From NCBI GenBank assembly GCA_017569305.1, contig CP069418.1, positions 3,100,001-3,164,000 on the forward strand: a stretch of DNA of 64,000 nt, in the 5' to 3' direction. The notes below the pieces were generated by a model. That model saw nothing but the letters and a program-made list of their open reading frames with translations, was not told the origin of the DNA and searched no databases. The stretch is from Clostridiales bacterium FE2011 (GTDB lineage Bacteria; Bacillota; Clostridia; Christensenellales; Aristaeellaceae). Position numbers and translations under genes: made by a program. Positions 1 to 64,000 of the stretch are shown here, piece after piece; within the stretch, counting starts at the first letter, position 1; each line of letters starts with the position of its first letter.

Positions 1-168
1 CCGGTACAGGAAACACCGCGCCGGACAACCAAACTGAACAGCCATTGTTTCTCAAGCGCTCTGGGACTGATGGATCTGATCATCGATACGATCGAACAGC
101 AGCGTCAGCCGGCAGCCGGCGCAAGTGGCAAAATCAAAGACTTTTTCCGCAGTCTGTTGGGAGGTTAA
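1..168 (+). CDS. C-terminal fragment of FtsA-like cell division protein
   Basis: An open frame enters from the left edge and stops at 166-168, giving about 55 residues. The visible end has a hydrophobic [11 protein letters not shown] stretch, a Gln/Ala/Gly linker and a basic-aromatic tail ([12 protein letters not shown]). In ftsA genes the end of domain 2B is followed by a linker and a C-terminal amphipathic membrane-targeting helix, and ftsA normally lies directly upstream of ftsZ, as here with a 4-bp gap. The call rests on position and tail character; too little is visible for domain evidence. The start lies outside the window. Confidence 0.5.
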
Positions 169-172
169 GAGT

Positions 173-1627
173 ATGATTGAATTCCAGAACGAAGAACAGA
201 GCACTTTCGCATCAATTAAAGTGGTCGGATGCGGCGGCGGCGGAAACAATGCTGTCAACCGCATGGTGAACGCCGGCCTGCGCGGGGTGGATTTCATCTC
301 CGTGAATACAGACCGTCAGGCCCTGAGCCAGACAAACGCACAGGTTAAGATCCAGATCGGTGAAAAGCTGACCAAGGGTCTGGGCGCCGGCGCTATTCCT
401 GAGGTGGGCCGCCGTGCTGCCGAGGAAAGCCGCGAAGAGATCGCTTCCGCCCTGAAAGGCGCGGACCTGGTGTTCATCACCGCCGGTATGGGCGGCGGCA
501 CCGGTACCGGTGCGGCTCCGATCGTTGCTGAGATTGCGCGGGACCTGGGAACGCTGACGATTGCGGTTGTGACCAAGCCCTTCAATTTCGAAGGCAAACA
601 GCGGATGAAGAATGCGGAAGCCGGTATTGCTGAGCTGAAGCAGCATGTTGATACCCTGGTTGTGATCCCCAATGACCGCCTGCTCCAGGTGGTAAACAAG
701 GGAACCACAATGATCGAAGCTTTCCAGATTGCGGACGACGTGCTGCGTCAGGGCATCCAGGGCATCAGTGACCTGATCGCTGTGCCTGCCATGATCAACC
801 TGGACTTCGCCGATGTGAAGACTGTTATGGAGTCCGGCGGTATGGCCCATATGGGTATTGGCACTGGAAGCGGCGAAAACAAGCTGGTCGAAGCAGCCAA
901 GAACGCGATTTCTTCTCCGCTGCTTGAAACGAACATTGACGGCGCACGCGCTGTGCTGATCAACGTAACCGGCGGCGAAGATATCTCCATCGTGGATATC
1001 AACGAGGCAGCCAACCTGATTATGGAAGCGGCGGATCCCGACGCGAACATCATCTTCGGTGCGGGTATCGACGAAACCATGGGCGACGAGGTGCGCATCA
1101 CCGTTATTGCCACCGGCTTCGAAAAAACGCCTTTCCCTGTAAAGGAACCGGCACGCAAGCCGCGTGAGATTGAGCATGAACGCCTGTTCGGTTCTTTCGG
1201 AACGAATTTCTCCAGAACCGAATCAACAGCAGCCCGGACATCCTTTGATACGCCGGCAGCTTCTCCCACCAGTCCCTTCTCTTCCGGAAACACCGGAGAG
1301 GTGCCGACCTTTATGAGCAGCAGCCGTCCCAGCATGGGTGTGCCCGGCATGGTGAATACCGGCTCCTTCCAGACCGGATTCAGCTATCAGCAGACGGCTC
1401 CGCAGCAGCCTGTGCAGGCAACACAGCCCTTCGCACCGATGGGACAGCCCGCGGGAGTGCCCCAGGCTACGGCGGCTTTCGGCACACAGCCTGCCAACTA
1501 TCAGCCGCTGTTTAACAACAACGGACAGGTAACAGGCCAGACCGGAGCTTACCAGCCTGTACCCCAGAACCAGGCTATGGAAACAGACTCCCATGGAGTA
1601 CCGAACTTCATGAAGCGGAAAAAGTAA
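173..1627 (+). CDS. ftsZ: Cell division GTPase FtsZ
   Basis: Tubulin-like GTPase that polymerises at midcell and scaffolds the divisome. The 484-residue product has the N-terminal nucleotide loop [13 protein letters not shown] near residues 18-30 and the tubulin signature [10 protein letters not shown] near 105-114. A long Ser/Thr/Pro/Gln-rich linker (about 330-470) ends in a short tail with VPNFMKRKK that corresponds to the FtsA/SepF-binding peptide. I chose the ATG at 173 because GGGAGGT (159-165) sits 7 bases upstream; an in-frame ATG at 125 lies inside the preceding gene. It is the last gene of a division cluster and is followed by a strong terminator. Confidence 0.97.
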
Positions 1628-1639
1628 GAACATACAACC

Positions 1640-1669
1640 GGCGGCGGATGAAGATCCGCCGCCTTTTTT
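1640..1669 (+). terminator. Rho-independent terminator after ftsZ
   Basis: A perfect 10-bp stem GGCGGCGGAT / ATCCGCCGCC with a 4-nt GAAG loop is followed directly by six T. It separates ftsZ from the solute-binding-protein gene. Confidence 0.93.
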
Positions 1670-1689
1670 ATGCCATAAGAAAAGATGGC

Positions 1690-1718
1690 TGGAAAAAGTA
1701 ACGGCGGTAGGATATAAT
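1690..1718 (+). promoter_or_regulatory. Probable sigma-70-type promoter
   Basis: A weak -35 TGGAAA (1690-1695), 17-bp spacer and perfect -10 TATAAT (1713-1718) precede the lipoprotein gene starting at 1754, downstream of the ftsZ terminator. Confidence 0.55.
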
Positions 1719-1753
1719 ATAATGTCAGAGTATATTGTTTCGGGAGGTCGCGT

Positions 1754-3250
1754 ATGCGCAAAGGTTTTGTCTGGATTCTGGTGATTCTCATGCTGTTTTC
1801 CACGGCATGCGGTGAAAGTATGCAGAAAGCACCCGATTATATTATGGAAGGTTATGACGGAGACGTTAACTACCGCGTATGGGAAACCAATCTCTTCTTT
1901 GAGCGGATGCAGGAGAAAACCGGCATTTCTTTCCAATATACACAGTACAGTGATTACGATAAGTGGACGCAGCGCAAGGAAGAACTGCAGGCAAACGACA
2001 ATCTTCCGGACGTTCTTTTCAAGGCGGAACTGAGTGCCTCTGAGGTCAGGGATCTTTACCAGTCTGGCCGGATCATCGATCTTGCACCTTATCTGGAACA
2101 GTACGCGCCGGATCTGTGGAAGCTCCTGGAAGAACATCCTGACTGGAAAAAAGCAATTATAGTGTCGGATGGCGCAATCCCTGCGCTGCCTGCAATCAAT
2201 ACGCTGCAAAATAACGACGCCATGTGGATTAATACGGCATGGCTGAAGAAACTGAAGCTGGACGCTCCCACAACAGCTGATGAGCTGACGGAAGTGCTCA
2301 GGGCTTTCAAAACAGGAGATCCCAACGGAAACTATCAGCAGGATGAGATCCCGCTGGGCTTTGTCGGCATGTGGGAGCTTCGCTTCCTGGCGCACGCTTT
2401 CGGAATGATCGATAACGATTATTACATCAGTGAAAAAGACGGTATCGTTTCTTCCTCTCTGACCTCGGAAGAGAACAGGGCATTCCTGACCTGGCTGCAT
2501 CAGCTGTGGGAAGAGGGACTGCTGGATTCGACAGGTTTTTCGACCAACGATAACCTCCGGCAGATCACAGACGAGAATAAGGCGATTCCGTACGGCGTGC
2601 TGCTTTCCACTACTCCGCTGACCATTCTGCCCCAGAAAGCGCTGGAACAGTATGCGCTGCTGGAACCGCTGAGCTATAATGGAACAAAGATCTACCGGGA
2701 TTTTGCCGGAGACCTGGTAAGAGGCACTTTTGCCATCACCTCTGCATGCAAGGAGCCGGAGAAACTGGTTGCCTGGGTGAATACCCTTTATACACAGGAA
2801 GGCAGCCTGATGGCTTACTACGGCCTTGAAGGGGAAGAGTACATCTGGAATGAAAACGGGCTGTGGGAGTGGAACTATCCGCTGCAGACCGTGGCTGACG
2901 AGATCCTTCCGACGCATACCATCAGCGAGGGCGGAACCGCGCCCTCCTGGGTGGACGCCGGCTTCCAGACGAAATATATGGATGAGGCTACCCGGAACGT
3001 TGTGGAGTCTCTGCAGACATTGAAACAGTACAGCGTTATTCCTTACCCGCCTGTGACGCTGAGCGCAGAAGACGAGGCGAGGGTCACAGAGATCCAGGAC
3101 GGCCTGTCCCGCTATGCTGAAAAGGCGATGGCCTGCTTTGTGACAGGCGATACGGAAATGACCGATGAAAACTGGGAAGAGTTCTGCAGAACAGTAGAGG
3201 AAAAGGGTCTGCAGGAAATGATTGGAATCTGGCAGAAGGCCATTCAATAA
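1754..3250 (+). CDS. Extracellular solute-binding lipoprotein (ABC transporter family 1 type)
   Basis: A 498-residue protein with a lipoprotein signal peptide: a basic start, hydrophobic core and lipobox FSTAC with the acylated Cys at residue 19. The remainder resembles large carbohydrate or oligosaccharide-binding proteins of CUT1-type ABC importers, including acidic and aromatic surface stretches and a periplasmic-binding-protein II-like segment order (PDVLFKAELSASEVRDL, AINTLQNNDAMWINTAWLKKL). GGGAGGT lies 7-12 bases before the ATG. No permease gene is adjacent; galK follows after 15 bp and may be co-transcribed, suggesting a galactoside-type substrate, but that is only inference. Confidence 0.8.
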   Translation: MRKGFVWILVILMLFSTACGESMQKAPDYIMEGYDGDVNYRVWETNLFFERMQEKTGISFQYTQYSDYDKWTQRKEELQANDNLPDVLFKAELSASEVRDLYQSGRIIDLAPYLEQYAPDLWKLLEEHPDWKKAIIVSDGAIPALPAINTLQNNDAMWINTAWLKKLKLDAPTTADELTEVLRAFKTGDPNGNYQQDEIPLGFVGMWELRFLAHAFGMIDNDYYISEKDGIVSSSLTSEENRAFLTWLHQLWEEGLLDSTGFSTNDNLRQITDENKAIPYGVLLSTTPLTILPQKALEQYALLEPLSYNGTKIYRDFAGDLVRGTFAITSACKEPEKLVAWVNTLYTQEGSLMAYYGLEGEEYIWNENGLWEWNYPLQTVADEILPTHTISEGGTAPSWVDAGFQTKYMDEATRNVVESLQTLKQYSVIPYPPVTLSAEDEARVTEIQDGLSRYAEKAMACFVTGDTEMTDENWEEFCRTVEEKGLQEMIGIWQKAIQ

Positions 3251-3265
3251 ACGGAGGTGATCCGG

Positions 3266-4549
3266 ATGGGATACACAGAGGACAGGATCAGGAAACTGCT
3301 TTCAGATAGCGTACAGGATCAGCTCCGGTATCTGTACGGTTCAGACCGAAAAATAATTGAAACGCAGACACAGCGTTATGCCGGTCTGCTCAGCCGCTTT
3401 ACGGCTATTTTCGGGGAGCGCGAAAATGTGCAGCTGATCAGTGCGCCCGGAAGAACGGAAATCGGCGGCAATCATACGGATCATAACCACGGCAGGGTGC
3501 TCGCGGCATCTGTGAACCTGGATGCGCTGTGTGCTGTCAGTCCCCGGGACGACATGAAGGTGCGTTTTCACAGCGAAGGATATGACGCCATTGAGATGGA
3601 CCTGACGGACCTGTCTGTGATTCCTGAAGAAAAAGGGACGACACGGGCACTGATCCGGGGTGTGGCTGCCGGTATGAAGAAGGCAGGGTACAGAATCGGC
3701 GGCTTTGACGCTGCTGTGACATCCACAGTGGCAGGCGGCAGCGGCCTGAGCAGTTCAGCGGCCCTGGAAGTGATGCTTACCGGAGTACTGGACAGCCTGT
3801 ACAACGCTTTTGAGATGCCCTATGTGCTTCGTGCGCAGATCAGCAAGCAGGCAGAAAACGAATATTTCGGGAAACCTTCCGGATTGCTGGATCAGATGGC
3901 CAGCGCGGCAGGCGGACTGGTGACCGTCGACTTCCGGGATACAGATCATCCGGAAGTGGAGGCGATTTCCTATGATTTCGCCAAGAAGGGTTATTCACTC
4001 GTTGTTGTAGCCACAGGCGGATCACATGCAAACCTGACAGATCAGTATGCGGCGATTCCGGCGGAGATGAAGAGCGTGGCGGAATGTTTCGGCCAGCCGG
4101 TACTGCGCGGTCTGACCGGAGAACAGATCATGGAGAAGATCAGTGACCTGCGTACCAAAGTCAGCGACCGGGCGCTTCTGCGGGCTTTCCATTTCATCCA
4201 GGAAGACGAGCGTGTGCCGGAGCAGGTAGCTGCCCTGAAGAAAGACCGGATCGGAGATTTCCTGCAGCTGATCATTGACAGCGGACGGTCCAGCTATATG
4301 TACCTGCAGAATATCTACGCAGATCCTGCGGACCAGAGCCTGAGCCTTGCCCTGTGCATGGCAGAAGATATGCTTCGCGGCAAAGGCGCATGGCGGATTC
4401 ATGGCGGCGGATTCGCGGGAACGACGCTGAACTTTGTTCCGTTGGAAAAGGTGGAACAATTTGTAGAGACGATGAACAGTGCATTCGGGAAAGACGCATG
4501 CAGTGTGTTGAATATTCGCCCTGTCGGCACAGCAAGAATCGATTTTTAA
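3266..4549 (+). CDS. galK: Galactokinase
   Basis: GHMP-family kinase that phosphorylates galactose at C1 with ATP, the first committed step of the Leloir pathway. The 427-residue product carries the galactokinase signature PGRTEIGGNHTDHNHG at about 61-76 and the GHMP ATP-binding loop GGSGLSSSAA at about 157-166. The C-terminal RIHGGGFAGT is the third GHMP motif. An in-frame GTG lies at 3257, but GGAGGTGA (3253-3259) is the ribosome site for the ATG at 3266. No galT or galE is seen nearby. Confidence 0.95.
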   Translation: MGYTEDRIRKLLSDSVQDQLRYLYGSDRKIIETQTQRYAGLLSRFTAIFGERENVQLISAPGRTEIGGNHTDHNHGRVLAASVNLDALCAVSPRDDMKVRFHSEGYDAIEMDLTDLSVIPEEKGTTRALIRGVAAGMKKAGYRIGGFDAAVTSTVAGGSGLSSSAALEVMLTGVLDSLYNAFEMPYVLRAQISKQAENEYFGKPSGLLDQMASAAGGLVTVDFRDTDHPEVEAISYDFAKKGYSLVVVATGGSHANLTDQYAAIPAEMKSVAECFGQPVLRGLTGEQIMEKISDLRTKVSDRALLRAFHFIQEDERVPEQVAALKKDRIGDFLQLIIDSGRSSYMYLQNIYADPADQSLSLALCMAEDMLRGKGAWRIHGGGFAGTTLNFVPLEKVEQFVETMNSAFGKDACSVLNIRPVGTARIDF

Positions 4550-4554
4550 TCGAT

Positions 4555-4591
4555 TCAATGAATACTGAAAACTGAAGACTGAAGAATGAAT
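4555..4591. repeat. Short AT-rich degenerate direct-repeat tract
   Basis: The galK-tsaE gap contains tandem near-repeats of the form ACTGAAAACTGAAGACTGAAG followed by AATGAATAATGA. It belongs to a class of simple intergenic tracts (GAATT/GAATG/ATTATGA units) seen at several other gaps in this window. Confidence 0.5.
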
Positions 4592-4612
4592 AATGATAGT
4601 TGGATTGACGGA

Positions 4613-5059
4613 ATGAACACAGTGATAACAAACAGTGCGGCAGAAACCAGAGCACTGGGAAAGCGGCTGGCTGAGCAACTGAAAGCAGGAGACGTGATCC
4701 TGCTGGAGGGAGACCTGGGAGCCGGGAAAAGCGAGTTCGCCCGGGGCGTGGCAAAAGGGCTGGGAGTGACGGAGACCGTCACCAGCCCCAGCTTTACAAT
4801 CCTGAACGTTTACGAGAGCGGAAAGCTGCCGCTGTATCACTTTGACTGGTACCGGCTGGAAAGCTCGGAAGAGCTGTATGAACTCGGGATGGATGAATAT
4901 CTGGGAGGAAACGGGATCGCGCTGGTGGAATGGCCGGCACAGTGCCCGGACGCGGTGCCGGAGGAATGCCTACGGATCCGGATAACAGCAACAGGAGAAA
5001 ACAGCCGCCAGATTGAAACGGAACCCTGCGGCGGTTTCAGGATGATTACGCTGGAATGA
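4613..5059 (+). CDS. tsaE: tRNA t6A37 biosynthesis ATPase TsaE
   Basis: P-loop ATPase that works with TsaB and TsaD in N6-threonylcarbamoyladenosine formation on ANN-decoding tRNAs. The product is about 148 residues, normal for TsaE, with Walker A GDLGAGKS at 33-40 and the family motifs SPSFTILNVYE and LYHFDWYRL. I chose the ATG at 4613 because family members start just before the xxITNSAAETRxLGxxL block; an in-frame ATG at 4586 would add nine unconserved residues. tsaB follows after 9 bp. Confidence 0.94.
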   Translation: MNTVITNSAAETRALGKRLAEQLKAGDVILLEGDLGAGKSEFARGVAKGLGVTETVTSPSFTILNVYESGKLPLYHFDWYRLESSEELYELGMDEYLGGNGIALVEWPAQCPDAVPEECLRIRITATGENSRQIETEPCGGFRMITLE

Positions 5060-5068
5060 GGCGGGATA

Positions 5069-5761
5069 ATGAAAATACTGGTAATTGATACATCAGGTCC
5101 TGTGTGCGGTACAGCCGTCATGGACGAAGAAAAGGTATACAGTGAGTTTACGGCTCAGAATAAAAACACTCATTCCGCCAGCCTGATGCCGATGATTGAG
5201 GCTGCGCTGAACGCGGCGGGAAAAGAAATCGGCGAGCTGGACGCCGTGGCTGCGGTGACAGGCCCCGGAAGCTTTACAGGCGTCCGCATCGGCGTGGCTA
5301 CCGCAAAGGGACTGGCGCACGGGGCAGGACTGCCCTGCATTCCTGTGGACGCGCTGGAAGCGCTGAGTGAATCGGCCGGAGAATTTGACGGTATTGTGTG
5401 CCCGATCCAGGACGCGCGTGCCGGGCAGGTATACGGGGCGGCTTTCCGGAAAGGGGAAAGGCTGACCGGAGACGCACCGATGAAGCTGGAGGAATACCTG
5501 GATACAGTGGAAGCGCTGGGGGAACGTTTCCTTTTCATCGGCGACGGGGCACCTGTCCACAAGCAGGCGATTACGGCACGGCTTGGTGACAGGGCTGAGT
5601 TCGCACCTGCTTTCCGCGGTTATCTGCGTCCGTCCGCCGCCGGCTCCATTGCGCTCCGAAAGGGCGGGGAGACTGATTACCTGGGCCTGCAGGCCACATA
5701 TCTGCGTCCGCCGAATGCCCAGAAAAACAAAAAGCTGCTGGAGGCCATGGGGCATGAGTGA
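5069..5761 (+). CDS. tsaB: tRNA t6A37 biosynthesis protein TsaB
   Basis: Non-catalytic ASKHA-fold partner of TsaD in the t6A complex. The 230-residue protein begins MKILVIDTSG and has the conserved GPGSFTGVRIGVATAKGLA block around residue 66-84. Its stop codon overlaps the start of rimI (5754), a tsaE-tsaB-rimI order common in Firmicutes. TsaD is not in the window. Confidence 0.95.
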   Translation: MKILVIDTSGPVCGTAVMDEEKVYSEFTAQNKNTHSASLMPMIEAALNAAGKEIGELDAVAAVTGPGSFTGVRIGVATAKGLAHGAGLPCIPVDALEALSESAGEFDGIVCPIQDARAGQVYGAAFRKGERLTGDAPMKLEEYLDTVEALGERFLFIGDGAPVHKQAITARLGDRAEFAPAFRGYLRPSAAGSIALRKGGETDYLGLQATYLRPPNAQKNKKLLEAMGHE

Positions 5762-6260
5762 ACCGGTGATCCGTTTCATGCGGCTGAAGGACGTGGACCA
5801 GGTCGCTGAAATAGAGCAGGCCACCTTCGCGCGGCCCTGGAGCAGGGAAAGCTTCCGGCAGGAGGTGACCCGGAACGCGGTTGCCAGGTATCTGGTGGCG
5901 GAAGAGGACGGAAAAATCCTCGGTTATGCCGGGGCATGGATTATTCTCGATGAAAGCCATATTACCAACATTGCAGTGAGGGAAGAGGCAAGAGGCAGGG
6001 GAATCGGTAAAAAGCTGACAGCTGAGCTGCTTCAGGTTCTTTCCAATCTGGGTGCCTCCTATGCCACGCTGGAGGTGCGGGTGAGCAATCTCCGGGCGCA
6101 GAATCTTTACAAAAGCCTTGGATTTGTTTCTGTCGGGAAGCGGAAGCGGTATTACGAGGATAATAACGAGGATGCTTTCCTGATGGTTTGTGAACATATG
6201 CCGGAAGTGGATCCGGATTATACTGAAGAACCCTGGATTGAAAAGGAGGATGAGCAATGA
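5754..6260 (+). CDS. rimI: Ribosomal-protein-alanine N-acetyltransferase RimI-like
   Basis: GNAT acetyltransferase of 168 residues that in the family acetylates the N-terminal Ala of ribosomal protein S18 or other N-termini. The acetyl-CoA loop appears as VREEARGRGIGKKLTAELL, followed by the typical ATLEVRVSNLRAQNLYKSLGF block. The ATG at 5754 has GGAGGC upstream and overlaps the tsaB stop by 8 bp; longer in-frame extensions read into tsaB. It overlaps deoB by 4 bp, so translation is probably coupled. Confidence 0.92.
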   Translation: MSEPVIRFMRLKDVDQVAEIEQATFARPWSRESFRQEVTRNAVARYLVAEEDGKILGYAGAWIILDESHITNIAVREEARGRGIGKKLTAELLQVLSNLGASYATLEVRVSNLRAQNLYKSLGFVSVGKRKRYYEDNNEDAFLMVCEHMPEVDPDYTEEPWIEKEDEQ

Positions 6261-7423
6261 GCCGTGTGTTTCTGACTGTGCTGGATGCTGTAGGTACCGG
6301 TGAAGCCCCTGATGCCGCCGATTACGGCGATGTGGGTGCCAATACGCTGGGACATGTGATTGCTGCCTGCAACCCGAAACTGCCGAACATGGCAGAGATG
6401 GGCCTCGGACGGATCCCCGGAACCGGATACGCCTGGGACGGACCTGTGAAGGGAGCCTATGGCCGGGGAAGGGAAGTCAGCAAGGGCAAGGATACGACCT
6501 CGGGACACTGGGAAATTGCCGGTGTCCAGGTCAAAACCGCTTTCCCCACATTCCCGGAAGGCTTTCCGGCATCCTTTATGGAAGCGTACGAGAAAGCTAT
6601 CGGTTATAAATGCATCGGAAACAAGACGGCTTCCGGAACGGTGATCCTTGAGGAACTGGGAGAGGAACACCTGAAAAACCATACGCCGATTGTTTACACA
6701 AGCGCGGACAGCGTGTTCCAGATTGCCTGCCATGAGGAGCTTTTCCCACCGGAAAAACTCTACGAGTTCTGCCGGATTGCCCGGGAGATGCTCCAGGGTG
6801 AACTGGGAGTGGGCCGGGTGATTGCACGGCCTTTTGTCGGACAGCCCGGCAGCTTTAAACGGACCGGCAACCGCCGCGACTTTTCCCTGCCGCCCTGCGG
6901 CAGGACGCTTGCTGACGCCGTGAAGGAAGCGGGTATGGAAAGCATCGGTGTGGGCAAAATTGAGGACATCCTGGCCCACCAGGGACTGACAAAGAGCGAT
7001 CATGCCGCCGGAAACCCGGCCTGCATGGACGCACTGATCCGGTTCATGAAAACCGACTTTGACGGTCTGTGCTTTACCAACCTGGTGGATACAGACTCTG
7101 TATACGGACACAGGAACGATCCTGTGGGCTTCGCGGGGGCACTGGAGGCATTTGACGCCAGACTGCCGGAAATGAAATCATTGCTCCATCCCGGGGATCT
7201 GATGATCATTACCGCGGATCACGGCTGCGATCCCTGCTTCCTCCAGTCCACGGACCATACCCGGGAATATATCCCGATCCTGGCGTGGACACCCGGCATG
7301 AACACCGCGGCAGACCTGGGCGTACGCAGCACTTTTGCGGACATCGGCGCGACCTGTGCCGAATGGCTGGGACTGCCGGACCGCTTCGGAGCGGAATCCT
7401 TCGCAAAGGCCCTGAAGGAATAA
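6257..7423 (+). CDS. deoB: Phosphopentomutase
   Basis: Alkaline-phosphatase-superfamily mutase interconverting (deoxy)ribose-1-phosphate and -5-phosphate in nucleoside salvage. The 388-residue sequence begins MSRVFLTVLDAVGTGEAPDA, almost the textbook start. It contains the DTTSGHWEI segment that holds the phosphorylated Thr, and the metal-binding TADHGCDP and STDHTREYIP blocks. The start overlaps the rimI stop as ATGA. No other nucleoside-salvage gene is adjacent. Confidence 0.96.
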   Translation: MSRVFLTVLDAVGTGEAPDAADYGDVGANTLGHVIAACNPKLPNMAEMGLGRIPGTGYAWDGPVKGAYGRGREVSKGKDTTSGHWEIAGVQVKTAFPTFPEGFPASFMEAYEKAIGYKCIGNKTASGTVILEELGEEHLKNHTPIVYTSADSVFQIACHEELFPPEKLYEFCRIAREMLQGELGVGRVIARPFVGQPGSFKRTGNRRDFSLPPCGRTLADAVKEAGMESIGVGKIEDILAHQGLTKSDHAAGNPACMDALIRFMKTDFDGLCFTNLVDTDSVYGHRNDPVGFAGALEAFDARLPEMKSLLHPGDLMIITADHGCDPCFLQSTDHTREYIPILAWTPGMNTAADLGVRSTFADIGATCAEWLGLPDRFGAESFAKALKE

Positions 7424-7453
7424 ACACTGAATAATCAAAGGATAGGAATAGGT

Positions 7454-9811
7454 ATGAATAAACTGAAAGCACTGCTGCCGGTTCTTCTGATTCTGCTTCT
7501 GCTGCTGGCCGTGGTTCCGGCGACAGCGGAAGAGGCAGAAAACCTGACTGGCGGACTGACCGTAAAGACTGTGGACAAGCCCGGGAAGATCAGCTGTATT
7601 ACCGACGGTAAATACACCACTTTCTGGGAAAGCAGCAAGCAGAAGAATCCCTGGGTGATTCTTTCTTCCGACCAGCCGATCTACGGCCTGTATCTGTGCT
7701 TCCAGAAGATGCCGGATACCTATGTGATCCAGAAACAGAGCGGCGATGACTGGATTACCGTGGCAGAAGGCGGAACCCCCCATTATCACCATGCTTTCTT
7801 TGAACTGGACGGGGTAAAGAAAATCCGGATCCTGTCCACCATGGAAAAGAAAAACTCCATGGGTTTCAATGAAATCTATGCCTTTGGCAAAGGCGAAGTG
7901 CCGGACTGGGTTCAGCGCTGGGAAGATCCGGTGGAGAAGGCAGATCTGCTGGTGCTGGTTGCCCATCCGGATGATGAACTGCTGTTTACGGGCGGTGCCA
8001 TTCCGGTTTACAACACGGAACAGGGAAGACAGGTTGAAGTAGCCTATCTGACATACAGCAACACCACCAGGCGCAGCGAAGCGCTGAACGGCCTGTGGGC
8101 CATGGGTGTGCGGCACTATCCCGTGTTCGGCGGTTTTGCGGACAACTATGCCAATACCGGCAAAGTGAAAGACGCCTACAAAAATGCCGGCGGCAAGGAT
8201 AAAGTGCTGGACTGGGTAACGGAACTGTACCGGCGTTTCCGGCCGGAAGTGGTGGTTACCCACGCGGAGAACGGAGAATACGGCCATCCGCAGCATAAGA
8301 TGGTTGTTGACGCTGCTGTGGAATGCTTTGAGCGGGCTGCAGATCCCATGAAATCCCCTGATTCCTACCAGGCTTTCGATACCTGGCAGGTGAAGAAACT
8401 GTACCTGCATCAGTATGGAGAAGAAGCAGAGCAGACTGTACTGGACTGGGATCAGCCGCTGAAGGCCTTTGACGGCAGAACCGGTGCCCAGATGGCGGCG
8501 GAAGCTTTTAAACTGCATGCCAGCCAGCAGGGCATGGGTTCCAAGATCAAAGGAAAATTCGTGGAGTTTACCGTGGAGGAAACCGGCGCGAAAATGTATC
8601 CTTACGATCATTTCGGCCTGCGCAGCACTACGGTCGGACCGGATGAAGCTAAAAATGATTTCCTGGAGCATATTGACACAGTTGATCTGACGCACGCGGA
8701 AAAGGTTCCGGCAGAAACAAAAGAGGACGAACCGGCTCGGGGCGAAACGGAAGAAGAGCCGGATACTGAAGAGCCGGACGAGGAAGAGATTCCGGAGGAA
8801 CCTGAGACAGAGGAAACTGAAGAGCCTGAACAGGCAGAAGAGGCTGAAACAGAGAAGCCTTCCACAGGGACAGCCCAGGCATTTGCCGATGTGAAAGCCC
8901 CGGAATGGGCGAATGTGGAACTGAACAGCCGCGGCTTCCTGGACGAAGGAGAATATGTATACGCTGATGATGAGAACGGCCGGTACATCTACGTCAACCA
9001 GACCATCCGTGTTGTAATCAACCGGACGATTGAGGAGCCGGATCCGAAACATCCTTTCTACTGCTTCAAAGCACACATCTGGTGCGATACCAAGGCGGGT
9101 GAACTGCCGGTAACGGTATATAACAATCCGGAAAAGCCGAAGAGCGGCAAGGAGTTCATGCGCAACATCGCACTGAACAACAATGTGGTGTTTGCCACTA
9201 CAACAGACTATTACATTTACCGCATCAAGCAGAAATACCCGACCGGCATCGAGGTCAGAAACGGGGAGGTCATCTTTGACGATCCCCATAAGCTGGAATA
9301 CATCAAGGGAAGCATGCCGACCTATGAGACGCTGGCACTTTACGCGGACGGACACGGGGACAGCCTGCCCAATCCTGAAAAGAGCGCAGGACAATATGTT
9401 GAAGAAGGCGCAACACAGGTATATTCCTTCGGACCGTGCCTGGTGAAGAACGGCAAGCTGACGGAATATGCCCTGAACCTGACCAATACAAGCTATCATC
9501 CGCGGCTGGCAATCGGCGTTGTCGAGAACGGCCATTATGTGGTGGTCATGTGCGAAGGGCGGATCAAGCGTTCCAAGGGCGTTCAGATGGCTTATCTTGC
9601 GGAACTGATGATGCAGGAAGGCTGCACTATTGCCGTGAATATGGACGGCGGACAGAGCGCCGCGGTCGCTTTCATGGGACATCAGCTGAACCAGGTCTGG
9701 AGTTCCCAGCCCAACGGACGAGAACAGGCGGATATCCTCGCTTTCGGTACCTCCGGGCAGGTCGGTTCCTTCGAAATGGCTGATGAGTTTAAAACAAAGC
9801 GGAAGAAATAA
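7454..9811 (+). CDS. Secreted fusion of PIG-L/LmbE-type deacetylase and NAGPA-type phosphodiester glycosidase domains
   Basis: A 785-residue exported protein. Residues 1-25 are a signal peptide ending near ATAEE. Residues about 30-150 look like a discoidin-type beta domain. A PIG-L metal-dependent N-deacetylase domain follows, with AHPDDE at 170-175 and GHPQH near 277-281 as zinc ligands. A long Glu/Pro-rich linker (about 415-475) connects to a C-terminal phosphodiester glycosidase (NAGPA/DUF2233) domain with the hallmark NMDGGQS around 729-735. Both enzymatic domains keep their signature residues. The architecture suggests removal of acetyl groups and of phosphodiester-linked sugars on a glycan outside the cell; substrate unknown. 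Confidence 0.85.
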   Translation: MNKLKALLPVLLILLLLLAVVPATAEEAENLTGGLTVKTVDKPGKISCITDGKYTTFWESSKQKNPWVILSSDQPIYGLYLCFQKMPDTYVIQKQSGDDWITVAEGGTPHYHHAFFELDGVKKIRILSTMEKKNSMGFNEIYAFGKGEVPDWVQRWEDPVEKADLLVLVAHPDDELLFTGGAIPVYNTEQGRQVEVAYLTYSNTTRRSEALNGLWAMGVRHYPVFGGFADNYANTGKVKDAYKNAGGKDKVLDWVTELYRRFRPEVVVTHAENGEYGHPQHKMVVDAAVECFERAADPMKSPDSYQAFDTWQVKKLYLHQYGEEAEQTVLDWDQPLKAFDGRTGAQMAAEAFKLHASQQGMGSKIKGKFVEFTVEETGAKMYPYDHFGLRSTTVGPDEAKNDFLEHIDTVDLTHAEKVPAETKEDEPARGETEEEPDTEEPDEEEIPEEPETEETEEPEQAEEAETEKPSTGTAQAFADVKAPEWANVELNSRGFLDEGEYVYADDENGRYIYVNQTIRVVINRTIEEPDPKHPFYCFKAHIWCDTKAGELPVTVYNNPEKPKSGKEFMRNIALNNNVVFATTTDYYIYRIKQKYPTGIEVRNGEVIFDDPHKLEYIKGSMPTYETLALYADGHGDSLPNPEKSAGQYVEEGATQVYSFGPCLVKNGKLTEYALNLTNTSYHPRLAIGVVENGHYVVVMCEGRIKRSKGVQMAYLAELMMQEGCTIAVNMDGGQSAAVAFMGHQLNQVWSSQPNGREQADILAFGTSGQVGSFEMADEFKTKRKK

Positions 9812-9823
9812 CGCAAATAATGC

Positions 9824-9853
9824 TTGACAGGCAAGGGCCGGAAGTGATATCTT
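9824..9853 (+). promoter_or_regulatory. Promoter of rplU-prp-rpmA
   Basis: A perfect -35 TTGACA (9824-9829), 18-bp spacer and -10-like TATCTT (9848-9853), about 90 bp upstream of rplU. Confidence 0.6.
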
Positions 9854-9855
9854 AT

Positions 9856-9940
9856 TTCAGTGCCGCTCGGGAGAGGTCTGTCCAAATGCGCATTGCGCAA
9901 CCTCAGAATCCCGGCGAGATTGTAATCAGGAGGTGCTGTC
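9856..9940 (+). ncRNA. Possible L21 leader (structured 5' UTR)
   Basis: The roughly 85-nt transcribed leader between the promoter and rplU is rich in potential pairing, including two copies of the self-complementary TGCGCA (9888-9900). Firmicutes rplU genes often carry an L21 leader RNA used for feedback control. I assign this by position and pairing potential only; a covariance-model search would decide. Confidence 0.35.
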
Positions 9941-9942
9941 CC

Positions 9943-10251
9943 ATGTACGCTATTATTGCAGCGGGCGGCAGACAATACCGTGTATCCCAGGGCGATGTGA
10001 TCTACATCGACAAAGTCAACCAGGAAGCTGATTCCAAGATTTCCTTCGATGTGCTGATGATCGGCGGCGAAGGCGACGTGAAAGTCGGCAATCCCACCAT
10101 TGAAGGCGCTAAGGTCGAGGGCAAGGTCATTGCTCAGGTAAAGGGTGAAAAGATCACCGTTTACAAGTACAAGAGCAAGAAAGACACCAAGAGAAAGATC
10201 GGCCATCGTCAGCCCTACACCAAGGTGGAGATCACCGCGATCAACGCGTAA
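9943..10251 (+). CDS. rplU: 50S ribosomal protein L21
   Basis: Large-subunit protein of 102 residues beginning MYAIIAAGGRQYRV, with the canonical C-terminal YKSKKDTKRKIGHRQPYT. AGGAGGTG lies 7-14 bases before the ATG. First gene of the rplU-prp-rpmA operon; its stop overlaps the prp start by one base (TAATG). Confidence 0.98.
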   Translation: MYAIIAAGGRQYRVSQGDVIYIDKVNQEADSKISFDVLMIGGEGDVKVGNPTIEGAKVEGKVIAQVKGEKITVYKYKSKKDTKRKIGHRQPYTKVEITAINA

Positions 10252-10598
10252 TGATCACCGCAGTCCTGTACCGGGAAGGGGATAACCTGACCGGCTGCCG
10301 GCTTGAGGGTCACAGCGGCTGGGCGGAATCAGGCCGTGACATTGTGTGCGCGGCTGCTTCCATTCTCGGCTGTACCTGTGTGAACGCGCTGGAAAGCGTG
10401 TGCGGCGTTATCCCGGAGATTACCGAGTATAACGAAGACAAAGGTGTGCTCGCGTTTGAACTTCCGGAAACAACGGAAAAAGAAAATGCAGAAGCACAGA
10501 TTGTGATGAAGACACTCAGGCAGGGACTGAAAGATCTTGCGGAAGCCTATCCGCAGAATGTGACATTTTCCATTAAAGAACGGAGGAAACAACAATGA
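10251..10598 (+). CDS. prp: Ribosomal-processing cysteine protease Prp
   Basis: A 115-residue YsxB/Prp-family protease that removes the N-terminal extension of L27 in Firmicutes. The catalytic dyad is visible: His21 in EGHSGW and Cys33 in DIVCAAAS. It sits between rplU and rpmA, the standard place, and overlaps rpmA by 4 bp. The adjacent L27 begins with the type of leader this protease cuts. Confidence 0.95.
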
Positions 10599-10894
10599 TG
10601 AAGCTTAATCTTCAACTGTTCGCTCATAAAAAAGGTATGGGCTCCACCCGTAACGGCCGCGACAGCGAGTCCAAGCGTCTTGGACCGAAGCGTGCCGACG
10701 GACAGATGGCGCTGGCCGGCAATATTCTCGTGCGTCAGCGCGGCACCCACATCCATCCCGGCCACAATGTAGGCATCGGCAAGGATGATACCCTGTTCGC
10801 CAAGACCACCGGTATCGTTCGGTTCGAGCGTCTGGGCAAGGATCGCAAGCAGGTCTCCGTATATCCCGTTGAGACCGCGGCCGAAGCTCAGTAA
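10595..10894 (+). CDS. rpmA: 50S ribosomal protein L27 with cleavable N-terminal extension
   Basis: A 99-residue L27 whose N-terminus [14 protein letters not shown] matches the Firmicutes leader normally cut by Prp after Phe, exposing the tail that reaches the peptidyl-transferase centre. The core [16 protein letters not shown] and the [10 protein letters not shown] block are standard. There are two adjacent ATGs (10595, 10598); GGAGG at 10582-10586 gives better spacing (8 nt) to the first. Confidence 0.97.
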
Positions 10895-10912
10895 TAACGG
10901 GCAAGATGAATC

Positions 10913-10940
10913 AGGGCTGTTGCGTCGCAACAGCCCTTTT
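10913..10940 (+). terminator. Rho-independent terminator after rpmA
   Basis: An 11-bp stem GGGCTGTTGCG / CGCAACAGCCC with a one-base apparent loop (in practice a small loop) is followed by TTTT. It lies between rpmA and metG. Confidence 0.85.
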
Positions 10941-10966
10941 AGTCAATTATGATGGAGGAATGAACC

Positions 10967-12976
10967 ATGAGTGAGACCAAAAAGACGTTCTACATCACCA
11001 CGCCGATCTATTATCCGTCCGGCAACATGACCATCGGCCACACCTATACCACTGTGGCGGCTGATACCATGACCCGGTTCAAGAAGATGCAGGGCTATGA
11101 CACCTATTTCCTGACCGGTACGGACGAGCATGGCCAGAAGATCGAGAAGAAGGCGGCGGAAGCCGGCGTTACCCCGATCCAGTATGTGGACAAGATCGTC
11201 GCGGAGACGCAGGATCTCTGGAAGCTCATGGACATCCAGTATGATGACTTTATCCGCACCACCGAAGAACGTCATACCAAGGTTGTGCAGAAAATCTTCC
11301 GCCAGTTCTATGAGCAGGGGGACATCTATAAGGCTGAGTATGAGGGTATGTACTGCACTCCCTGCGAAAGTTTCTGGACGCCCACCCAGCTGGTGGAAAA
11401 GGACGGGGTGAAGGTCTGCCCCGACTGCGGACGTCCCTGCCAGCCCATGAAGGAAGAAAGCTATTTCTTCAAGATGAGCAAATACCAGGACTGGCTCATT
11501 GACTATATCGAAACCCATCCGGACTTTATCCAGCCTGCCAAGCGGGCAAACGAAATGCTGACCAATTTCCTGCGTCCAGGCCTTCAGGACCTGTGCGTGA
11601 GCCGTACCAGCGTCAAGTGGGGTGTTCCGGTGGATTTCGATGAGAAGCACACTGTGTACGTCTGGATTGACGCGCTGAGCAACTACATCACCGCGCTGGG
11701 ATACGGCACGGATCATGATGAACTGTTCAGGAAGTACTGGCCGGCGGATATCCACCTGGTAGGTAAGGAAATTGTTCGTTTCCACACCATTTACTGGCCG
11801 ATCATGCTGCATGCTCTGGGCCTGCCGCTGCCGAAGCAGGTATTCGGCCACGGCTGGCTGCTGTTCGGCGCGGACCGGATGAGCAAGTCAAAGGGCAATG
11901 TGGTCTATCCCGGCCCCATTGTGGCCCGTTACGGCGTGGATCCGCTCCGCTATTACCTGATGAGGGAAATGCCCTTCGGAGCGGACGGGAACTACACCAA
12001 TGAATCCTTCCTGACCCGCATGAATGCGGACCTGGCGAACGACCTGGGCAACCTGGTCAGCCGGACCGTGGCGATGATCGAGAAGTATTTTGACGGCATC
12101 CTGCCCGCCTGGACAGACGCAGTGGACGCTGAACTGGATACCCCCCTGCAGGAGCACTGTGCCGCCCTGCCGAAACTGGTGGACGAGCAGATGGATAAAC
12201 TGCAGTTCTCCCAGGCTCTGGCGGAAGTATGGAAAGTCATCGGCGAATGCAACAAGTATATTGACCTGACCCAGCCCTGGGTCCTGGGCAAGGATCCGGA
12301 GAAGAAGGACCGGCTGGCAAACGTGATGCTGACCCTGGCGGAATGCGTACGGTTTGCTGCTGTGCTGATCGGACCCTTCATGCCCTCTACACCCGCCCGC
12401 ATCTTCGCTCAGCTGGGTGTTACGGATGACAGCCTGAAGACCTGGGACAGCCTGAAGGCCTTCGGACTGCTGCCTGCCGGTACCAAGGTGCAGAAGGGTG
12501 AAGCCCTGTTCCCGCGGATTGACGTGAACAAGGAACTGGAAGCCCTGGCCGGCGGCAAGGAAGAAAAGAAGGCTGCCAAAGCTGAGGAAAAGCAGCAGAA
12601 GAAGGAACAGAAGGCTGAAAAGAAGCACGAAGAACCGGAATATCCTGCTGAGATCGATATCAATGATTTCTTCAAGTGCAAGATCCAGGTGGCCCGCGTG
12701 CTGGCCTGTGAAAAGGTAGAGAAGAGCACCAAACTGCTGAAGTTCCGCCTGGGACTGGGCAAAGACGGAGAACGCACCGTGGTCAGCGGCATCCAGAAAT
12801 GGTATGAGCCGGAAACCCTGGTAGGAACCCAGGTGGCGGTAATCACCAACCTCAAGCCTGCCAAGCTGGCCGGCATCGAAAGCCAGGGCATGATCCTGTC
12901 CGCCCTGGACGATAACGGCAACCTTAGGCTGGTCTCTGTCGGAGAAGGCGTTGAAGACGGCGCCCTGATCGGATGA
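10967..12976 (+). CDS. metG: Methionyl-tRNA synthetase (with C-terminal tRNA-binding domain)
   Basis: Class I aminoacyl-tRNA synthetase of 669 residues. The HIGH-like segment IGHT lies near residue 23-26 and the KMSKS loop appears as RMSKSK (M305). A CxxC..CxxC zinc knuckle (YCTPCE, VCPDCG) lies near 126-150. After a Lys/Glu/Gln-rich linker (about 530-560) there is a Trbp111/EMAP-like OB-fold domain (about 565-669) that aids dimerisation and tRNA binding. GGAGG precedes the ATG. It overlaps tatD by 4 bp, a frequent Firmicutes pairing. Confidence 0.97.
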   Translation: MSETKKTFYITTPIYYPSGNMTIGHTYTTVAADTMTRFKKMQGYDTYFLTGTDEHGQKIEKKAAEAGVTPIQYVDKIVAETQDLWKLMDIQYDDFIRTTEERHTKVVQKIFRQFYEQGDIYKAEYEGMYCTPCESFWTPTQLVEKDGVKVCPDCGRPCQPMKEESYFFKMSKYQDWLIDYIETHPDFIQPAKRANEMLTNFLRPGLQDLCVSRTSVKWGVPVDFDEKHTVYVWIDALSNYITALGYGTDHDELFRKYWPADIHLVGKEIVRFHTIYWPIMLHALGLPLPKQVFGHGWLLFGADRMSKSKGNVVYPGPIVARYGVDPLRYYLMREMPFGADGNYTNESFLTRMNADLANDLGNLVSRTVAMIEKYFDGILPAWTDAVDAELDTPLQEHCAALPKLVDEQMDKLQFSQALAEVWKVIGECNKYIDLTQPWVLGKDPEKKDRLANVMLTLAECVRFAAVLIGPFMPSTPARIFAQLGVTDDSLKTWDSLKAFGLLPAGTKVQKGEALFPRIDVNKELEALAGGKEEKKAAKAEEKQQKKEQKAEKKHEEPEYPAEIDINDFFKCKIQVARVLACEKVEKSTKLLKFRLGLGKDGERTVVSGIQKWYEPETLVGTQVAVITNLKPAKLAGIESQGMILSALDDNGNLRLVSVGEGVEDGALIG

Positions 12977-13746
12977 TGGAATGGTTTGACAGCCACTGCC
13001 ATGTGGATGAAGAAGCCTTTGATGAAGACCGGGAAGAAGCACTTGCCCGTATGGCGGAGCACGGCATTACCCGGTACGCGGTGATAGGCTCCGATATGGA
13101 AACCTCCCGGCGGGCCATCCGGTTTGCCCGGGAACACGCGGGAGCCATCGCCGTCGGCGGTATCCACCCCCATGAAGCCAAGGGCTTCCGGGAGGAAGAT
13201 CTCGCGGAGATGGCGGACTGGTACCGGAAGGGAAAGATCAAAGCCATCGGCGAGATCGGGCTGGACTTCTACTACGACCACAGCCCCAGGGGAATCCAGC
13301 GGGAAGTCTGCATTCGACAGATGGAGCTGGCATGGGAACTGAAAGCACCCGTGGCCTATCATATCCGGGATGCACATGCTGAAATGCTGGAAATCATGAA
13401 AGGCATGAAGGCAAAACTGACCGGCGGGATCATCCACTGCTTCTCCGGAAGTGCGGAAATCGCGAAAGAGTACCTGAAACTTGGGTACTACATCTCCTTT
13501 GCGGGCCCGCTGACCTTCAAAAAGGCACCGAAGCTGCAGGAAGCCTGCCGGATTGTTCCGCAGGACCGGCTGCTGATCGAAACCGACAGCCCCTACATGG
13601 CGCCGGAACCGGTCAGGGGACGGCGGAACGAACCGGCGAACGTCCGGTATGTCGGTATGAAGCTGGCGGAAATACGGGGAGAAAAACCCGAAGAAGTGGC
13701 GGAATATACGACAGAGAATGCGAAAAAAGTATACGGGCTTGAGTAA
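12973..13746 (+). CDS. tatD: TatD-family metal-dependent hydrolase
   Basis: A 257-residue TIM-barrel amidohydrolase (TatD/YcfH); members act as 3'-5' exonuclease/DNase or D-aminoacyl-tRNA-type hydrolases. Metal-binding motifs are in order: DSHCHVD at 6-12, GEIGLDFYYD, AYHIRDAH, GGIIHCFSGS and LIETDSPYMAP. Translation starts inside the metG stop (overlap). A terminator follows. Confidence 0.93.
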   Translation: MMEWFDSHCHVDEEAFDEDREEALARMAEHGITRYAVIGSDMETSRRAIRFAREHAGAIAVGGIHPHEAKGFREEDLAEMADWYRKGKIKAIGEIGLDFYYDHSPRGIQREVCIRQMELAWELKAPVAYHIRDAHAEMLEIMKGMKAKLTGGIIHCFSGSAEIAKEYLKLGYYISFAGPLTFKKAPKLQEACRIVPQDRLLIETDSPYMAPEPVRGRRNEPANVRYVGMKLAEIRGEKPEEVAEYTTENAKKVYGLE

Positions 13747-13750
13747 TTAA

Positions 13751-13786
13751 AGAACGGTCTTCCCGGCAGAGAAGGCCGTTCTTTTT
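13751..13786 (+). terminator. Rho-independent terminator after tatD
   Basis: Stem GAACGGTCTTC / GAAGGCCGTTC (one G-T pair) with an 8-nt loop and a T5 tract. The T tract runs directly into the first hairpin of the adjacent repeat array. Confidence 0.85.
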
Positions 13787-13860
13787 CGTCCGCAGGCGGA
13801 CGAATGATATGTTTGCCTTTGGCAAACGTGATATATTGAGCCTTCGGCGAAAGTGATGAT
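13785..13860 (+). repeat. Hairpin array, part A (RTGATAT spacers, plus orientation)
   Basis: Short palindromes alternate with a fixed spacer. TTCGTCCG/CGGACGAA (13785-13804) and GTTTGCC-TTT-GGCAAAC (13811-13827) are each followed by a 7-nt RTGATAT spacer (ATGATAT at 13804-13810, GTGATAT at 13828-13834). A third unit, TTGAGCC-TTC-GGCGAAA, is degenerate. It belongs to the same element class as 13922-14074 and 18826-18942. Confidence 0.8.
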
Positions 13861-13921
13861 TAGCGTGAACAAGGCGCTATACGGGTGCGAAGAGATAAAT
13901 AACTGGTTGAGTATATAAAAC
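13861..13921. other. Intergenic segment between hairpin array parts A and B
   Basis: About 60 bp separating the two oppositely oriented array parts. I see no open frame, promoter or clear hairpin in it. Confidence 0.4.
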
Positions 13922-14074
13922 ATTCGTCGAAGACGAATATATCACTTTTGCCGAAGGCAAAAATATCATATTGGGCGTCAGCCCAATATATCACATTTTG
14001 ACGAAGTCAAAATATATCATTTCGGCAGAAGGTGCAGACTTCTGCCGAATATTCATAGGCAAATGCCTATGAAT
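13922..14074 (-). repeat. Hairpin array, part B (spacers inverted)
   Basis: Six consecutive hairpins: ATTCGTC-GAA (13922-13938), TTTTGCC-GAA (13946-13962), ATTGGGC-GTCA (13970-13987), ATTTTGAC-GAA (13995-14013), TTCGGCAGAAG with a 7-nt loop (14021-14049) and ATTCATAGGC-AAAT (14051-14074); all stems are perfect. The first four are followed by exactly 7 nt of ATATCAY, the reverse complement of RTGATAT. The array ends 30 bp before topB. Function unknown. Confidence 0.85.
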
Positions 14075-14104
14075 GTGCTAATATATTATGGTTGGAGGTG
14101 CGTC

Positions 14105-16276
14105 ATGGGAAAGATTGTGGTGGTTGCCGAGAAGCCCAGTGTGGGAAGAGATATTGCACGGGTACTCGGCTGCCGGACAGGCGGTGACGGATGCCTGATC
14201 GGGGACCGGTACATCGTTACCTGGGCTGTGGGGCATCTGGTGACACTGGTTGAGCCGAACGAACTGGATCCGAAGTATGAAAAGTGGTCCTTCGCGACGC
14301 TGCCCATCCTGCCGGAAACCATTCCCCTGAAAGTGATTTCCACAACCAGGGATCAATTCAGCAGGGTCAAAAAGCTGATTAATGATAAAGAGACAGATTC
14401 GCTGATTTGCGCAACAGATGCCGGGCGGGAAGGCGAACTGATTTTCCGGTATATCTATGAAAAAGCCGGCTGTACAAAGCCTTTCCAGCGCCTGTGGATC
14501 TCATCGATGACAGATGAAGCCATTACAGAAGGATTCCGGGATATCCGGCCGGGCGCGGACTATGACGGTCTGTATGAGAGTGCCCGGTGCCGGAGCAAAG
14601 CGGACTGGCTGGTCGGCATGAACGCCAGCCGGGCCTTTACGCTGAAATACAATACGCTTCTGTCTATCGGCCGGGTACAGACGCCGACGCTGGCGATCCT
14701 GGTGAAGCGCCGGAAGGAAATTGAGAACTTCAAGCCGGAAGGTTTCAGTACGCTGACTGCCGATTTCGGCGATTACAGCGGCGTATATTTTTCTGAAAAA
14801 CTGGATCCGGATACTCACCTGAAGGAAAAAGAAGACGCGGAAAAGATTGCCGCAGAAGTGAAGGATAAGACAGGTACCGTAATCCAGGCGGAAACCATCC
14901 GGAAGAAGGAACTTCCGCCGCAACTGTATGACCTGACCAGCCTGCAGCGGGATGCCAACCGTATGCTGGGCTTTACCGCGGATAAAACGCTGAAAACGGC
15001 CCAGAGCCTGTATGAGAAACACAAGGCGCTGACTTATCCCCGTACGGACAGCCGTTTCCTTCCGCCGGATATGATCCCGCGGGTGGTGCAGACCATGAAG
15101 CTGCTGCCCGAAGCCTACCAGAAGTTTGTGCCGGGTGCGCTGCCCGGTGGAAAACTGCCGGTGAGCAAACGGACCATTGACCAGACGAAGGTAACGGACC
15201 ATCATGCCATTATTCCCACCGCCAAGCGGTCTGATCCGTCCAAATTCAGCGAAGATGAACGGAAACTGTACGACATGGTGGCACGGCGGCTGCTGGCAGC
15301 CTTCTATCCGGCCTGTGACTATGACGCGACGAAGATTGTCACGAAGGTGGAGGAACATCTGTTCCGCACTACCGGCAAAGTGATTGTGAACAACGGATGG
15401 CATGACGTGCCGCCGCTGGAGAACCCGCCGAAGGCCAAGAAGAAGACGGCTGAGGAAGGGGAAAGCGAAAATCCGCTGCCGCCCCTGCAGGAAGGGGATA
15501 CCAGGCCGGTCCGCGGTACGAAGATCAAGGAAGACAAGACAAAACCGCCGGCACCCCATACGGACGCCAGTCTGCTGGCAGCCATGGAAACCGCAGGCAA
15601 GGAACTGGATGATGAAGAGCTGGTCCGGCAGATGAAGGGAAGCGGCATTGGTACGCCGGCCACCCGGGCAGCTATCATTGAGCGGCTGCTGAAGGTCGGG
15701 TACGCACAGCGGAAGGGTAAAACCCTGCAGGCCACAGACAAGGGCGTTATGCTGATCGACGTGGTCCCGGGTGAGCTTTCCAGTCCGGAACTGACAGGAC
15801 GCTGGGAACTGGCTCTGCATGATATCACGGACGGAGCGCAGGATCCGCAGCGTTTTATGGACGGAATTGCCCGGATGAGCAGCTTTCTGGTAGACTATGC
15901 ACGAAATACCGCCGCGGCTGTAAGCTTCCCGGCAGAAGAACGCAAATACGGTAAAGGCGGCGGAAAGAAGAAAATCACGGCGGCTCCGCTGCCCGGAACG
16001 GTCTGTCCCGTGTGCGGTAAAGGCGGAGTCCGGGAAAACGGCAGGGCCTTTGGCTGCACCGAGAAGGGCTGCAACTTCACCCTTTGGAAAGACTGTCTGG
16101 AAAAGGGCGGCGGGCCTGCGCTGACCGGGAAACTGGTGCAGCTGCTGCTGGAGAAAAAACAACTGCAGGGTTCCACGGGAATCCTGATGATCAAGGAGGG
16201 TCATCTGCTGTTCTATCCGAATGGCAGCGAACGGCCTTCCGTGGACCGGCCCATGGTTTATATCAAACAGCGCTGA
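14105..16276 (+). CDS. topB: DNA topoisomerase III
   Basis: Type IA topoisomerase of 723 residues that relaxes or decatenates DNA by single-strand passage. The Toprim metal motifs are VAEKPSVGRDIARVLG at the N-terminus and DAGREGELIFRYIYE near residue 103. The catalytic Tyr311 lies in LTYPRTDSRFLP. The C-terminus has a CPVCG..C..C zinc ribbon (about 635-660). GGAGGTG (14094-14100) marks the ATG at 14105; an earlier in-frame ATG at 14063 lies in the hairpin array. First gene of a run with the acidic protein and wecB. Confidence 0.95.
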   Translation: MGKIVVVAEKPSVGRDIARVLGCRTGGDGCLIGDRYIVTWAVGHLVTLVEPNELDPKYEKWSFATLPILPETIPLKVISTTRDQFSRVKKLINDKETDSLICATDAGREGELIFRYIYEKAGCTKPFQRLWISSMTDEAITEGFRDIRPGADYDGLYESARCRSKADWLVGMNASRAFTLKYNTLLSIGRVQTPTLAILVKRRKEIENFKPEGFSTLTADFGDYSGVYFSEKLDPDTHLKEKEDAEKIAAEVKDKTGTVIQAETIRKKELPPQLYDLTSLQRDANRMLGFTADKTLKTAQSLYEKHKALTYPRTDSRFLPPDMIPRVVQTMKLLPEAYQKFVPGALPGGKLPVSKRTIDQTKVTDHHAIIPTAKRSDPSKFSEDERKLYDMVARRLLAAFYPACDYDATKIVTKVEEHLFRTTGKVIVNNGWHDVPPLENPPKAKKKTAEEGESENPLPPLQEGDTRPVRGTKIKEDKTKPPAPHTDASLLAAMETAGKELDDEELVRQMKGSGIGTPATRAAIIERLLKVGYAQRKGKTLQATDKGVMLIDVVPGELSSPELTGRWELALHDITDGAQDPQRFMDGIARMSSFLVDYARNTAAAVSFPAEERKYGKGGGKKKITAAPLPGTVCPVCGKGGVRENGRAFGCTEKGCNFTLWKDCLEKGGGPALTGKLVQLLLEKKQLQGSTGILMIKEGHLLFYPNGSERPSVDRPMVYIKQR

Positions 16277-16292
16277 GAAAGGATGATGCACT

Positions 16293-16640
16293 ATGATGAA
16301 CGGGTATGACAAGCAGGAGGCACTGGAATTTATCCAGGCCAGAATTCACACAAAGGATCATCCGGAACTGGCGGATTGCCTGCCGGAGCTGATCAGCCAG
16401 GCGATCGATGCTGATATGGCGTATATGCATGAGCATCATGTGATCGATGAGAACGGGAACGCCGGTACCGAATACTATGAGGATGACGAAGCCTTCGAGT
16501 ATATGGTGGAAAAACTGGCAGAGCAGAACAAGCTGGATCCGGTGAAAGCTGTCAAGCTTGCCTCGCTGGTGGATGACTTCATGGATTATCAGCAGGAATA
16601 TCTCGAATCCAAAGGACTGGTGGACTGGGACGATGAGTAA
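16293..16640 (+). CDS. Small acidic protein of unknown function
   Basis: A 115-residue, strongly acidic, largely helical protein with no signal peptide or membrane segment. It is rich in His/Glu/Asp in the middle (MAYMHEHHVIDENG, YYEDDEAFEYM) and ends LVDWDDE. AAAGGA lies 9 bases before the ATG; a second ATG follows at once. It lies between topB and wecB and overlaps wecB by 8 bp, so it is translated as part of that run. I do not recognise the family. Confidence 0.75.
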   Translation: MMNGYDKQEALEFIQARIHTKDHPELADCLPELISQAIDADMAYMHEHHVIDENGNAGTEYYEDDEAFEYMVEKLAEQNKLDPVKAVKLASLVDDFMDYQQEYLESKGLVDWDDE

Positions 16641-17733
16641 GAAGATTATGCTGGTTTTCGGCACCCGGCCGGAAGCAATCAAGATGTGTCCCCTGGTCAA
16701 GGAACTGAAGACCCGGAAGAGTGTTGAAACCCTGGTGTGCGTCACAGGACAGCACAAGGGCATGCTGCAGCAGGTGCTGGACGCCTTCGACGTGAAGCCG
16801 GACTATGACCTGGCAATCATGCAGCAGCGCCAGACCCTGTTTGACATCACCACACGGGTGCTGCAGGGCATGAAGGACGTGCTGGAGAAGGAAAAGCCGG
16901 ACGCGGTTCTTGTGCATGGAGATACAAGCACCACTTTCGCGGCGGCACTGGCCTGCTTTTATCTGCAGATTCCGGTGGGCCATGTGGAAGCCGGCCTGAG
17001 AACCTATAATCTGCTTTCTCCCTATCCGGAGGAGTTTAACCGCCAGTGCGTATCCATCCTGGCGAACTGGAACTTTGCTCCCACACCCCTGAGCCGGGAC
17101 AACCTGATCAGGGAAGGCAAGAAGCCGGAATCGATCTATGTGACGGGTAATACGGTGATTGACGCGCTGAAGACTACCGTAAGGGAGAACTTCACCCATC
17201 CGGACCTGGAATGGGCCGGAGACAGCAGGCTGATCCTGCTGACAGCCCACCGGCGGGAAAACCTGGGAGAGCCCATGCATGCCATGTTCCGTGCCATCCG
17301 GCGGGTGATTGAGGAACATGAAGACGTGAAGGCACTGTATCCCATTCATATGAATCCCGTTGTGCGGGAAGCGGCGGACGCGGAATTGAGCGGATGCGAA
17401 CGGATCCGGCTGACAGAGCCGCTGGAGGTGCTGGATTGCCATAACCTGATGGCACGAAGTTACCTGATCCTGACAGACAGCGGCGGCATCCAGGAGGAAG
17501 CGCCGAGCCTGGGCAAACCGGTGCTGGTAATGCGTGACACGACTGAACGGCCGGAAGGTATCCAGGCCGGCACGCTGAAGCTTGTGGGAACGAATGAAGA
17601 GACGATTTACCGGGAGTTTACCAGACTCCTGGATGACCGGCAGGCATATGATCAGATGGCACATGCGGAGAACCCCTACGGAGACGGACACGCCTGTGAA
17701 CGGATTGCGGATATCCTGACCGGCGAACAGTAA
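16633..17733 (+). CDS. wecB: UDP-N-acetylglucosamine 2-epimerase (non-hydrolysing)
   Basis: Converts UDP-GlcNAc to UDP-ManNAc for surface polysaccharide synthesis. The 366-residue protein begins MSKKIMLVFGTRPEAIKMCPL, and carries HGDTSTTFAAALA, HVEAGLRTYN, TAHRRENLGEP and the UDP-binding LTDSGGIQEEAPSLGKPVLV. The ATG at 16633 overlaps the preceding stop; upstream in-frame ATGs lie within that gene. Confidence 0.95.
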   Translation: MSKKIMLVFGTRPEAIKMCPLVKELKTRKSVETLVCVTGQHKGMLQQVLDAFDVKPDYDLAIMQQRQTLFDITTRVLQGMKDVLEKEKPDAVLVHGDTSTTFAAALACFYLQIPVGHVEAGLRTYNLLSPYPEEFNRQCVSILANWNFAPTPLSRDNLIREGKKPESIYVTGNTVIDALKTTVRENFTHPDLEWAGDSRLILLTAHRRENLGEPMHAMFRAIRRVIEEHEDVKALYPIHMNPVVREAADAELSGCERIRLTEPLEVLDCHNLMARSYLILTDSGGIQEEAPSLGKPVLVMRDTTERPEGIQAGTLKLVGTNEETIYREFTRLLDDRQAYDQMAHAENPYGDGHACERIADILTGEQ

Positions 17734-17751
17734 CGGACGGAGTGAGAGAAG

Positions 17752-18807
17752 ATGGCCCGGGCAGGGATCATAACTTTTCTGCATAACAACAATTACGGTT
17801 CCTCGCTGCAGGCTTACGCGCTGCAGCGTGCCCTCCGGGAACTGGGTTGCGAATGCCTGCACCTGGATTATGAACCGGACAGAAAAGAAAAAATATGGAA
17901 TCTGCTGACCAGCGGCAACGACCTGAAGCTGATCCTGGATGGTATCCGTAAGCGCAGCGTCCGGGCGGATCAGAGCGGTGCACGCCGTAAGAGCGAAGCC
18001 ATTCCCGCTTTTTACAGGAAAAGAATGCAGCTTTCAGCGCCCTGCCGGAACCGGAAGGATCTGCGGCGGGAAAGCGAAAACTGCGACCTGCTGGTGTGCG
18101 GCAGCGACCAGATATGGAATCCGGTCTGGCTGAACCCTGCTTATTTCCTGACTTTTGCGGGGAATGAGAAGAATAAGATTGCCTATGCGGCCAGCCTGGG
18201 AATCAGCAGGCTTCCGAAAGCTTCCAAGATCCGGAAAATCAAACGATGGACAAAGAACTTCCGGGCAATTTCGGTCCGGGAACAGGAAGGCGCCGAGCTG
18301 CTGGAACAGATGACCGGCCTGAAGGCAGACGTTATGCCGGATCCGGTCTGCCTGCTGACCCGGGACGAATGGAACGGGATCGCGGGAGAAGCTCCGGCAG
18401 GAGAACCGTACCTGCTTTGCTACTTTATCGGCGAGAACGCGGACTATTGGAACCGGGTACGTCAGCTGCAGGCAGAGACGGGACTGCGGGTGCTGGTGAT
18501 GCCGGTTACCGCGGAGAGCTATCGCAGCGGCTATGAACTGCTGGACGGAGCCGGTCCGGAAGAATTCCTGGGCGCGGTCCGGAACGCGGCCTGCTTCTGC
18601 ACGGACAGTTTCCACGGGCTGGTATTCGGGACGATATTCGGCACACGGACGGAAGTGTGCCGCCGTTACCGGGAAGATGATCCGGAAAGCAAGAACAGCC
18701 GGGTGGACCAATTCCTCAGGGTGATCAAGGAAAAGGGAATGGATGAACTGAGGGAAGAGGGAAGAGAATGGCTCAGGAGAGCCATGTGCAAAACGCATAA
18801 GGCCTGA
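17752..18807 (+). CDS. Polysaccharide pyruvyl transferase family protein
   Basis: A 351-residue member of the CsaB/WcaK-like pyruvyltransferase family, which adds ketal-pyruvate to cell-surface sugars. Family features are the N-terminal GIITFLHNNNYGSSLQAYALQRAL, the central LLVCGSDQIWNP, KIAYAASLG, and a C-terminal TDSFHGLVFG block. It follows wecB by 18 bp, so both probably serve one surface glycan pathway. The stop codon lies inside the loop of the following 14-bp hairpin. Confidence 0.88.
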   Translation: MARAGIITFLHNNNYGSSLQAYALQRALRELGCECLHLDYEPDRKEKIWNLLTSGNDLKLILDGIRKRSVRADQSGARRKSEAIPAFYRKRMQLSAPCRNRKDLRRESENCDLLVCGSDQIWNPVWLNPAYFLTFAGNEKNKIAYAASLGISRLPKASKIRKIKRWTKNFRAISVREQEGAELLEQMTGLKADVMPDPVCLLTRDEWNGIAGEAPAGEPYLLCYFIGENADYWNRVRQLQAETGLRVLVMPVTAESYRSGYELLDGAGPEEFLGAVRNAACFCTDSFHGLVFGTIFGTRTEVCRRYREDDPESKNSRVDQFLRVIKEKGMDELREEGREWLRRAMCKTHKA

Positions 18808-18822
18808 AGCCTTATGCGTTTT
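18790..18822 (+). terminator. Hairpin overlapping the 3' end of the pyruvyltransferase gene
   Basis: A perfect 14-bp stem AAAACGCATAAGGC / GCCTTATGCGTTTT with a CTGAA loop. The left arm is coding (…KTHK) and the loop holds the TGA. It ends in TTTT and is likely a terminator that also caps the adjacent hairpin array. Confidence 0.8.
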
Positions 18823-18825
18823 GCT

Positions 18826-18942
18826 ATGATATATTTGTCTTCGACAAATATGATATATTGAGCCGCGGATATTCCGCGGCTCAATGTGATATATCGGCTT
18901 AATGCCGATATGATATATTCGCCCAAAGGGCGAATGTGACAG
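18826..18942 (+). repeat. Hairpin array, part C (RTGATAT spacers)
   Basis: Four perfect hairpins: ATTTGTC-TTC (18833-18849), ATTGAGCCGCGGA-TAT (18857-18885), ATCGGC-TTAAT (18893-18909) and ATTCGCCC-AAA (18917-18935). Each is preceded by an exact 7-nt spacer: ATGATAT, ATGATAT, GTGATAT, ATGATAT. The array fades into GTGACAG at 18936-18942. Same element class as the arrays upstream of topB. Confidence 0.85.
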
Positions 18943-19066
18943 AGTGTTAAACCAATGACCACAGATATGCTGTGGAGAAAAATCTAAGCATTATCGTTTT
19001 TTATTATCTAAGTGACAGAGTGAAGAGTGTAAAGTGAAGAGTGTTTTATCTGTTTCGGAGAAACAG
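18943..19066. other. Intergenic region with GTGAAGAGT-type repeats and a long hairpin
   Basis: Contains near-direct repeats (AGTGACAGAGTGAAGAGTG and AAAGTGAAGAGTG, 19011-19043) and the left part of a 13-bp perfect palindrome TTTTATCTGTTTC-GGA-GAAACAGATAAAA (19044-19072). No convincing open frame. It separates a plus-strand and a minus-strand operon. Confidence 0.5.
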
Positions 19067-19103
19067 ATAAAAGAAAACCCGTCTGTTGCACTACAGACGG
19101 GTT
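19067..19103 (-). terminator. Rho-independent terminator after rpmB
   Basis: Read on the minus strand: 11-bp stem AACCCGTCTGT / ACAGACGGGTT followed by TTTTCTTTT. It lies 20 bp downstream of rpmB. Confidence 0.85.
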
Positions 19104-19122
19104 AATTGTGATTCTTAAGGGC

Positions 19123-19335
19123 TCAGGCCTCTTCGTGGACCTTGGGCAGTGCGCGCTGCACATTGCCGCTGCGCAGGCAACGGGTGCACACATTCATCCG
19201 CTTAGCGGTGCCATTGACCATCACGCGAACGCTCTGCACATTGGGCGCCCAGATGCGATGGCTCTTGCGGTTGGAATGGCTGACGTTGTTGCCGTTCAGC
19301 GTGCCCTTCTCACAAATCTCACAAAACTTACCCAT
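19123..19335 (-). CDS. rpmB: 50S ribosomal protein L28 (zinc-binding form)
   Basis: A 70-residue L28 beginning MGKFCEICEKGTLNGNNVSHSNR. The pairs CEIC and CTRC form the zinc-ribbon (C+) version. The start at 19335 has GGAGG nine bases upstream on the minus strand; an in-frame ATG three codons earlier abuts that site and is unsuitable. Monocistronic with its own terminator. Confidence 0.96.
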   Translation of the reverse strand: MGKFCEICEKGTLNGNNVSHSNRKSHRIWAPNVQSVRVMVNGTAKRMNVCTRCLRSGNVQRALPKVHEEA

Positions 19336-19438
19336 GGAAATCATCCTCCTCGTTGGAGTTACACATCAAGCCTTGCTATGATATCACGCCATGAAACAAA
19401 ATGCAAGCGGTTTTTTGAATTCTTTCAATTGAATTCTG

Positions 19439-20371
19439 CTAACCGAAAAGCAATTGTCCCAGCCGGGTGACAGGACTCTGCATGACGCAGCCCATGCGCC
19501 GGACAGCCAGAACACGGGAAATCTTGTGCATATGACGGGTGGCCAGATAATCATCGACAACCTTGCGGGCTTCGTCAGGAAGATCCTCTCCGTAAAGTTT
19601 TCTGAAAACGGCGGTATGGGTATAGGTGAGCAGGATCCTGCGCCTGGCATCCTGACGGTTGCGCAGGGCGGAGACCCCGCGGGACAGCAGCGATTGTGCG
19701 CTGGCACCGATGGCATTATCGCCATGCTGACGGTAACGGGTCAGGGGGCGGTTTACATAGGCAATCCGGCCGAAGGCCGCGGCGGTCAGCGCGATGAACC
19801 AGTCATGCATAAACAGATCCTTTGCGACAGCGTGTTCCGAAACAAGCTTCCGCAGAGCGGCATTCATGATCAGGGTGCATCCGGTCACGTTGTTCTGCAC
19901 CAGCAGCTGCGGCAGCGTGACGGCGGCCGGATCCCATCCCTGATGACGGAAGAAGCTGTCGCCGATTTGTTCGCCGGATTCATTGACCAGGGAACAGTCG
20001 GAATGAACCAGCAGGGGAGTGTCAGTCCCGTACTGCGCTTCCAGATCCTGGATGGCCTGCTTCAGTACAGCAATTTTGTTCTCTTCCCAGAAATCATCCT
20101 GGTCACAGAGCAGGACATAATCCGCGTCGGACTGACGGAGCAGGGAAAGGAAATTTCCGGCGGCGCCCAGATGACGGCCTTGTTCATTGCCGAAAACAAA
20201 ACGGTTGTCGTGCTCAGAAACGGCACTGAGCAGGGAAGGCGTTTCATCAGAGGAACCGTCATCCTGCATCAGCACGGTAAAATCCCGGTCTGTCTGGGCG
20301 GCAAGCGACTCCAGCAGTACCGGGAGATGATTGCTTCCGTTGTAGGCGGTCAATAATACGGAGGTTTTCAC
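19439..20371 (-). CDS. Family 2 glycosyltransferase
   Basis: A GT-A fold glycosyltransferase of about 310 residues. It begins [12 protein letters not shown] and has the nucleotide-sugar motifs [12 protein letters not shown] and LLCDQDDFW (DxD type), then HDWFIAL. It resembles rhamnosyl- or galactosyltransferases of surface polysaccharide clusters. I chose the GTG at 20371 because it forms a GTGA overlap with the upstream stop and has GGGGG before it; an ATG at 20386 has no ribosome site. Substrate not deducible. Confidence 0.87.
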
Positions 20372-21138
20372 CACGTGATCCCCCATTTCAGGAAATACTT
20401 GAACACAGAAACCATCTGACGCATGCGTCCTTTGAAGGTGCGGGTATTTTCACGGGCCCAGCGGTGGGTGACGCACATTTCAGGATGATAAACGATACTG
20501 CCAAGGCGTTCTTCCAGAATACGGCGGCTCAGGTCGGAATCCTCCTGGTATAGGAAGAAACGGGGATCGAAACCTTCCAGCTTTTTGAAGATCTCAGTAC
20601 GGATGAACAGGAAGCAGCCTGTGGCGAATTCTACGGGGACAGGATAGCGGATGTCCATGTCCGCCATGGTGAAGTCCGCGCGCCAGCGGCGGAAGAGTTT
20701 GCCATAGTTTTCAAGCAGGCCGCCCAGAAGGTAATGGACGGAAATCCGCTTTTTCGGAAGATACTGCTCGGAGCCGTCTTCATTCAGCACGCGGGGCGTC
20801 AGGATCGCGATGTTGGGATGGGCTTCCATGTACATAATCATCCGGCTGAGCAGGGAAGGCTCGAAGGTAACGTCCGGGTTCATGATCAGATGGTATTTGC
20901 TCTGGAGATGGGGAAGCACCGCGTTGTTGGCACGACCGAAGCCAATGTTTGACTTCTGGGGGAGAACGGTCACACCCGGGAACAGCCATTCGGCTTTTTC
21001 GGCGGTGGGATCATCCGGTGTGTTATCCGCCAGGTAGACGTCCACATCCACATCGGCGTTCTGAATACATCTCAGGGCGTGGGTCAGCTCATCGCCACAA
21101 TGGTAAAGCACCAGGCAGGCAGAAAGAATCGAAGCCAT
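20368..21138 (-). CDS. Family 2 glycosyltransferase (rhamnosyltransferase-like)
   Basis: A 256-residue GT2 protein beginning [15 protein letters not shown]. It has the [12 protein letters not shown] and [20 protein letters not shown] blocks, the DxD-region LIMNPDVTF, and a late [33 protein letters not shown] segment typical of WbbL/RfbF-like rhamnosyltransferases. First gene of a two-gene unit with the next glycosyltransferase, probably for the same surface glycan as wecB and the pyruvyltransferase across the gap. Confidence 0.88.
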
Positions 21139-21176
21139 CTGAAAAGCCTCCGGAATTCATCGTTTTCAATACCTGT

Positions 21177-21205
21177 ATTTTACAGGTTACGGAAAGATTT
21201 GTCCA
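21177..21205 (-). promoter_or_regulatory. Promoter of the glycosyltransferase pair
   Basis: Minus-strand -35 TGGACA (21200-21205), 17-bp spacer, -10 TAAAAT (21177-21182), about 40 bp upstream of the gene start. Confidence 0.5.
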
Positions 21206-21240
21206 TAACGGGACAGGCATAAACAGCAAACCGCACCTGA

Positions 21241-21270
21241 TTGTCATGCTCCGATAACTTATGGTAGAAT
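21241..21270 (+). promoter_or_regulatory. Promoter of exoA
   Basis: -35 TTGTCA (21241-21246), 18-bp spacer, -10 TAGAAT (21265-21270), 46 bp before the ATG and divergent from the glycosyltransferase promoter. Confidence 0.5.
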
Positions 21271-21315
21271 ACCGGAGCGGGATCAAGGATTAAAAGAGTA
21301 CGGAGTGAAACGATC

Positions 21316-22074
21316 ATGAAACTGATATCCTGGAATGTGAATGGACTGCGCGCTGTGATGGGCAAGGGCTTTATGGAAACTTTTGCCGCACTGGACGCCG
21401 ATATTTTCTGCCTGCAGGAAACCAAGCTGCAGGAAGGCCAGATCGATATGGATCTTCCCGGCTATCATCAGTACTGGAATTACGCGGAGAAAAAGGGCTA
21501 TTCCGGTACCGCTGTTTTTACCCGGCAGGAGCCGCTGTCTGTCCGCTACGGAATCGGGACGGACGCTTTTGATCATGAAGGCCGGGTCATCACCCTGGAG
21601 TTTCCCGGGTTCTATTTCCTGACAGTTTATACGCCTAACTCCCAGGACGGACTCGCAAGACTGCCGTACCGGATGGAGTGGGAGGACGCGTTCCTTGCCT
21701 ATATCCAAAAACTGGACAGTGAGAAGCCGGTGATCTTCTGCGGCGACCTGAATGTGGCACACCAGGAGATAGACCTGAAGAATCCGAAGAGCAACCAGCA
21801 TAACGCGGGTTTCACCCAGGAGGAACGGGACAAGATGACCCACCTTCTGAGCAGCGGGTTTGTGGATACTTTCCGCTGGTTCCATCCGGACGCAAGGGAT
21901 GAATACAGCTGGTGGAGCTATCGCTTCCATGCCCGGGAAAAGAACGCTGGGTGGCGTATAGACTATTTCATTGTTTCAGATCGTCTGAAAGACCGGCTGG
22001 AGAGCGCCGGTATTCATCAGGAGGTTTTCGGATCAGATCACTGTCCGGTGGAGCTGATGCTCCGGAATGACTGA
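21316..22074 (+). CDS. exoA: Exodeoxyribonuclease III / AP endonuclease
   Basis: ExoA/Xth-type base-excision-repair nuclease of 252 residues. It starts MKLISWNVNGLRAV and carries LQETKLQEGQ, TVYTPNSQDG, CGDLNVAHQEIDL, GFVDTFR and the catalytic GSDHCPVEL. Length and motif order match bacterial ExoA. It has its own promoter. Confidence 0.96.
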   Translation: MKLISWNVNGLRAVMGKGFMETFAALDADIFCLQETKLQEGQIDMDLPGYHQYWNYAEKKGYSGTAVFTRQEPLSVRYGIGTDAFDHEGRVITLEFPGFYFLTVYTPNSQDGLARLPYRMEWEDAFLAYIQKLDSEKPVIFCGDLNVAHQEIDLKNPKSNQHNAGFTQEERDKMTHLLSSGFVDTFRWFHPDARDEYSWWSYRFHAREKNAGWRIDYFIVSDRLKDRLESAGIHQEVFGSDHCPVELMLRND

Positions 22075-22165
22075 GGTCTGGTTATTTCAGCTGACAGATG
22101 ATATACTGACAGAACCGGCGGCCTGACGCCGGGATACTGTATGAGACTGCTGCTGCTTTCCCGGA

Positions 22166-23191
22166 ATGGAAGAAAGCGGCTTTAAGGAAGAAGGTTTTTT
22201 TCTGAGTAAATTTGCTGTTTTTGTTGACCTGGAGAACTGCGGCGCGAAGGTTGCTACCCTTCGGAGCATTCTTGAAAAAGTTAAGATCCGCGGCGACATC
22301 CTGCTGGGAAAGGTTTACGGCTATACGGATAAATTCGGCGACCTGAAGGAAGTGCTGCTGAGCAATACATTCACGGTTGTGCCGAGCCTGCGCTATGGAA
22401 TCAGCCAGAAGAACAACGCGGATATCCAGCTGGTGATTGACGCGCTTGAGGTGGCCTATAAGAACGAACTCATCGACAGCTTCTGCATTGTGTCCGGTGA
22501 CAGCGACTATACCCCGCTGGTCGGAAAGCTGAAGAGCATGGGTAAGTTTGTGCTGGGCATCAGCCGCAGTGAGGCTGCCAGCAACATCTTTATCAACGCG
22601 TGCAATGAATTCCAGTTCCTGGAATCTGTCGGCAAGCGCAACGTGGAGAAGCCGAAGCGCCAGAAGGCCAGCGTCTCCACAGAGGAAGCGGCGGATGAGA
22701 GCGAGCTGAATAAGCTGCTGACCACCGTGCTGGAAGAACAGGATCAGGATGAAATCTATGCCAGCGAACTGAAGGAAACCCTGCTGCGACTGCGCCCGGA
22801 CTTCAATGAAAAGGCTTATGGCTGTGCCACCTTCTTCAAGCTGCTGACAAAGCTGGCAAACCGATTCGGCGACCTGCGGGTACATAATGACAACTTCAAC
22901 GTCATGGTCGGCCTGAACAGCGCCAGTGACAACGGAGAAACCATTCCGCAGCTGACCCGCGAAAACTGGAAGGAAGCTTTTGCCGCCCAGATTCGTGCTT
23001 ATAAAGAGGGAGGATTTGACAGAGTCAATCCTTCCATCCTGAAGGCGGACATCATTACGGCTTATCCGGACTTTACCGAGCGGGCGATCGGATTCAAGCG
23101 TTTTTCTGACGTGATGAAGCAGCTGGAGAAAGACGGCCTGGTCATTGTGGAAATGGACGAACAGAAAACCATGCTGATCAAACTGCTCTGA
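22166..23191 (+). CDS. NYN-domain protein with C-terminal OST-HTH/LOTUS-like repeats
   Basis: A protein of about 341 residues. The first 160 residues form a NYN (LabA/DUF88, PIN-like) nuclease domain with acidic motifs FVDLENCG, NNADIQLVIDA and VSGDSDYTPLVGKLKSMG. After a Lys/Glu/Ser linker there are two winged-helix segments (about 190-265 and 270-341) ending in VMKQLEKDGLVIVEM, which resemble OST-HTH/LOTUS domains. This architecture points to RNA binding and possible RNA cleavage. Start uncertain: the 22166 ATG has no ribosome site, whereas AGGAAGAAGG lies 8 bases before an in-frame CTG at 22202, where the conserved sequence begins. Confidence 0.82.
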   Translation: MEESGFKEEGFFLSKFAVFVDLENCGAKVATLRSILEKVKIRGDILLGKVYGYTDKFGDLKEVLLSNTFTVVPSLRYGISQKNNADIQLVIDALEVAYKNELIDSFCIVSGDSDYTPLVGKLKSMGKFVLGISRSEAASNIFINACNEFQFLESVGKRNVEKPKRQKASVSTEEAADESELNKLLTTVLEEQDQDEIYASELKETLLRLRPDFNEKAYGCATFFKLLTKLANRFGDLRVHNDNFNVMVGLNSASDNGETIPQLTRENWKEAFAAQIRAYKEGGFDRVNPSILKADIITAYPDFTERAIGFKRFSDVMKQLEKDGLVIVEMDEQKTMLIKLL

Positions 23192-23234
23192 TACCGGTAT
23201 CAACAGATGAAACCTTCATGAAAGGAGAACAGCC

Positions 23235-23765
23235 ATGAAATATCTTCGTCGGATCGTATGGTTTTTTGCGAACCGGCTGCTGGTTCTCTGCCTGATTCTG
23301 GGATTGATCATGACAGTATTCTATTACACGATGAATCTCAGCAATATTCAGATTGTTCTGAAGGACGGCATGGCAAACCGGGCAAAGTACATCATGGGGA
23401 TGGAAAACAACCGGAAAGAACTGGATAAGTATTTCCAGACAGGCTGCCTGGAAAACGACAATGCTGTGAGAGCTGCGGATGAAGGGAATTCCCCCTATGA
23501 GAATTACAACGTACGCGGTATTGACCACCGCCTGGAAATGGGATTTATGTGGGTCTGGCCCTGGGAAAATTCCGTGAGGCTTACCATTAAGGAAAAGATT
23601 CCGCGGATCGACGGCCGGGTCAAGGGCAGCAAGGCAGATGAAGTGATCGCAAAAGAGGGAAACGAAGCCCTCTATCCGCCTGCATGGCAGGACGCGGAAT
23701 ACCGGGCATACCTGACCCGGGAGAACGGCCAGTGGAAGATCAAAACACTGACTTCAGCCAGATAA
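23235..23765 (+). CDS. Membrane-anchored protein of unknown function
   Basis: A 176-residue protein with one N-terminal membrane segment (about residues 8-32, after a basic MKYLRRIVWFF start) and a soluble, probably extracytoplasmic remainder. Tryptophans cluster (GFMWVWPWENSVRLTIKEKIPRI) and the C-terminus has a beta-like AYLTRENGQWKIKTL. AAAGGAG precedes the ATG. No family recognised. It is the last gene before the rRNA operon. Confidence 0.72.
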   Translation: MKYLRRIVWFFANRLLVLCLILGLIMTVFYYTMNLSNIQIVLKDGMANRAKYIMGMENNRKELDKYFQTGCLENDNAVRAADEGNSPYENYNVRGIDHRLEMGFMWVWPWENSVRLTIKEKIPRIDGRVKGSKADEVIAKEGNEALYPPAWQDAEYRAYLTRENGQWKIKTLTSAR

Positions 23766-23808
23766 CAGAGCACCAAAAACTTTTTCAGAAAAAAATGAGA
23801 AAAAGTGC

Positions 23809-23837
23809 TTGACAAATGGCTTGCTCTTTGTTATTCT
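23809..23837 (+). promoter_or_regulatory. rRNA operon promoter
   Basis: Perfect -35 TTGACA (23809-23814), 17-bp spacer, -10 TATTCT (23832-23837). An A/T-tract-rich segment just upstream (23776-23804) could act as an UP element. Confidence 0.8.
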
Positions 23838-23975
23838 ATCCAAGCTCGCTTGCGAGAGATCGCAAAGGAAAAGAGCGAAGCGAACCTTGAAAACGATACA
23901 GAGATAATAAACGCGCAATAAGGAAAAGACAGCGAAGATTCCAAAGAGTTTAGCATCGAAAGATGTTTAAGGATT

Positions 23976-25525
<1,550 letters not shown>

Positions 25526-25734
25526 GGGAGAAAGCAGAAGCCGAAAGGTGGACGCCGAAACCGAGGTCGATCGACTGGTTAATACCGGTCGTCATTAAAA
25601 AGCTTCAAAGAAGCAAAACGGAACGTCAACGAACGTTCGAAAAAGAATTGAGCTGTTCCTTACAGCGCGCGAAACTCTGTATCGTCTTCAAGGCTCGCGA
25701 AGCTCCGAGCTTAAATGAATAGTGCCGATTATGT

Positions 25735-25807
25735 GGGGGTTTAGCTCAGCTGGGAGAGCGCCTGCCTTGCAAGCAGGAGGTCAGCGGTTCGATCCCGCTA
25801 ATCTCCA
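25735..25807 (+). tRNA. tRNA-Ala (anticodon TGC)
   Basis: Cloverleaf with acceptor GGGGGTT / AATCTCC, D-arm GCTC..GAGC, anticodon loop CTTGCAA and T-loop TTCGATC. The 3' CCA is not encoded. It lies in the 16S-23S spacer. Confidence 0.96.
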
Positions 25808-25814
25808 CTCACAT

Positions 25815-25888
25815 GGGTCGCTAGCTCAGTCGGTTAGAGCACCCGCCTGATAAGCGGGAGGTCGGTGGTTCGAGTCCACTGCGACCCA
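25815..25888 (+). tRNA. tRNA-Ile (anticodon GAT)
   Basis: Cloverleaf with acceptor GGGTCGC / GCGACCC, anticodon loop CTGATAA and T-loop TTCGAGT. CCA not encoded. It follows tRNA-Ala by 7 bp, giving an Ala-Ile order. Confidence 0.96.
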
Positions 25889-26015
25889 CACTCTTTCTCA
25901 ATTTGAGAAGAGGCACGCGCACCTTGACAACTGCACAGCAAAGAAACAAGATTCAGGAAAGACCAGTTAAAGGTAAAACAATTTTACTAAATTGGTCTCA
26001 GGATCAAGAACGACG

Positions 26016-28914
<2,899 letters not shown>

Positions 28915-29020
28915 ATGATTGGTCCAGAGACCAATTAAGGTAACAGAAAACTAACAGGTCAGATTTTCCTGAATATTGTAGCTGTGCAGTTGTCAGTGTG
29001 CGCAAGGACACTGAACCATT

Positions 29021-29136
<116 letters not shown>

Positions 29137-29144
29137 TTCCACAG

Positions 29145-29174
29145 AAAACCGCTTGTTGATACAAGCGGTTTTTT
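29145..29174 (+). terminator. Terminator of the rRNA operon
   Basis: A 12-bp stem AAAACCGCTTGT / ACAAGCGGTTTT with loop TGAT and a run of six T (29169-29174), right after 5S rRNA. Confidence 0.92.
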
Positions 29175-29537
29175 CTTTACCTTATTTGTGAGATTCAGAG
29201 AAATAAGAAAGGCCGTTACCAGGATATTGCTCGCTTTGATAAGACCAAATACCTTTTTTCTTCTTGCATGATATGCAGAGTCAAAAGGCATTTGGTCTTT
29301 TTGAGTTCAACTCTTCGAGTTTCACTCACGGATCCCTTGCAGGGATCCAAGCGAGCTGGGGGCTTGGTCGGTCTTTGGGAACGGGTGAGAGGGGAGAAGA
29401 AGAGGTCCCCCCGCAACCTCAATCGTCGCAGAGGGCATCGCGGGGGCGCTTCAGCCCTCTGCTCGTTTCGGTTGACTCGCTCAGGGCGCTTTTGCCTTAC
29501 GGCAAATGACCCACTGGGTCACCGCTTCCTTCGCTCC

Positions 29538-29563
29538 CCTGTTCCATACCGAACACAGAGCTC
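29538..29563 (+). pseudogene. 5S rRNA fragment
   Basis: This stretch matches 5S positions 29048-29080, which include CCCATACCGAACACAGA. One C is missing and a 6-7-nt gap falls after ACACAGA. The surrounding sequence does not match 5S, so it is an isolated internal fragment. Confidence 0.65.
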
Positions 29564-29640
29564 TGATGCTTATAGGCATCAGAGCAAAGATACTTTACTT
29601 ATACCGATGACAAGTACATTGATAAACGGAACATAAAAAG

Positions 29641-29761
29641 GGAACGGCCTCTTGTCTATCGTCACTCATGATCCGGGATTTGCTGTCAAGCCCATGAAAT
29701 GGCGTTAGCGAAGGCTTGACAGGAAATACGGATCATGATTCAAAAATCAGGAGGCCGTTCC
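29641..29761. repeat. Large imperfect inverted repeat / structured element
   Basis: Nested arms pair around a 20-nt loop: GGAACGGCCTC (29641-29651) with GAGGCCGTTCC (29751-29761), TCATGATCCG (29666-29675) with CGGATCATGA (29729-29738), and CTGTCAAGCC (29683-29692) with GGCTTGACAG (29713-29722). It could be a bidirectional terminator, a structured RNA or a MITE-like remnant. The 3' flank ends in GTTAAGTTTT. Confidence 0.7.
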
Positions 29762-29799
29762 GTTAAGTTTTCATATAATATATGAACGTGATTATTTTA

Positions 29800-30432
29800 T
29801 TACATAAGGCAGGAGAGGCCGAAGAGGAGCTGGGCGGCGTAGTAGGTGATCATGATGAGCCAGTCGACAGAACGGCCGGCGGTGAAAAGGAGGCGGGCGA
29901 GGATCATCACGTCGCTGATGAAGAAGAGCGCGCCGCCGATGGCGATCAGCTGTCCCTGGAGAGTATTAATGGTGAAACAGGCGATTGCACAGGCTGACGC
30001 GAGACAGAGAATGGTGGCATAGACCGCGATGAGGGGCATGGTTTTGCCGATGGGCTTCCGCCAGCGCCAGAGGAGGAAAACCATGATTCCCAGCAGGCAG
30101 AGGGCTGCAATCAGGTGGAAGCCTGCAACCGGGCAGAGCCGGGTAAAGAAACCGATATAGCAGATATGCCCGGCAATGAAGAAGCCGGCGCCGATATACA
30201 TGTTGAATTCCAGAATCCAGTCTGCTATTGCATGAAATAACAGGGCTGCAAAGCAGATCCAGTACTGCGGATCCAGACGAATGGCGGCAGTCAACGCAAG
30301 ACTTGCCGCACAGAGGGTTCCAAGGGATTTAAAAGCAGCCGCAAGCTTCATGTGCAGCGCTTTTTTGTAATACAGAAAGAAGGGAAGGCAGACAAAGATG
30401 GACAGAGCGCATACAGCGTACATCCACAGCAT
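29800..30432 (-). CDS. YhhN (TMEM86/lysoplasmalogenase) family membrane protein
   Basis: A 210-residue polytopic protein with about eight hydrophobic segments. The YhhN pattern of paired acidic residues in membrane segments is visible: LLFHAIADWILE and ALFFISDVMILARLLF, ending TYYAAQLLFGLS. Animal homologues hydrolyse the vinyl-ether bond of lysoplasmalogens; the bacterial role is less certain, though plasmalogens do occur in anaerobic Clostridia. Last gene of the FHA-SEDS operon. Confidence 0.72.
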   Translation of the reverse strand: MLWMYAVCALSIFVCLPFFLYYKKALHMKLAAAFKSLGTLCAASLALTAAIRLDPQYWICFAALLFHAIADWILEFNMYIGAGFFIAGHICYIGFFTRLCPVAGFHLIAALCLLGIMVFLLWRWRKPIGKTMPLIAVYATILCLASACAIACFTINTLQGQLIAIGGALFFISDVMILARLLFTAGRSVDWLIMITYYAAQLLFGLSCLM

Positions 30433-30435
30433 GGA

Positions 30436-31212
30436 TTATTCCTCCGTTGACTCCTGAGATTCTTCCGGGATCCAGGGCATGAGGAAGATCGTGATATACA
30501 TATTCTTCTTGGTATAGGCGTAGCCATAGGAGAAGATGTTGGTTTCCTCACGGTCACGTTCTTCCTGTGGAACAAGGGACATATCCTTGGGTTTCTGCTT
30601 TTTGTCGGAAGCCTTATTCAGATCGTAATCGCGGACATACATTTTTACGGTATGTCCTTTAACATTGCCTTCGATGGTGGTGATCCGGTAAATGCCGTCG
30701 GAAAGCTTCTCCACATCGTAAACAAGGCCTACGTGATAAAAAGGCGTGGAACCGCCGGAGCCTTCATTGCCGTAGACGGCGATATAGCCCTTCTGGGGTA
30801 CGCGGGTAATCCGGTTCAGCTTGGCATATCCTTCATAAAGCTTACCGACACCGGCTTCCTTTACGTGGAACAGACCTTCGACTTCACCGTCTTCAATCTT
30901 GTTCTTTTCCTCCATAGGGATGCCGGCTTCCAGCATGCACCAGGTAACGAAACCGCCGCACCACTCAAATTTGTAGTCGTTCCGCCATTTGGTGTATTTG
31001 TTCTTTTCCTTCAGGTTTTTACCGTCGGTTTCAATCAGCTGCTCATAGGCAATGTCCAGCATGTTCTGGATTTCAGCCGGGATATCCTGGACAACTTCCG
31101 TGGTGATCTCCCGGGCTGTGTATTCCGTGGCTTTCTTTTTCGCAGCCAGGGAAGTGGAGCAGCAGAGGATCAAAACAAGCATAAGCGCCAGGGCGCGTTT
31201 TATCTTTATCAT
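30436..31212 (-). CDS. Secreted CHAP-like cysteine amidase
   Basis: A 258-residue protein with a signal peptide (basic start, hydrophobic core, cut near SLAAKK). The core has the cysteine-peptidase pattern of CHAP/NlpC-like domains: FEWCGGFVTWCML supplies the Cys, FYHVGLVYDV the His and TTIEGNV a polar third residue. Such domains cut peptidoglycan stem peptides or cross-links. It is within an operon for an FHA protein and a SEDS-like protein, consistent with cell-wall work. Confidence 0.72.
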   Translation of the reverse strand: MIKIKRALALMLVLILCCSTSLAAKKKATEYTAREITTEVVQDIPAEIQNMLDIAYEQLIETDGKNLKEKNKYTKWRNDYKFEWCGGFVTWCMLEAGIPMEEKNKIEDGEVEGLFHVKEAGVGKLYEGYAKLNRITRVPQKGYIAVYGNEGSGGSTPFYHVGLVYDVEKLSDGIYRITTIEGNVKGHTVKMYVRDYDLNKASDKKQKPKDMSLVPQEERDREETNIFSYGYAYTKKNMYITIFLMPWIPEESQESTEE

Positions 31213-31238
31213 TGGTCGTTCATTCCTTTCACAGGGGA

Positions 31239-31529
31239 TCAGAGGCCCAGTACATTATACTCTTCTTCCGGAGGATTGTCAGTCCCCGGAACCGTGTTTT
31301 CGACCGAAAAACCTGCCCAGGGATCAGGCGTGCTTTCCGGGTACGGAGAGCTTTCCGGTGAGACAGAAGGATCCGGAGACGCGGACAGGCCGGGAACAGG
31401 AAGGGAGAGGGAAGAGAGCGAGATCCCGGTGGTTTTCAGAATGTGTCCCGTGCACAGCACAAATGTCAACAGAAAAGCGCAGACAATCAGCAGTGTGAGC
31501 AGGCGGAAACGGGAACGCATCTGTTTCAT
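31239..31529 (-). CDS. Small membrane-anchored Ser/Pro-rich protein
   Basis: A 96-residue protein with a basic N-terminus, one membrane segment (about 10-30) and an extracytoplasmic Ser/Pro/Glu low-complexity tail. It sits directly after the SEDS-like gene, the slot that in related FHA-FtsW clusters is held by a class B penicillin-binding protein. Its anchor resembles a PBP membrane anchor with the catalytic part absent, but that link is speculative. No family recognised. Confidence 0.62.
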   Translation of the reverse strand: MKQMRSRFRLLTLLIVCAFLLTFVLCTGHILKTTGISLSSLSLPVPGLSASPDPSVSPESSPYPESTPDPWAGFSVENTVPGTDNPPEEEYNVLGL

Positions 31530-31555
31530 ACAATAGTCCTTTCAGTTCAGGGAAA

Positions 31556-32689
31556 TCACTTGGCCAGCATGGCCAGATGGGCATCCTCTGCCAGGTCAGA
31601 ATCGTTCCGGCCGGAAATACCGCAGAGGATCCCAGCGAGGAAGAGATGGGCACAAAGTGAAGGAAGGGACGTTGTCATAAGCGGCATTTCCAGTCCTCTG
31701 AAGGGCAGGAAGCCGAAGAACGACAAGACAGATGACAGCGTGTATAAGCCCAGAAGCAGACAGATTCCCATGGCAAGGATCGCATGAAAACGCATCCGGG
31801 CACAGGAAGCCACCGTGGTTCCGCGCAGGATAAGGGGAAGATACAGAAGCACCGTCAGGCCGGTGAAAACCAGGCCGTAATGGCCGAGCAGGCGGGAGAA
31901 AAGGGAACCGGATTCCGGAACAGACAATCCCTCCGGAAGCAGGTCCGCTCCCAAGGCCCCGACGGTCTTCAGCGTATCCGCAGATAACGCTTCCTGGGAA
32001 ACAAGGGCAGGCGTATGGGCTGTGTACATGCCGTAGAACAGGAGCACAAAGGCAGCCAGTGAAGGCAGGACAACCAGCAGACGACCATCGGCTGCAAAGA
32101 GGAGCAGCAGGATCGTGAGTCCCCAGATCAGGGCATCCGCTGTTTCACCCCGGAGCAGCAGCTGGATAGCGGCGGCAATACCGAGGCCAGCCGCGGAGAT
32201 CGGTCCTTCCCGGGAAAGGAGAACGGCGAAGGCAATCAGCAGCAGAGCCAGCGCGGGCTGCGTGACCGGCAGGGTGAAGGTGGGCGCAATCAGCTTTCCG
32301 GCCAGCAGAAGCAGGCCGAGGAAGGCCGCGGATATAGCAGTGAGCAGGGAACCGGACAGGGAACGGATCAGGATGGCACCGACGATCAGGACAATGATCC
32401 CGATGCCGCAGCTGACAGCCTGAACCAGGGCCGTGTCCGGTACAGTCATGGCCAGGGAGGCGATCCCTACGGAACAGAAGAAGAGAGATAAGGCCAGGAT
32501 CAGCCTGTCGAGGGAGAAAGCCCGGGCAAGGATGGTACAGCACAGCAGCATGGCGCAGGGGACGCCTGCGGCAAGCATGTAGAGCCTGTAATCTCCCGCC
32601 TGCAGCGCCGGAACCAGGAAGAAAAACAGGGCGAGGAACAGCATAACGCCGCTGAAACGGAAGCGGGCAGAGGATTTTTGCTTTGTCAT
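31556..32689 (-). CDS. Divergent SEDS-family (FtsW/RodA-like) membrane protein
   Basis: A 377-residue protein with about ten membrane segments. The C-terminal third follows the FtsW/RodA layout: HYGLVFTGLTVLLYLPLILRG, then RMRFHAILAMGICLLLGLYTLSSVLSFFGFLPFRGLEMPLM. The canonical PxxGxxLPFxSYGGSS is replaced by LPFRGLEMPLMTTSLPS, so the highly conserved tail is lost. SEDS proteins polymerise glycan strands with a class B PBP; whether this divergent copy is active is unclear. It overlaps the FHA gene by 4 bp. Confidence 0.68.
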   Translation of the reverse strand: MTKQKSSARFRFSGVMLFLALFFFLVPALQAGDYRLYMLAAGVPCAMLLCCTILARAFSLDRLILALSLFFCSVGIASLAMTVPDTALVQAVSCGIGIIVLIVGAILIRSLSGSLLTAISAAFLGLLLLAGKLIAPTFTLPVTQPALALLLIAFAVLLSREGPISAAGLGIAAAIQLLLRGETADALIWGLTILLLLFAADGRLLVVLPSLAAFVLLFYGMYTAHTPALVSQEALSADTLKTVGALGADLLPEGLSVPESGSLFSRLLGHYGLVFTGLTVLLYLPLILRGTTVASCARMRFHAILAMGICLLLGLYTLSSVLSFFGFLPFRGLEMPLMTTSLPSLCAHLFLAGILCGISGRNDSDLAEDAHLAMLAK

Positions 32690-33465
32690 TCGCTCCAGTC
32701 CTCCTTCCAGCGATCAGCGCGTTTACGGCGCGGGGCAGCAGGCGCCTGCGGCGGTACTTCCTGTACAGGCTGCTGTTCCGGGACTTGCTGAGGAACCGGC
32801 TGAACCGGAACAGGCTGTTCGACGGGCATCTGAAGGGGAACCGGTTCCTGCCAGGAAGGCGGGCTGAAAGCAGGCTGCACATTCATGGGCTCCTGCGGAT
32901 ACTGCATCGGAACCGACACAGGCTGCGGCATCGGATCAGAGAAGGAACCGACGGCAGGCTGCGGGGGAATAAAGGTTCGGTTAGTATGAGAAAGGGCGGC
33001 AAAAAGCTGCAGCCTGAGTACGGCACTGCCGATCTGCAGCACGGATCCATGTACCAGCGGCATATCCATGCCCCTGCGGGTGACGGGGACACCGTCGATC
33101 AGGACTTCACAGCCAACCCGGGGACGGATCAGCAGACCTGTTCCATCCTGCCAGGAAAAATCCAGGTGATGTGAACTCACGCCGGGGCAGGGAATGACGA
33201 GATCGCAGGAGCGCAGCGAACCGAGCACGCCTTCCCGGGGGACAGGGAACCAGGTATCCACGGGCAGTTCATCGCTTCCGGAAAGGACAACCAGTTCACC
33301 CACAGTTCCGGCGCCCGGAAGGTTTTTGAATCGGTCACGGCGCTCTTTCCGGTCGGTATGATGCCAGGAGAAGGCCAGGAACAGGAGCATGAGCGCAAGA
33401 ACAATAAAAAGCCAGCGTGAAGCCTGGGAAAGAACCGAGTAGATTTCCGGACTTACGCTGAACAT
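32686..33465 (-). CDS. Membrane-anchored FHA-domain protein
   Basis: A 259-residue protein with one N-terminal membrane segment (about 16-35), a forkhead-associated domain at about 55-155 and a long Pro/Gln/Val-rich tail (160-245) ending in a basic RRKRADRWKEDW. FHA landmarks are GVLGSLRSCDLVIP, GVSSHHLDFSW and VLIDGVPV. FHA domains bind phosphothreonine, usually from PASTA-type Ser/Thr kinases controlling wall growth. First gene of the operon; AAGGA precedes the ATG. No kinase or phosphatase gene is in the window. Confidence 0.85.
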   Translation of the reverse strand: MFSVSPEIYSVLSQASRWLFIVLALMLLFLAFSWHHTDRKERRDRFKNLPGAGTVGELVVLSGSDELPVDTWFPVPREGVLGSLRSCDLVIPCPGVSSHHLDFSWQDGTGLLIRPRVGCEVLIDGVPVTRRGMDMPLVHGSVLQIGSAVLRLQLFAALSHTNRTFIPPQPAVGSFSDPMPQPVSVPMQYPQEPMNVQPAFSPPSWQEPVPLQMPVEQPVPVQPVPQQVPEQQPVQEVPPQAPAAPRRKRADRWKEDWSE

Positions 33466-33483
33466 AGATGATCCTTTCTTAAA

Positions 33484-33514
33484 TCAGAATTCAGAATTAA
33501 GAATTCAGAATTAT
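33484..33514. repeat. GAATTCAGAATTAAGAATTC repeat tract
   Basis: Tandem near-identical AGAATTC/AGAATTA units between the metal-binding protein gene and the FHA gene. Near-identical copies lie at 34431-34466, 36790-36816 and 38024-38053. Confidence 0.7.
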
Positions 33515-33522
33515 AAAGAGTT

Positions 33523-34416
33523 TTACTGAGCTATAGCGTTTAACAGGGTTTTGACGTTCTGCATCATGATGGATTCATAGTAATCCAGGGGCGGGTTTTC
33601 AGGACCGCTGGTCATGGGATCCAGTTCGCAGACGTGAATGCCGGTTTCATTGACCAGGGTATTGACGGAAGGATCTTCTTCAGCTGATTTCAGGATCAGC
33701 GGCATCGGGACGCCGATGTTGAAGATGAGTTCCGTCACCCGGACCAGCTGGGCGGTTGGCAGGATGTCTTCCGGTTCCTTGTTGACAACAGCCGCGGCGG
33801 TCAGCCCGCAGGCTTCAGCAAAATAGGGGAAAGCCTCATGGAAGATGATGACTTTCCGGTCTATGTCTTTGGTTTCCTCCCGGATGGTTTCATCCAGGGC
33901 CTGAAGGCGTTCCTGATACGCATGCAGGTTTTCCAGAATTTCCGCCTCCCTGTCCGGCATCAGGCTGATCAGCCCTTCCGCCAGGTTTGCAGCCATACCG
34001 GCAGCCCGCTGGGGATCCAGCCAGAGATGGGAATTGACTTCCTCGCCCTCTTCGGCTTCGCCGATTTCGAGGGTGTCTGATTCGTGGAGAAAGGGAAGGC
34101 CGGCAGTCGCGTCAATGACCGGCAGGCTGGGATAGGCTCCCGTAACGACCGGCAGGAAGGATTCCATACCGGCACCGTTGACCAGGAGGGCGTTCGCCTG
34201 TGAAAGCGTGACCATATCGGAGTTCTGCAGGGTGTAATCGTGCAGGCAGCCCGTTGTCGGCTCTGCCAGGTTCACAACTTTGACGGATTCAATCCCTTCG
34301 GTCAGGTTCAGGGTCAGAATCCAGACAGGGTAAAAGCTGGTAACAATGGTTTCCGCGGCAGCAAGAGCCGGAAGGAAAAGCGTAAGTACAAGCAGAAGGG
34401 CAAGTAATTTCTTCAT
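33523..34416 (-). CDS. Metal ABC transporter substrate-binding protein (ZnuA-like)
   Basis: A 297-residue cluster A-I solute-binding protein with signal peptide (MKKLLALLLVLTLF..AAA). The typical metal-ligand positions are present: His in GCLHDYTLQNSD, His in NSHLWLDPQRA, His in IFHEAFPYFAE and a late acidic residue. ZnuA-type proteins capture zinc or manganese. I set the start at 34416 because GAGG lies six bases before it; the earlier ATG at 34428 overlaps that site. No permease or ATPase genes are adjacent, so it may be an orphan. Confidence 0.86.
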   Translation of the reverse strand: MKKLLALLLVLTLFLPALAAAETIVTSFYPVWILTLNLTEGIESVKVVNLAEPTTGCLHDYTLQNSDMVTLSQANALLVNGAGMESFLPVVTGAYPSLPVIDATAGLPFLHESDTLEIGEAEEGEEVNSHLWLDPQRAAGMAANLAEGLISLMPDREAEILENLHAYQERLQALDETIREETKDIDRKVIIFHEAFPYFAEACGLTAAAVVNKEPEDILPTAQLVRVTELIFNIGVPMPLILKSAEEDPSVNTLVNETGIHVCELDPMTSGPENPPLDYYESIMMQNVKTLLNAIAQ

Positions 34417-34430
34417 GGATAACCTCATTT

Positions 34431-34466
34431 CAATTCAAAATTCAGAATTAAGAATTCAGAATTATA
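34431..34466. repeat. GAATTCAGAATTAAGAATTC repeat tract
   Basis: Another copy of the AGAATTC/AGAATTA tract, directly upstream of the ZnuA-like gene start. Confidence 0.7.
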
Positions 34467-34503
34467 TGTTCTTTCATCAGGATTAACAGAGGAGACAATA
34501 GAT

Positions 34504-34537
34504 CATTATGAATTATGAATTGTGAATTATGAATTTT
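34504..34537. repeat. ATTATGAATTATGAATTGTG repeat tract
   Basis: Tandem GAATTAT units abutting the stop codon of the minus-strand gene at 34538. Related in style to the AGAATTC tracts. Confidence 0.65.
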
Positions 34538-35044
34538 CTAACGCGCCGGTGCAGGCGGAATGTCTTCCGGATCCATCCAGGGCTCCCATTCAGCACGGGG
34601 CCGGCTGTCCCGGATGATCCTGGCAATGATCTTCCGCTCCGAGGCGGGCATGAAATCAGCATATCGGGTATAGAGTACGCGCATGGCAGAGAAGGAACCG
34701 GTGTCCATGCAGTACTGATGCAGGGAGTCGTAGGTGACGGAGTAGACCTTCAGATGATCAAAAAGAACGCCCATCACATCATCGGAGGCGTCCCTGAACT
34801 CTGCTGAACGGATCCGGCGTACGGTGCCGTTATCCATCTGTGCCCCCATGGAGGGGCCGAGCTGCTCATAGACCGTATTGAAGAGTACATCCTCAAGGCT
34901 GGCGGCCAGATCAGAGAAGGTATCCCGGTAAGGCGCAAAGTTCCGCAGAAGCGCGGCAGCCTTCTCCCAGATCCCGGGACGGTCCACCAGGGCAGACCCG
35001 AAGCGGAAACGCAGGGCTTCCCTTACATGCCAGGCTTCGATCAT
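34538..35044 (-). CDS. Protein of unknown function next to dnaA
   Basis: A 168-residue soluble protein with no signal peptide. It is mainly helical and rich in Arg, Asp and aromatic residues, ending RAEWEPWMDPEDIPPAPAR. GGAGGG lies six bases before the ATG at 35044; another ATG at 35050 abuts that site. It is divergent from dnaA with a 0.4-kb DnaA-box region between. I do not recognise the family. Confidence 0.7.
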   Translation of the reverse strand: MIEAWHVREALRFRFGSALVDRPGIWEKAAALLRNFAPYRDTFSDLAASLEDVLFNTVYEQLGPSMGAQMDNGTVRRIRSAEFRDASDDVMGVLFDHLKVYSVTYDSLHQYCMDTGSFSAMRVLYTRYADFMPASERKIIARIIRDSRPRAEWEPWMDPEDIPPAPAR

Positions 35045-35263
35045 GCCCATCCCTCCGTAATAGTTTCCTTATATAATGTATACTGTATGATATCATAAAA
35101 TGAAGTAATTGTTAACTTTTCACGGCGATTTTGTCGGCGAATACAAAAAACAGGAAAAAAACGAAGCAAAAAACAGGCCTGTACCATAAATCTAGTGGAG
35201 TCGGCCGGAACAAATACAAAACCTTGACAGAAAAAATGAAAGAATTCTAACATTTTAATCGTT

Positions 35264-35362
35264 TTATCCACAGGGCAAGAACCTTGAAATAACTCAATGT
35301 TTTTGCTATGATAGTCGAGCCGGTTTGCAAAAGGCCAGTTTTCCACAGCCCGGTTATCCACA
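35264..35362. promoter_or_regulatory. DnaA boxes upstream of dnaA (candidate oriC/autoregulatory region)
   Basis: Two perfect TTATCCACA boxes (35264-35272 and 35354-35362) and one near-match TTTTCCACA (35339-35347), all in the same orientation, in an AT-rich 400-bp gap. They flank the dnaA promoter, so DnaA autoregulation is likely; origin function is possible but box number is low. Confidence 0.7.
35284..35312 (+). promoter_or_regulatory. dnaA promoter
   Basis: -35 TTGAAA (35284-35289), 17-bp spacer, -10 TATGAT (35307-35312), between two perfect DnaA boxes. Confidence 0.7.
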
Positions 35363-35462
35363 GCTCACGATTCCTCGTGCGCTTTTTTCGCCGCCTTTTG
35401 CAGCATATGATGCAAATCATCGCTTTTGCGTTTTAATAACCAGATGAATGGAGAATGTATTG

Positions 35463-36791
35463 ATGAACATGGAGTCGCTCTGGGAGCAGACGTGTGCCCT
35501 GCTGTCGCGGGAAATGAACTACGTGTCCTACAGCACGTGGGTAGACGGCAATATGGTGCCCGGAATGCTGGAGGACGATACTCTGTTTGTCGTGGTGAAA
35601 ATGGAACGCATGATCTCCATGATCCAGAACAAGTATGCGGATCTGATTGAGCGGAAGCTGACGGAAGTAGCCGGCAAGGCTGTCCATATTGTGCTGCTGA
35701 CAAAGGATGAGATGAAAGCCCGTACCGAAACGGATGAAGATACGGATAAAACGGATGATACAGATCCACATCTCAATCCCAAATATACCTTTGAGAGCTT
35801 CGTGGTCGGCAACGGCAACCGCTTTGCCCATGCCGCGGCGCTGGCGGTGGCAGAGAGCCCCGCGGAAGCCTATAACCCGCTGTTCATTTACGGCGGCGTG
35901 GGCCTGGGCAAGACCCACCTGATGCAGGCGATCGGACATTTCATCCATCAGTCTGATCCGAAGAAGAAAATCCTGTACATGACCAGCGAAAGCTTTACCA
36001 ACGAGCTGATCAGCGCGATCCAGCTGAAGAAGACCTATGAATTCCGGGAGAAGATCCGGAAAGTTGACGTGCTGATGGTGGACGATATCCAGTTCATCGC
36101 CGGCCGGGAGAGTACCCAGCAGGAGTTCTTCAATACCTTCAATGAACTGCATAACGACAACAAGCAGATTATCCTGACCAGCGATAAACCGCCGAAGGAT
36201 ATCCAGCGCCTGGAGGAACGGCTGTGCAGCCGCTTCGAGTGGGGCCTGGTGGCCGACATTCAGCGTCCGGACGTGGATACCCGTGTGGCTATCCTGCGGG
36301 AAAAAACCGTACAGGACAATATCGAAGTGCCGGATGACGTGCTGCAGCTGATTGCCGGCAAGATTGACAGCAACATCCGTGAACTGGAGGGCTGCCTGAC
36401 CCGGCTGGTGGCGTATTCCACCCTGGTGAAGGAACCGATCACCCTGGACCTGTGCGAACGGGCTCTGAAGGAGATCTTCGATTCCAAACGGCATAAGCAG
36501 ATCACCTCCGAGCTGATCATGCAGACCGTCAGCGATTATTACGGACTGTCCATGGATGACATGACCGGCCCCACCCGGAAACGGGAAATCACGGTGCCCC
36601 GGCAGATCGCTATGTACCTGACCCGGGAGATGACAGGCATGAGCCTGCCCCAGATCGGAACCGTATTTGGCGGCCGGGATCATACGACGGTGCTTCACAG
36701 CTGCAAGACGGTGGAGGCAAACATGACCGCGAACACCGATATCAAAGCGGTGGTGGAGGATATCAAAACACTGGTGAAGAACGCGCAATAA
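35463..36791 (+). CDS. dnaA: Chromosomal replication initiator protein DnaA
   Basis: AAA+ initiator of 442 residues. Domain I begins MNMESLWEQTCALL; the linker is Asp/Thr-rich. The AAA+ module has Walker A GGVGLGKTHLMQAIG, Walker B VLMVDDIQFIAG and the box VII/sensor regions. Domain IV has the DNA-binding signature FGGRDHTTVLHSC. The ATG at 35463 has GGAG nine bases upstream; an ATG at 35448 overlaps that site. Unusually, dnaN does not follow; a terminator and pheS do. Confidence 0.97.
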   Translation: MNMESLWEQTCALLSREMNYVSYSTWVDGNMVPGMLEDDTLFVVVKMERMISMIQNKYADLIERKLTEVAGKAVHIVLLTKDEMKARTETDEDTDKTDDTDPHLNPKYTFESFVVGNGNRFAHAAALAVAESPAEAYNPLFIYGGVGLGKTHLMQAIGHFIHQSDPKKKILYMTSESFTNELISAIQLKKTYEFREKIRKVDVLMVDDIQFIAGRESTQQEFFNTFNELHNDNKQIILTSDKPPKDIQRLEERLCSRFEWGLVADIQRPDVDTRVAILREKTVQDNIEVPDDVLQLIAGKIDSNIRELEGCLTRLVAYSTLVKEPITLDLCERALKEIFDSKRHKQITSELIMQTVSDYYGLSMDDMTGPTRKREITVPRQIAMYLTREMTGMSLPQIGTVFGGRDHTTVLHSCKTVEANMTANTDIKAVVEDIKTLVKNAQ

Positions 36792-36816
36792 AATTCAGAA
36801 TTAAGAATTCAGAATG
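36790..36816. repeat. GAATTCAGAATTAAGAATTC repeat tract
   Basis: Copy of the AGAATTC/AGAATTA tract immediately after the dnaA stop and before its terminator. Confidence 0.7.
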
Positions 36817-36846
36817 AAAGTGAGCAGGGAAATCCTGCTCACTTTT
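36817..36846 (+). terminator. Rho-independent terminator after dnaA
   Basis: A 12-bp stem AAAGTGAGCAGG / CCTGCTCACTTT with loop GAAAT, ending in TTTT. Confidence 0.88.
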
Positions 36847-36885
36847 GTATATAAGGCGCAAATACCGATAAAAACCAATAAAGAA

Positions 36886-36914
36886 TTGACATTTTATGCT
36901 ACATAATCCATAAT
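36886..36914 (+). promoter_or_regulatory. Promoter of pheS-pheT
   Basis: Perfect -35 TTGACA (36886-36891), 17-bp spacer, -10 CATAAT (36909-36914). The -10 lies in a CATAATTCATAATTA simple-repeat tract. The leader of about 75 nt is too short for a T-box. Confidence 0.6.
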
Positions 36915-36997
36915 TCATAATTACGGTAATTGGTGATAAGAGGATCACAGATCGCCGTTTTGATGAGAAAAATCATGATTGCACGGGAGTGGAGCAC

Positions 36998-38020
36998 ATG
37001 GAGCAGAAGATCAAGGCACTGCAGGAACAGATGGAACAGAAGATCGGCCAGATCGACACAAAGGAAAAGCTGGCAGCCTTCTGGCAGGAGTTTCTGGGCA
37101 AAAAGGGTGCCATCGCCGATCTGATGAAGGGTCTGGGTGCCGTGGCAAAGGAAGACCGGCCGGCTATGGGCAAAGTCATCAATGAGTTTAAGATACTGGT
37201 GGAAGAAAAGTACCAGGCCCTGAGCGCAAAGATGGACGAGCTTGAGCTGGCTGCCCGCAACCGCCGGGAGCAGGTGGATATCACCCTGCCCGGAAAGGGA
37301 CTGCCGCTGGGCGGACTGCATCCCCTGACGCTGGTGAAGAATGAAATGATCAACGTTTTTGCCAGCATGGGCTTCGATGTTTTTGAAGGACCGGAAATCG
37401 AGGATGACGACCACAACTTCACCCGCCTGAATGTGCCGAAGGATCATCCTTCCCGTGATATGCAGGATACTTTCTACCTGGATAATGAACTGCTGCTGCG
37501 TACGCAGACCAGCGGCGGCCAGATCCGGGTGATGGACATGCAGAAGCCGCCGATCAAGGTGCTGGTTCCCGGACGGGTTTTCCGTTCCGACAGCGACGCG
37601 ACCCATTCCCCCATGTTCCATCAGATGGAAGGCCTGGTGGTGGACAAGGGTATCACCCTGTGCGACCTGCAGGGAATGCTGGACAAGTTCGTGCAGCAGA
37701 TTTTTGACGCGAATGTGCGTACCCGGCTCCGTCCCAGCTATTTCCCCTTCACAGAACCGAGCGTTGAAGTGGACGTCAGCTGCTTTGAATGCGGCGGCAA
37801 GGGCTGCAGCCTGTGCAAGCACACCGGCTGGATCGAAGTACTCGGCGGTGGCGTGGTCCATCCCAAGGTGCTGGAGAACTGCGGCATCGATCCGAACGTC
37901 TACTCCGGTATCGCGTTCGGCATCGGTATTGAGCGGATCACCATGCTGAAGTACGGCATCAACAATATCGGACTGCTGTTTGAGAACGATATGAGATTCC
38001 TGAAGCAATTCAAAGAATGA
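36998..38020 (+). CDS. pheS: Phenylalanyl-tRNA synthetase alpha subunit
   Basis: Class II synthetase catalytic subunit of 340 residues. An N-terminal coiled coil (to about 90) precedes the catalytic domain with [32 protein letters not shown], the [14 protein letters not shown] block (here [14 protein letters not shown]), [20 protein letters not shown] [16 protein letters not shown] and motif 3 [17 protein letters not shown]. The ATG at 36998 is favoured by GGGAG 8 bases upstream; an in-frame GTG at 36989 would add three residues. Confidence 0.97.
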
Positions 38021-38023
38021 CAT

Positions 38024-38053
38024 CAAATTCAGAATTCAGAATTCAGAATTATT
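38024..38053. repeat. AAATTCAGAATTCAGAATTC repeat tract
   Basis: Three tandem AGAATTC units in the pheS-pheT gap, same family as the tracts near 33.5, 34.4 and 36.8 kb. Confidence 0.7.
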
Positions 38054-38120
38054 ACTTAGACTATCATACCAGGACAGAAACAGTTTATGGAATGATAATG
38101 CAGAGCAGGGGAGATAAAAG

Positions 38121-40526
38121 ATGAAAGTACCTTACAGCTGGCTGAAGGAATATGTGGATATTGATATTACGGCGGAAGAACTGGCTGAAAAGCTGTTCGG
38201 CTGCGGTTTTGAAGTGGAAGAGCTGATCGACCTGGGGAAGGAGGTCAGCCGCGTGGTTGTGGGCGAGGTGCTCTCCTGCGAACCGGTGGAAGGCACACAC
38301 CTGCAGATCTGCCAGGTGAACTGCGGTTCCTACGGCAACCCGATCCAGATCGTGACCGGCGCGCCGAATGTCTACGCGGGCATGCATACGCCTGCCGCGC
38401 TGGACAATTCCACGCTGCCCGGCGGAATCACCATCAAAGCCAAGCCCCTGAAGGGGATTCCTTCTGACGGTATGCTCTGCTCCGGTGAGGAACTGGGCCT
38501 GAACGACGACCTGTATCCCGGCGCGGAGGTCTACGGTCTCATGGATCTGCCGAAGGACACGGTTCCGGGAACAGATATCCGCGAAGTTGTCGGCATGAAC
38601 GACTATATTTTCGATATTTTTGTTACACCGAACCGTCCGGACTGCCAGAGCATCCTGGGCATTGCACGGGAGGTTGCCGCAATGACGGGCAAGGAACTGA
38701 AGATGCCCGCCACCGACTACACGGTCAGCGACTACGTTTTCCCCGGACTGGATATTACCGTGGAAGCGCCGGATCTGTGTCCCCGTTACCTGGGACACGG
38801 CGTGCGCAATATCACCGTGGCAGAAAGCCCCCGGTGGATGAAACGGAACCTGGCCCTGTGCGGACTGCGCAGCATTTCCAATGTGGTTGATATCACGAAC
38901 TATGTGCTGCTGGAGATCGGACAGCCGATGCACGCCTTCGACATGGATCAGCTTCAGGACCGCCGGATTATTGTCCGCCGTGCCAAGGATGGTGAGAAGA
39001 TCCAGACGCTGGATGAGAAGGAATTCACCCTGACCCCTGACAACCTGGTGATCTGCGACGGAAACCGTCCCGTGGCCCTGGCGGGTATCATGGGCGGCCT
39101 GAACAGCGAGATTACGGAGAAGACAACCCAGCTGCTTTTCGAGGCGGCCAAGTTTGCCCGGGACAACGTGCGGAAGACCTCCCGCGCGCTGGGACAGAGC
39201 AGCGATTCTTCCGCCCGGTTTGAGAAGGGCATCAGCGAATACATTACAGAGCTGGGCATGGCCCGCGCGCTGCACCTGATCCAGGAGCTGGGCTGCGGTG
39301 AGATCACCTCCAGCGCCTTTGACTGCAGTGCCGGCGCACCGCGGGAAGGAAAGCGGTTTACCGCCAGCCTGAAGCGGATCAACGCGATCCTCGGCATCGA
39401 AGTGCCGACGGAGGACGTGCTGCGGATCCTGAAGAACCTGAACTTTGAAGTGAAGCAGGACGGCGATACGCTGGATGTGACGGCTCCGCGTTACCGTGAA
39501 GACATTGAAGTCGGTGAACCGGACTTGGCGGAGGAAGTAATCCGCGAATACGGTTACGACCACGTGGTTCCCACCTTCCTGAAGGCGGCGACCGTGACCA
39601 GCGGCGGAAAGACCCCGGCGCAGCAGCGCAGGGACCGTGTCTGCCGGATTATGTGCGGACAGGGATACCATGAAGCATACACCATGTCCTTCTATTCCGA
39701 CAGCGACCTGGATTTCCTGCGGATTCCGGAAGGCGCGCCGGAACGGAACGTGCTGCGCATCAAAAACCCGATTTCCGCCAACCTTTCCATCATGAGGCCC
39801 CTGCTGGCTCCCAGCCTGGTGAACGTTGTGGTGGAGAACCTGAAGAAGGGCAACAACGACGGCCGGATCTTCGAGATCAGCAACATTTATATTCCGAGGG
39901 ACGGAGAACTGCCGGAGGAAAGACCGCATCTTGGTTTCGCGGCCTTCGGCGACGCAGAGGATTTCTTCACCGTGAAGGGTACTGTGGAAGCATTGGGCGA
40001 AGCCCTCGGACTGTCCTTTGACGTGGAGCGGGCTGCCGACGTTCCGTGGCTGCATCCCGGAATTGCCGCCTACATCCTTTGTGAGGGAGAACGGATCGGC
40101 TGCTTCGGCAAACTGGCCAATGAAGTGACGGGTGAACTGAAGCTGCACAAAGACGCCAAGTCTAATCATAAGATCTTCCTGGGTGAAATTGACTACAACA
40201 CCATGATGAATCACATGGCTGCCAGCTTCCGGTACCGTCCGCTGTCCGTATTCCCGTCTGTGGTGCGCGACCTGGCGCTGACGGTGGCGGAGGAAACGGC
40301 CTGCGGTGATCTCATGAAGGAAATTGCACGGGCATGTCCGAGCGTCAGCGACGTGGAGTTGTTCGACATTTACCGGGGTGAACAGATCGGCGAGGGACGT
40401 AAGAGTATGGCTTTCAAGATCACCTTTGAGGCGGCTGACAAGGCCCTGACCCCTGAAGAACTGGATAAATACATTAAAAAAATTCTTGGAAACCTGAAGT
40501 TTAAACTCGGAGCTGAAATCCGATAA
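38121..40526 (+). CDS. pheT: Phenylalanyl-tRNA synthetase beta subunit
   Basis: An 801-residue beta subunit that forms the alpha2-beta2 enzyme and carries editing and tRNA-binding functions. The N-terminus MKVPYSWLKEYVDI is canonical. It is followed by an EMAP-like OB fold (about 40-150), the B3/B4 editing region (about 200-400, DITNYVLLEIGQPMHAFD), B5 and a ferredoxin-fold anticodon-binding domain at the C-terminus (FPSVVRDLALTV). Expected length. About 100 bp separate it from pheS. Confidence 0.97.
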   Translation: MKVPYSWLKEYVDIDITAEELAEKLFGCGFEVEELIDLGKEVSRVVVGEVLSCEPVEGTHLQICQVNCGSYGNPIQIVTGAPNVYAGMHTPAALDNSTLPGGITIKAKPLKGIPSDGMLCSGEELGLNDDLYPGAEVYGLMDLPKDTVPGTDIREVVGMNDYIFDIFVTPNRPDCQSILGIAREVAAMTGKELKMPATDYTVSDYVFPGLDITVEAPDLCPRYLGHGVRNITVAESPRWMKRNLALCGLRSISNVVDITNYVLLEIGQPMHAFDMDQLQDRRIIVRRAKDGEKIQTLDEKEFTLTPDNLVICDGNRPVALAGIMGGLNSEITEKTTQLLFEAAKFARDNVRKTSRALGQSSDSSARFEKGISEYITELGMARALHLIQELGCGEITSSAFDCSAGAPREGKRFTASLKRINAILGIEVPTEDVLRILKNLNFEVKQDGDTLDVTAPRYREDIEVGEPDLAEEVIREYGYDHVVPTFLKAATVTSGGKTPAQQRRDRVCRIMCGQGYHEAYTMSFYSDSDLDFLRIPEGAPERNVLRIKNPISANLSIMRPLLAPSLVNVVVENLKKGNNDGRIFEISNIYIPRDGELPEERPHLGFAAFGDAEDFFTVKGTVEALGEALGLSFDVERAADVPWLHPGIAAYILCEGERIGCFGKLANEVTGELKLHKDAKSNHKIFLGEIDYNTMMNHMAASFRYRPLSVFPSVVRDLALTVAEETACGDLMKEIARACPSVSDVELFDIYRGEQIGEGRKSMAFKITFEAADKALTPEELDKYIKKILGNLKFKLGAEIR

Positions 40527-40563
40527 ACCAGATTTTTCAACACTGAAAACATTTCCGGAAAGC

Positions 40564-40588
40564 GACGCCTGCCAGGCGTCACTTTTTT
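40564..40588 (+). terminator. Rho-independent terminator after pheT
   Basis: Stem GACGCCT / AGGCGTC with a GCC loop, then AC and six T. Confidence 0.82.
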
Positions 40589-40627
40589 GTACGTACAATT
40601 GACATGCAAATATATAGCAATTATAAT
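40587..40627 (+). promoter_or_regulatory. Strong promoter with adjacent TTGTACGTACAA palindrome
   Basis: Perfect -35 TTGACA (40599-40604), 17-bp spacer and perfect -10 TATAAT (40622-40627). A 12-bp palindrome TTGTACGTACAA (40587-40598) abuts the -35 box, a typical place for an activator or repressor site. It drives the carbohydrate-uptake operon. Confidence 0.8.
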
Positions 40628-40723
40628 TAATATGGTTTTTTTAGATTGCATTTGTAACCAATTTCACAGTATCAGGGAATCTGATTTTCCGGCGTGCAAA
40701 CGTCGCAAGTGGGAGATGAACTC

Positions 40724-43609
40724 ATGTCAAGGAAATGGCGGAACATTCTCATCGGCGTCCTTGTCGCTGCTCTTGTAATTGCCGGGATCTGGCTGCTCAG
40801 CCGGTCCGAGAACAGTTTCAGGAGCAAGTATGAGGGCGCTGATCTGTCCACAGATGTCAGCGGCATTGGACGGAGCAACACCTATACCTCTTATCTGGAG
40901 AAGTATGCGAATCTGCCCGCTGTCAGTGAAGCTGTTGAGGTGGACCTGGCCTCCTTCGAAGGGGAAGGCGGCAAAGTCTGTGCGGACGGTGTGCTGACGG
41001 CTGATGAGTCAGAGCTTACCTGGAAGGTGAATGTACCCAAGGCCGGCCTATACAATATCCGCCTGGATTACCTGACAGTGGAAAGCCGCGGTGTGGATAT
41101 TGAGCGTGAAATTGCGATTAACGGGGAAGTTCCTTTCACCGGCGCAAGCACGCTTTGTTTCTCTCGCCTGTGGACCGACGCAAACGAGGTGCGCAAGGAC
41201 AACCAGGGGAATGATATCCGTCCTACGCAGGTGGAACGCTTTGAAAAGCAAAGCGCATACTGCAAGGATGACATGGGATATCAGACAGAGCCCTATGCCT
41301 TCTATTTCAATGAAGGGGAGAATGAACTGACGATCCGTGCTGTCAATGAGCCGGTGATTCTTTGCGCTGTTTCGCTGACGCCGATTATGAAGTCTTCCAC
41401 TTATGCGGAATACGCAGCAGCCCAGCCTGAGGTTTCCGCCAGCGAAGAGGCGCTGAACTACAGCCAGACAATCCAGGGAGAATCCGCCGTGCTTCGCAGC
41501 ACGCCGAGCCTTTACGGACGTTATGACCGCAGCTCCGCCCTGACAGAACCCTATTCCGTATCAAATTCAATCCTGAATTATATCGGCGGCGAACCCTGGA
41601 CCCATCCCGGCGAGTGGATCCAGTGGGAGTTTGAAGTACCGGAAGACGGATACTACAACATTTCCATCAAAGCACGTCAGATGTACCAGCGCGGCGCGCT
41701 GTCCGCACGAACCGTTTATATCGACGGTGAGATTCCGTTTGAAGATCTTGAAGCAGTAACATTCAGCTACAGCACCGGATGGGACATGCACACCCTGAGC
41801 GACAAGGAAGGCACCCCCTTCCGCTTCTGGCTGAAGAAAGGAAGCCATTCCATCCGCATGGAAGTGACCATGGGAGAAATGGGGCCTGTCCTGAAATCCG
41901 TGGAAGACAGCATCTTCCGCCTGAACCAGATTTACCGCAAAATCCTGGTTCTGACAGGCGCCAATCCGGATAAATACCGTGATTACAACCTGAAGCGGAT
42001 TTATCCCGAAGCCATTGAGGCGATGGATCTGGAAAGCAAGCGCCTGTATAAAATCGTGGATGATACGGTGGCTATCACCGGTGAGAAGAGCGACCGGATT
42101 GCTTCCGCACAGACGCTGGCTGTACAGCTTGAAACCTTTGTGAAAAAGAATGAACGGATCACAGAATCCTTCCAGAACTTCCGGGACAACATTACTTCGC
42201 TCGGAACCGCAATGCAGAACATGGCTGAGAGCAAGCTGGACGTGGACCTGATCATGGTAACAGGCGAGAACGTCAAGGTTCCGGAGGTTCGCAGCAATGT
42301 TTTCCAGGATATTATTCATGAAGTCCGGAGCTGCCTGAGTTCCTATACCGTGGACTATAACAGCCTGGGCGACAAGTATGAGGATACGGACGACGTGGTG
42401 GAGATCTGGATCACCACGGGCCGCGACCAGAGTACGGTGCTGAAGAATCTGGTTGACAATACCTTTACCGCAAAGACCGGCATTAAAGTGAACGTCAAGC
42501 TGGTGCTGCAGGACGCCATCCTGCCCGCTGTTGTCGCAGGAAACGGCCCGGACGTGGTGCTGAGCCTCAGCGGCTGGTTTGCCGTGAACTATGCCATGCG
42601 TAACGCGGTTGAAGACCTGACCCAGTTTGAAGACTTTGAAGAGGTTACCAAACCGTTTACAAAGAGCATCCTGGAACCGCTGACTTATAATGACAGCAAG
42701 AAGATCGGTATTTACGGACTGCCTGAAACCCAGGATTTCGCTGTGCTGTTCTACCGCAAGGACGTTATGGAAGAGCTGGGTCTGGCTGTTCCGCAGACCT
42801 GGGATGAGCTGATTGCGGAGCTGCCGACGATTCAGGGCAACAGCCTGACGATCGGTATCAATTTCCCGGACATCCGGGTTGTGGACAACTCCGTGCTGAA
42901 TTCCATGATTTATCAGAATGGCGGAGAAATCTACGACAAGGAAGCCAAGCACACGCTGGTGGACAGCGAGGCAGGCGTAGCCGGATTCAAGCAGTATACG
43001 AGCCTGTACAACGACTACGGTCTGCCGGTGGTGTTCGACTTCCCGAGCCGGTTCCGCAGCGGCGAGATGCCGATGGGCATCCAGAACTACAATATGTACA
43101 ACACCCTCATGGTTTCCGCTCCGGAAATCCGCGGCCTGTGGGACTTCACCCTGTTCCCGGGAACGATGAAAGAGGATGGAACCATTGACCATACTGCCCA
43201 GACAAGCGGACTGTGCTGTATGATGATTGCGACAAACAATGAAACAAAAAAGAAAAATGCCTGGGAGTTTATGAAGTGGTGGGTGAGCGCGGACGCGCAG
43301 GTTCGCTTCGGCCGGGAGATGGAAAGCATCCTGGGTGCTTCCGCCCGGTACCAGACAGCTAATCAGGACGCGCTGACGCAGCTGGCCTGGTCTGACAAGC
43401 AGCTGAAAGTGCTGAAAGAACAGATGTCGCAGACCCGGGGCTTCCCGGAGATCGCCGGCGGATATTCAACGCAGCGCCATCTCATCAACGCAGTACGTAA
43501 GGTGATCAATACCAAGGAAGATCAGCGGGAGACCCTGCTGACTTACGCACGGACCATTAATGAAGAGATTAAGATCAAACGGCGGGAATTCAACCTGCCG
43601 GTTGATTGA
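40724..43609 (+). CDS. Membrane-anchored solute-binding protein with N-terminal carbohydrate-binding-like modules
   Basis: A 961-residue protein, more than twice the usual family 1 size. A single N-terminal membrane anchor (about 7-25) has no lipobox. Two beta-sandwich, galactose-binding-like modules follow (about 60-220 and 250-400; note AGLYNIRLDYLTVES and DGYYNISIKARQM). A helical segment (400-530) leads to the family 1 solute-binding domain (about 555-961; VVEIWITTGRDQST, FTAKTGIKVNV, GNGPDVVL). GGGAG lies 8 bases before the ATG. First gene of the uptake operon; it probably captures plant-polysaccharide oligosaccharides at the wall. Confidence 0.82.
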   Translation: MSRKWRNILIGVLVAALVIAGIWLLSRSENSFRSKYEGADLSTDVSGIGRSNTYTSYLEKYANLPAVSEAVEVDLASFEGEGGKVCADGVLTADESELTWKVNVPKAGLYNIRLDYLTVESRGVDIEREIAINGEVPFTGASTLCFSRLWTDANEVRKDNQGNDIRPTQVERFEKQSAYCKDDMGYQTEPYAFYFNEGENELTIRAVNEPVILCAVSLTPIMKSSTYAEYAAAQPEVSASEEALNYSQTIQGESAVLRSTPSLYGRYDRSSALTEPYSVSNSILNYIGGEPWTHPGEWIQWEFEVPEDGYYNISIKARQMYQRGALSARTVYIDGEIPFEDLEAVTFSYSTGWDMHTLSDKEGTPFRFWLKKGSHSIRMEVTMGEMGPVLKSVEDSIFRLNQIYRKILVLTGANPDKYRDYNLKRIYPEAIEAMDLESKRLYKIVDDTVAITGEKSDRIASAQTLAVQLETFVKKNERITESFQNFRDNITSLGTAMQNMAESKLDVDLIMVTGENVKVPEVRSNVFQDIIHEVRSCLSSYTVDYNSLGDKYEDTDDVVEIWITTGRDQSTVLKNLVDNTFTAKTGIKVNVKLVLQDAILPAVVAGNGPDVVLSLSGWFAVNYAMRNAVEDLTQFEDFEEVTKPFTKSILEPLTYNDSKKIGIYGLPETQDFAVLFYRKDVMEELGLAVPQTWDELIAELPTIQGNSLTIGINFPDIRVVDNSVLNSMIYQNGGEIYDKEAKHTLVDSEAGVAGFKQYTSLYNDYGLPVVFDFPSRFRSGEMPMGIQNYNMYNTLMVSAPEIRGLWDFTLFPGTMKEDGTIDHTAQTSGLCCMMIATNNETKKKNAWEFMKWWVSADAQVRFGREMESILGASARYQTANQDALTQLAWSDKQLKVLKEQMSQTRGFPEIAGGYSTQRHLINAVRKVINTKEDQRETLLTYARTINEEIKIKRREFNLPVD

Positions 43610-43631
43610 GAAAGGAAGGAGGGAAGCGAAT

Positions 43632-44576
43632 ATGCAGTCACAGTCATTTGCTCATAGATACCTGGCTATGAGGCGGGACAAAATCGCACACGGGTGGACG
43701 CTTGCAAAACGGAACAAGGGCTGCTACCTGTTCCTGGCTCCATACGCGATTCTGTTTATTACCTTCTTCATTCTGCCGATCTGCACATCGATCATTTACA
43801 GTTTTACTTACTACAACATCCTGGAACCTGCCCGTTTTATCGGACTGCAGAACTATACGAACCTGTTCCTGCAGGATGAAATATTCCTGACATCTGTCAA
43901 GAACACTTTCGTTTGCGCCGTCATTATTGGGCCGGTTGGATATATCCTTTCCTTCCTGTTTGCCTGGTTTATCAATGAACTGCCGAAATGGCTGCGGGCG
44001 GTGGCGGTTATCGTATTCTACATCCCCTCTATCGGCGGTGCTGCCTTCGAAGTGTTCAACACGATTTTCCGTGGCGACGCCTACGGATGGTTCAACGCCC
44101 TCCTGATGGAGTACGGTATGATCAACGCGCCGGTTCTGTGGCTGACCGATCCGCGGTACATGCTGACCATTGTTATCATCGTATCCCTGTGGATGAGCAT
44201 GGGTACCGGCTTCCTGAGCTTTGTGGCCGGCTTCCAGGGCATTGACCGCAGCATGTATGAAGCCGGATATGTGGACGGTGTCCGGAACCGCTGGCAGGAG
44301 CTGTATCATATCACGCTGCCCAGCATGAAGCCCATGCTGCTGTTCGGCGCTGTTATGAGCATTACATCCTCCTTCAACGTCGGCGCCGTACCGCGGGCCC
44401 TGTGCGGATTCCCCTCCACAGACTATGCGGCCCGTACGGTTGTTACCCACCTGTTTGACTACGGATATACCCGCTTCGAAATGGGCTATGCCAGCGCCAT
44501 TGCGGTGATCCTGTTCGTGGCGATGATTCTGTGCAAGAAAGCAATTACCGGATTGCTGGGAAGGGTGGGTACCTGA
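43632..44576 (+). CDS. Sugar ABC transporter permease (MalF-like)
   Basis: A 314-residue CUT1 permease with six membrane segments. The EAA loop reads EAGYVDGVRNRWQELYHITLPSMKP, the ATPase contact site. GGAAGGAGGG precedes the ATG at 43632. It is adjacent to the MalG-like gene (1-bp gap), with which it forms the channel. Confidence 0.93.
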   Translation: MQSQSFAHRYLAMRRDKIAHGWTLAKRNKGCYLFLAPYAILFITFFILPICTSIIYSFTYYNILEPARFIGLQNYTNLFLQDEIFLTSVKNTFVCAVIIGPVGYILSFLFAWFINELPKWLRAVAVIVFYIPSIGGAAFEVFNTIFRGDAYGWFNALLMEYGMINAPVLWLTDPRYMLTIVIIVSLWMSMGTGFLSFVAGFQGIDRSMYEAGYVDGVRNRWQELYHITLPSMKPMLLFGAVMSITSSFNVGAVPRALCGFPSTDYAARTVVTHLFDYGYTRFEMGYASAIAVILFVAMILCKKAITGLLGRVGT

Positions 44577-44577
44577 T

Positions 44578-45816
44578 ATGAGTGAGATTAACACCGTAAG
44601 ATCCAATGGTACCCTGCAGCTCATCAACGGTAAGAAGTACCGCGGCGAACTGGTTGCCGGTGAAACCGGCGCGGCTTTCTATGCCAAAGGACAGAAGGAG
44701 CCTGTAGCTGAATGGCACTATGCCCGGATGAACCGGATGGACAATATCCGCCGGGGCGGTACTACCAGCCAGATCACTGTTATCCTGAAGGACGACACCC
44801 GTTACGTGTTCGAACTTGCCCAGGGCCTGAAGCTTTACAGCCATATGGATAAAAACTGGGCAGATAAGCCTGTGAAGGTCAAAACGCGGGGCGATATCCT
44901 GCATGAGCAGGCGGAACGGCTGGGCCAGAAGATTGAGGTGCCGAAGAAGCACCTGATTGTCCGGCGGCATCCCAACCGGTCTATTACGGGCGACGTGATC
45001 ATTTACCTGCTGCTTGCCCTGGTTGCGGTTGCCATGCTGTTCCCGCTGGTATTCCTGCTGGGATCCAGTCTGAAACCCCTGGATGAACTTTTCCGGTTCC
45101 CGCCGCCCGTGTGGCCCACCCGTCCGACGATGGACAACTTCTCCGACCTGTTCGTGACGATGGGACAGAGCTGGGTGCCCTTCAGCAGATATCTGGTGAA
45201 TACCATCTTCATTACCGTGGTTGGTACTTTCGGACATCTGGTGATTGCCGGCATGGCGGCTTTCGTGCTGGCCAAATATGATTTCCCGGGCGGACGGCTG
45301 TTCTTCCTGCTGGCCACCACTTTCCTGATGTTCGCTTCCGGTGTGGTTACGGACATCCCCAATTACCTGATTATGAGACGGCTGGGCCTGGTAGATACCT
45401 ATTGGGCTCTGATCCTGCCTGCGTTTGCCGCGCCGATCGGTCTGTTCCTGATGAAACAGTTCATGGAAGGACTGCCTACAGCTCTGATTGAAGCGGCGAC
45501 CATTGACGGTGCCGGACGGTTCCGGGTTTTCTGGAGCATTGTGATGCCCAACGTGAAACCGGCCTGGCTGACGATGATCATCTTCAGCGTACAGTCCCTG
45601 TGGAACAACCCGGCAGGAACCATCATCTATTCCGAGGCGAAAAAACCGCTGGTATACGCACTGCAGCAAATCCAGGGCGGCGCGGTGGTCAACATCGCCC
45701 GTACAGGCCAGGTGGCCGCGGCCAATGTGATTATCGTCGCGGTTCCGGTGCTCATCTTCATTTTCAGCCAGAGCCGGATCCTGGAGACCATGGCCTCCTC
45801 CGGCATCAAGGACTAA
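44578..45816 (+). CDS. Sugar ABC transporter permease (MalG-like) with N-terminal soluble extension
   Basis: A 412-residue protein, about 130 longer than normal MalG. Residues 1-130 are a soluble, beta-rich cytoplasmic extension (NGTLQLINGKKYRGELV, QITVILKDDTRYVFEL) ending in a basic linker (KKHLIVRRHPNRS). The permease part has six membrane segments and the EAA loop EAATIDGAGRFRVFWSIVMPNVKP. The upstream stop is only 1 bp away and the frame is open throughout, so the extension is genuine, not a misread start. Confidence 0.9.
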   Translation: MSEINTVRSNGTLQLINGKKYRGELVAGETGAAFYAKGQKEPVAEWHYARMNRMDNIRRGGTTSQITVILKDDTRYVFELAQGLKLYSHMDKNWADKPVKVKTRGDILHEQAERLGQKIEVPKKHLIVRRHPNRSITGDVIIYLLLALVAVAMLFPLVFLLGSSLKPLDELFRFPPPVWPTRPTMDNFSDLFVTMGQSWVPFSRYLVNTIFITVVGTFGHLVIAGMAAFVLAKYDFPGGRLFFLLATTFLMFASGVVTDIPNYLIMRRLGLVDTYWALILPAFAAPIGLFLMKQFMEGLPTALIEAATIDGAGRFRVFWSIVMPNVKPAWLTMIIFSVQSLWNNPAGTIIYSEAKKPLVYALQQIQGGAVVNIARTGQVAAANVIIVAVPVLIFIFSQSRILETMASSGIKD

Positions 45817-45833
45817 GAGGGGAGGAAATGATG

Positions 45834-47366
45834 ATGAAAAAAGCGGTTTCCTTTCTGATGATCCTGATCATGCTGTTCACGGCCTGTACCGCGCTGGCGG
45901 ACGACAGCTTCAACGTGAACAAGGATGGCTACAGCACATCCTATACCTACGGATATGACTACTGGCGCGACGTACAGGAGTCTCCGGACGCCTACCGGGT
46001 CGAAACAGTCATCGACAGCGTTGACCTCGGCCTGGATGTGCGCATGAACAAGCCCCAGAGCCTGTTTGCACGGAACAATGACCTGTATGTTGCTGACACG
46101 TTCAACAACCGGATTCTCCAGCTTGAATACAGGAACGGCCAGGCAAAGCTGACAAGAATCATTGATCATGTGGCGGGAGGATCTCCTGAGCATTTCAACA
46201 CCCCGTACGACGTATATGTGGACGTGGATGGGAATATCTACGTTGCGGATTACGGCAACCTGCGCGTCGTGATGATGGATAAGGACCTGAACTGGATCAA
46301 AGAGTTTACGAAACCTGCGGACGCCACCTTTGACCAGAGCCTGGATTTCCTGCCGAAGAAGATCACGGTTGACGTTGCGGGACGACTGTATGCACTGGTC
46401 ACGAACGTCAACAAGGGTATCGTGAAGTACGAGGCGGACACCACGTTTACCGGATTCATCGGTGCAACGCCTGTAAACTTTTCAACCTTTGATTACATCT
46501 GGAAAAAATACTTCATGACCCAGGAACAGCGGGACGCTTCTCCGTCTTTTGTTCCGACGGAATATGAAAACATGTACATGGACAAGGACGGTTTCATCTA
46601 TGCCACGCTGACAAACTTTGATGAAGGCGCCCTGGACGCAGGCCAGGTAAACCCGATCCGCCGCCTGAACGGCCTGGGAAACGATATCCTGATCGCAAAC
46701 GACAGATATCCTCCCATCGGCGACCTCTGGTGGCAGAAGGGTGAATCTTCCTACTTCGGTCCGGCCAGACTGACGGACATTACTGTTTTCGACAATGATA
46801 TCTACATCGTTCTGGACCGGATACGCGGACGTCTGTTCGGCTATGACAGCCAGGGCATCATGCTGTGGGCATTCGGTACCCGCGGCAATATTGAAGGCGC
46901 CTTTACCAGCCCGATCAGCCTGGAACATATCGGAAATGACCTGTTTGTGCTGGATCAGCTGGAAAACAGTATTACGGTTTTTACGCCCACGGAATACGGC
47001 CTGAAGATTTATGATGCCATCAACAAATACCAGGACGGCGATTATGACGAGAGTGCGAACGTGTGGACGGAAGTGCTGAGGCAGAACGCCAATTATCCCA
47101 TGGCTTTCCGGGGCATCGGACGTACGGTGCTGAGGCAGAACAAGTTTGAGGAGGCCATGGAGTATTTCAAGATGGCCCATGACCGGGAAAACTACGGCAG
47201 GACTTTCAAACTGTACCGGAAGGAATGGATTGAAAAGAATGCCCTGTGGATTTTCCTGGGAGTGATACTGCTGCTGATTGTGCCGTTGATCCTTGGAAGA
47301 ATCAAGAGAATGAAGTGGGAGGTGATCATGCATGAGCAGAGCAAAATCCGCAGAAACGCTGAGTGA
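45834..47366 (+). CDS. Membrane-anchored NHL-repeat/TPR protein
   Basis: An exported protein of about 510 residues. The signal peptide (MKKAVSFLMILIMLFTACTALA) is followed by NHL beta-propeller repeats at about 45-370 (NDLYVADTFNNRILQLE, GNIYVADYGNLRVVMMD, DGFIYATLTNF). TPR-like helices (about 380-440; NYPMAFRGIGRTVLRQNKFEEAMEYF) and a C-terminal membrane segment (about 468-488) follow. Three adjacent ATGs exist (45828, 45831, 45834); the last has the best spacing (8 nt) from GGGGAGG. It overlaps the Yip1 gene by 35 bp. Likely an accessory scaffold of the transporter. Confidence 0.82.
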   Translation: MKKAVSFLMILIMLFTACTALADDSFNVNKDGYSTSYTYGYDYWRDVQESPDAYRVETVIDSVDLGLDVRMNKPQSLFARNNDLYVADTFNNRILQLEYRNGQAKLTRIIDHVAGGSPEHFNTPYDVYVDVDGNIYVADYGNLRVVMMDKDLNWIKEFTKPADATFDQSLDFLPKKITVDVAGRLYALVTNVNKGIVKYEADTTFTGFIGATPVNFSTFDYIWKKYFMTQEQRDASPSFVPTEYENMYMDKDGFIYATLTNFDEGALDAGQVNPIRRLNGLGNDILIANDRYPPIGDLWWQKGESSYFGPARLTDITVFDNDIYIVLDRIRGRLFGYDSQGIMLWAFGTRGNIEGAFTSPISLEHIGNDLFVLDQLENSITVFTPTEYGLKIYDAINKYQDGDYDESANVWTEVLRQNANYPMAFRGIGRTVLRQNKFEEAMEYFKMAHDRENYGRTFKLYRKEWIEKNALWIFLGVILLLIVPLILGRIKRMKWEVIMHEQSKIRRNAE

Positions 47367-48030
47367 TGCCGCAGCCGTCAGTAACAGACGGAAAGAATCC
47401 CGGGCAGAATACAAGCGTGCACTGAGGTATGCCCTTTACGTGATTACCCATCCCTTTGACGGATTCTGGGACCTGACCCGTGAGCATAAGGGGAACCTGG
47501 CCGCAGCCACCACATTCCTGGCGCTGTTCCTGATTACCCGTGTGCTGAAGATCCTGTGTACCAGTTTCCAGTTCTTTGACGCGGCTGTACAGCATATCAA
47601 TGTATTTGAGGAAATGGGCTCCCTGCTGCTGCCCTTCCTGATTCTGTGTCTGGCCAACTGGGCGATGACAACCCTGTTTGAAGGAAAAGGCCGGTTCAAG
47701 GATATCTACATTGGTATGTGCTATGCGCTGGTGCCCTATATCCTGATTCAGCTTCCGATGATCCTGGTCAGCAACATACTGACCTATGAAGAGGGAAGTC
47801 TTTACAGCGTCATGCTTTCGATCAGCGTGATCTGGAGTGTGTTCCTCGTGTTTGTCGGTCTGATGGAGATTCATGACTACGGTCCCGGAAAAACCTTTAT
47901 CTTCATTATTGTGACAATCGTAGGCGCCTGTGTAATCATTTTCCTGGCCCTTGTTTGCCTGAGCCTGCTGAGCGACGCGATCGGTTTCTTTGTGAGCCTG
48001 TACCGTGAAGCTGCTTACCGGCTGAATTAA
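47332..48030 (+). CDS. Yip1-family membrane protein
   Basis: A 232-residue protein with a charged N-terminus and five hydrophobic segments. The Yip1 pattern starts ITHPFDGFWDLTREHKGNLAAAT and continues with LLPFLILCLANWAMTTLFEGKGRFKDIYIGMCYALVPYI. Its role in bacteria is not known. It lies between the NHL protein and the DUF5696 protein in the transporter operon. Confidence 0.82.
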   Translation: MSRAKSAETLSDAAAVSNRRKESRAEYKRALRYALYVITHPFDGFWDLTREHKGNLAAATTFLALFLITRVLKILCTSFQFFDAAVQHINVFEEMGSLLLPFLILCLANWAMTTLFEGKGRFKDIYIGMCYALVPYILIQLPMILVSNILTYEEGSLYSVMLSISVIWSVFLVFVGLMEIHDYGPGKTFIFIIVTIVGACVIIFLALVCLSLLSDAIGFFVSLYREAAYRLN

Positions 48031-48045
48031 GGAGGGATGAAGACA

Positions 48046-50643
48046 ATGAGAAAGAAATCCATCCTGAGGCGGCTGATTCCGTGGATCATTGCAATTGTAC
48101 TGATCGCCGGGGCGGCGTTTGTGCTCAACAAAATTTATACCAGTCCGGGCAAGAGTTTTGCCAGGGATACAAAGATCATCTATTTTGAAGGCGACGGAAA
48201 GCCGCTGACCATGGAAAATGACCAGCTGCTCTTCGAAATGGACGGTGCGACAAGCCTGTTCAAGGTAACCAACAAGGCAACGGGCAAGGTGTGGTTTTCC
48301 AACCCGGAAAACCGCGAGAACGACAAGATTGCCCGCGGTACCACGCTGGAATACCTGTCCAGTACGCTGAATGTTTCATATTATGATGATATCAATAAGA
48401 CAGAAATGAACAACTTTACAGGATCCATCAAAAACCAGAGCTTTGAGATCCTGCAGGAAAAAGACGGTTCGATCCGGGTTAACTACTCCCTGGGTAAAAA
48501 TGCCGGTAAGCGGTATATTATTCCCAATGCCATGACCATGGAAAGATACAGCGAGATCATGGAGAAGATGGGCGGGGAGAAATCCAAGGACGCGAAAAAA
48601 TTCAAGAACCACTATTCGCTGTATAAGACAAAGGACCTGAACGGGAAAAACAAGGATAAAAAGGATGAACTGCTTGCCTTGTATCCCAGCCTTGAGGAGC
48701 AGGATCTGTACATCCTGAAATCAGACCGGAAAGACGAGCAGAAAAAACAGGCGGAGGACCTCCTGAAAAAAGCCGGATATACCGAAGAGGATTATCTGCT
48801 GGACCAGGAACTGATGGCCGGCGAAAAGGAAAGCAGCGGACCGGTGTTCAATATCAGCGTCCTTTACAGGCTGGAAGGCAAGGACCTGGTTGTATCCGTG
48901 CCGTACAGCGATATCGCCTGCTCCTCGGATTATCCGCTGGTCTTTGTGGACGTGCTGCCGATGTTCGGCGCTGCGGGAACAGATCAGGAAGGGTTTACCC
49001 TGGTTCCGGAAGGCGGCGGAGCCATTATCCGCTATAACAACGGAAGACTGTCCCAGAGTTCCTACTATGCCAATATGTACGGCTGGGATTACGGTACAAA
49101 GCGGGACAGCGTTACCAGTGAAACCGAAAACGCGTTCCCTGTCTTTGGCATGAGCCATGAGGACGGTTCTTTCATCTGTATTATGGAAGGCGCGGATTCC
49201 TATGGCGGTGTGTGCGCCGATATTTCCGGACGACTGAACGAATACAACACGGTCTTCGGAAGATATAACATTCTGCATTCTGACAATGTGGAAGTGGACG
49301 AAAAGAAGTCCGCGCGTCTGTTCCTGATGTACGAGAAGCAGATCCCGGATGATACGCTGGTTCAGCGTTACCGCTTCCTGGACGGCAACGGATACGTGAA
49401 TATGGCGGAAACCTACGGTGAGTATCTGCGTGCCAAGCCCGAAATGCGCGGTGAGTGCGCGTCCGAAGAGATGCCGGTGAATGTGGAACTGGTCGGTGCA
49501 ATCAACAAGGTTGAAGTCAAACTGGGCCTGCCGATGGAAGCCATCGTGCCCACCACGACTTTTGAACAGGCTGAAAGCATCATGAACGACTTCCTGGATG
49601 GCGGCGTAAAAGACCTGAACCTCCGGATGACAGGCTGGTGCAACGGCGGCGCCATGCAGAGAGTGCTTACCAGCATCCATGTTGAAGGCTGCCTGGGCGG
49701 CGAAAACGGCATGAAAAAGCTGATTGCCAGCGCTGCGGCAAAGGGTGTGGATCTGTACTTTGACGGCATTTCCTGCTTCGCCTATCACAGCAACATCCTG
49801 AACGGATTCAACACGCTGTCCGATTCCGCAAGGGCAACGACACGGAATGTGATTAAACTGTATCCTTATGACATCGTCACATACCGTCAGTCCACCTGGA
49901 TGGATAAATACACGTATTACCTGGTGAAACCGTCCTATGCCAAGCAATGTGCGGAGAACCTGATCAACGGCCTGAAGGATCGTGGTGTTGCGGGCGTCGC
50001 GTTCCGCGATATCGGCAATCTGCTCAGCGCTGACTACCAGGACAGCAATACGGTGACCCGTGAACAGGTCAAGGTTATGGATACGCAGACACTGGAGGAC
50101 GCGGTTTCTGCAGGACTGAAGGTCATCATCAAGGAGGGTAACGCATACTCGATTCCCTATGCGGACCTGATCACCGACATGAACCTGACCGGCAATGCCT
50201 ACGCCCTGCTGGACTACAGCGTTCCCTTCTACCAGATCGCCATTCACGGCCTGAAGGATTACACCGGCGAGGCACTGAACATGGCAGGGGATCCGCAGAC
50301 GCTGCTGCTTGAATCCGCGGAATACGGTGCCGGACTGAACTTCACCTTCATGGAGAAGGATACCAGGGTGCTGAAGGACACAATGTTCAGCTGCTATACT
50401 TCCTCTCATTATGAGCCCTGGAAAGAGGAGGTCATCGCGATGATCACCCGGTACCAGAAGGAAATGTCCGGTCTGAACCGCCAGGCCATCATCGGACATG
50501 AGCGGCTGAACGAGGATGTGGCGGTGACCACATACGCCGACGGTACACAGGTTTATGTCAACTACAGCACAAGGGATTACAGAGCCGGAAGCGTAAAAGT
50601 ACCCGCGCGGGATTACCTGGTGAAAAGAGGTGGCGGACAATGA
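48046..50643 (+). CDS. DUF5696-type membrane-anchored protein
   Basis: An 865-residue protein with one N-terminal membrane anchor (about 8-27) and a large exterior part. It resembles DUF5696 proteins found next to carbohydrate ABC permeases in Bacilli and Clostridia. The C-terminal half looks like a glycosidase-type barrel (AKGVDLYFDGISCFAYHSN, VAGVAFRDIGNLLSADY), but no confirmed catalytic residues are visible. ATGs at 48037 and 48046; GGAGG at 48031-48035 fits the second. It overlaps the next permease gene by 4 bp. Confidence 0.75.
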   Translation: MRKKSILRRLIPWIIAIVLIAGAAFVLNKIYTSPGKSFARDTKIIYFEGDGKPLTMENDQLLFEMDGATSLFKVTNKATGKVWFSNPENRENDKIARGTTLEYLSSTLNVSYYDDINKTEMNNFTGSIKNQSFEILQEKDGSIRVNYSLGKNAGKRYIIPNAMTMERYSEIMEKMGGEKSKDAKKFKNHYSLYKTKDLNGKNKDKKDELLALYPSLEEQDLYILKSDRKDEQKKQAEDLLKKAGYTEEDYLLDQELMAGEKESSGPVFNISVLYRLEGKDLVVSVPYSDIACSSDYPLVFVDVLPMFGAAGTDQEGFTLVPEGGGAIIRYNNGRLSQSSYYANMYGWDYGTKRDSVTSETENAFPVFGMSHEDGSFICIMEGADSYGGVCADISGRLNEYNTVFGRYNILHSDNVEVDEKKSARLFLMYEKQIPDDTLVQRYRFLDGNGYVNMAETYGEYLRAKPEMRGECASEEMPVNVELVGAINKVEVKLGLPMEAIVPTTTFEQAESIMNDFLDGGVKDLNLRMTGWCNGGAMQRVLTSIHVEGCLGGENGMKKLIASAAAKGVDLYFDGISCFAYHSNILNGFNTLSDSARATTRNVIKLYPYDIVTYRQSTWMDKYTYYLVKPSYAKQCAENLINGLKDRGVAGVAFRDIGNLLSADYQDSNTVTREQVKVMDTQTLEDAVSAGLKVIIKEGNAYSIPYADLITDMNLTGNAYALLDYSVPFYQIAIHGLKDYTGEALNMAGDPQTLLLESAEYGAGLNFTFMEKDTRVLKDTMFSCYTSSHYEPWKEEVIAMITRYQKEMSGLNRQAIIGHERLNEDVAVTTYADGTQVYVNYSTRDYRAGSVKVPARDYLVKRGGGQ

Positions 50644-51620
50644 GTAAAAAGAACCGGAAATACCGGGAACATTGGTACAGCGGCATTACCGAAGCGTTCC
50701 AGATGTTCTTCCCCGGCAGCAAGATCTATCATACGATTCCTGCCCGCCGTGCCCGCACCGGAGTATTATTTATCCTGCCTTTCATTATCGGCTTCCTCGC
50801 GTTCATGGTGAAACCGCTGGCGGTATCCCTGCAGATGAGCTTCAGCCGGTATATCATCAATACCGGTGAGATGACTTACAACGGCATTTACAACTACAAC
50901 TATGCATTCAATACGGACCCGGATTTCAACAAGATGCTGGTAGATGAAATCAGCCGTATGGCCATCAACGTGATTGCCACGCTGGTTATGAGCTTCGTGA
51001 TCGCCGTGATCCTGAACCAGAAATTCAAGGGCCGGATCCTCTGCCGGATTATCTTCTTCCTGCCGGTTATCCTGTCTTCCGGCGTGCTGCCCGGCATTGA
51101 AACCAACAGCAGCTCCCTGAACCTGCTCAACAGCATGTCGGAAGCAATGGGGGATTCATCGGGGGTCAACATAGCAGCTTCCATTGAGGATCTGCTGCAG
51201 GTATCCGGCGTCGGCCAGGGTGTGTTCGATGTCGTATTCCAGATGATCAACTCGATATACGACATCGTGATGGCCAGCGGTATCCAGATCATCGTATTCC
51301 TGTCCGGACTGCAGTCCATTTCCCCGTCGCTTTACGAGGCGGCGGATGTGGAAGGCTGCTCCGCATGGGAATCCTTCTGGAAAATCACTTTCCCGATGGT
51401 CAGCCCGCTGCTGCTGGTGAACTGCATCTACACGATCATTGACTTCTTCATGAAGAATAACAACCAGGTCATGGAGCATATCAACAACATCTATATGAAC
51501 GGCGTCCGAATGGATCTGGGCATTGCGGCGGCTGAAAGCTGGATTTACTTTGCCGTTGCGATCGTCTTTATCGGCATCAGCGCTTTCATCATCTCAAGGG
51601 CGGTGAAATCCTATGAGTAA
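50640..51620 (+). CDS. Sugar ABC transporter permease (second MalF-like)
   Basis: A 326-residue CUT1 permease with six membrane segments and EAA loop EAADVEGCSAWESFWKITFPMVSP. An extended first periplasmic region (about 150-190) is present. Start overlaps the DUF5696 stop (ATGA); it overlaps the next gene by 8 bp. Confidence 0.93.
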   Translation: MSKKNRKYREHWYSGITEAFQMFFPGSKIYHTIPARRARTGVLFILPFIIGFLAFMVKPLAVSLQMSFSRYIINTGEMTYNGIYNYNYAFNTDPDFNKMLVDEISRMAINVIATLVMSFVIAVILNQKFKGRILCRIIFFLPVILSSGVLPGIETNSSSLNLLNSMSEAMGDSSGVNIAASIEDLLQVSGVGQGVFDVVFQMINSIYDIVMASGIQIIVFLSGLQSISPSLYEAADVEGCSAWESFWKITFPMVSPLLLVNCIYTIIDFFMKNNNQVMEHINNIYMNGVRMDLGIAAAESWIYFAVAIVFIGISAFIISRAVKSYE

Positions 51621-52623
51621 AGATAATACGATCTTTATCGGAAAGAATAAGAGCTTCAAGGAACGGAACCGCCGCAGCGGTGGCTACCTGATGAAGCGCA
51701 GGATCAAGGAGATCAGCATTTCCGTTACCCGGGCCCTGCTGATGTTCGGTCTCTGCTTTATGATCATTTCCCCGATGATCAGCCGTCTTTCCATGAGCCT
51801 GATGGAAGAGAAGGATCTGTACGATACCACGATCGTACTGCTGCCCCGGAATATTACGCTGGATAACTTTACGGCAGTGGCACGGGCAACATCCATGCCC
51901 ACATCCATGCTCAATACCCTATGGATTTCTATCCTGAGCAGTATCTGCCAGGTTGTGGCCTGTACACTGGTGGCTTATGGATTTGCACGGTTTGAGTTTC
52001 CCCTGAAAAAGTTCTGGTTTGCCTGCGTCATTGCTTTGATTATCATTCCGCCGCAGACGATCCAGAGCGCCCTGTACCGCACGTTTACCCGTTTTGATCT
52101 TTTCGGCATTATTACACTGTTCAACGGTCAGCCGCTGAACATCCGTAAGTCCCTGTGGCCCTATCTGATGATGTGCCTGACCTGCATGGGACTGAAGGAC
52201 GGCCTGTATATCTACATGCTGAGGCAGTATTTCAAGAATGTGCCGGAAAGTCTGGAAGAGGCAGCCTATGTGGATGGCTGCGGAACCATGCATACCTTCC
52301 TGAAGATCATGCTTCCGGACGCGGTGCCGATTATCGCCAGCTGTTTCCTGTTCAGCTTCGTGTGGCAATGGACGGATCTGTTCTATTCGCGGAATTTCCT
52401 GTCCGGATATAAGCTCTATGCGCCTGAACTGAGCTCGATTACAGACCGGATGGCGGACGAACTGTCCAAGATGGCGGGTACACCTGTGACGCCGTCCGCA
52501 GGACGTTCCCTGCAGCTGATCTCCATCGGCGTGCTGTTCTGCTGTGTTCCGCTGATCATTCTGTACTGTTTCACGCAGCGTACATTCGTGGAAAGCCTGG
52601 CTATGACAGGCTCCAAGGAATAA
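51613..52623 (+). CDS. Sugar ABC transporter permease (second MalG-like)
   Basis: A 336-residue CUT1 permease with a 25-residue basic N-terminus, six membrane segments and EAA loop EEAAYVDGCGTMHTFLKIMLPDAVP. It pairs with the preceding MalF-like protein. No ATP-binding subunit gene lies in this block. Confidence 0.93.
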   Translation: MSKDNTIFIGKNKSFKERNRRSGGYLMKRRIKEISISVTRALLMFGLCFMIISPMISRLSMSLMEEKDLYDTTIVLLPRNITLDNFTAVARATSMPTSMLNTLWISILSSICQVVACTLVAYGFARFEFPLKKFWFACVIALIIIPPQTIQSALYRTFTRFDLFGIITLFNGQPLNIRKSLWPYLMMCLTCMGLKDGLYIYMLRQYFKNVPESLEEAAYVDGCGTMHTFLKIMLPDAVPIIASCFLFSFVWQWTDLFYSRNFLSGYKLYAPELSSITDRMADELSKMAGTPVTPSAGRSLQLISIGVLFCCVPLIILYCFTQRTFVESLAMTGSKE

Positions 52624-52640
52624 GCACAAAATGCGAAAAA

Positions 52641-52684
52641 TGTACATACTTGTACTTGATTAAATGGAAAATACGGTCTATAAT
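52641..52684 (+). promoter_or_regulatory. Promoter with TGTAC repeats upstream of the second solute-binding protein
   Basis: -35 TTGATT (52656-52661), 17-bp spacer, perfect -10 TATAAT (52679-52684). TGTACATACTTGTAC (52641-52655) abuts the -35 box. Confidence 0.75.
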
Positions 52685-52779
52685 TGTCCTGAACGGCGGG
52701 GGATCCGCAACTTACAATTGTACCTATACAGATTTCCGCGGGAAATCTGTAAGGAAATAAAAAAGGAGGTTTTCTCATT

Positions 52780-54213
52780 ATGAAGAAAATCATGGCTCTG
52801 GTATTGGCCGCTCTGATGGTTCTGGGCTGCTGCAGCTTCGCTGCTGCGGAAGACATTCCGGAAGAATATCCGGAAATCATCGAAGGCCTCGACTTCGGTG
52901 GCGCTACTGTGTATATCAATGACTGGTATTCTTCCGGTGAGCGCGCTGAAGAACCCACCGAAGAACAGCAGGCTCAGTATGACTACTGGGATTGGCTGGA
53001 AGAAACCTACAATGTGAAGCTCGTTGAAATCAAGCTGGGCGACTGGGACGGTATGGTTGCTGAACTGCAGAATATCGTTTCAAACAAGGATAACAGCGAA
53101 CTGCGCATCATCGGCGTGTCCGGCGGCTTCTGTGGCCCCGTGCTCGCGAACGGTCTGTTCTCTGAATGGACCTACGGCCTTGAGAACTTCAACAAGGCGA
53201 CGGTTGACTTCATGACCATCGGCGGCAAGTGCTACGGCGTTTGCGGCGGCAAGTTCTTCGAGCCCCGTCAGTGCGTGTTCTTCAACAAGAAGGTTCTGGA
53301 AGACGCCGGCATCAAGTGGGAAGAAATCTATGACGCTCAGGCTGACGGAAGCTGGACCTGGGAAAAGATGGAAAGCTACATGGACGCTGTGAAGGCCGAC
53401 AAGGATAACGACGGTGAACTCGACGTCTTTGCCCTGACCGGTAACTTCGACGACGGTGTTGTGGGCCTGGTAGTCAGCAACAACGGCGACTTCTATGAGA
53501 AGACCGAAGAAGGCAAACTGGTTTACTCCGCTGACAGCGACAACACCCTGGCAGCTCTGAACCGCATCCAGGAGTGGAACCGCAACTACTATCGTCCCTA
53601 CGTCAACTGGGATGACTATAAGCAGTTCTGGCCGGAAGGCAACGTTGCTTTCCTGATTGGTCAGTCCTATGAAGGCTTCAACGGCAACGACGTCGTGAAC
53701 AACGTCGAAGAGTGGGGCTGCGTCTGCTTGCCCAAGGGACCTGCTGCTGATGCCTACACCAGCGCTGCTGACAACAACGTGTTCGGTATTCCCGCCGTGT
53801 ACGACGAGGAGACCTCTCTGAAGCTCCAGCAGATCTACACCCTGTATCGGAAGAACCCCGTCATCGACGCGGATGAAGATGCATGGGCCACCCGCCTGTA
53901 CGAACTGACCGATGAGCGCGCTGTCGAAGAGACCTACGCTTATCTGCGTGAGAACGGCACCATCATGAACTTCAACTACATCGGAGACCGCAACAGCACC
54001 ATCGGCCCGAACCTGACCTGGGGCATCATGGGCGGCGCTGCTTCCGAGCAGGTTGAAGCTGCACGTCTGGCCATGGAAGATATGGCTGCTGTGTTCAACG
54101 GCGATAAGACTCAGGAACAGGTTGACGCTGAAAAGGCCGAGCGCGAAGCCGCTGCTGCCGCTGCTGCTGAAGCCGCTGCTGAAGAAGCTGCTGAAGAACC
54201 CGCTGCTGAATAA
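52780..54213 (+). CDS. Secreted solute-binding protein with Ala/Glu-rich tail
   Basis: A 477-residue family 1-like binding protein with signal peptide. LGCC near residue 16 may be a lipobox, with an alternative cut after SFAAA. The mature part has EEYPEIIEGLDFGGATVYINDW and several Trp/Tyr-rich stretches. The last 30 residues are a pure Ala/Glu helix-type tail (AEREAAAAAAAEAAAEEAAE), unusual for the family. The codon usage is notably uniform and C/T-ending (aac, ggc, gct), suggesting high expression. It probably serves the permease pair just upstream; own promoter and terminator. Confidence 0.85.
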   Translation: MKKIMALVLAALMVLGCCSFAAAEDIPEEYPEIIEGLDFGGATVYINDWYSSGERAEEPTEEQQAQYDYWDWLEETYNVKLVEIKLGDWDGMVAELQNIVSNKDNSELRIIGVSGGFCGPVLANGLFSEWTYGLENFNKATVDFMTIGGKCYGVCGGKFFEPRQCVFFNKKVLEDAGIKWEEIYDAQADGSWTWEKMESYMDAVKADKDNDGELDVFALTGNFDDGVVGLVVSNNGDFYEKTEEGKLVYSADSDNTLAALNRIQEWNRNYYRPYVNWDDYKQFWPEGNVAFLIGQSYEGFNGNDVVNNVEEWGCVCLPKGPAADAYTSAADNNVFGIPAVYDEETSLKLQQIYTLYRKNPVIDADEDAWATRLYELTDERAVEETYAYLRENGTIMNFNYIGDRNSTIGPNLTWGIMGGAASEQVEAARLAMEDMAAVFNGDKTQEQVDAEKAEREAAAAAAAEAAAEEAAEEPAAE

Positions 54214-54236
54214 GCCGGATCATTCTTTGGTATCCC

Positions 54237-54264
54237 GGACCGCCCGCAAGGGCGGTCCTTTTTT
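54237..54264 (+). terminator. Rho-independent terminator after the solute-binding protein gene
   Basis: Stem GGACCGCCC / GGGCGGTCC with loop GCAA and six T. Confidence 0.93.
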
Positions 54265-54305
54265 GTATCCATTTCAGAATTATGGTTTTTATGATGCATT
54301 ACACC

Positions 54306-54345
54306 TTGAATAATCCGATCTGAACAGGTAGAATATGTACGAACA
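54306..54345 (+). promoter_or_regulatory. Promoter of the xylanase gene with TGTACGAACA element
   Basis: -35 TTGAAT (54306-54311), 17-bp spacer, -10 TAGAAT (54329-54334). TGTACGAACA (54336-54345) lies just downstream, over the likely start site. Confidence 0.6.
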
Positions 54346-54372
54346 AATTCGTGTCAGAAAGGACCTAATATC

Positions 54373-55929
54373 ATGGGTAAAAAGCTTCTGGTTTTCCTGA
54401 TGATTCTCTCCCTGCTGGGAAGTTGTGTTTCCGTACTGGCGGATGACGCGGTAACTGTCTATACATCTGATTTCAGCAAGGATACTGACGGATGGTACGG
54501 CCGTGGAGCGCAGTCTGCCAGGACCGCCGAAAGCACGCTGAAAACCACCGGACGGCAGAGCAGCTGGAATTCCCCGGGACGGGATTTCGACCTGGTGGAG
54601 GGCGGCAAATATAACCTGAGCGTTGAAGTGAAGCAGGATGAGCTGGACAGCGCAAATTTCATGATCTCCATTGCCCACAGCGTGGAAGGAATGGAAACCT
54701 ATGAGAACCTGGCTTTCGGCAAGGCGAAAAAGGGCGAATGGACCACCCTGACAGGCAGTTACACTGCCGGTCACTTTGACCGCAGCGTACTGTATGTGGA
54801 GACCACCGGTGCCGATACGCTGGACTTTGAAATCCGCGCTTTTACGGTTACCGCGCCGGAAGGCGTACCGGAACCCAAGCCGACGGAGCCCCCTATGGTG
54901 ATCGAAGAAGCGGACAGCATGCCGAGCCTGAAGGAAATCTACGCGGACAAGTTTGATTTCGGCTCTGCCGCACCTCAGATGGTATTCCGTGATCCGAAAT
55001 GGATGAACCTGATGAAGGAACAGTTCAGCATCCTGACGCCGGAAAACGAAATGAAGCCGGATGCGGTTCTGGATGTGAACGGAAGCAAGGCGCTGCTGAA
55101 GGAAACCGGGAATGAAACAGCGGTGGCAGTTCATTTTGACGCGGCCAAGTCGCTGCTGCGGTTTGCACAAAGCAACGGAATTAAAGTCCATGGTCATGTA
55201 CTGGTCTGGCACAGCCAGACGCCCGAAGCGTTTTTCCATGAGGGCTATGACGCCAAGAAGCCGCTGGTGAGCCGGGAAGTAATGCTGGGCCGGATGGAGA
55301 ACTATATCAAGGGCGTTTTTGAATACCTTGACGCGAACTATCCGGGCGTGGTCGTTTCCTGGGACGTGCTGAACGAGGCGATTGACGACGGCAGCAACTG
55401 GCTGCGGAACAGCAACTGGAAAAAGATCATCGGTGAGGATTATCCGAACTTCGCCTATGCATACGCCCGGAAATATGCTCCGGAAGGCACGAAGCTCTAC
55501 TATAACGATTACAATACCGCTGTCGGGGGCAAGCTTCGGGGCATTGTGAAGCTGCTGAACACCCTGATTCCGGAAGGAAACATTGACGGTTATGGATTCC
55601 AGATGCATCACAATGTTTCTTTCCCCTCTATCCAGCAGATCAGGACGGCGGTGGAAACTATCGGCGCGCTGGGACTGCGGCTTCGGGTAAGTGAGCTGGA
55701 CGTGACGGTAAGCAATAACAGTGAAGCTTCCTTTAAGAAACAGGCAAAGTATTATGCGGACGTCATGAAAATACTCATTGATCACGCGGATCAGTTTGAG
55801 GCGGTCCAGGTATGGGGACTGACGGATATGATGAGCTGGCGGGGAAGCCAGTTTCCGCTGCTGTTTGACGGCAGGGGAAATCCGAAACCCGCGTTCTGGG
55901 CGGTCGCTGATCCGGAAAACTACCAGTAA
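54373..55929 (+). CDS. Secreted endo-1,4-beta-xylanase, GH10, with N-terminal carbohydrate-binding module
   Basis: A 518-residue enzyme. The signal peptide ends near VLADD. Residues about 27-175 form a CBM4/9/22-type beta sandwich (SDFSKDTDGWYGRG, YNLSVEVKQDE). A Pro/Thr linker leads to a GH10 barrel (about 190-515) with HGHVLVWHSQTP, acid/base Glu335 in WDVLNEAI and nucleophile Glu441 in RVSELDV, plus VWGLTDMMSWR. It cleaves xylan outside the cell and would supply oligosaccharides to the upstream importers. Confidence 0.95.
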   Translation: MGKKLLVFLMILSLLGSCVSVLADDAVTVYTSDFSKDTDGWYGRGAQSARTAESTLKTTGRQSSWNSPGRDFDLVEGGKYNLSVEVKQDELDSANFMISIAHSVEGMETYENLAFGKAKKGEWTTLTGSYTAGHFDRSVLYVETTGADTLDFEIRAFTVTAPEGVPEPKPTEPPMVIEEADSMPSLKEIYADKFDFGSAAPQMVFRDPKWMNLMKEQFSILTPENEMKPDAVLDVNGSKALLKETGNETAVAVHFDAAKSLLRFAQSNGIKVHGHVLVWHSQTPEAFFHEGYDAKKPLVSREVMLGRMENYIKGVFEYLDANYPGVVVSWDVLNEAIDDGSNWLRNSNWKKIIGEDYPNFAYAYARKYAPEGTKLYYNDYNTAVGGKLRGIVKLLNTLIPEGNIDGYGFQMHHNVSFPSIQQIRTAVETIGALGLRLRVSELDVTVSNNSEASFKKQAKYYADVMKILIDHADQFEAVQVWGLTDMMSWRGSQFPLLFDGRGNPKPAFWAVADPENYQ

Positions 55930-55933
55930 AGAT

Positions 55934-55958
55934 ACAGGAGGGGAAACCCTCCTGTTTT
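55934..55958 (+). terminator. Rho-independent terminator after the xylanase gene
   Basis: Stem ACAGGAGGG / CCCTCCTGT with loop GAAA and a T run. Confidence 0.85.
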
Positions 55959-55982
55959 CGTTTGGTACGAGTTGGAAAAAAC

Positions 55983-56011
55983 TTGAAAAGGAAAGTTAAT
56001 CGCGTTATACT
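55983..56011 (+). promoter_or_regulatory. Promoter of the pilus-like locus
   Basis: -35 TTGAAA (55983-55988), 17-bp spacer, -10 TATACT (56006-56011), 87 bp upstream of the first gene. Confidence 0.65.
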
Positions 56012-56097
56012 CAAAATGGTTATATATAAAATAATCTGTTTTTTTCCGGTAACTGTTTGACCGGATTATTCCGGAATACCGGACAGGGAGAGAACGG

Positions 56098-57021
56098 ATG
56101 GAAATCTATCATCCCAGAGATGAAGAACTGCTTCGGGAAATGAAGCGAGTGAGACGTTCCGACAGACGGAGACGCCTCTGCCGGGGCCTGATCATTTTGC
56201 TGACCCTGAGCATTGCCGTCGGCCTGTTTGTATTCCTCCGGTATTATCAGCTGGCAGTGGCACATGGGACCGGGATGGGGGATACACTGCCGGAGGGAAG
56301 CCTGCTGCTCATACGCAAACCGGAAGCAGGCCAGGTATACAATGCCGGGGATATCATCCTGTATGAGAAGAGACTGGCGAAGCCGGTTGAGCTGACGATC
56401 CTGAATTCCAAGGGAAAAACCCGGCGATACTGCCGGTACGTCTTATACAGGGACGTGGGAACAACCAGGCAGTATTACGCAACCACAGAAGGAGGCGCGG
56501 CCTGGATTTCTTCTGTTTCCGGCGCGGATATCTTTGAAAGCACCGAAGAGGGAACGGTCAGCATCGGTACAGAGAACCTGAAGAACGGCGAATACTGGCT
56601 GAAGGAAGTGGAAGCCTCCTACGGCCAGGCACTGCTGACGGATCCGATTCCGTTTGCGGTTGTCAACCCGGTCAAGACGCAGCTCAAGCGTGTGCTGGCA
56701 GGTCCCGGAGAACGGGTGGTACTGAGCCCCTACGCCGAGACAAGGGTAAACGGACTGGAAATCAGCACAGATTATACCTCCGGCCGGACAGAGGACGCGG
56801 CGCCGGAAGGGCGCCGGCTGATCATGGCCAGGGACCGGTATTTTGTCCAGGGAGATCAGCTGAGTCTTTCTGTGGACAGCCGGGAAACAGACTACAGTAC
56901 GGTTTCTGACGGAGAGATCCTGGGGCGGGCAGAATTTGCGCTCTGGCCGCTGCAGTGCTTCGGAAACCTGACAGGCAGACAGACGGTTGTCGCCGGTACG
57001 GAAACGGAGGCGGCGGAATGA
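56098..57021 (+). CDS. Signal-peptidase-I-like pseudoenzyme with CnaB-like insertion
   Basis: A 307-residue protein with one membrane segment (about 30-48) and an S26 signal peptidase fold. The nucleophile box GxSMxPTL reads GTGMGDTL (57-64), so the catalytic Ser is Gly59. The general-base Lys197 (LKRVLAGPGE) and the late GDQ..DSR box (252-262) are kept. Between the two halves, residues about 97-190 contain a SpaA/CnaB-like unit (GTVSIGTENLKNGEYWLKEVEASYGQALL). Non-catalytic signal-peptidase homologues such as SipA act as pilus assembly chaperones in streptococci; a like role is inferred. It overlaps the next gene by 4 bp. Confidence 0.75.
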   Translation: MEIYHPRDEELLREMKRVRRSDRRRRLCRGLIILLTLSIAVGLFVFLRYYQLAVAHGTGMGDTLPEGSLLLIRKPEAGQVYNAGDIILYEKRLAKPVELTILNSKGKTRRYCRYVLYRDVGTTRQYYATTEGGAAWISSVSGADIFESTEEGTVSIGTENLKNGEYWLKEVEASYGQALLTDPIPFAVVNPVKTQLKRVLAGPGERVVLSPYAETRVNGLEISTDYTSGRTEDAAPEGRRLIMARDRYFVQGDQLSLSVDSRETDYSTVSDGEILGRAEFALWPLQCFGNLTGRQTVVAGTETEAAE

Positions 57022-57980
57022 AAAAACTGTTTGCCTGGATTCTGGCCCTTTTGCTGCTGGTCGTCGTCATAGGGCATTTCCTGTATCCTGTGTTGTCTGA
57101 TCAGCTGGCCCGGCGCCGTGACGCGGAGATGATGCAGGAATACCGGGAAAAGACCTCGGCCATGGGCAAAGAGCAGCGTGAAAAACTGTTTGCGGAAGCG
57201 GCGGAATGGAACGCGGGGCTGGAAGAAATCCGGATGGAAGACATCTTCACAGCTGGAAATACAAGAACAACCCGGGATTACCAGAACCACATGAACGTCC
57301 ATTCCGGCATCATCGCGGAACTGGTCATCCCGGATATCGGTACTTCACTGCCGGTGTATCATTTGAGTACTGAAACGCCGGCAACCCGGAACCTGGTACA
57401 CGTGGACGTAAGCTCCCTGCCGGCGGACGAAAGCCGCGAGAATATCGTACTTGCGGGTCCCGGGGTGCTGAAGGCTGATGGATTGCTTGGGGATGTTGGC
57501 CTGACAGATGACCGGATGCTGGAGGATCTGGACAGGTTGATCCCAGGAAACCTGTTAATACTGAATGTGCTGGACCGGACAATGGTCTACCGGGTTAAAG
57601 GCGTTCAGATGCTGTCTCCCGCCGGACTGAAAGAACTGGATCTGACACCGGACGAAGGGGAGGAGAAGCTGACGCTGGTTTCCCAGCGGAAGGATCAACG
57701 GCTGCTGGTTCAGGCGGAGCGGATTCCGATCCGGGAAGCCAGGACGTTACTGGCAGAGAACGATCAGGCCACCTTCCCGTCAAACTGGCAGAATGTATTG
57801 CTGCTGGGGTGTCCTGTTCTGATCGCGGGACTGCTGGTGCTGTGGATTATTGAACTGATCCGGGGACGGTTCTACCGACTCCCCGATGAAGGGAAAAGGG
57901 AAGACCCGGAACAGCTGGAGAAGACTTTGGAATCAATGGATCAGATTTCGAATGAAATCAACGAGGTAGGAGAGACATGA
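57018..57980 (+). CDS. Class C sortase-like pseudoenzyme
   Basis: A 320-residue protein with class C sortase layout. An N-terminal anchor (3-22) is followed by a helical region with AEAAEWNAGL (matching AxxYNxxL), a beta barrel (GIIAELVIPDIGTSLPVYH to LLVQAERIPI, 97-238) and a C-terminal membrane segment (about 258-280). The catalytic His region aligns as IVLAGPGV (143-150) without His. The TLxTC motif reads TLVSQR (219-224), so Cys is Gln223; Arg228 remains. The only cysteine, Cys265, is in the C-terminal membrane segment. It cannot be a conventional transpeptidase. Confidence 0.75.
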   Translation: MKKLFAWILALLLLVVVIGHFLYPVLSDQLARRRDAEMMQEYREKTSAMGKEQREKLFAEAAEWNAGLEEIRMEDIFTAGNTRTTRDYQNHMNVHSGIIAELVIPDIGTSLPVYHLSTETPATRNLVHVDVSSLPADESRENIVLAGPGVLKADGLLGDVGLTDDRMLEDLDRLIPGNLLILNVLDRTMVYRVKGVQMLSPAGLKELDLTPDEGEEKLTLVSQRKDQRLLVQAERIPIREARTLLAENDQATFPSNWQNVLLLGCPVLIAGLLVLWIIELIRGRFYRLPDEGKREDPEQLEKTLESMDQISNEINEVGET

Positions 57981-58918
57981 AGAGGCGCGGAATGGGAATG
58001 TTGTGCATCGCGATGGCTTTCGCGCTGCTGTTTTCCTGTGTGTCTGTTCCGGCCGGCACGGAGGAAGCGAAGGACGGCTGGCTGAGTATTACCATAGGCG
58101 ACGACCGGAACGAGTTTGATCCGTCGGGCATCCGGATGGCTATCTATCTGATTGCTACTGGCGATTATGGCGACTGGACGATGAACGACGAATTCAGTGA
58201 TATCACAGTGTTCGTGCGGAGCGACGGTTCTGCCTCCGTGGATATGACGCTGAGCCAGATCCGGCAGCGGATCGCGGACCGGAAAATCAAACCGACCGCC
58301 GACGGCGTCAGCGATGAAAAAGGAAAAATAGAGTTCAAAGAGCTGGTTCACGGCATCTACTATATCGAAATGACAGCGGGGCCTGAGCGGCTGACGATGA
58401 GCGCCATGCTGCTGTCCGTGCCGAACAGCAGCGGCAGCATACAGGTACGGGCGATGGCCAAGTATGAATATATCACGCCGACGCCCAGCCCGACACCAAC
58501 ACAGAAGCCTACGTTTACGCCCTTTGTGCCGCCGGTTGATCCGGAAACGCCTTCACCGACGCCCTCTCCAACACCCTCTCCCACGCCGACTGCACCGGCA
58601 GAGGAGTCGCCTGAACCCACAGTTTCACCGGAGGAAGAATCACCGACGCCTGCTGTGTCGCCGAAAGCCACGCCGACAGCGTCTGAAAAGGTCACAGACA
58701 AACCCACTGCCCATCCGACAGAGAAACCGGTGACTGTCACGAAGAAGCCGGTCCCGACGCCGGTACCGGAGCATTATACGGAAGATAACACACCGGTTCC
58801 CAAACATGTGCCCACACTGCAGCCCCATCCCGGGGAAGTAACGGTGTCCCTTGAAGATTACGAGGTTGCGCTTGGACTTTACAATATCCAGATTCATGTC
58901 GGTGTCTGCTTTGAGTAA
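57977..58918 (+). CDS. Secreted Pro/Thr-stalk surface protein with pilin-like N-domain, no LPxTG
   Basis: A 313-residue protein. After the signal peptide (to about 27), residues 35-165 resemble the N-terminal domain of SpaA-type pilins (FDPSGIRMAIYLIATGDYG, GKIEFKELVHGIYYIEM). Residues about 166-285 form a low-complexity stalk of PTPSPT and TxKP repeats. It ends in a compact hydrophobic-acidic tail (VSLEDYEVALGLYNIQIHVG, then VCFE). No LPxTG or C-terminal membrane helix exists, so anchoring must differ from the downstream pilin. Overlaps the sortase-like gene by 4 bp. Confidence 0.7.
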   Translation: MKRRGMGMLCIAMAFALLFSCVSVPAGTEEAKDGWLSITIGDDRNEFDPSGIRMAIYLIATGDYGDWTMNDEFSDITVFVRSDGSASVDMTLSQIRQRIADRKIKPTADGVSDEKGKIEFKELVHGIYYIEMTAGPERLTMSAMLLSVPNSSGSIQVRAMAKYEYITPTPSPTPTQKPTFTPFVPPVDPETPSPTPSPTPSPTPTAPAEESPEPTVSPEEESPTPAVSPKATPTASEKVTDKPTAHPTEKPVTVTKKPVPTPVPEHYTEDNTPVPKHVPTLQPHPGEVTVSLEDYEVALGLYNIQIHVGVCFE

Positions 58919-58943
58919 AACCGGAAGGGAAGGTTCAGGAGTC

Positions 58944-60959
58944 ATGAGAAGATTGATTGCGATGCTTGCCGCGGGAATCCTGCTGTTCAGCGGGATATCC
59001 GCCTGCGCGCAGGCGCCTGCCCTTACGTATCCGGACAGGGATTATGAGGAGCTGGTTGTCGGCAACCCGACCCGGATGGACGGAAAGTTCTTTACCGGCA
59101 TGTGGGGAAATGCCACCACCGATATTGACGTCCGGACGCTTGTTCACGCGTATTACCTGGTTGAATGGGGCTACGACAGCGGTTTCCTGAGAGCCAACCC
59201 GGTTGTCGCTTCAGCGCAGGGTGTTTTTGAGGATTCGAAGGGCATCAGGATTTACCGGTTCCAGCTGGCGGATGACCTGTATTACTCCGACGGAACCGAG
59301 ATTACCGCCTGGGATTATGCTTTCTCCGTATTGTTCCAGGCGGCCCCTGAAATTGCCGAACTGGGCGGCTGCCCCATGGATTTGTCATACCTGGAGGGAT
59401 ATGAGGAATATATTTCCGGCGAAGTGTCTTATCTCTCCGGCGTCAGGGTGACCGATGACAGGATGATAGAGTTCCGCGTCAAACCGGAGGCGCTGCCGTA
59501 TTTCTTTGAGATGTACCGGATGGGCTTCCTTCCGTATCCCATTCATGAAATCGCACCCGGCTGCAAGGTATATGATGACGGGCAAGGCATCTATATCGGC
59601 AACGAAGATCCGGATGTGAAGGAGAAGATCTTCTGCACGGAGCTGCTTGAGGCTACCGTTATGGATCCGGAAAACGGCTATCTGTCCCATCCGACGGTGG
59701 GCAGCGGACCCTATGTGCTGACATCCTGGGACGGGGAGACTTGTACATTTGAGATCAATCCCTATTTCAAGGGAAACGCGGAAGGCTTCAAACCCACGAT
59801 TCCAAAGCTGCGTTTTACCCTGGCGAAGGATGAAGATATGATCGAAAAGCTGGAAGCGGATGAATTCCAGCTGCTGAATAAGGTTGTACGCCGGGATACA
59901 ATCACGAAAGGGATCGAACTGGTTTCTTCCGGCAAAGGCTATACACTGACCAATTATCCCCGGATCGGCCTGTCGTTTATTGTCTTTACACCGGACAGGC
60001 CGGCTGTGCAGGAAAAGAACGTCCGCCAGGCGATCGCTTACTGCATGGACAAAAAAGCCCTGCAGAATGAATACACGTATCTGTACGGTATTCCAGTGGA
60101 CGGCATGTTGGGCATCGGCCAGTGGATGTACGGCATGGTCAAGGGAACAGAGGACTATCCGGAAACCCTGCCGGATGATCCTACACCGGACGAAGAGGAA
60201 GCATATGATGCAAGAATTGAACAGTGGGAATCCCTTTCCCTGGATGGTGTGAAACACTATGAGCTGGACGTGGAAAGAGCCTCCAGGCTGCTGGATGCGG
60301 TCGGCTGGACGATGAACGAGAATGGCCAGCGGTTTGCTGCCGGACGGGATGATGTACGCTGCAAAAAGGTTCAGGGAGAACTGCTGAAGCTGGATTTGAC
60401 CCTCGCTTATCCGGAAAGTAACGAGATGGCGGAAGCTATGGAAGCATGGTTTGTTGAACCCCTGAAACAGGCCGGAATTCGCCTGACACTTGTGCCCATG
60501 ACAATGAATGACCTGGTGCATGCCTACCATGACCGGGATATTGAAGGCATCGACATGTTCTATGTGGCGGATGACTTCAACATTGAATTCGATCCACAGC
60601 TGTTCTTCCTGGCCGGAGATCCGGACGCGCCGAAGGAAGACACGCTGGCCTGGGCTCATGCGCAGATGTCGGAATATGCTCGTCTGATGCTGGAAACCGT
60701 GCCGAGCGACGCATTGGGCTTTGTACAGAAATGGATCACCTTCCAGGAACAGCTGAGCGACCTGCTGCCGCTGATCCCGGTATACTCCAACGTATACTAT
60801 GATTTCTACACCAGCGACCTGATGAACTATGACATTATCCGGTACATCACCTGGGGCGACGCCATTGTCGCGTCCAGCTTCTATAACGTGTATCAGTCCA
60901 TGGTGGACAGGGGAATCGATCCCACCGATACAGAGGACGATTTTGAAATATTACCGTAA
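58944..60959 (+). CDS. Family 5 (OppA-like) solute-binding lipoprotein
   Basis: A 671-residue binding protein. The signal peptide has a lipobox-like SGISAC (Cys21). SBP family 5 features are YRFQLADDLYYSDGTEITAWDYAFSV, SGPYVLTSWDGETCTFEINPYFKG and RQAIAYCMDKKALQNEYTYLYG. Such proteins bind oligopeptides, or serve as receptors. It lies inside the pilus-like operon, 25 bp after the stalk-protein gene, with no oligopeptide permease genes. An accessory role in the surface structure is possible. Confidence 0.85.
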   Translation: MRRLIAMLAAGILLFSGISACAQAPALTYPDRDYEELVVGNPTRMDGKFFTGMWGNATTDIDVRTLVHAYYLVEWGYDSGFLRANPVVASAQGVFEDSKGIRIYRFQLADDLYYSDGTEITAWDYAFSVLFQAAPEIAELGGCPMDLSYLEGYEEYISGEVSYLSGVRVTDDRMIEFRVKPEALPYFFEMYRMGFLPYPIHEIAPGCKVYDDGQGIYIGNEDPDVKEKIFCTELLEATVMDPENGYLSHPTVGSGPYVLTSWDGETCTFEINPYFKGNAEGFKPTIPKLRFTLAKDEDMIEKLEADEFQLLNKVVRRDTITKGIELVSSGKGYTLTNYPRIGLSFIVFTPDRPAVQEKNVRQAIAYCMDKKALQNEYTYLYGIPVDGMLGIGQWMYGMVKGTEDYPETLPDDPTPDEEEAYDARIEQWESLSLDGVKHYELDVERASRLLDAVGWTMNENGQRFAAGRDDVRCKKVQGELLKLDLTLAYPESNEMAEAMEAWFVEPLKQAGIRLTLVPMTMNDLVHAYHDRDIEGIDMFYVADDFNIEFDPQLFFLAGDPDAPKEDTLAWAHAQMSEYARLMLETVPSDALGFVQKWITFQEQLSDLLPLIPVYSNVYYDFYTSDLMNYDIIRYITWGDAIVASSFYNVYQSMVDRGIDPTDTEDDFEILP

Positions 60960-60989
60960 AAATACGGCCTGATAGCGGAGGAACAGTGC

Positions 60990-61385
60990 ATGGCGAAAAA
61001 CATGCTGAAGAGCCTTGGGCGTTTTGAACTGCTGGAACTGATCTACACGATGCGCAAGGAGAACCTGGAGCTGAAGGAGCGCTGCGAGGCGGCGGAGCGG
61101 AAAGTTGTCGAGATCCGGGAACAGACGGACAAGCAGCTGGATTACGCGCGCCGGGATTATGAGAACCGGATAGAGGAACTTCGGATGCAGGGCGCCGCGA
61201 AGGATCTCCAGATCCGGATGAAGAAGATAGAGGAGCAGCTTCGGCTGCTGCAGAAACTGACCATGGTGGATATCGACCTGCCGGAGCTGCCGACAGAGGA
61301 AGAGATTGAACAGGCGGCGAAGCAGGGAGCAGAAGAACCGGAAACGGAAACCGATACCCCGGAGGAAGACGGGAAAACTGAGTAA
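60990..61385 (+). CDS. Coiled-coil protein of unknown function
   Basis: A 131-residue soluble protein. Residues about 12-92 are a continuous charged coiled coil (ENLELKERCEAAERKVVEIR) and the last 40 are acidic and disordered. There is no signal peptide, so it is cytosolic. It lies between the OppA-like and signal-peptidase-like genes (15-bp gap to the latter). Not recognised. Confidence 0.72.
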   Translation: MAKNMLKSLGRFELLELIYTMRKENLELKERCEAAERKVVEIREQTDKQLDYARRDYENRIEELRMQGAAKDLQIRMKKIEEQLRLLQKLTMVDIDLPELPTEEEIEQAAKQGAEEPETETDTPEEDGKTE

Positions 61386-61399
61386 ACGAGGGATCAGCC

Positions 61400-61999
61400 A
61401 TGGCCAGGAAACCCAGGAGAGCCGATACACTGCCGGATCTGAACGAGATTGAATCCGAAATGAGCCAGGTCCGCAGCAAGGGAAAATTCAGGCAGGCACT
61501 GAAGGGCACCATCGGAACGTTTATCGTGGTGGCAGCCCTGGCAGTGATCGTGGCCTTCATCTTCCTGCCGGTTCTGCGGATTACGAACGGACACAATATG
61601 GAGCCCGGCTTCCAGCCCGGGGACATCGTACTGCTGACCAAAAGCGACGAAGTGAACAACGGTGAGATCTGCGCCTTTTACTTTAACAACAAACTGCTCC
61701 TGCGCCGCGTCATTGCCCGGGAAGGGGACACGGTGGAGATTGACGAAAAAGGCTATGTGAAGGTAAACGGGGAGTTCCTGGAGGAAGACGGATATATCTC
61801 AGAGCACGCACTGGGCCAGTGCGACATTGATTTCCCGTTCCGGGTACAGGCCGGACAGTTTTTTGTGCTGGGAGACAACCGGGACTATGCTTTTGACAGC
61901 CGGGCAACCAATTTCGGCTGCATTTCCCAGGAAGAGATCTTCGGAAAGCCGATGGCGCGGATTTACCCCTTCAACCGGCTTGCCTGGTTCGGATTCTGA
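61400..61999 (+). CDS. Signal-peptidase-I-like pseudoenzyme (second)
   Basis: A 199-residue S26-fold protein with a cytosolic N-terminus and one membrane segment (about 38-58). The nucleophile box reads NGHNMEPGFQPGD, so Ser is Asn66. The general-base motif KRV reads RRV (Lys to Arg102). The distal box GDNRDYAFDSRATNFG (158-173) is intact, so the fold is conserved while both catalytic residues are replaced, like streptococcal SipA. It is the last gene before the separately promoted pilin gene. Likely a pilus assembly factor, by inference. Confidence 0.78.
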   Translation: MARKPRRADTLPDLNEIESEMSQVRSKGKFRQALKGTIGTFIVVAALAVIVAFIFLPVLRITNGHNMEPGFQPGDIVLLTKSDEVNNGEICAFYFNNKLLLRRVIAREGDTVEIDEKGYVKVNGEFLEEDGYISEHALGQCDIDFPFRVQAGQFFVLGDNRDYAFDSRATNFGCISQEEIFGKPMARIYPFNRLAWFGF

Positions 62000-62058
62000 T
62001 GATTTGTATGCTGGAAAAAACAATCAACAAAACAGAAAACTGAGGAAAATGAAACAGA

Positions 62059-62101
62059 TGTACGCAAAAGCGTTGACAACTATTGGAAACACGCCTATAA
62101 T
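62059..62101 (+). promoter_or_regulatory. Consensus promoter of the pilin gene
   Basis: Perfect -35 TTGACA (62073-62078), 17-bp spacer, perfect -10 TATAAT (62096-62101). A TGTACGC element (62059-62065) is just upstream. It gives a roughly 100-nt leader before the pilin gene. Confidence 0.82.
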
Positions 62102-62215
62102 TACATCACAATAGAGAGCCTGTATACTATGTTACCGAATAACGGAAATCCATAAACAGTATTAGTTTGGTTAATCCGCTTAATAGCCAAAATAATGAAT
62201 GAGGGGATGCTGAAA

Positions 62216-63685
62216 ATGAAAAAACTGTTTGCTTTGATGCTGGCGCTGGCTCTGATGCTGACGGTAGTATGTGCCTTCGCAGAAAATGGTGGAGGAGAAG
62301 GCGGCGGAGAAACCGGAGGAGAGACGACAACCGGTACGAAGACAACCCCGAGCATTACGATTACCACCACTTCAAAAGATTCAGAAGCCGCAGTGGATAC
62401 GACGGCATATACGTGGTACCGGATCCTGGAAGCTGATATCGGATCTGATCCGGAAAGCAACGGTGTCAGCCAGTCCGGCGGTGCGGTATCCTATCATACG
62501 GACAGTGCGACCAAGGCAGAAGCCCTTGCAAACTGCGGCGTGTTTAAAGTGACGCGTGTCGGCGATTCCGACAGATGGTATGTGGAACTGAAAACGCCGG
62601 ATACCACCACGGGGGCCGATATTGCAGCTGCAATTGCAACGATTGATCTGAGTCTTTTCCCCACAGGAACCTTCAGCCAGACGGCAGTTGCCGGAACCGC
62701 TACCAGTGGGGATCTGGCTCCCGGTTATTACTATGTCAAATCCACGGCCGGTAAAAATGTGGCTGTGCAGACACTGACCGCGGTGGAAATTGAAGAAAAG
62801 AACGAGTTCCCGACCGTGGAAAAAGAAGTCGATGAGAGTGACGAAAATGCCCAGATCGGCGATGAGATTACTTTTACCATTAAAGTAAAAGTTCCGTCCA
62901 CGGCCAATGATCAGATTGTACTGACAGATACCATGAGCGCAGGCCTGAGCTATAAGTCCGTTGATTCTGTGAAAATGGGCGGAGGAGACGTAGCTGCCAG
63001 CAATTATACGGTTGCGGCCACGACTGACGGGTTTACCCTTACTTTGCCCAAGGCTTTGGTTGTATCTGCTGCTGAAGCGGCAGAACAAGATACCACCAAA
63101 GTTACAGAGTTTGAGATTGTATGTACGGCTGTACTTGACGGAGATGCCCAGACTGCCAATCCTGAAACGAACTCTGTGACCCTGGACTATGGCGAGCATT
63201 ATACAACGAAGCCCAAGACAGCGGAAGTCAAAACCTACGACTTTAAGTTTAACAAGGTCGATGGATCTACAGGCGATCAGCTGGCGGGTGCGGAGTTCCA
63301 GTTCCTGCTGGACGGAAATCCCATGAATCTGATTGAAGTGACACCTGGTGAAGTATACCGGATCGCACTGCCGAATGAAGAGGGCAGGACACAGACGATA
63401 ACAACCATCGGAAAGACTGTACGGATCTATGGCCTGGATACCGACGTGCAAGCCTACAGTCTGCAGGAAACAAAGGCGCCTACCGGCGGTTACAACATCC
63501 TGAAAGCTCCCGTTGAAGTAAAACCCAAAGACGGATCTTTCGGAGAAACAGACGTCAAGAACAATGAAGGCTCTGTTCTTCCCAGTACCGGTGGTTCCGG
63601 CACCACGATCTTCTATGTGATCGGCGGACTGCTGATCATCGGCGCGGGTGTGGTGCTGGTGGCCCGCCGCAAGGCACACGAATAA
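62216..63685 (+). CDS. LPSTG-anchored pilin-like surface protein
   Basis: A 489-residue sortase substrate. The signal peptide (1-22) is followed by a Gly/Glu/Thr-rich stretch, an N-terminal pilin domain (about 47-195), an isopeptide D2-like domain (about 200-340; FPTVEKEVDESDEN, LTDTMSAGLSY) and a SpaA/CnaB domain (341-450; FKFNKVDGSTGDQLAGAEFQF) with E-box YSLQETKAPTGGY. It ends LPSTGG (455-460), membrane helix and RRKAHE. Internal isopeptide bonds are likely. The ATG at 62216 has GAGGGG nine bases upstream; two earlier ATGs are less well placed. Backbone pilin of the locus. Confidence 0.9.
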   Translation: MKKLFALMLALALMLTVVCAFAENGGGEGGGETGGETTTGTKTTPSITITTTSKDSEAAVDTTAYTWYRILEADIGSDPESNGVSQSGGAVSYHTDSATKAEALANCGVFKVTRVGDSDRWYVELKTPDTTTGADIAAAIATIDLSLFPTGTFSQTAVAGTATSGDLAPGYYYVKSTAGKNVAVQTLTAVEIEEKNEFPTVEKEVDESDENAQIGDEITFTIKVKVPSTANDQIVLTDTMSAGLSYKSVDSVKMGGGDVAASNYTVAATTDGFTLTLPKALVVSAAEAAEQDTTKVTEFEIVCTAVLDGDAQTANPETNSVTLDYGEHYTTKPKTAEVKTYDFKFNKVDGSTGDQLAGAEFQFLLDGNPMNLIEVTPGEVYRIALPNEEGRTQTITTIGKTVRIYGLDTDVQAYSLQETKAPTGGYNILKAPVEVKPKDGSFGETDVKNNEGSVLPSTGGSGTTIFYVIGGLLIIGAGVVLVARRKAHE

Positions 63686-63703
63686 TACATATCGATTCGA
63701 AAG

Positions 63704-63731
63704 GCCCGGACTCTTCAGAGTTCGGGCTTTT
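63704..63731 (+). terminator. Rho-independent terminator after the pilin gene
   Basis: Stem GCCCGGACTC / GAGTTCGGGC (one G-T pair) with loop TTCA and TTTT. Confidence 0.88.
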
Positions 63732-63733
63732 CT

Positions 63734-63774
63734 CAATGCACAATGTACAATGCATAATGCATAATGATTGAATG
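63734..63774. repeat. CAATGCACAATGTACAATGC repeat tract
   Basis: Tandem variants of CAATG(C/T)A and CATAATG. Same style as other simple intergenic tracts in the window. Confidence 0.6.
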
Positions 63775-63802
63775 ACAGAAAAGGGAATATCGTACTAAAA
63801 GC

Positions 63803-63847
63803 TTGTACAAACGTTTGCTTGAAGAGGATGCGTTCTTTGCGTATAAT
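63803..63847 (+). promoter_or_regulatory. Promoter with TTGTACAA and CAAACGTTTG palindromes
   Basis: -35 TTGAAG (63819-63824), 17-bp spacer, perfect -10 TATAAT (63842-63847). Upstream overlapping palindromes TTGTACAA (63803-63810) and CAAACGTTTG resemble a LacI/CcpA-type operator. Confidence 0.7.
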
Positions 63848-63889
63848 AACAGCAGAACGAAAACCTTTACAGGGGAGGAACATACAAGA

Positions 63890-64000
63890 ATGCGGAAGAA
63901 GACGATTACGGCCCTGCTGCTGGCACTCTGCCTGATGATCAGCGCTGCTGCCGGCCTGGCTGAACCGCCGGTACAGACCGAAGGGATTATCATCCCCGTG
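63890..64000 (+). CDS. N-terminal fragment of a secreted protein
   Basis: Thirty-seven codons are visible before the window ends. They encode a signal peptide (MRKKTITALLLALCLMISAA, then AGLAEPPVQ) and the start of the mature protein. GGGGAGG is 9 bases before the ATG. Product not determinable. Confidence 0.75.
   Translation, partial: MRKKTITALLLALCLMISAAAGLAEPPVQTEGIIIPV

Follow-up and report, generated by a model that had tools for sequence, protein, structure and literature searches.

Conserved pseudoenzymes beside an intact-motif class C sortase in a pilus locus of Clostridiales bacterium FE2011

The genome of Clostridiales bacterium FE2011 carries a pilus locus in which an LPXTG major pilin is accompanied by an intact-motif class C sortase (sortase C) and by three conserved signal peptidase and sortase homologues that lack catalytic residues, and these pseudoenzymes probably serve as a non-catalytic platform beside sortase C. 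The window analysed is a stretch of 64,000 nucleotides (bases 3100001-3164000 of the single-contig 3.56 Mb genome), and a preliminary description of it had proposed that the whole set of assembly enzymes was replaced by pseudoenzymes. The residues reported there are right, and the headline of a dead enzyme set is wrong because of the window edge: the locus extends beyond base 64000, and the claim arose because the boundary cut it. The genes are as follows, with positions beyond 64000 given as window equivalents.

56098..57021, + strand, 307 aa: SP1, signal-peptidase-like protein with Gly59, Lys197 kept and a SpaA pilin-like insert
57018..57980, + strand, 320 aa: SRTp, class C sortase-like pseudoenzyme without catalytic His or Cys
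57977..58918, + strand: CFE, secreted and basal-pilin-like; Pro/Thr-rich linker, no LPXTG
58944..60959, + strand: extracellular solute-binding protein of family 5, an orphan (the neighbouring genes showed no permease)
60990..61385, + strand: CC, small, coiled-coil-looking protein without a signal peptide (no family above cut-off in the family-model search)
61400..61999, + strand, 199 aa: SP2, SipA-like signal peptidase homologue with Ser replaced by Asn66 and Lys by Arg102
62195..63685, + strand: PIL, LPSTG major pilin of the SpaH/EbpB type, above the model cut-off
63890-65107 (only 63890..64000 inside the window), + strand: GH5 cellulase gene (PF00150, 3.5e-60)
65124-66038, beyond the window end: class C sortase with intact motifs
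from 66204, beyond the window end: giant LPXTG adhesin with CnaB and SpaA domains

Sortase C is encoded 17 bp behind the GH5 gene and 1.1 kb past the window end. Its motifs LSGHRGLPSAKLF and TLMTCTPYGINTHRLLVRG are present, with LSGHRG and TLMTCTPYG, and it scores 247.7 bits against the NF033745 model, for which the cut-off is 160 bits. PIL, the LPSTG pilin of the preliminary description, was confirmed by its model score, and together with the giant adhesin it accounts for the two LPXTG-anchor family matches in the genome. Since an intact-motif class C sortase is found with LPXTG pilins, the parts for covalent assembly are present, and by its genes alone the locus is that of a sortase-assembled pilus. 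The interpretation offered in the preliminary description is supported in part. Elsewhere in the genome, we found two signal peptidases that retain both Ser and Lys and a class-B-like sortase (103 bits; cut-off 153.75); no class B sortase was present within the stretch of the cluster that was read.

When the sequences were re-read, the frames of SP1, SRTp and SP2 each proved open, with a single terminal stop and no frameshift, and the reported substitutions were all found: Gly59 in place of the nucleophile Ser of SP1, Gln223 in place of Cys in SRTp, which is also without the catalytic His, and Asn66 with Arg102 in SP2. In SRTp, LAGPG stands where class C sortases have LSGHRG. Alignment of its predicted model (pLDDT 70.0) to solved structures with VIA-align gave a class C sortase fold, and SRTp shares with the class C pilus sortases (PDB 2w1j, 4d7w and 3g66) this fold, the N- and C-terminal hydrophobic segments and, in the focal protein, the Arg of the RLLV motif, but not the His and Cys that those enzymes have. 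In the family-model search, SP1 and SP2 both scored above the signal peptidase I cut-off, and SRTp reached 107.6 bits against the class C sortase model, under the 160-bit cut-off.

A profile search of 160 genomes found SRTp in 14 genomes of the genus, all of which have sortase C too, and a fifteenth (G020) shows sortase C alone, at a contig end. Residues were read in every one of the 14 SRTp copies and in 12 sortases C, those of all these genomes except G062 and G065; the single stop counted in the G018 match of SRTp is that gene's terminal stop. The catalytic His and Cys of a functional class C sortase were missing from every genus copy of SRTp (14/14). Among the best 120 of the 269 SRTp database homologues, the catalytic His motif and the Cys motif were each found in 0/120, with a regular expression that gave no residue at the Cys site for 14 of the 120 rows; LAGPG was present in 113, and the Cys in the core was missing in 118. 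In a tree of 39 sequences, one branch (support 98) split the 23 active from the 16 dead copies; dead copies from sister genera had long branches (6.11 for L104 and 2.3 for L101) and unsure placement, and the L104 copy matches no family and is a counterpart of SRTp by position only. No sortase pseudoenzyme of a pilus locus came up in a literature search. Three of the homologue names shown read 'sortase', a warning that such pseudoenzyme genes carry this label.

SP1 retains the general-base Lys197, and its predicted model (pLDDT 75.1) matched the fold of signal peptidase homologues with VIA-align. The SpaA pilin-like domain is inserted at about residues 94-192 and occurs in SP1 of 8 of the 14 loci, while the Ser is absent and the Lys kept in all 14. 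Among 120 database homologues of SP1, the Ser was missing in 113 and present in 5, four of which also have the Lys. The SP1 and SRTp genes overlap by 4 bp in each of the nine loci measured, and this overlap and the gene order, which the preliminary description had proposed to compare, are conserved in related genomes.

The closest solved relative of SP2 is SipA (PDB 4n31, 1.1e-10), with both lost sites, the Ser and the Lys of the dyad, in register. SP1 differs from SipA in having the inserted pilin domain and in having lost only the Ser. SipA belongs to pili of Streptococcus pyogenes whose polymerising sortase is of class B, and its role as a non-catalytic platform in pilus assembly is proposed but unproven (PMC4049620). 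Those pili thus have one dead signal peptidase and a class B sortase, whereas here there are two such proteins plus a pseudo-sortase, and the neighbouring sortase is of class C.

The Asn/Arg pair of SP2, together with a one-residue insertion, was found in the same 8 loci as the SP1 pilin insert; Ser and Lys are in place in the four sister genomes G036, G018, G006 and G068, G065 has Thr and Lys, and SP2 of G012 is unreadable at a contig end. Repeated co-evolution of SP1 insertion and SP2 death was considered and rejected, because the SRTp tree groups the 8 genomes in a single clade (support 97, by a quick method), so that they represent one event, which holds no statistical evidence of coupling. 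Left out of the locus comparison as wrong genes were L036 (for SRTp), L034 (for SP2), and L037 and L038 (for sortase C).

Purifying selection was examined by pairwise dN/dS with five pairs per gene, which gave 0-0.07 for SP2, 0.06-0.15 for SP1 and 0.09-0.21 for SRTp (0-0.21 overall for these three), 0.03-0.09 for sortase C and 0.08-0.26 for CFE, ratios that are rough for those pairs with dS above 1. In the sister genus represented by G497, the gene order starts with an intact-motif sortase C and a dead SP1-like protein (Gly, Arg), followed by a dead SRTp-like protein in which Glu replaces His and Thr replaces Cys. A basal pilin comes next, with FDYGTPLWGGLLGTGDETP, a membrane helix and a basic tail at its end, and after it a class-B-like sortase. 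The order is similar in G078, another sister genus, where the SP1-like protein keeps Ser but carries Arg in place of Lys, and where the SRTp position is taken by a degenerate protein that matches no family. The G497 and G078 loci indicate that loss of catalysis at these positions extends outside the genus; in G540, two sortases C lie in tandem and the motifs of both are intact. Judged by their sequences, SP1, SRTp and SP2 are conserved, genuine pseudoenzymes.

CFE is basal-pilin-like by its position and by weak similarity to the basal pilin of L039 (27% over 163 aa, 4.6e-6) and to SpaA (0.015). With LPXTG basal pilins it shares its place among pilus genes, and the similarity to the L039 protein lies in its N-terminal half, but it has no LPXTG-type sorting signal of its own, no membrane helix and no basic tail, and it ends with an invariant Cys motif, DYEVALGLYNIQIHVGVCFE (HVGVCFE; consensus IQ[IM]HVGVC[FY]E). 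The counterparts in other families (L039 and L041) and in other genera of the family (L103 and L106) have a terminal LPQTG or IPQTG signal together with a membrane helix, and behind each lies the gene of a small sortase whose Cys motif is intact. Among 80 database homologues of CFE (P0121-P0200), 73 have the ending [HY]VGVC[FYI][ED] and the remaining 7 appear truncated or out of frame, while LPxT[GSA] was found in the last 80 residues of none (0/80). As a DNA pattern, HVGVC[FY]E followed by a stop occurs in 13 of 100 relatives, all within the genus (reversed control, 0), and these 13 plus G065 (HVGVCYD) are exactly the 14 SRTp genomes.

The wider pattern [HN]xGxC[FY][DE]-stop was found at four places in this genome, namely CFE, two surface proteins whose sequences, as far as they were read, exceed 3,300 residues, and a further surface protein of 641 aa. 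It is present in 46 of 130 relatives (37/45 of the genus, 9/33 other family members and 0/52 other members of the order; control, 0), and in 0/397 other genomes of the class and phylum, for which the reversed control matched 3. We read 58 distinct motif-bearing proteins, 45 of them other than CFE; those seen whole or mostly are mainly CnaB- or MucBP-type surface proteins, an assignment for which not each was domain-searched. Conservation extends outside the search pattern to Tyr at -19 (36/44), Leu at -15 (40/45) and Gly at -14 (38/45). Neither a hydrophobic stretch (19-residue mean of at least 1.6) nor LPxT[GSA] in the last 80 residues was found in any of the 57 motif proteins tested. A tie of the motif to a class B sortase was also considered, and no clear link emerged: of 37 genus genomes compared, 30 have the motif, 5 of these (54-85% complete) show no sortase, and 5 of the 37 have a sortase and no motif. 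A literature search for strings of the motif found none. In oral streptococci, AbpA/SrtB combines the tail-less signal LPKTS-AVK with an adjacent active class B sortase (PMC4974636). AbpA resembles CFE in being a surface protein whose C-terminal signal is short and lacks both a membrane helix and a charged tail, but its signal is unrelated to the CFE-type HVG[DV]C[FY][DE], and CFE has neither an LPKTS-AVK C-terminus nor, within the cluster as read, an adjacent class B sortase.

In the arrangement that we favour, sortase C would polymerise PIL. SP1 and SRTp, joined in this clade by SP2, would form a non-catalytic platform at the membrane to which peptides or domains of pilins bind. The pilin-like insert of SP1 may dock pilins through pilin-like contacts, the platform would deliver or retain CFE by analogy with the proposal for SipA, and the two housekeeping signal peptidases would remove the signal peptides. 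The dead copies would thus probably act as scaffolds beside sortase C and not as its replacement. Several observations weigh against the platform: given the Ser-bearing homologues, some SP1 proteins could be active; SipA partners a class B and not a class C enzyme, and its authors saw it bind neither pilin nor sortase in vitro (PMC4049620); and the predicted structures of SRTp and SP1 are of middling confidence. An alternative that we hold to be unlikely, although it ranks next, is that SP1 and/or SRTp serves as the receptor of the CFE Cys signal at its C-terminus and thereby keeps the pilus base at the membrane or wall with no covalent link made by a sortase. The coincidence of HVGVC endings with the 14 SRTp genus genomes is in its favour, as are the four loci in which an LPQTG or IPQTG basal pilin goes with an intact-Cys small sortase, and the Gln at -9 found in 13/13 CFE endings versus 0/45 other motif proteins, which is independent evidence, unlike the Val at -4 on which the two groups had been split. 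However, co-occurrence is expected anyway for CFE and SRTp, which share an operon, HVGDC surface proteins are also found in genomes without SRTp, and in G497 a dead SRTp-like protein lies beside a membrane-helix basal pilin, so that the traits are separable, which speaks against a strict link between the CFE tail and SRTp.

That one or more of the three proteins is catalytic through other residues appears improbable to us. The Ser-bearing SP1 homologues, the Lys kept in all SP1 loci and the SP2 orthologue with Thr and Lys would fit such hidden activity, but neither catalytic motif occurs among the SRTp homologues compared, Ser222 of SRTp corresponds to a Thr of the active enzyme, and His115 and His128 are not new catalytic residues because the same places are also His in the active partner. 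A shade more doubtful still is the view that the pseudoenzymes are neutral remnants being lost, to which the degenerate G078 protein and the freely varying catalytic sites of SP1 and SRTp lend some weight; against it stand dN/dS values similar to those of sortase C, the open frames, the conserved gene order and overlap, and the presence of sortase C in every SRTp genome. On the dN/dS and conservation, we agree with the preliminary description that decay is unlikely. Its proposal of non-covalent chaperone-type assembly without a sortase has in its favour the dead enzymes when the 64 kb window is taken alone, but was rejected since an intact-motif sortase C is encoded nearby, and we give it almost no credence.

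Three features remain of interest: the conserved pseudo-sortase, SP1 as a signal-peptidase/pilin chimaera, and the tail-less Cys ending, which is restricted to one family and occurs on surface proteins and the pilus base. If a conserved pseudo-sortase does work beside an active sortase C, together with the SP1 chimaera and a SipA-like protein, the role of dead signal peptidases in pili would become testable in a class C system. A further reading, to which we attach slightly less likelihood than to the receptor, is that the family, for many of its surface proteins, swapped the LPXTG anchor for a tail-less Cys signal, [DE]Yx[TAV][PA]LG...[HN]VG[DV]C[FY][DE], with the pseudo-sortase and SP1 as its non-catalytic receptors at the pilus base in those members that carry pili; the Cys signal would then mark giant adhesins and the pilus base in one family. 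If the tail-less Cys ending does anchor the giant adhesins, it would represent a route of surface display with undescribed machinery.

In the window, and in the case of the GH5 gene running past its end, genes for two glycoside hydrolases, a family 5 solute-binding protein and a small coiled-coil-looking protein accompany the pilus genes, as listed below.

54373-55929, GH10 xylanase-type gene, immediately upstream of the pilus locus
58944-60959, family 5 solute-binding protein, within the pilus operon
60990-61385, small coiled-coil-looking protein, immediately 5' of a signal peptidase gene
63890-65107, GH5 cellulase gene, between the pilin and sortase C genes

The position of the GH5 gene was kept in six loci (L026-L031), and the solute-binding protein was kept together with the pilus locus in the genus; no adjoining transporter permease gene was seen. 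A similar pair of a coiled-coil-looking protein and a signal peptidase was found ahead of pilus genes in another genus (L102, reverse, 2253-3487), where the signal peptidase has an intact Ser-Lys. Elsewhere in the window, tRNA-Ala and tRNA-Ile genes are adjacent (25735-25889), a common arrangement in rRNA operon spacers.

Among relatives, G006 carries a second copy of CFE, the basal-pilin-like protein with a C-terminal Cys ending, downstream of a giant LPXTG adhesin (L054, 8269-9267), and G068 has transposase-like genes, as judged by eye, directly after the pilin (L056, 14442-17535). In the basal pilins of two sister genera (1018 and 1749 aa for L101 and L104, in that order), FDYxTPLxG stands ahead of a membrane-helix ending of the xTG[DE]ETP type, and each of these pilins is followed by a class-B-like sortase gene, of which the L104 contig holds the start only.

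L101, 10896-15496, reverse, basal pilin
L104, 4365-10611, basal pilin

The same genome as the window also encodes large CnaB-type surface proteins, in which [DE]EYxTPLGVxxIINHVGDCFD replaces LPXTG at the C-terminus.

L063, 7071-17000, minus strand
L064, 10017-11942, plus strand
L065, 1-10410, plus strand

The C-terminal motif of these three proteins is family-restricted.
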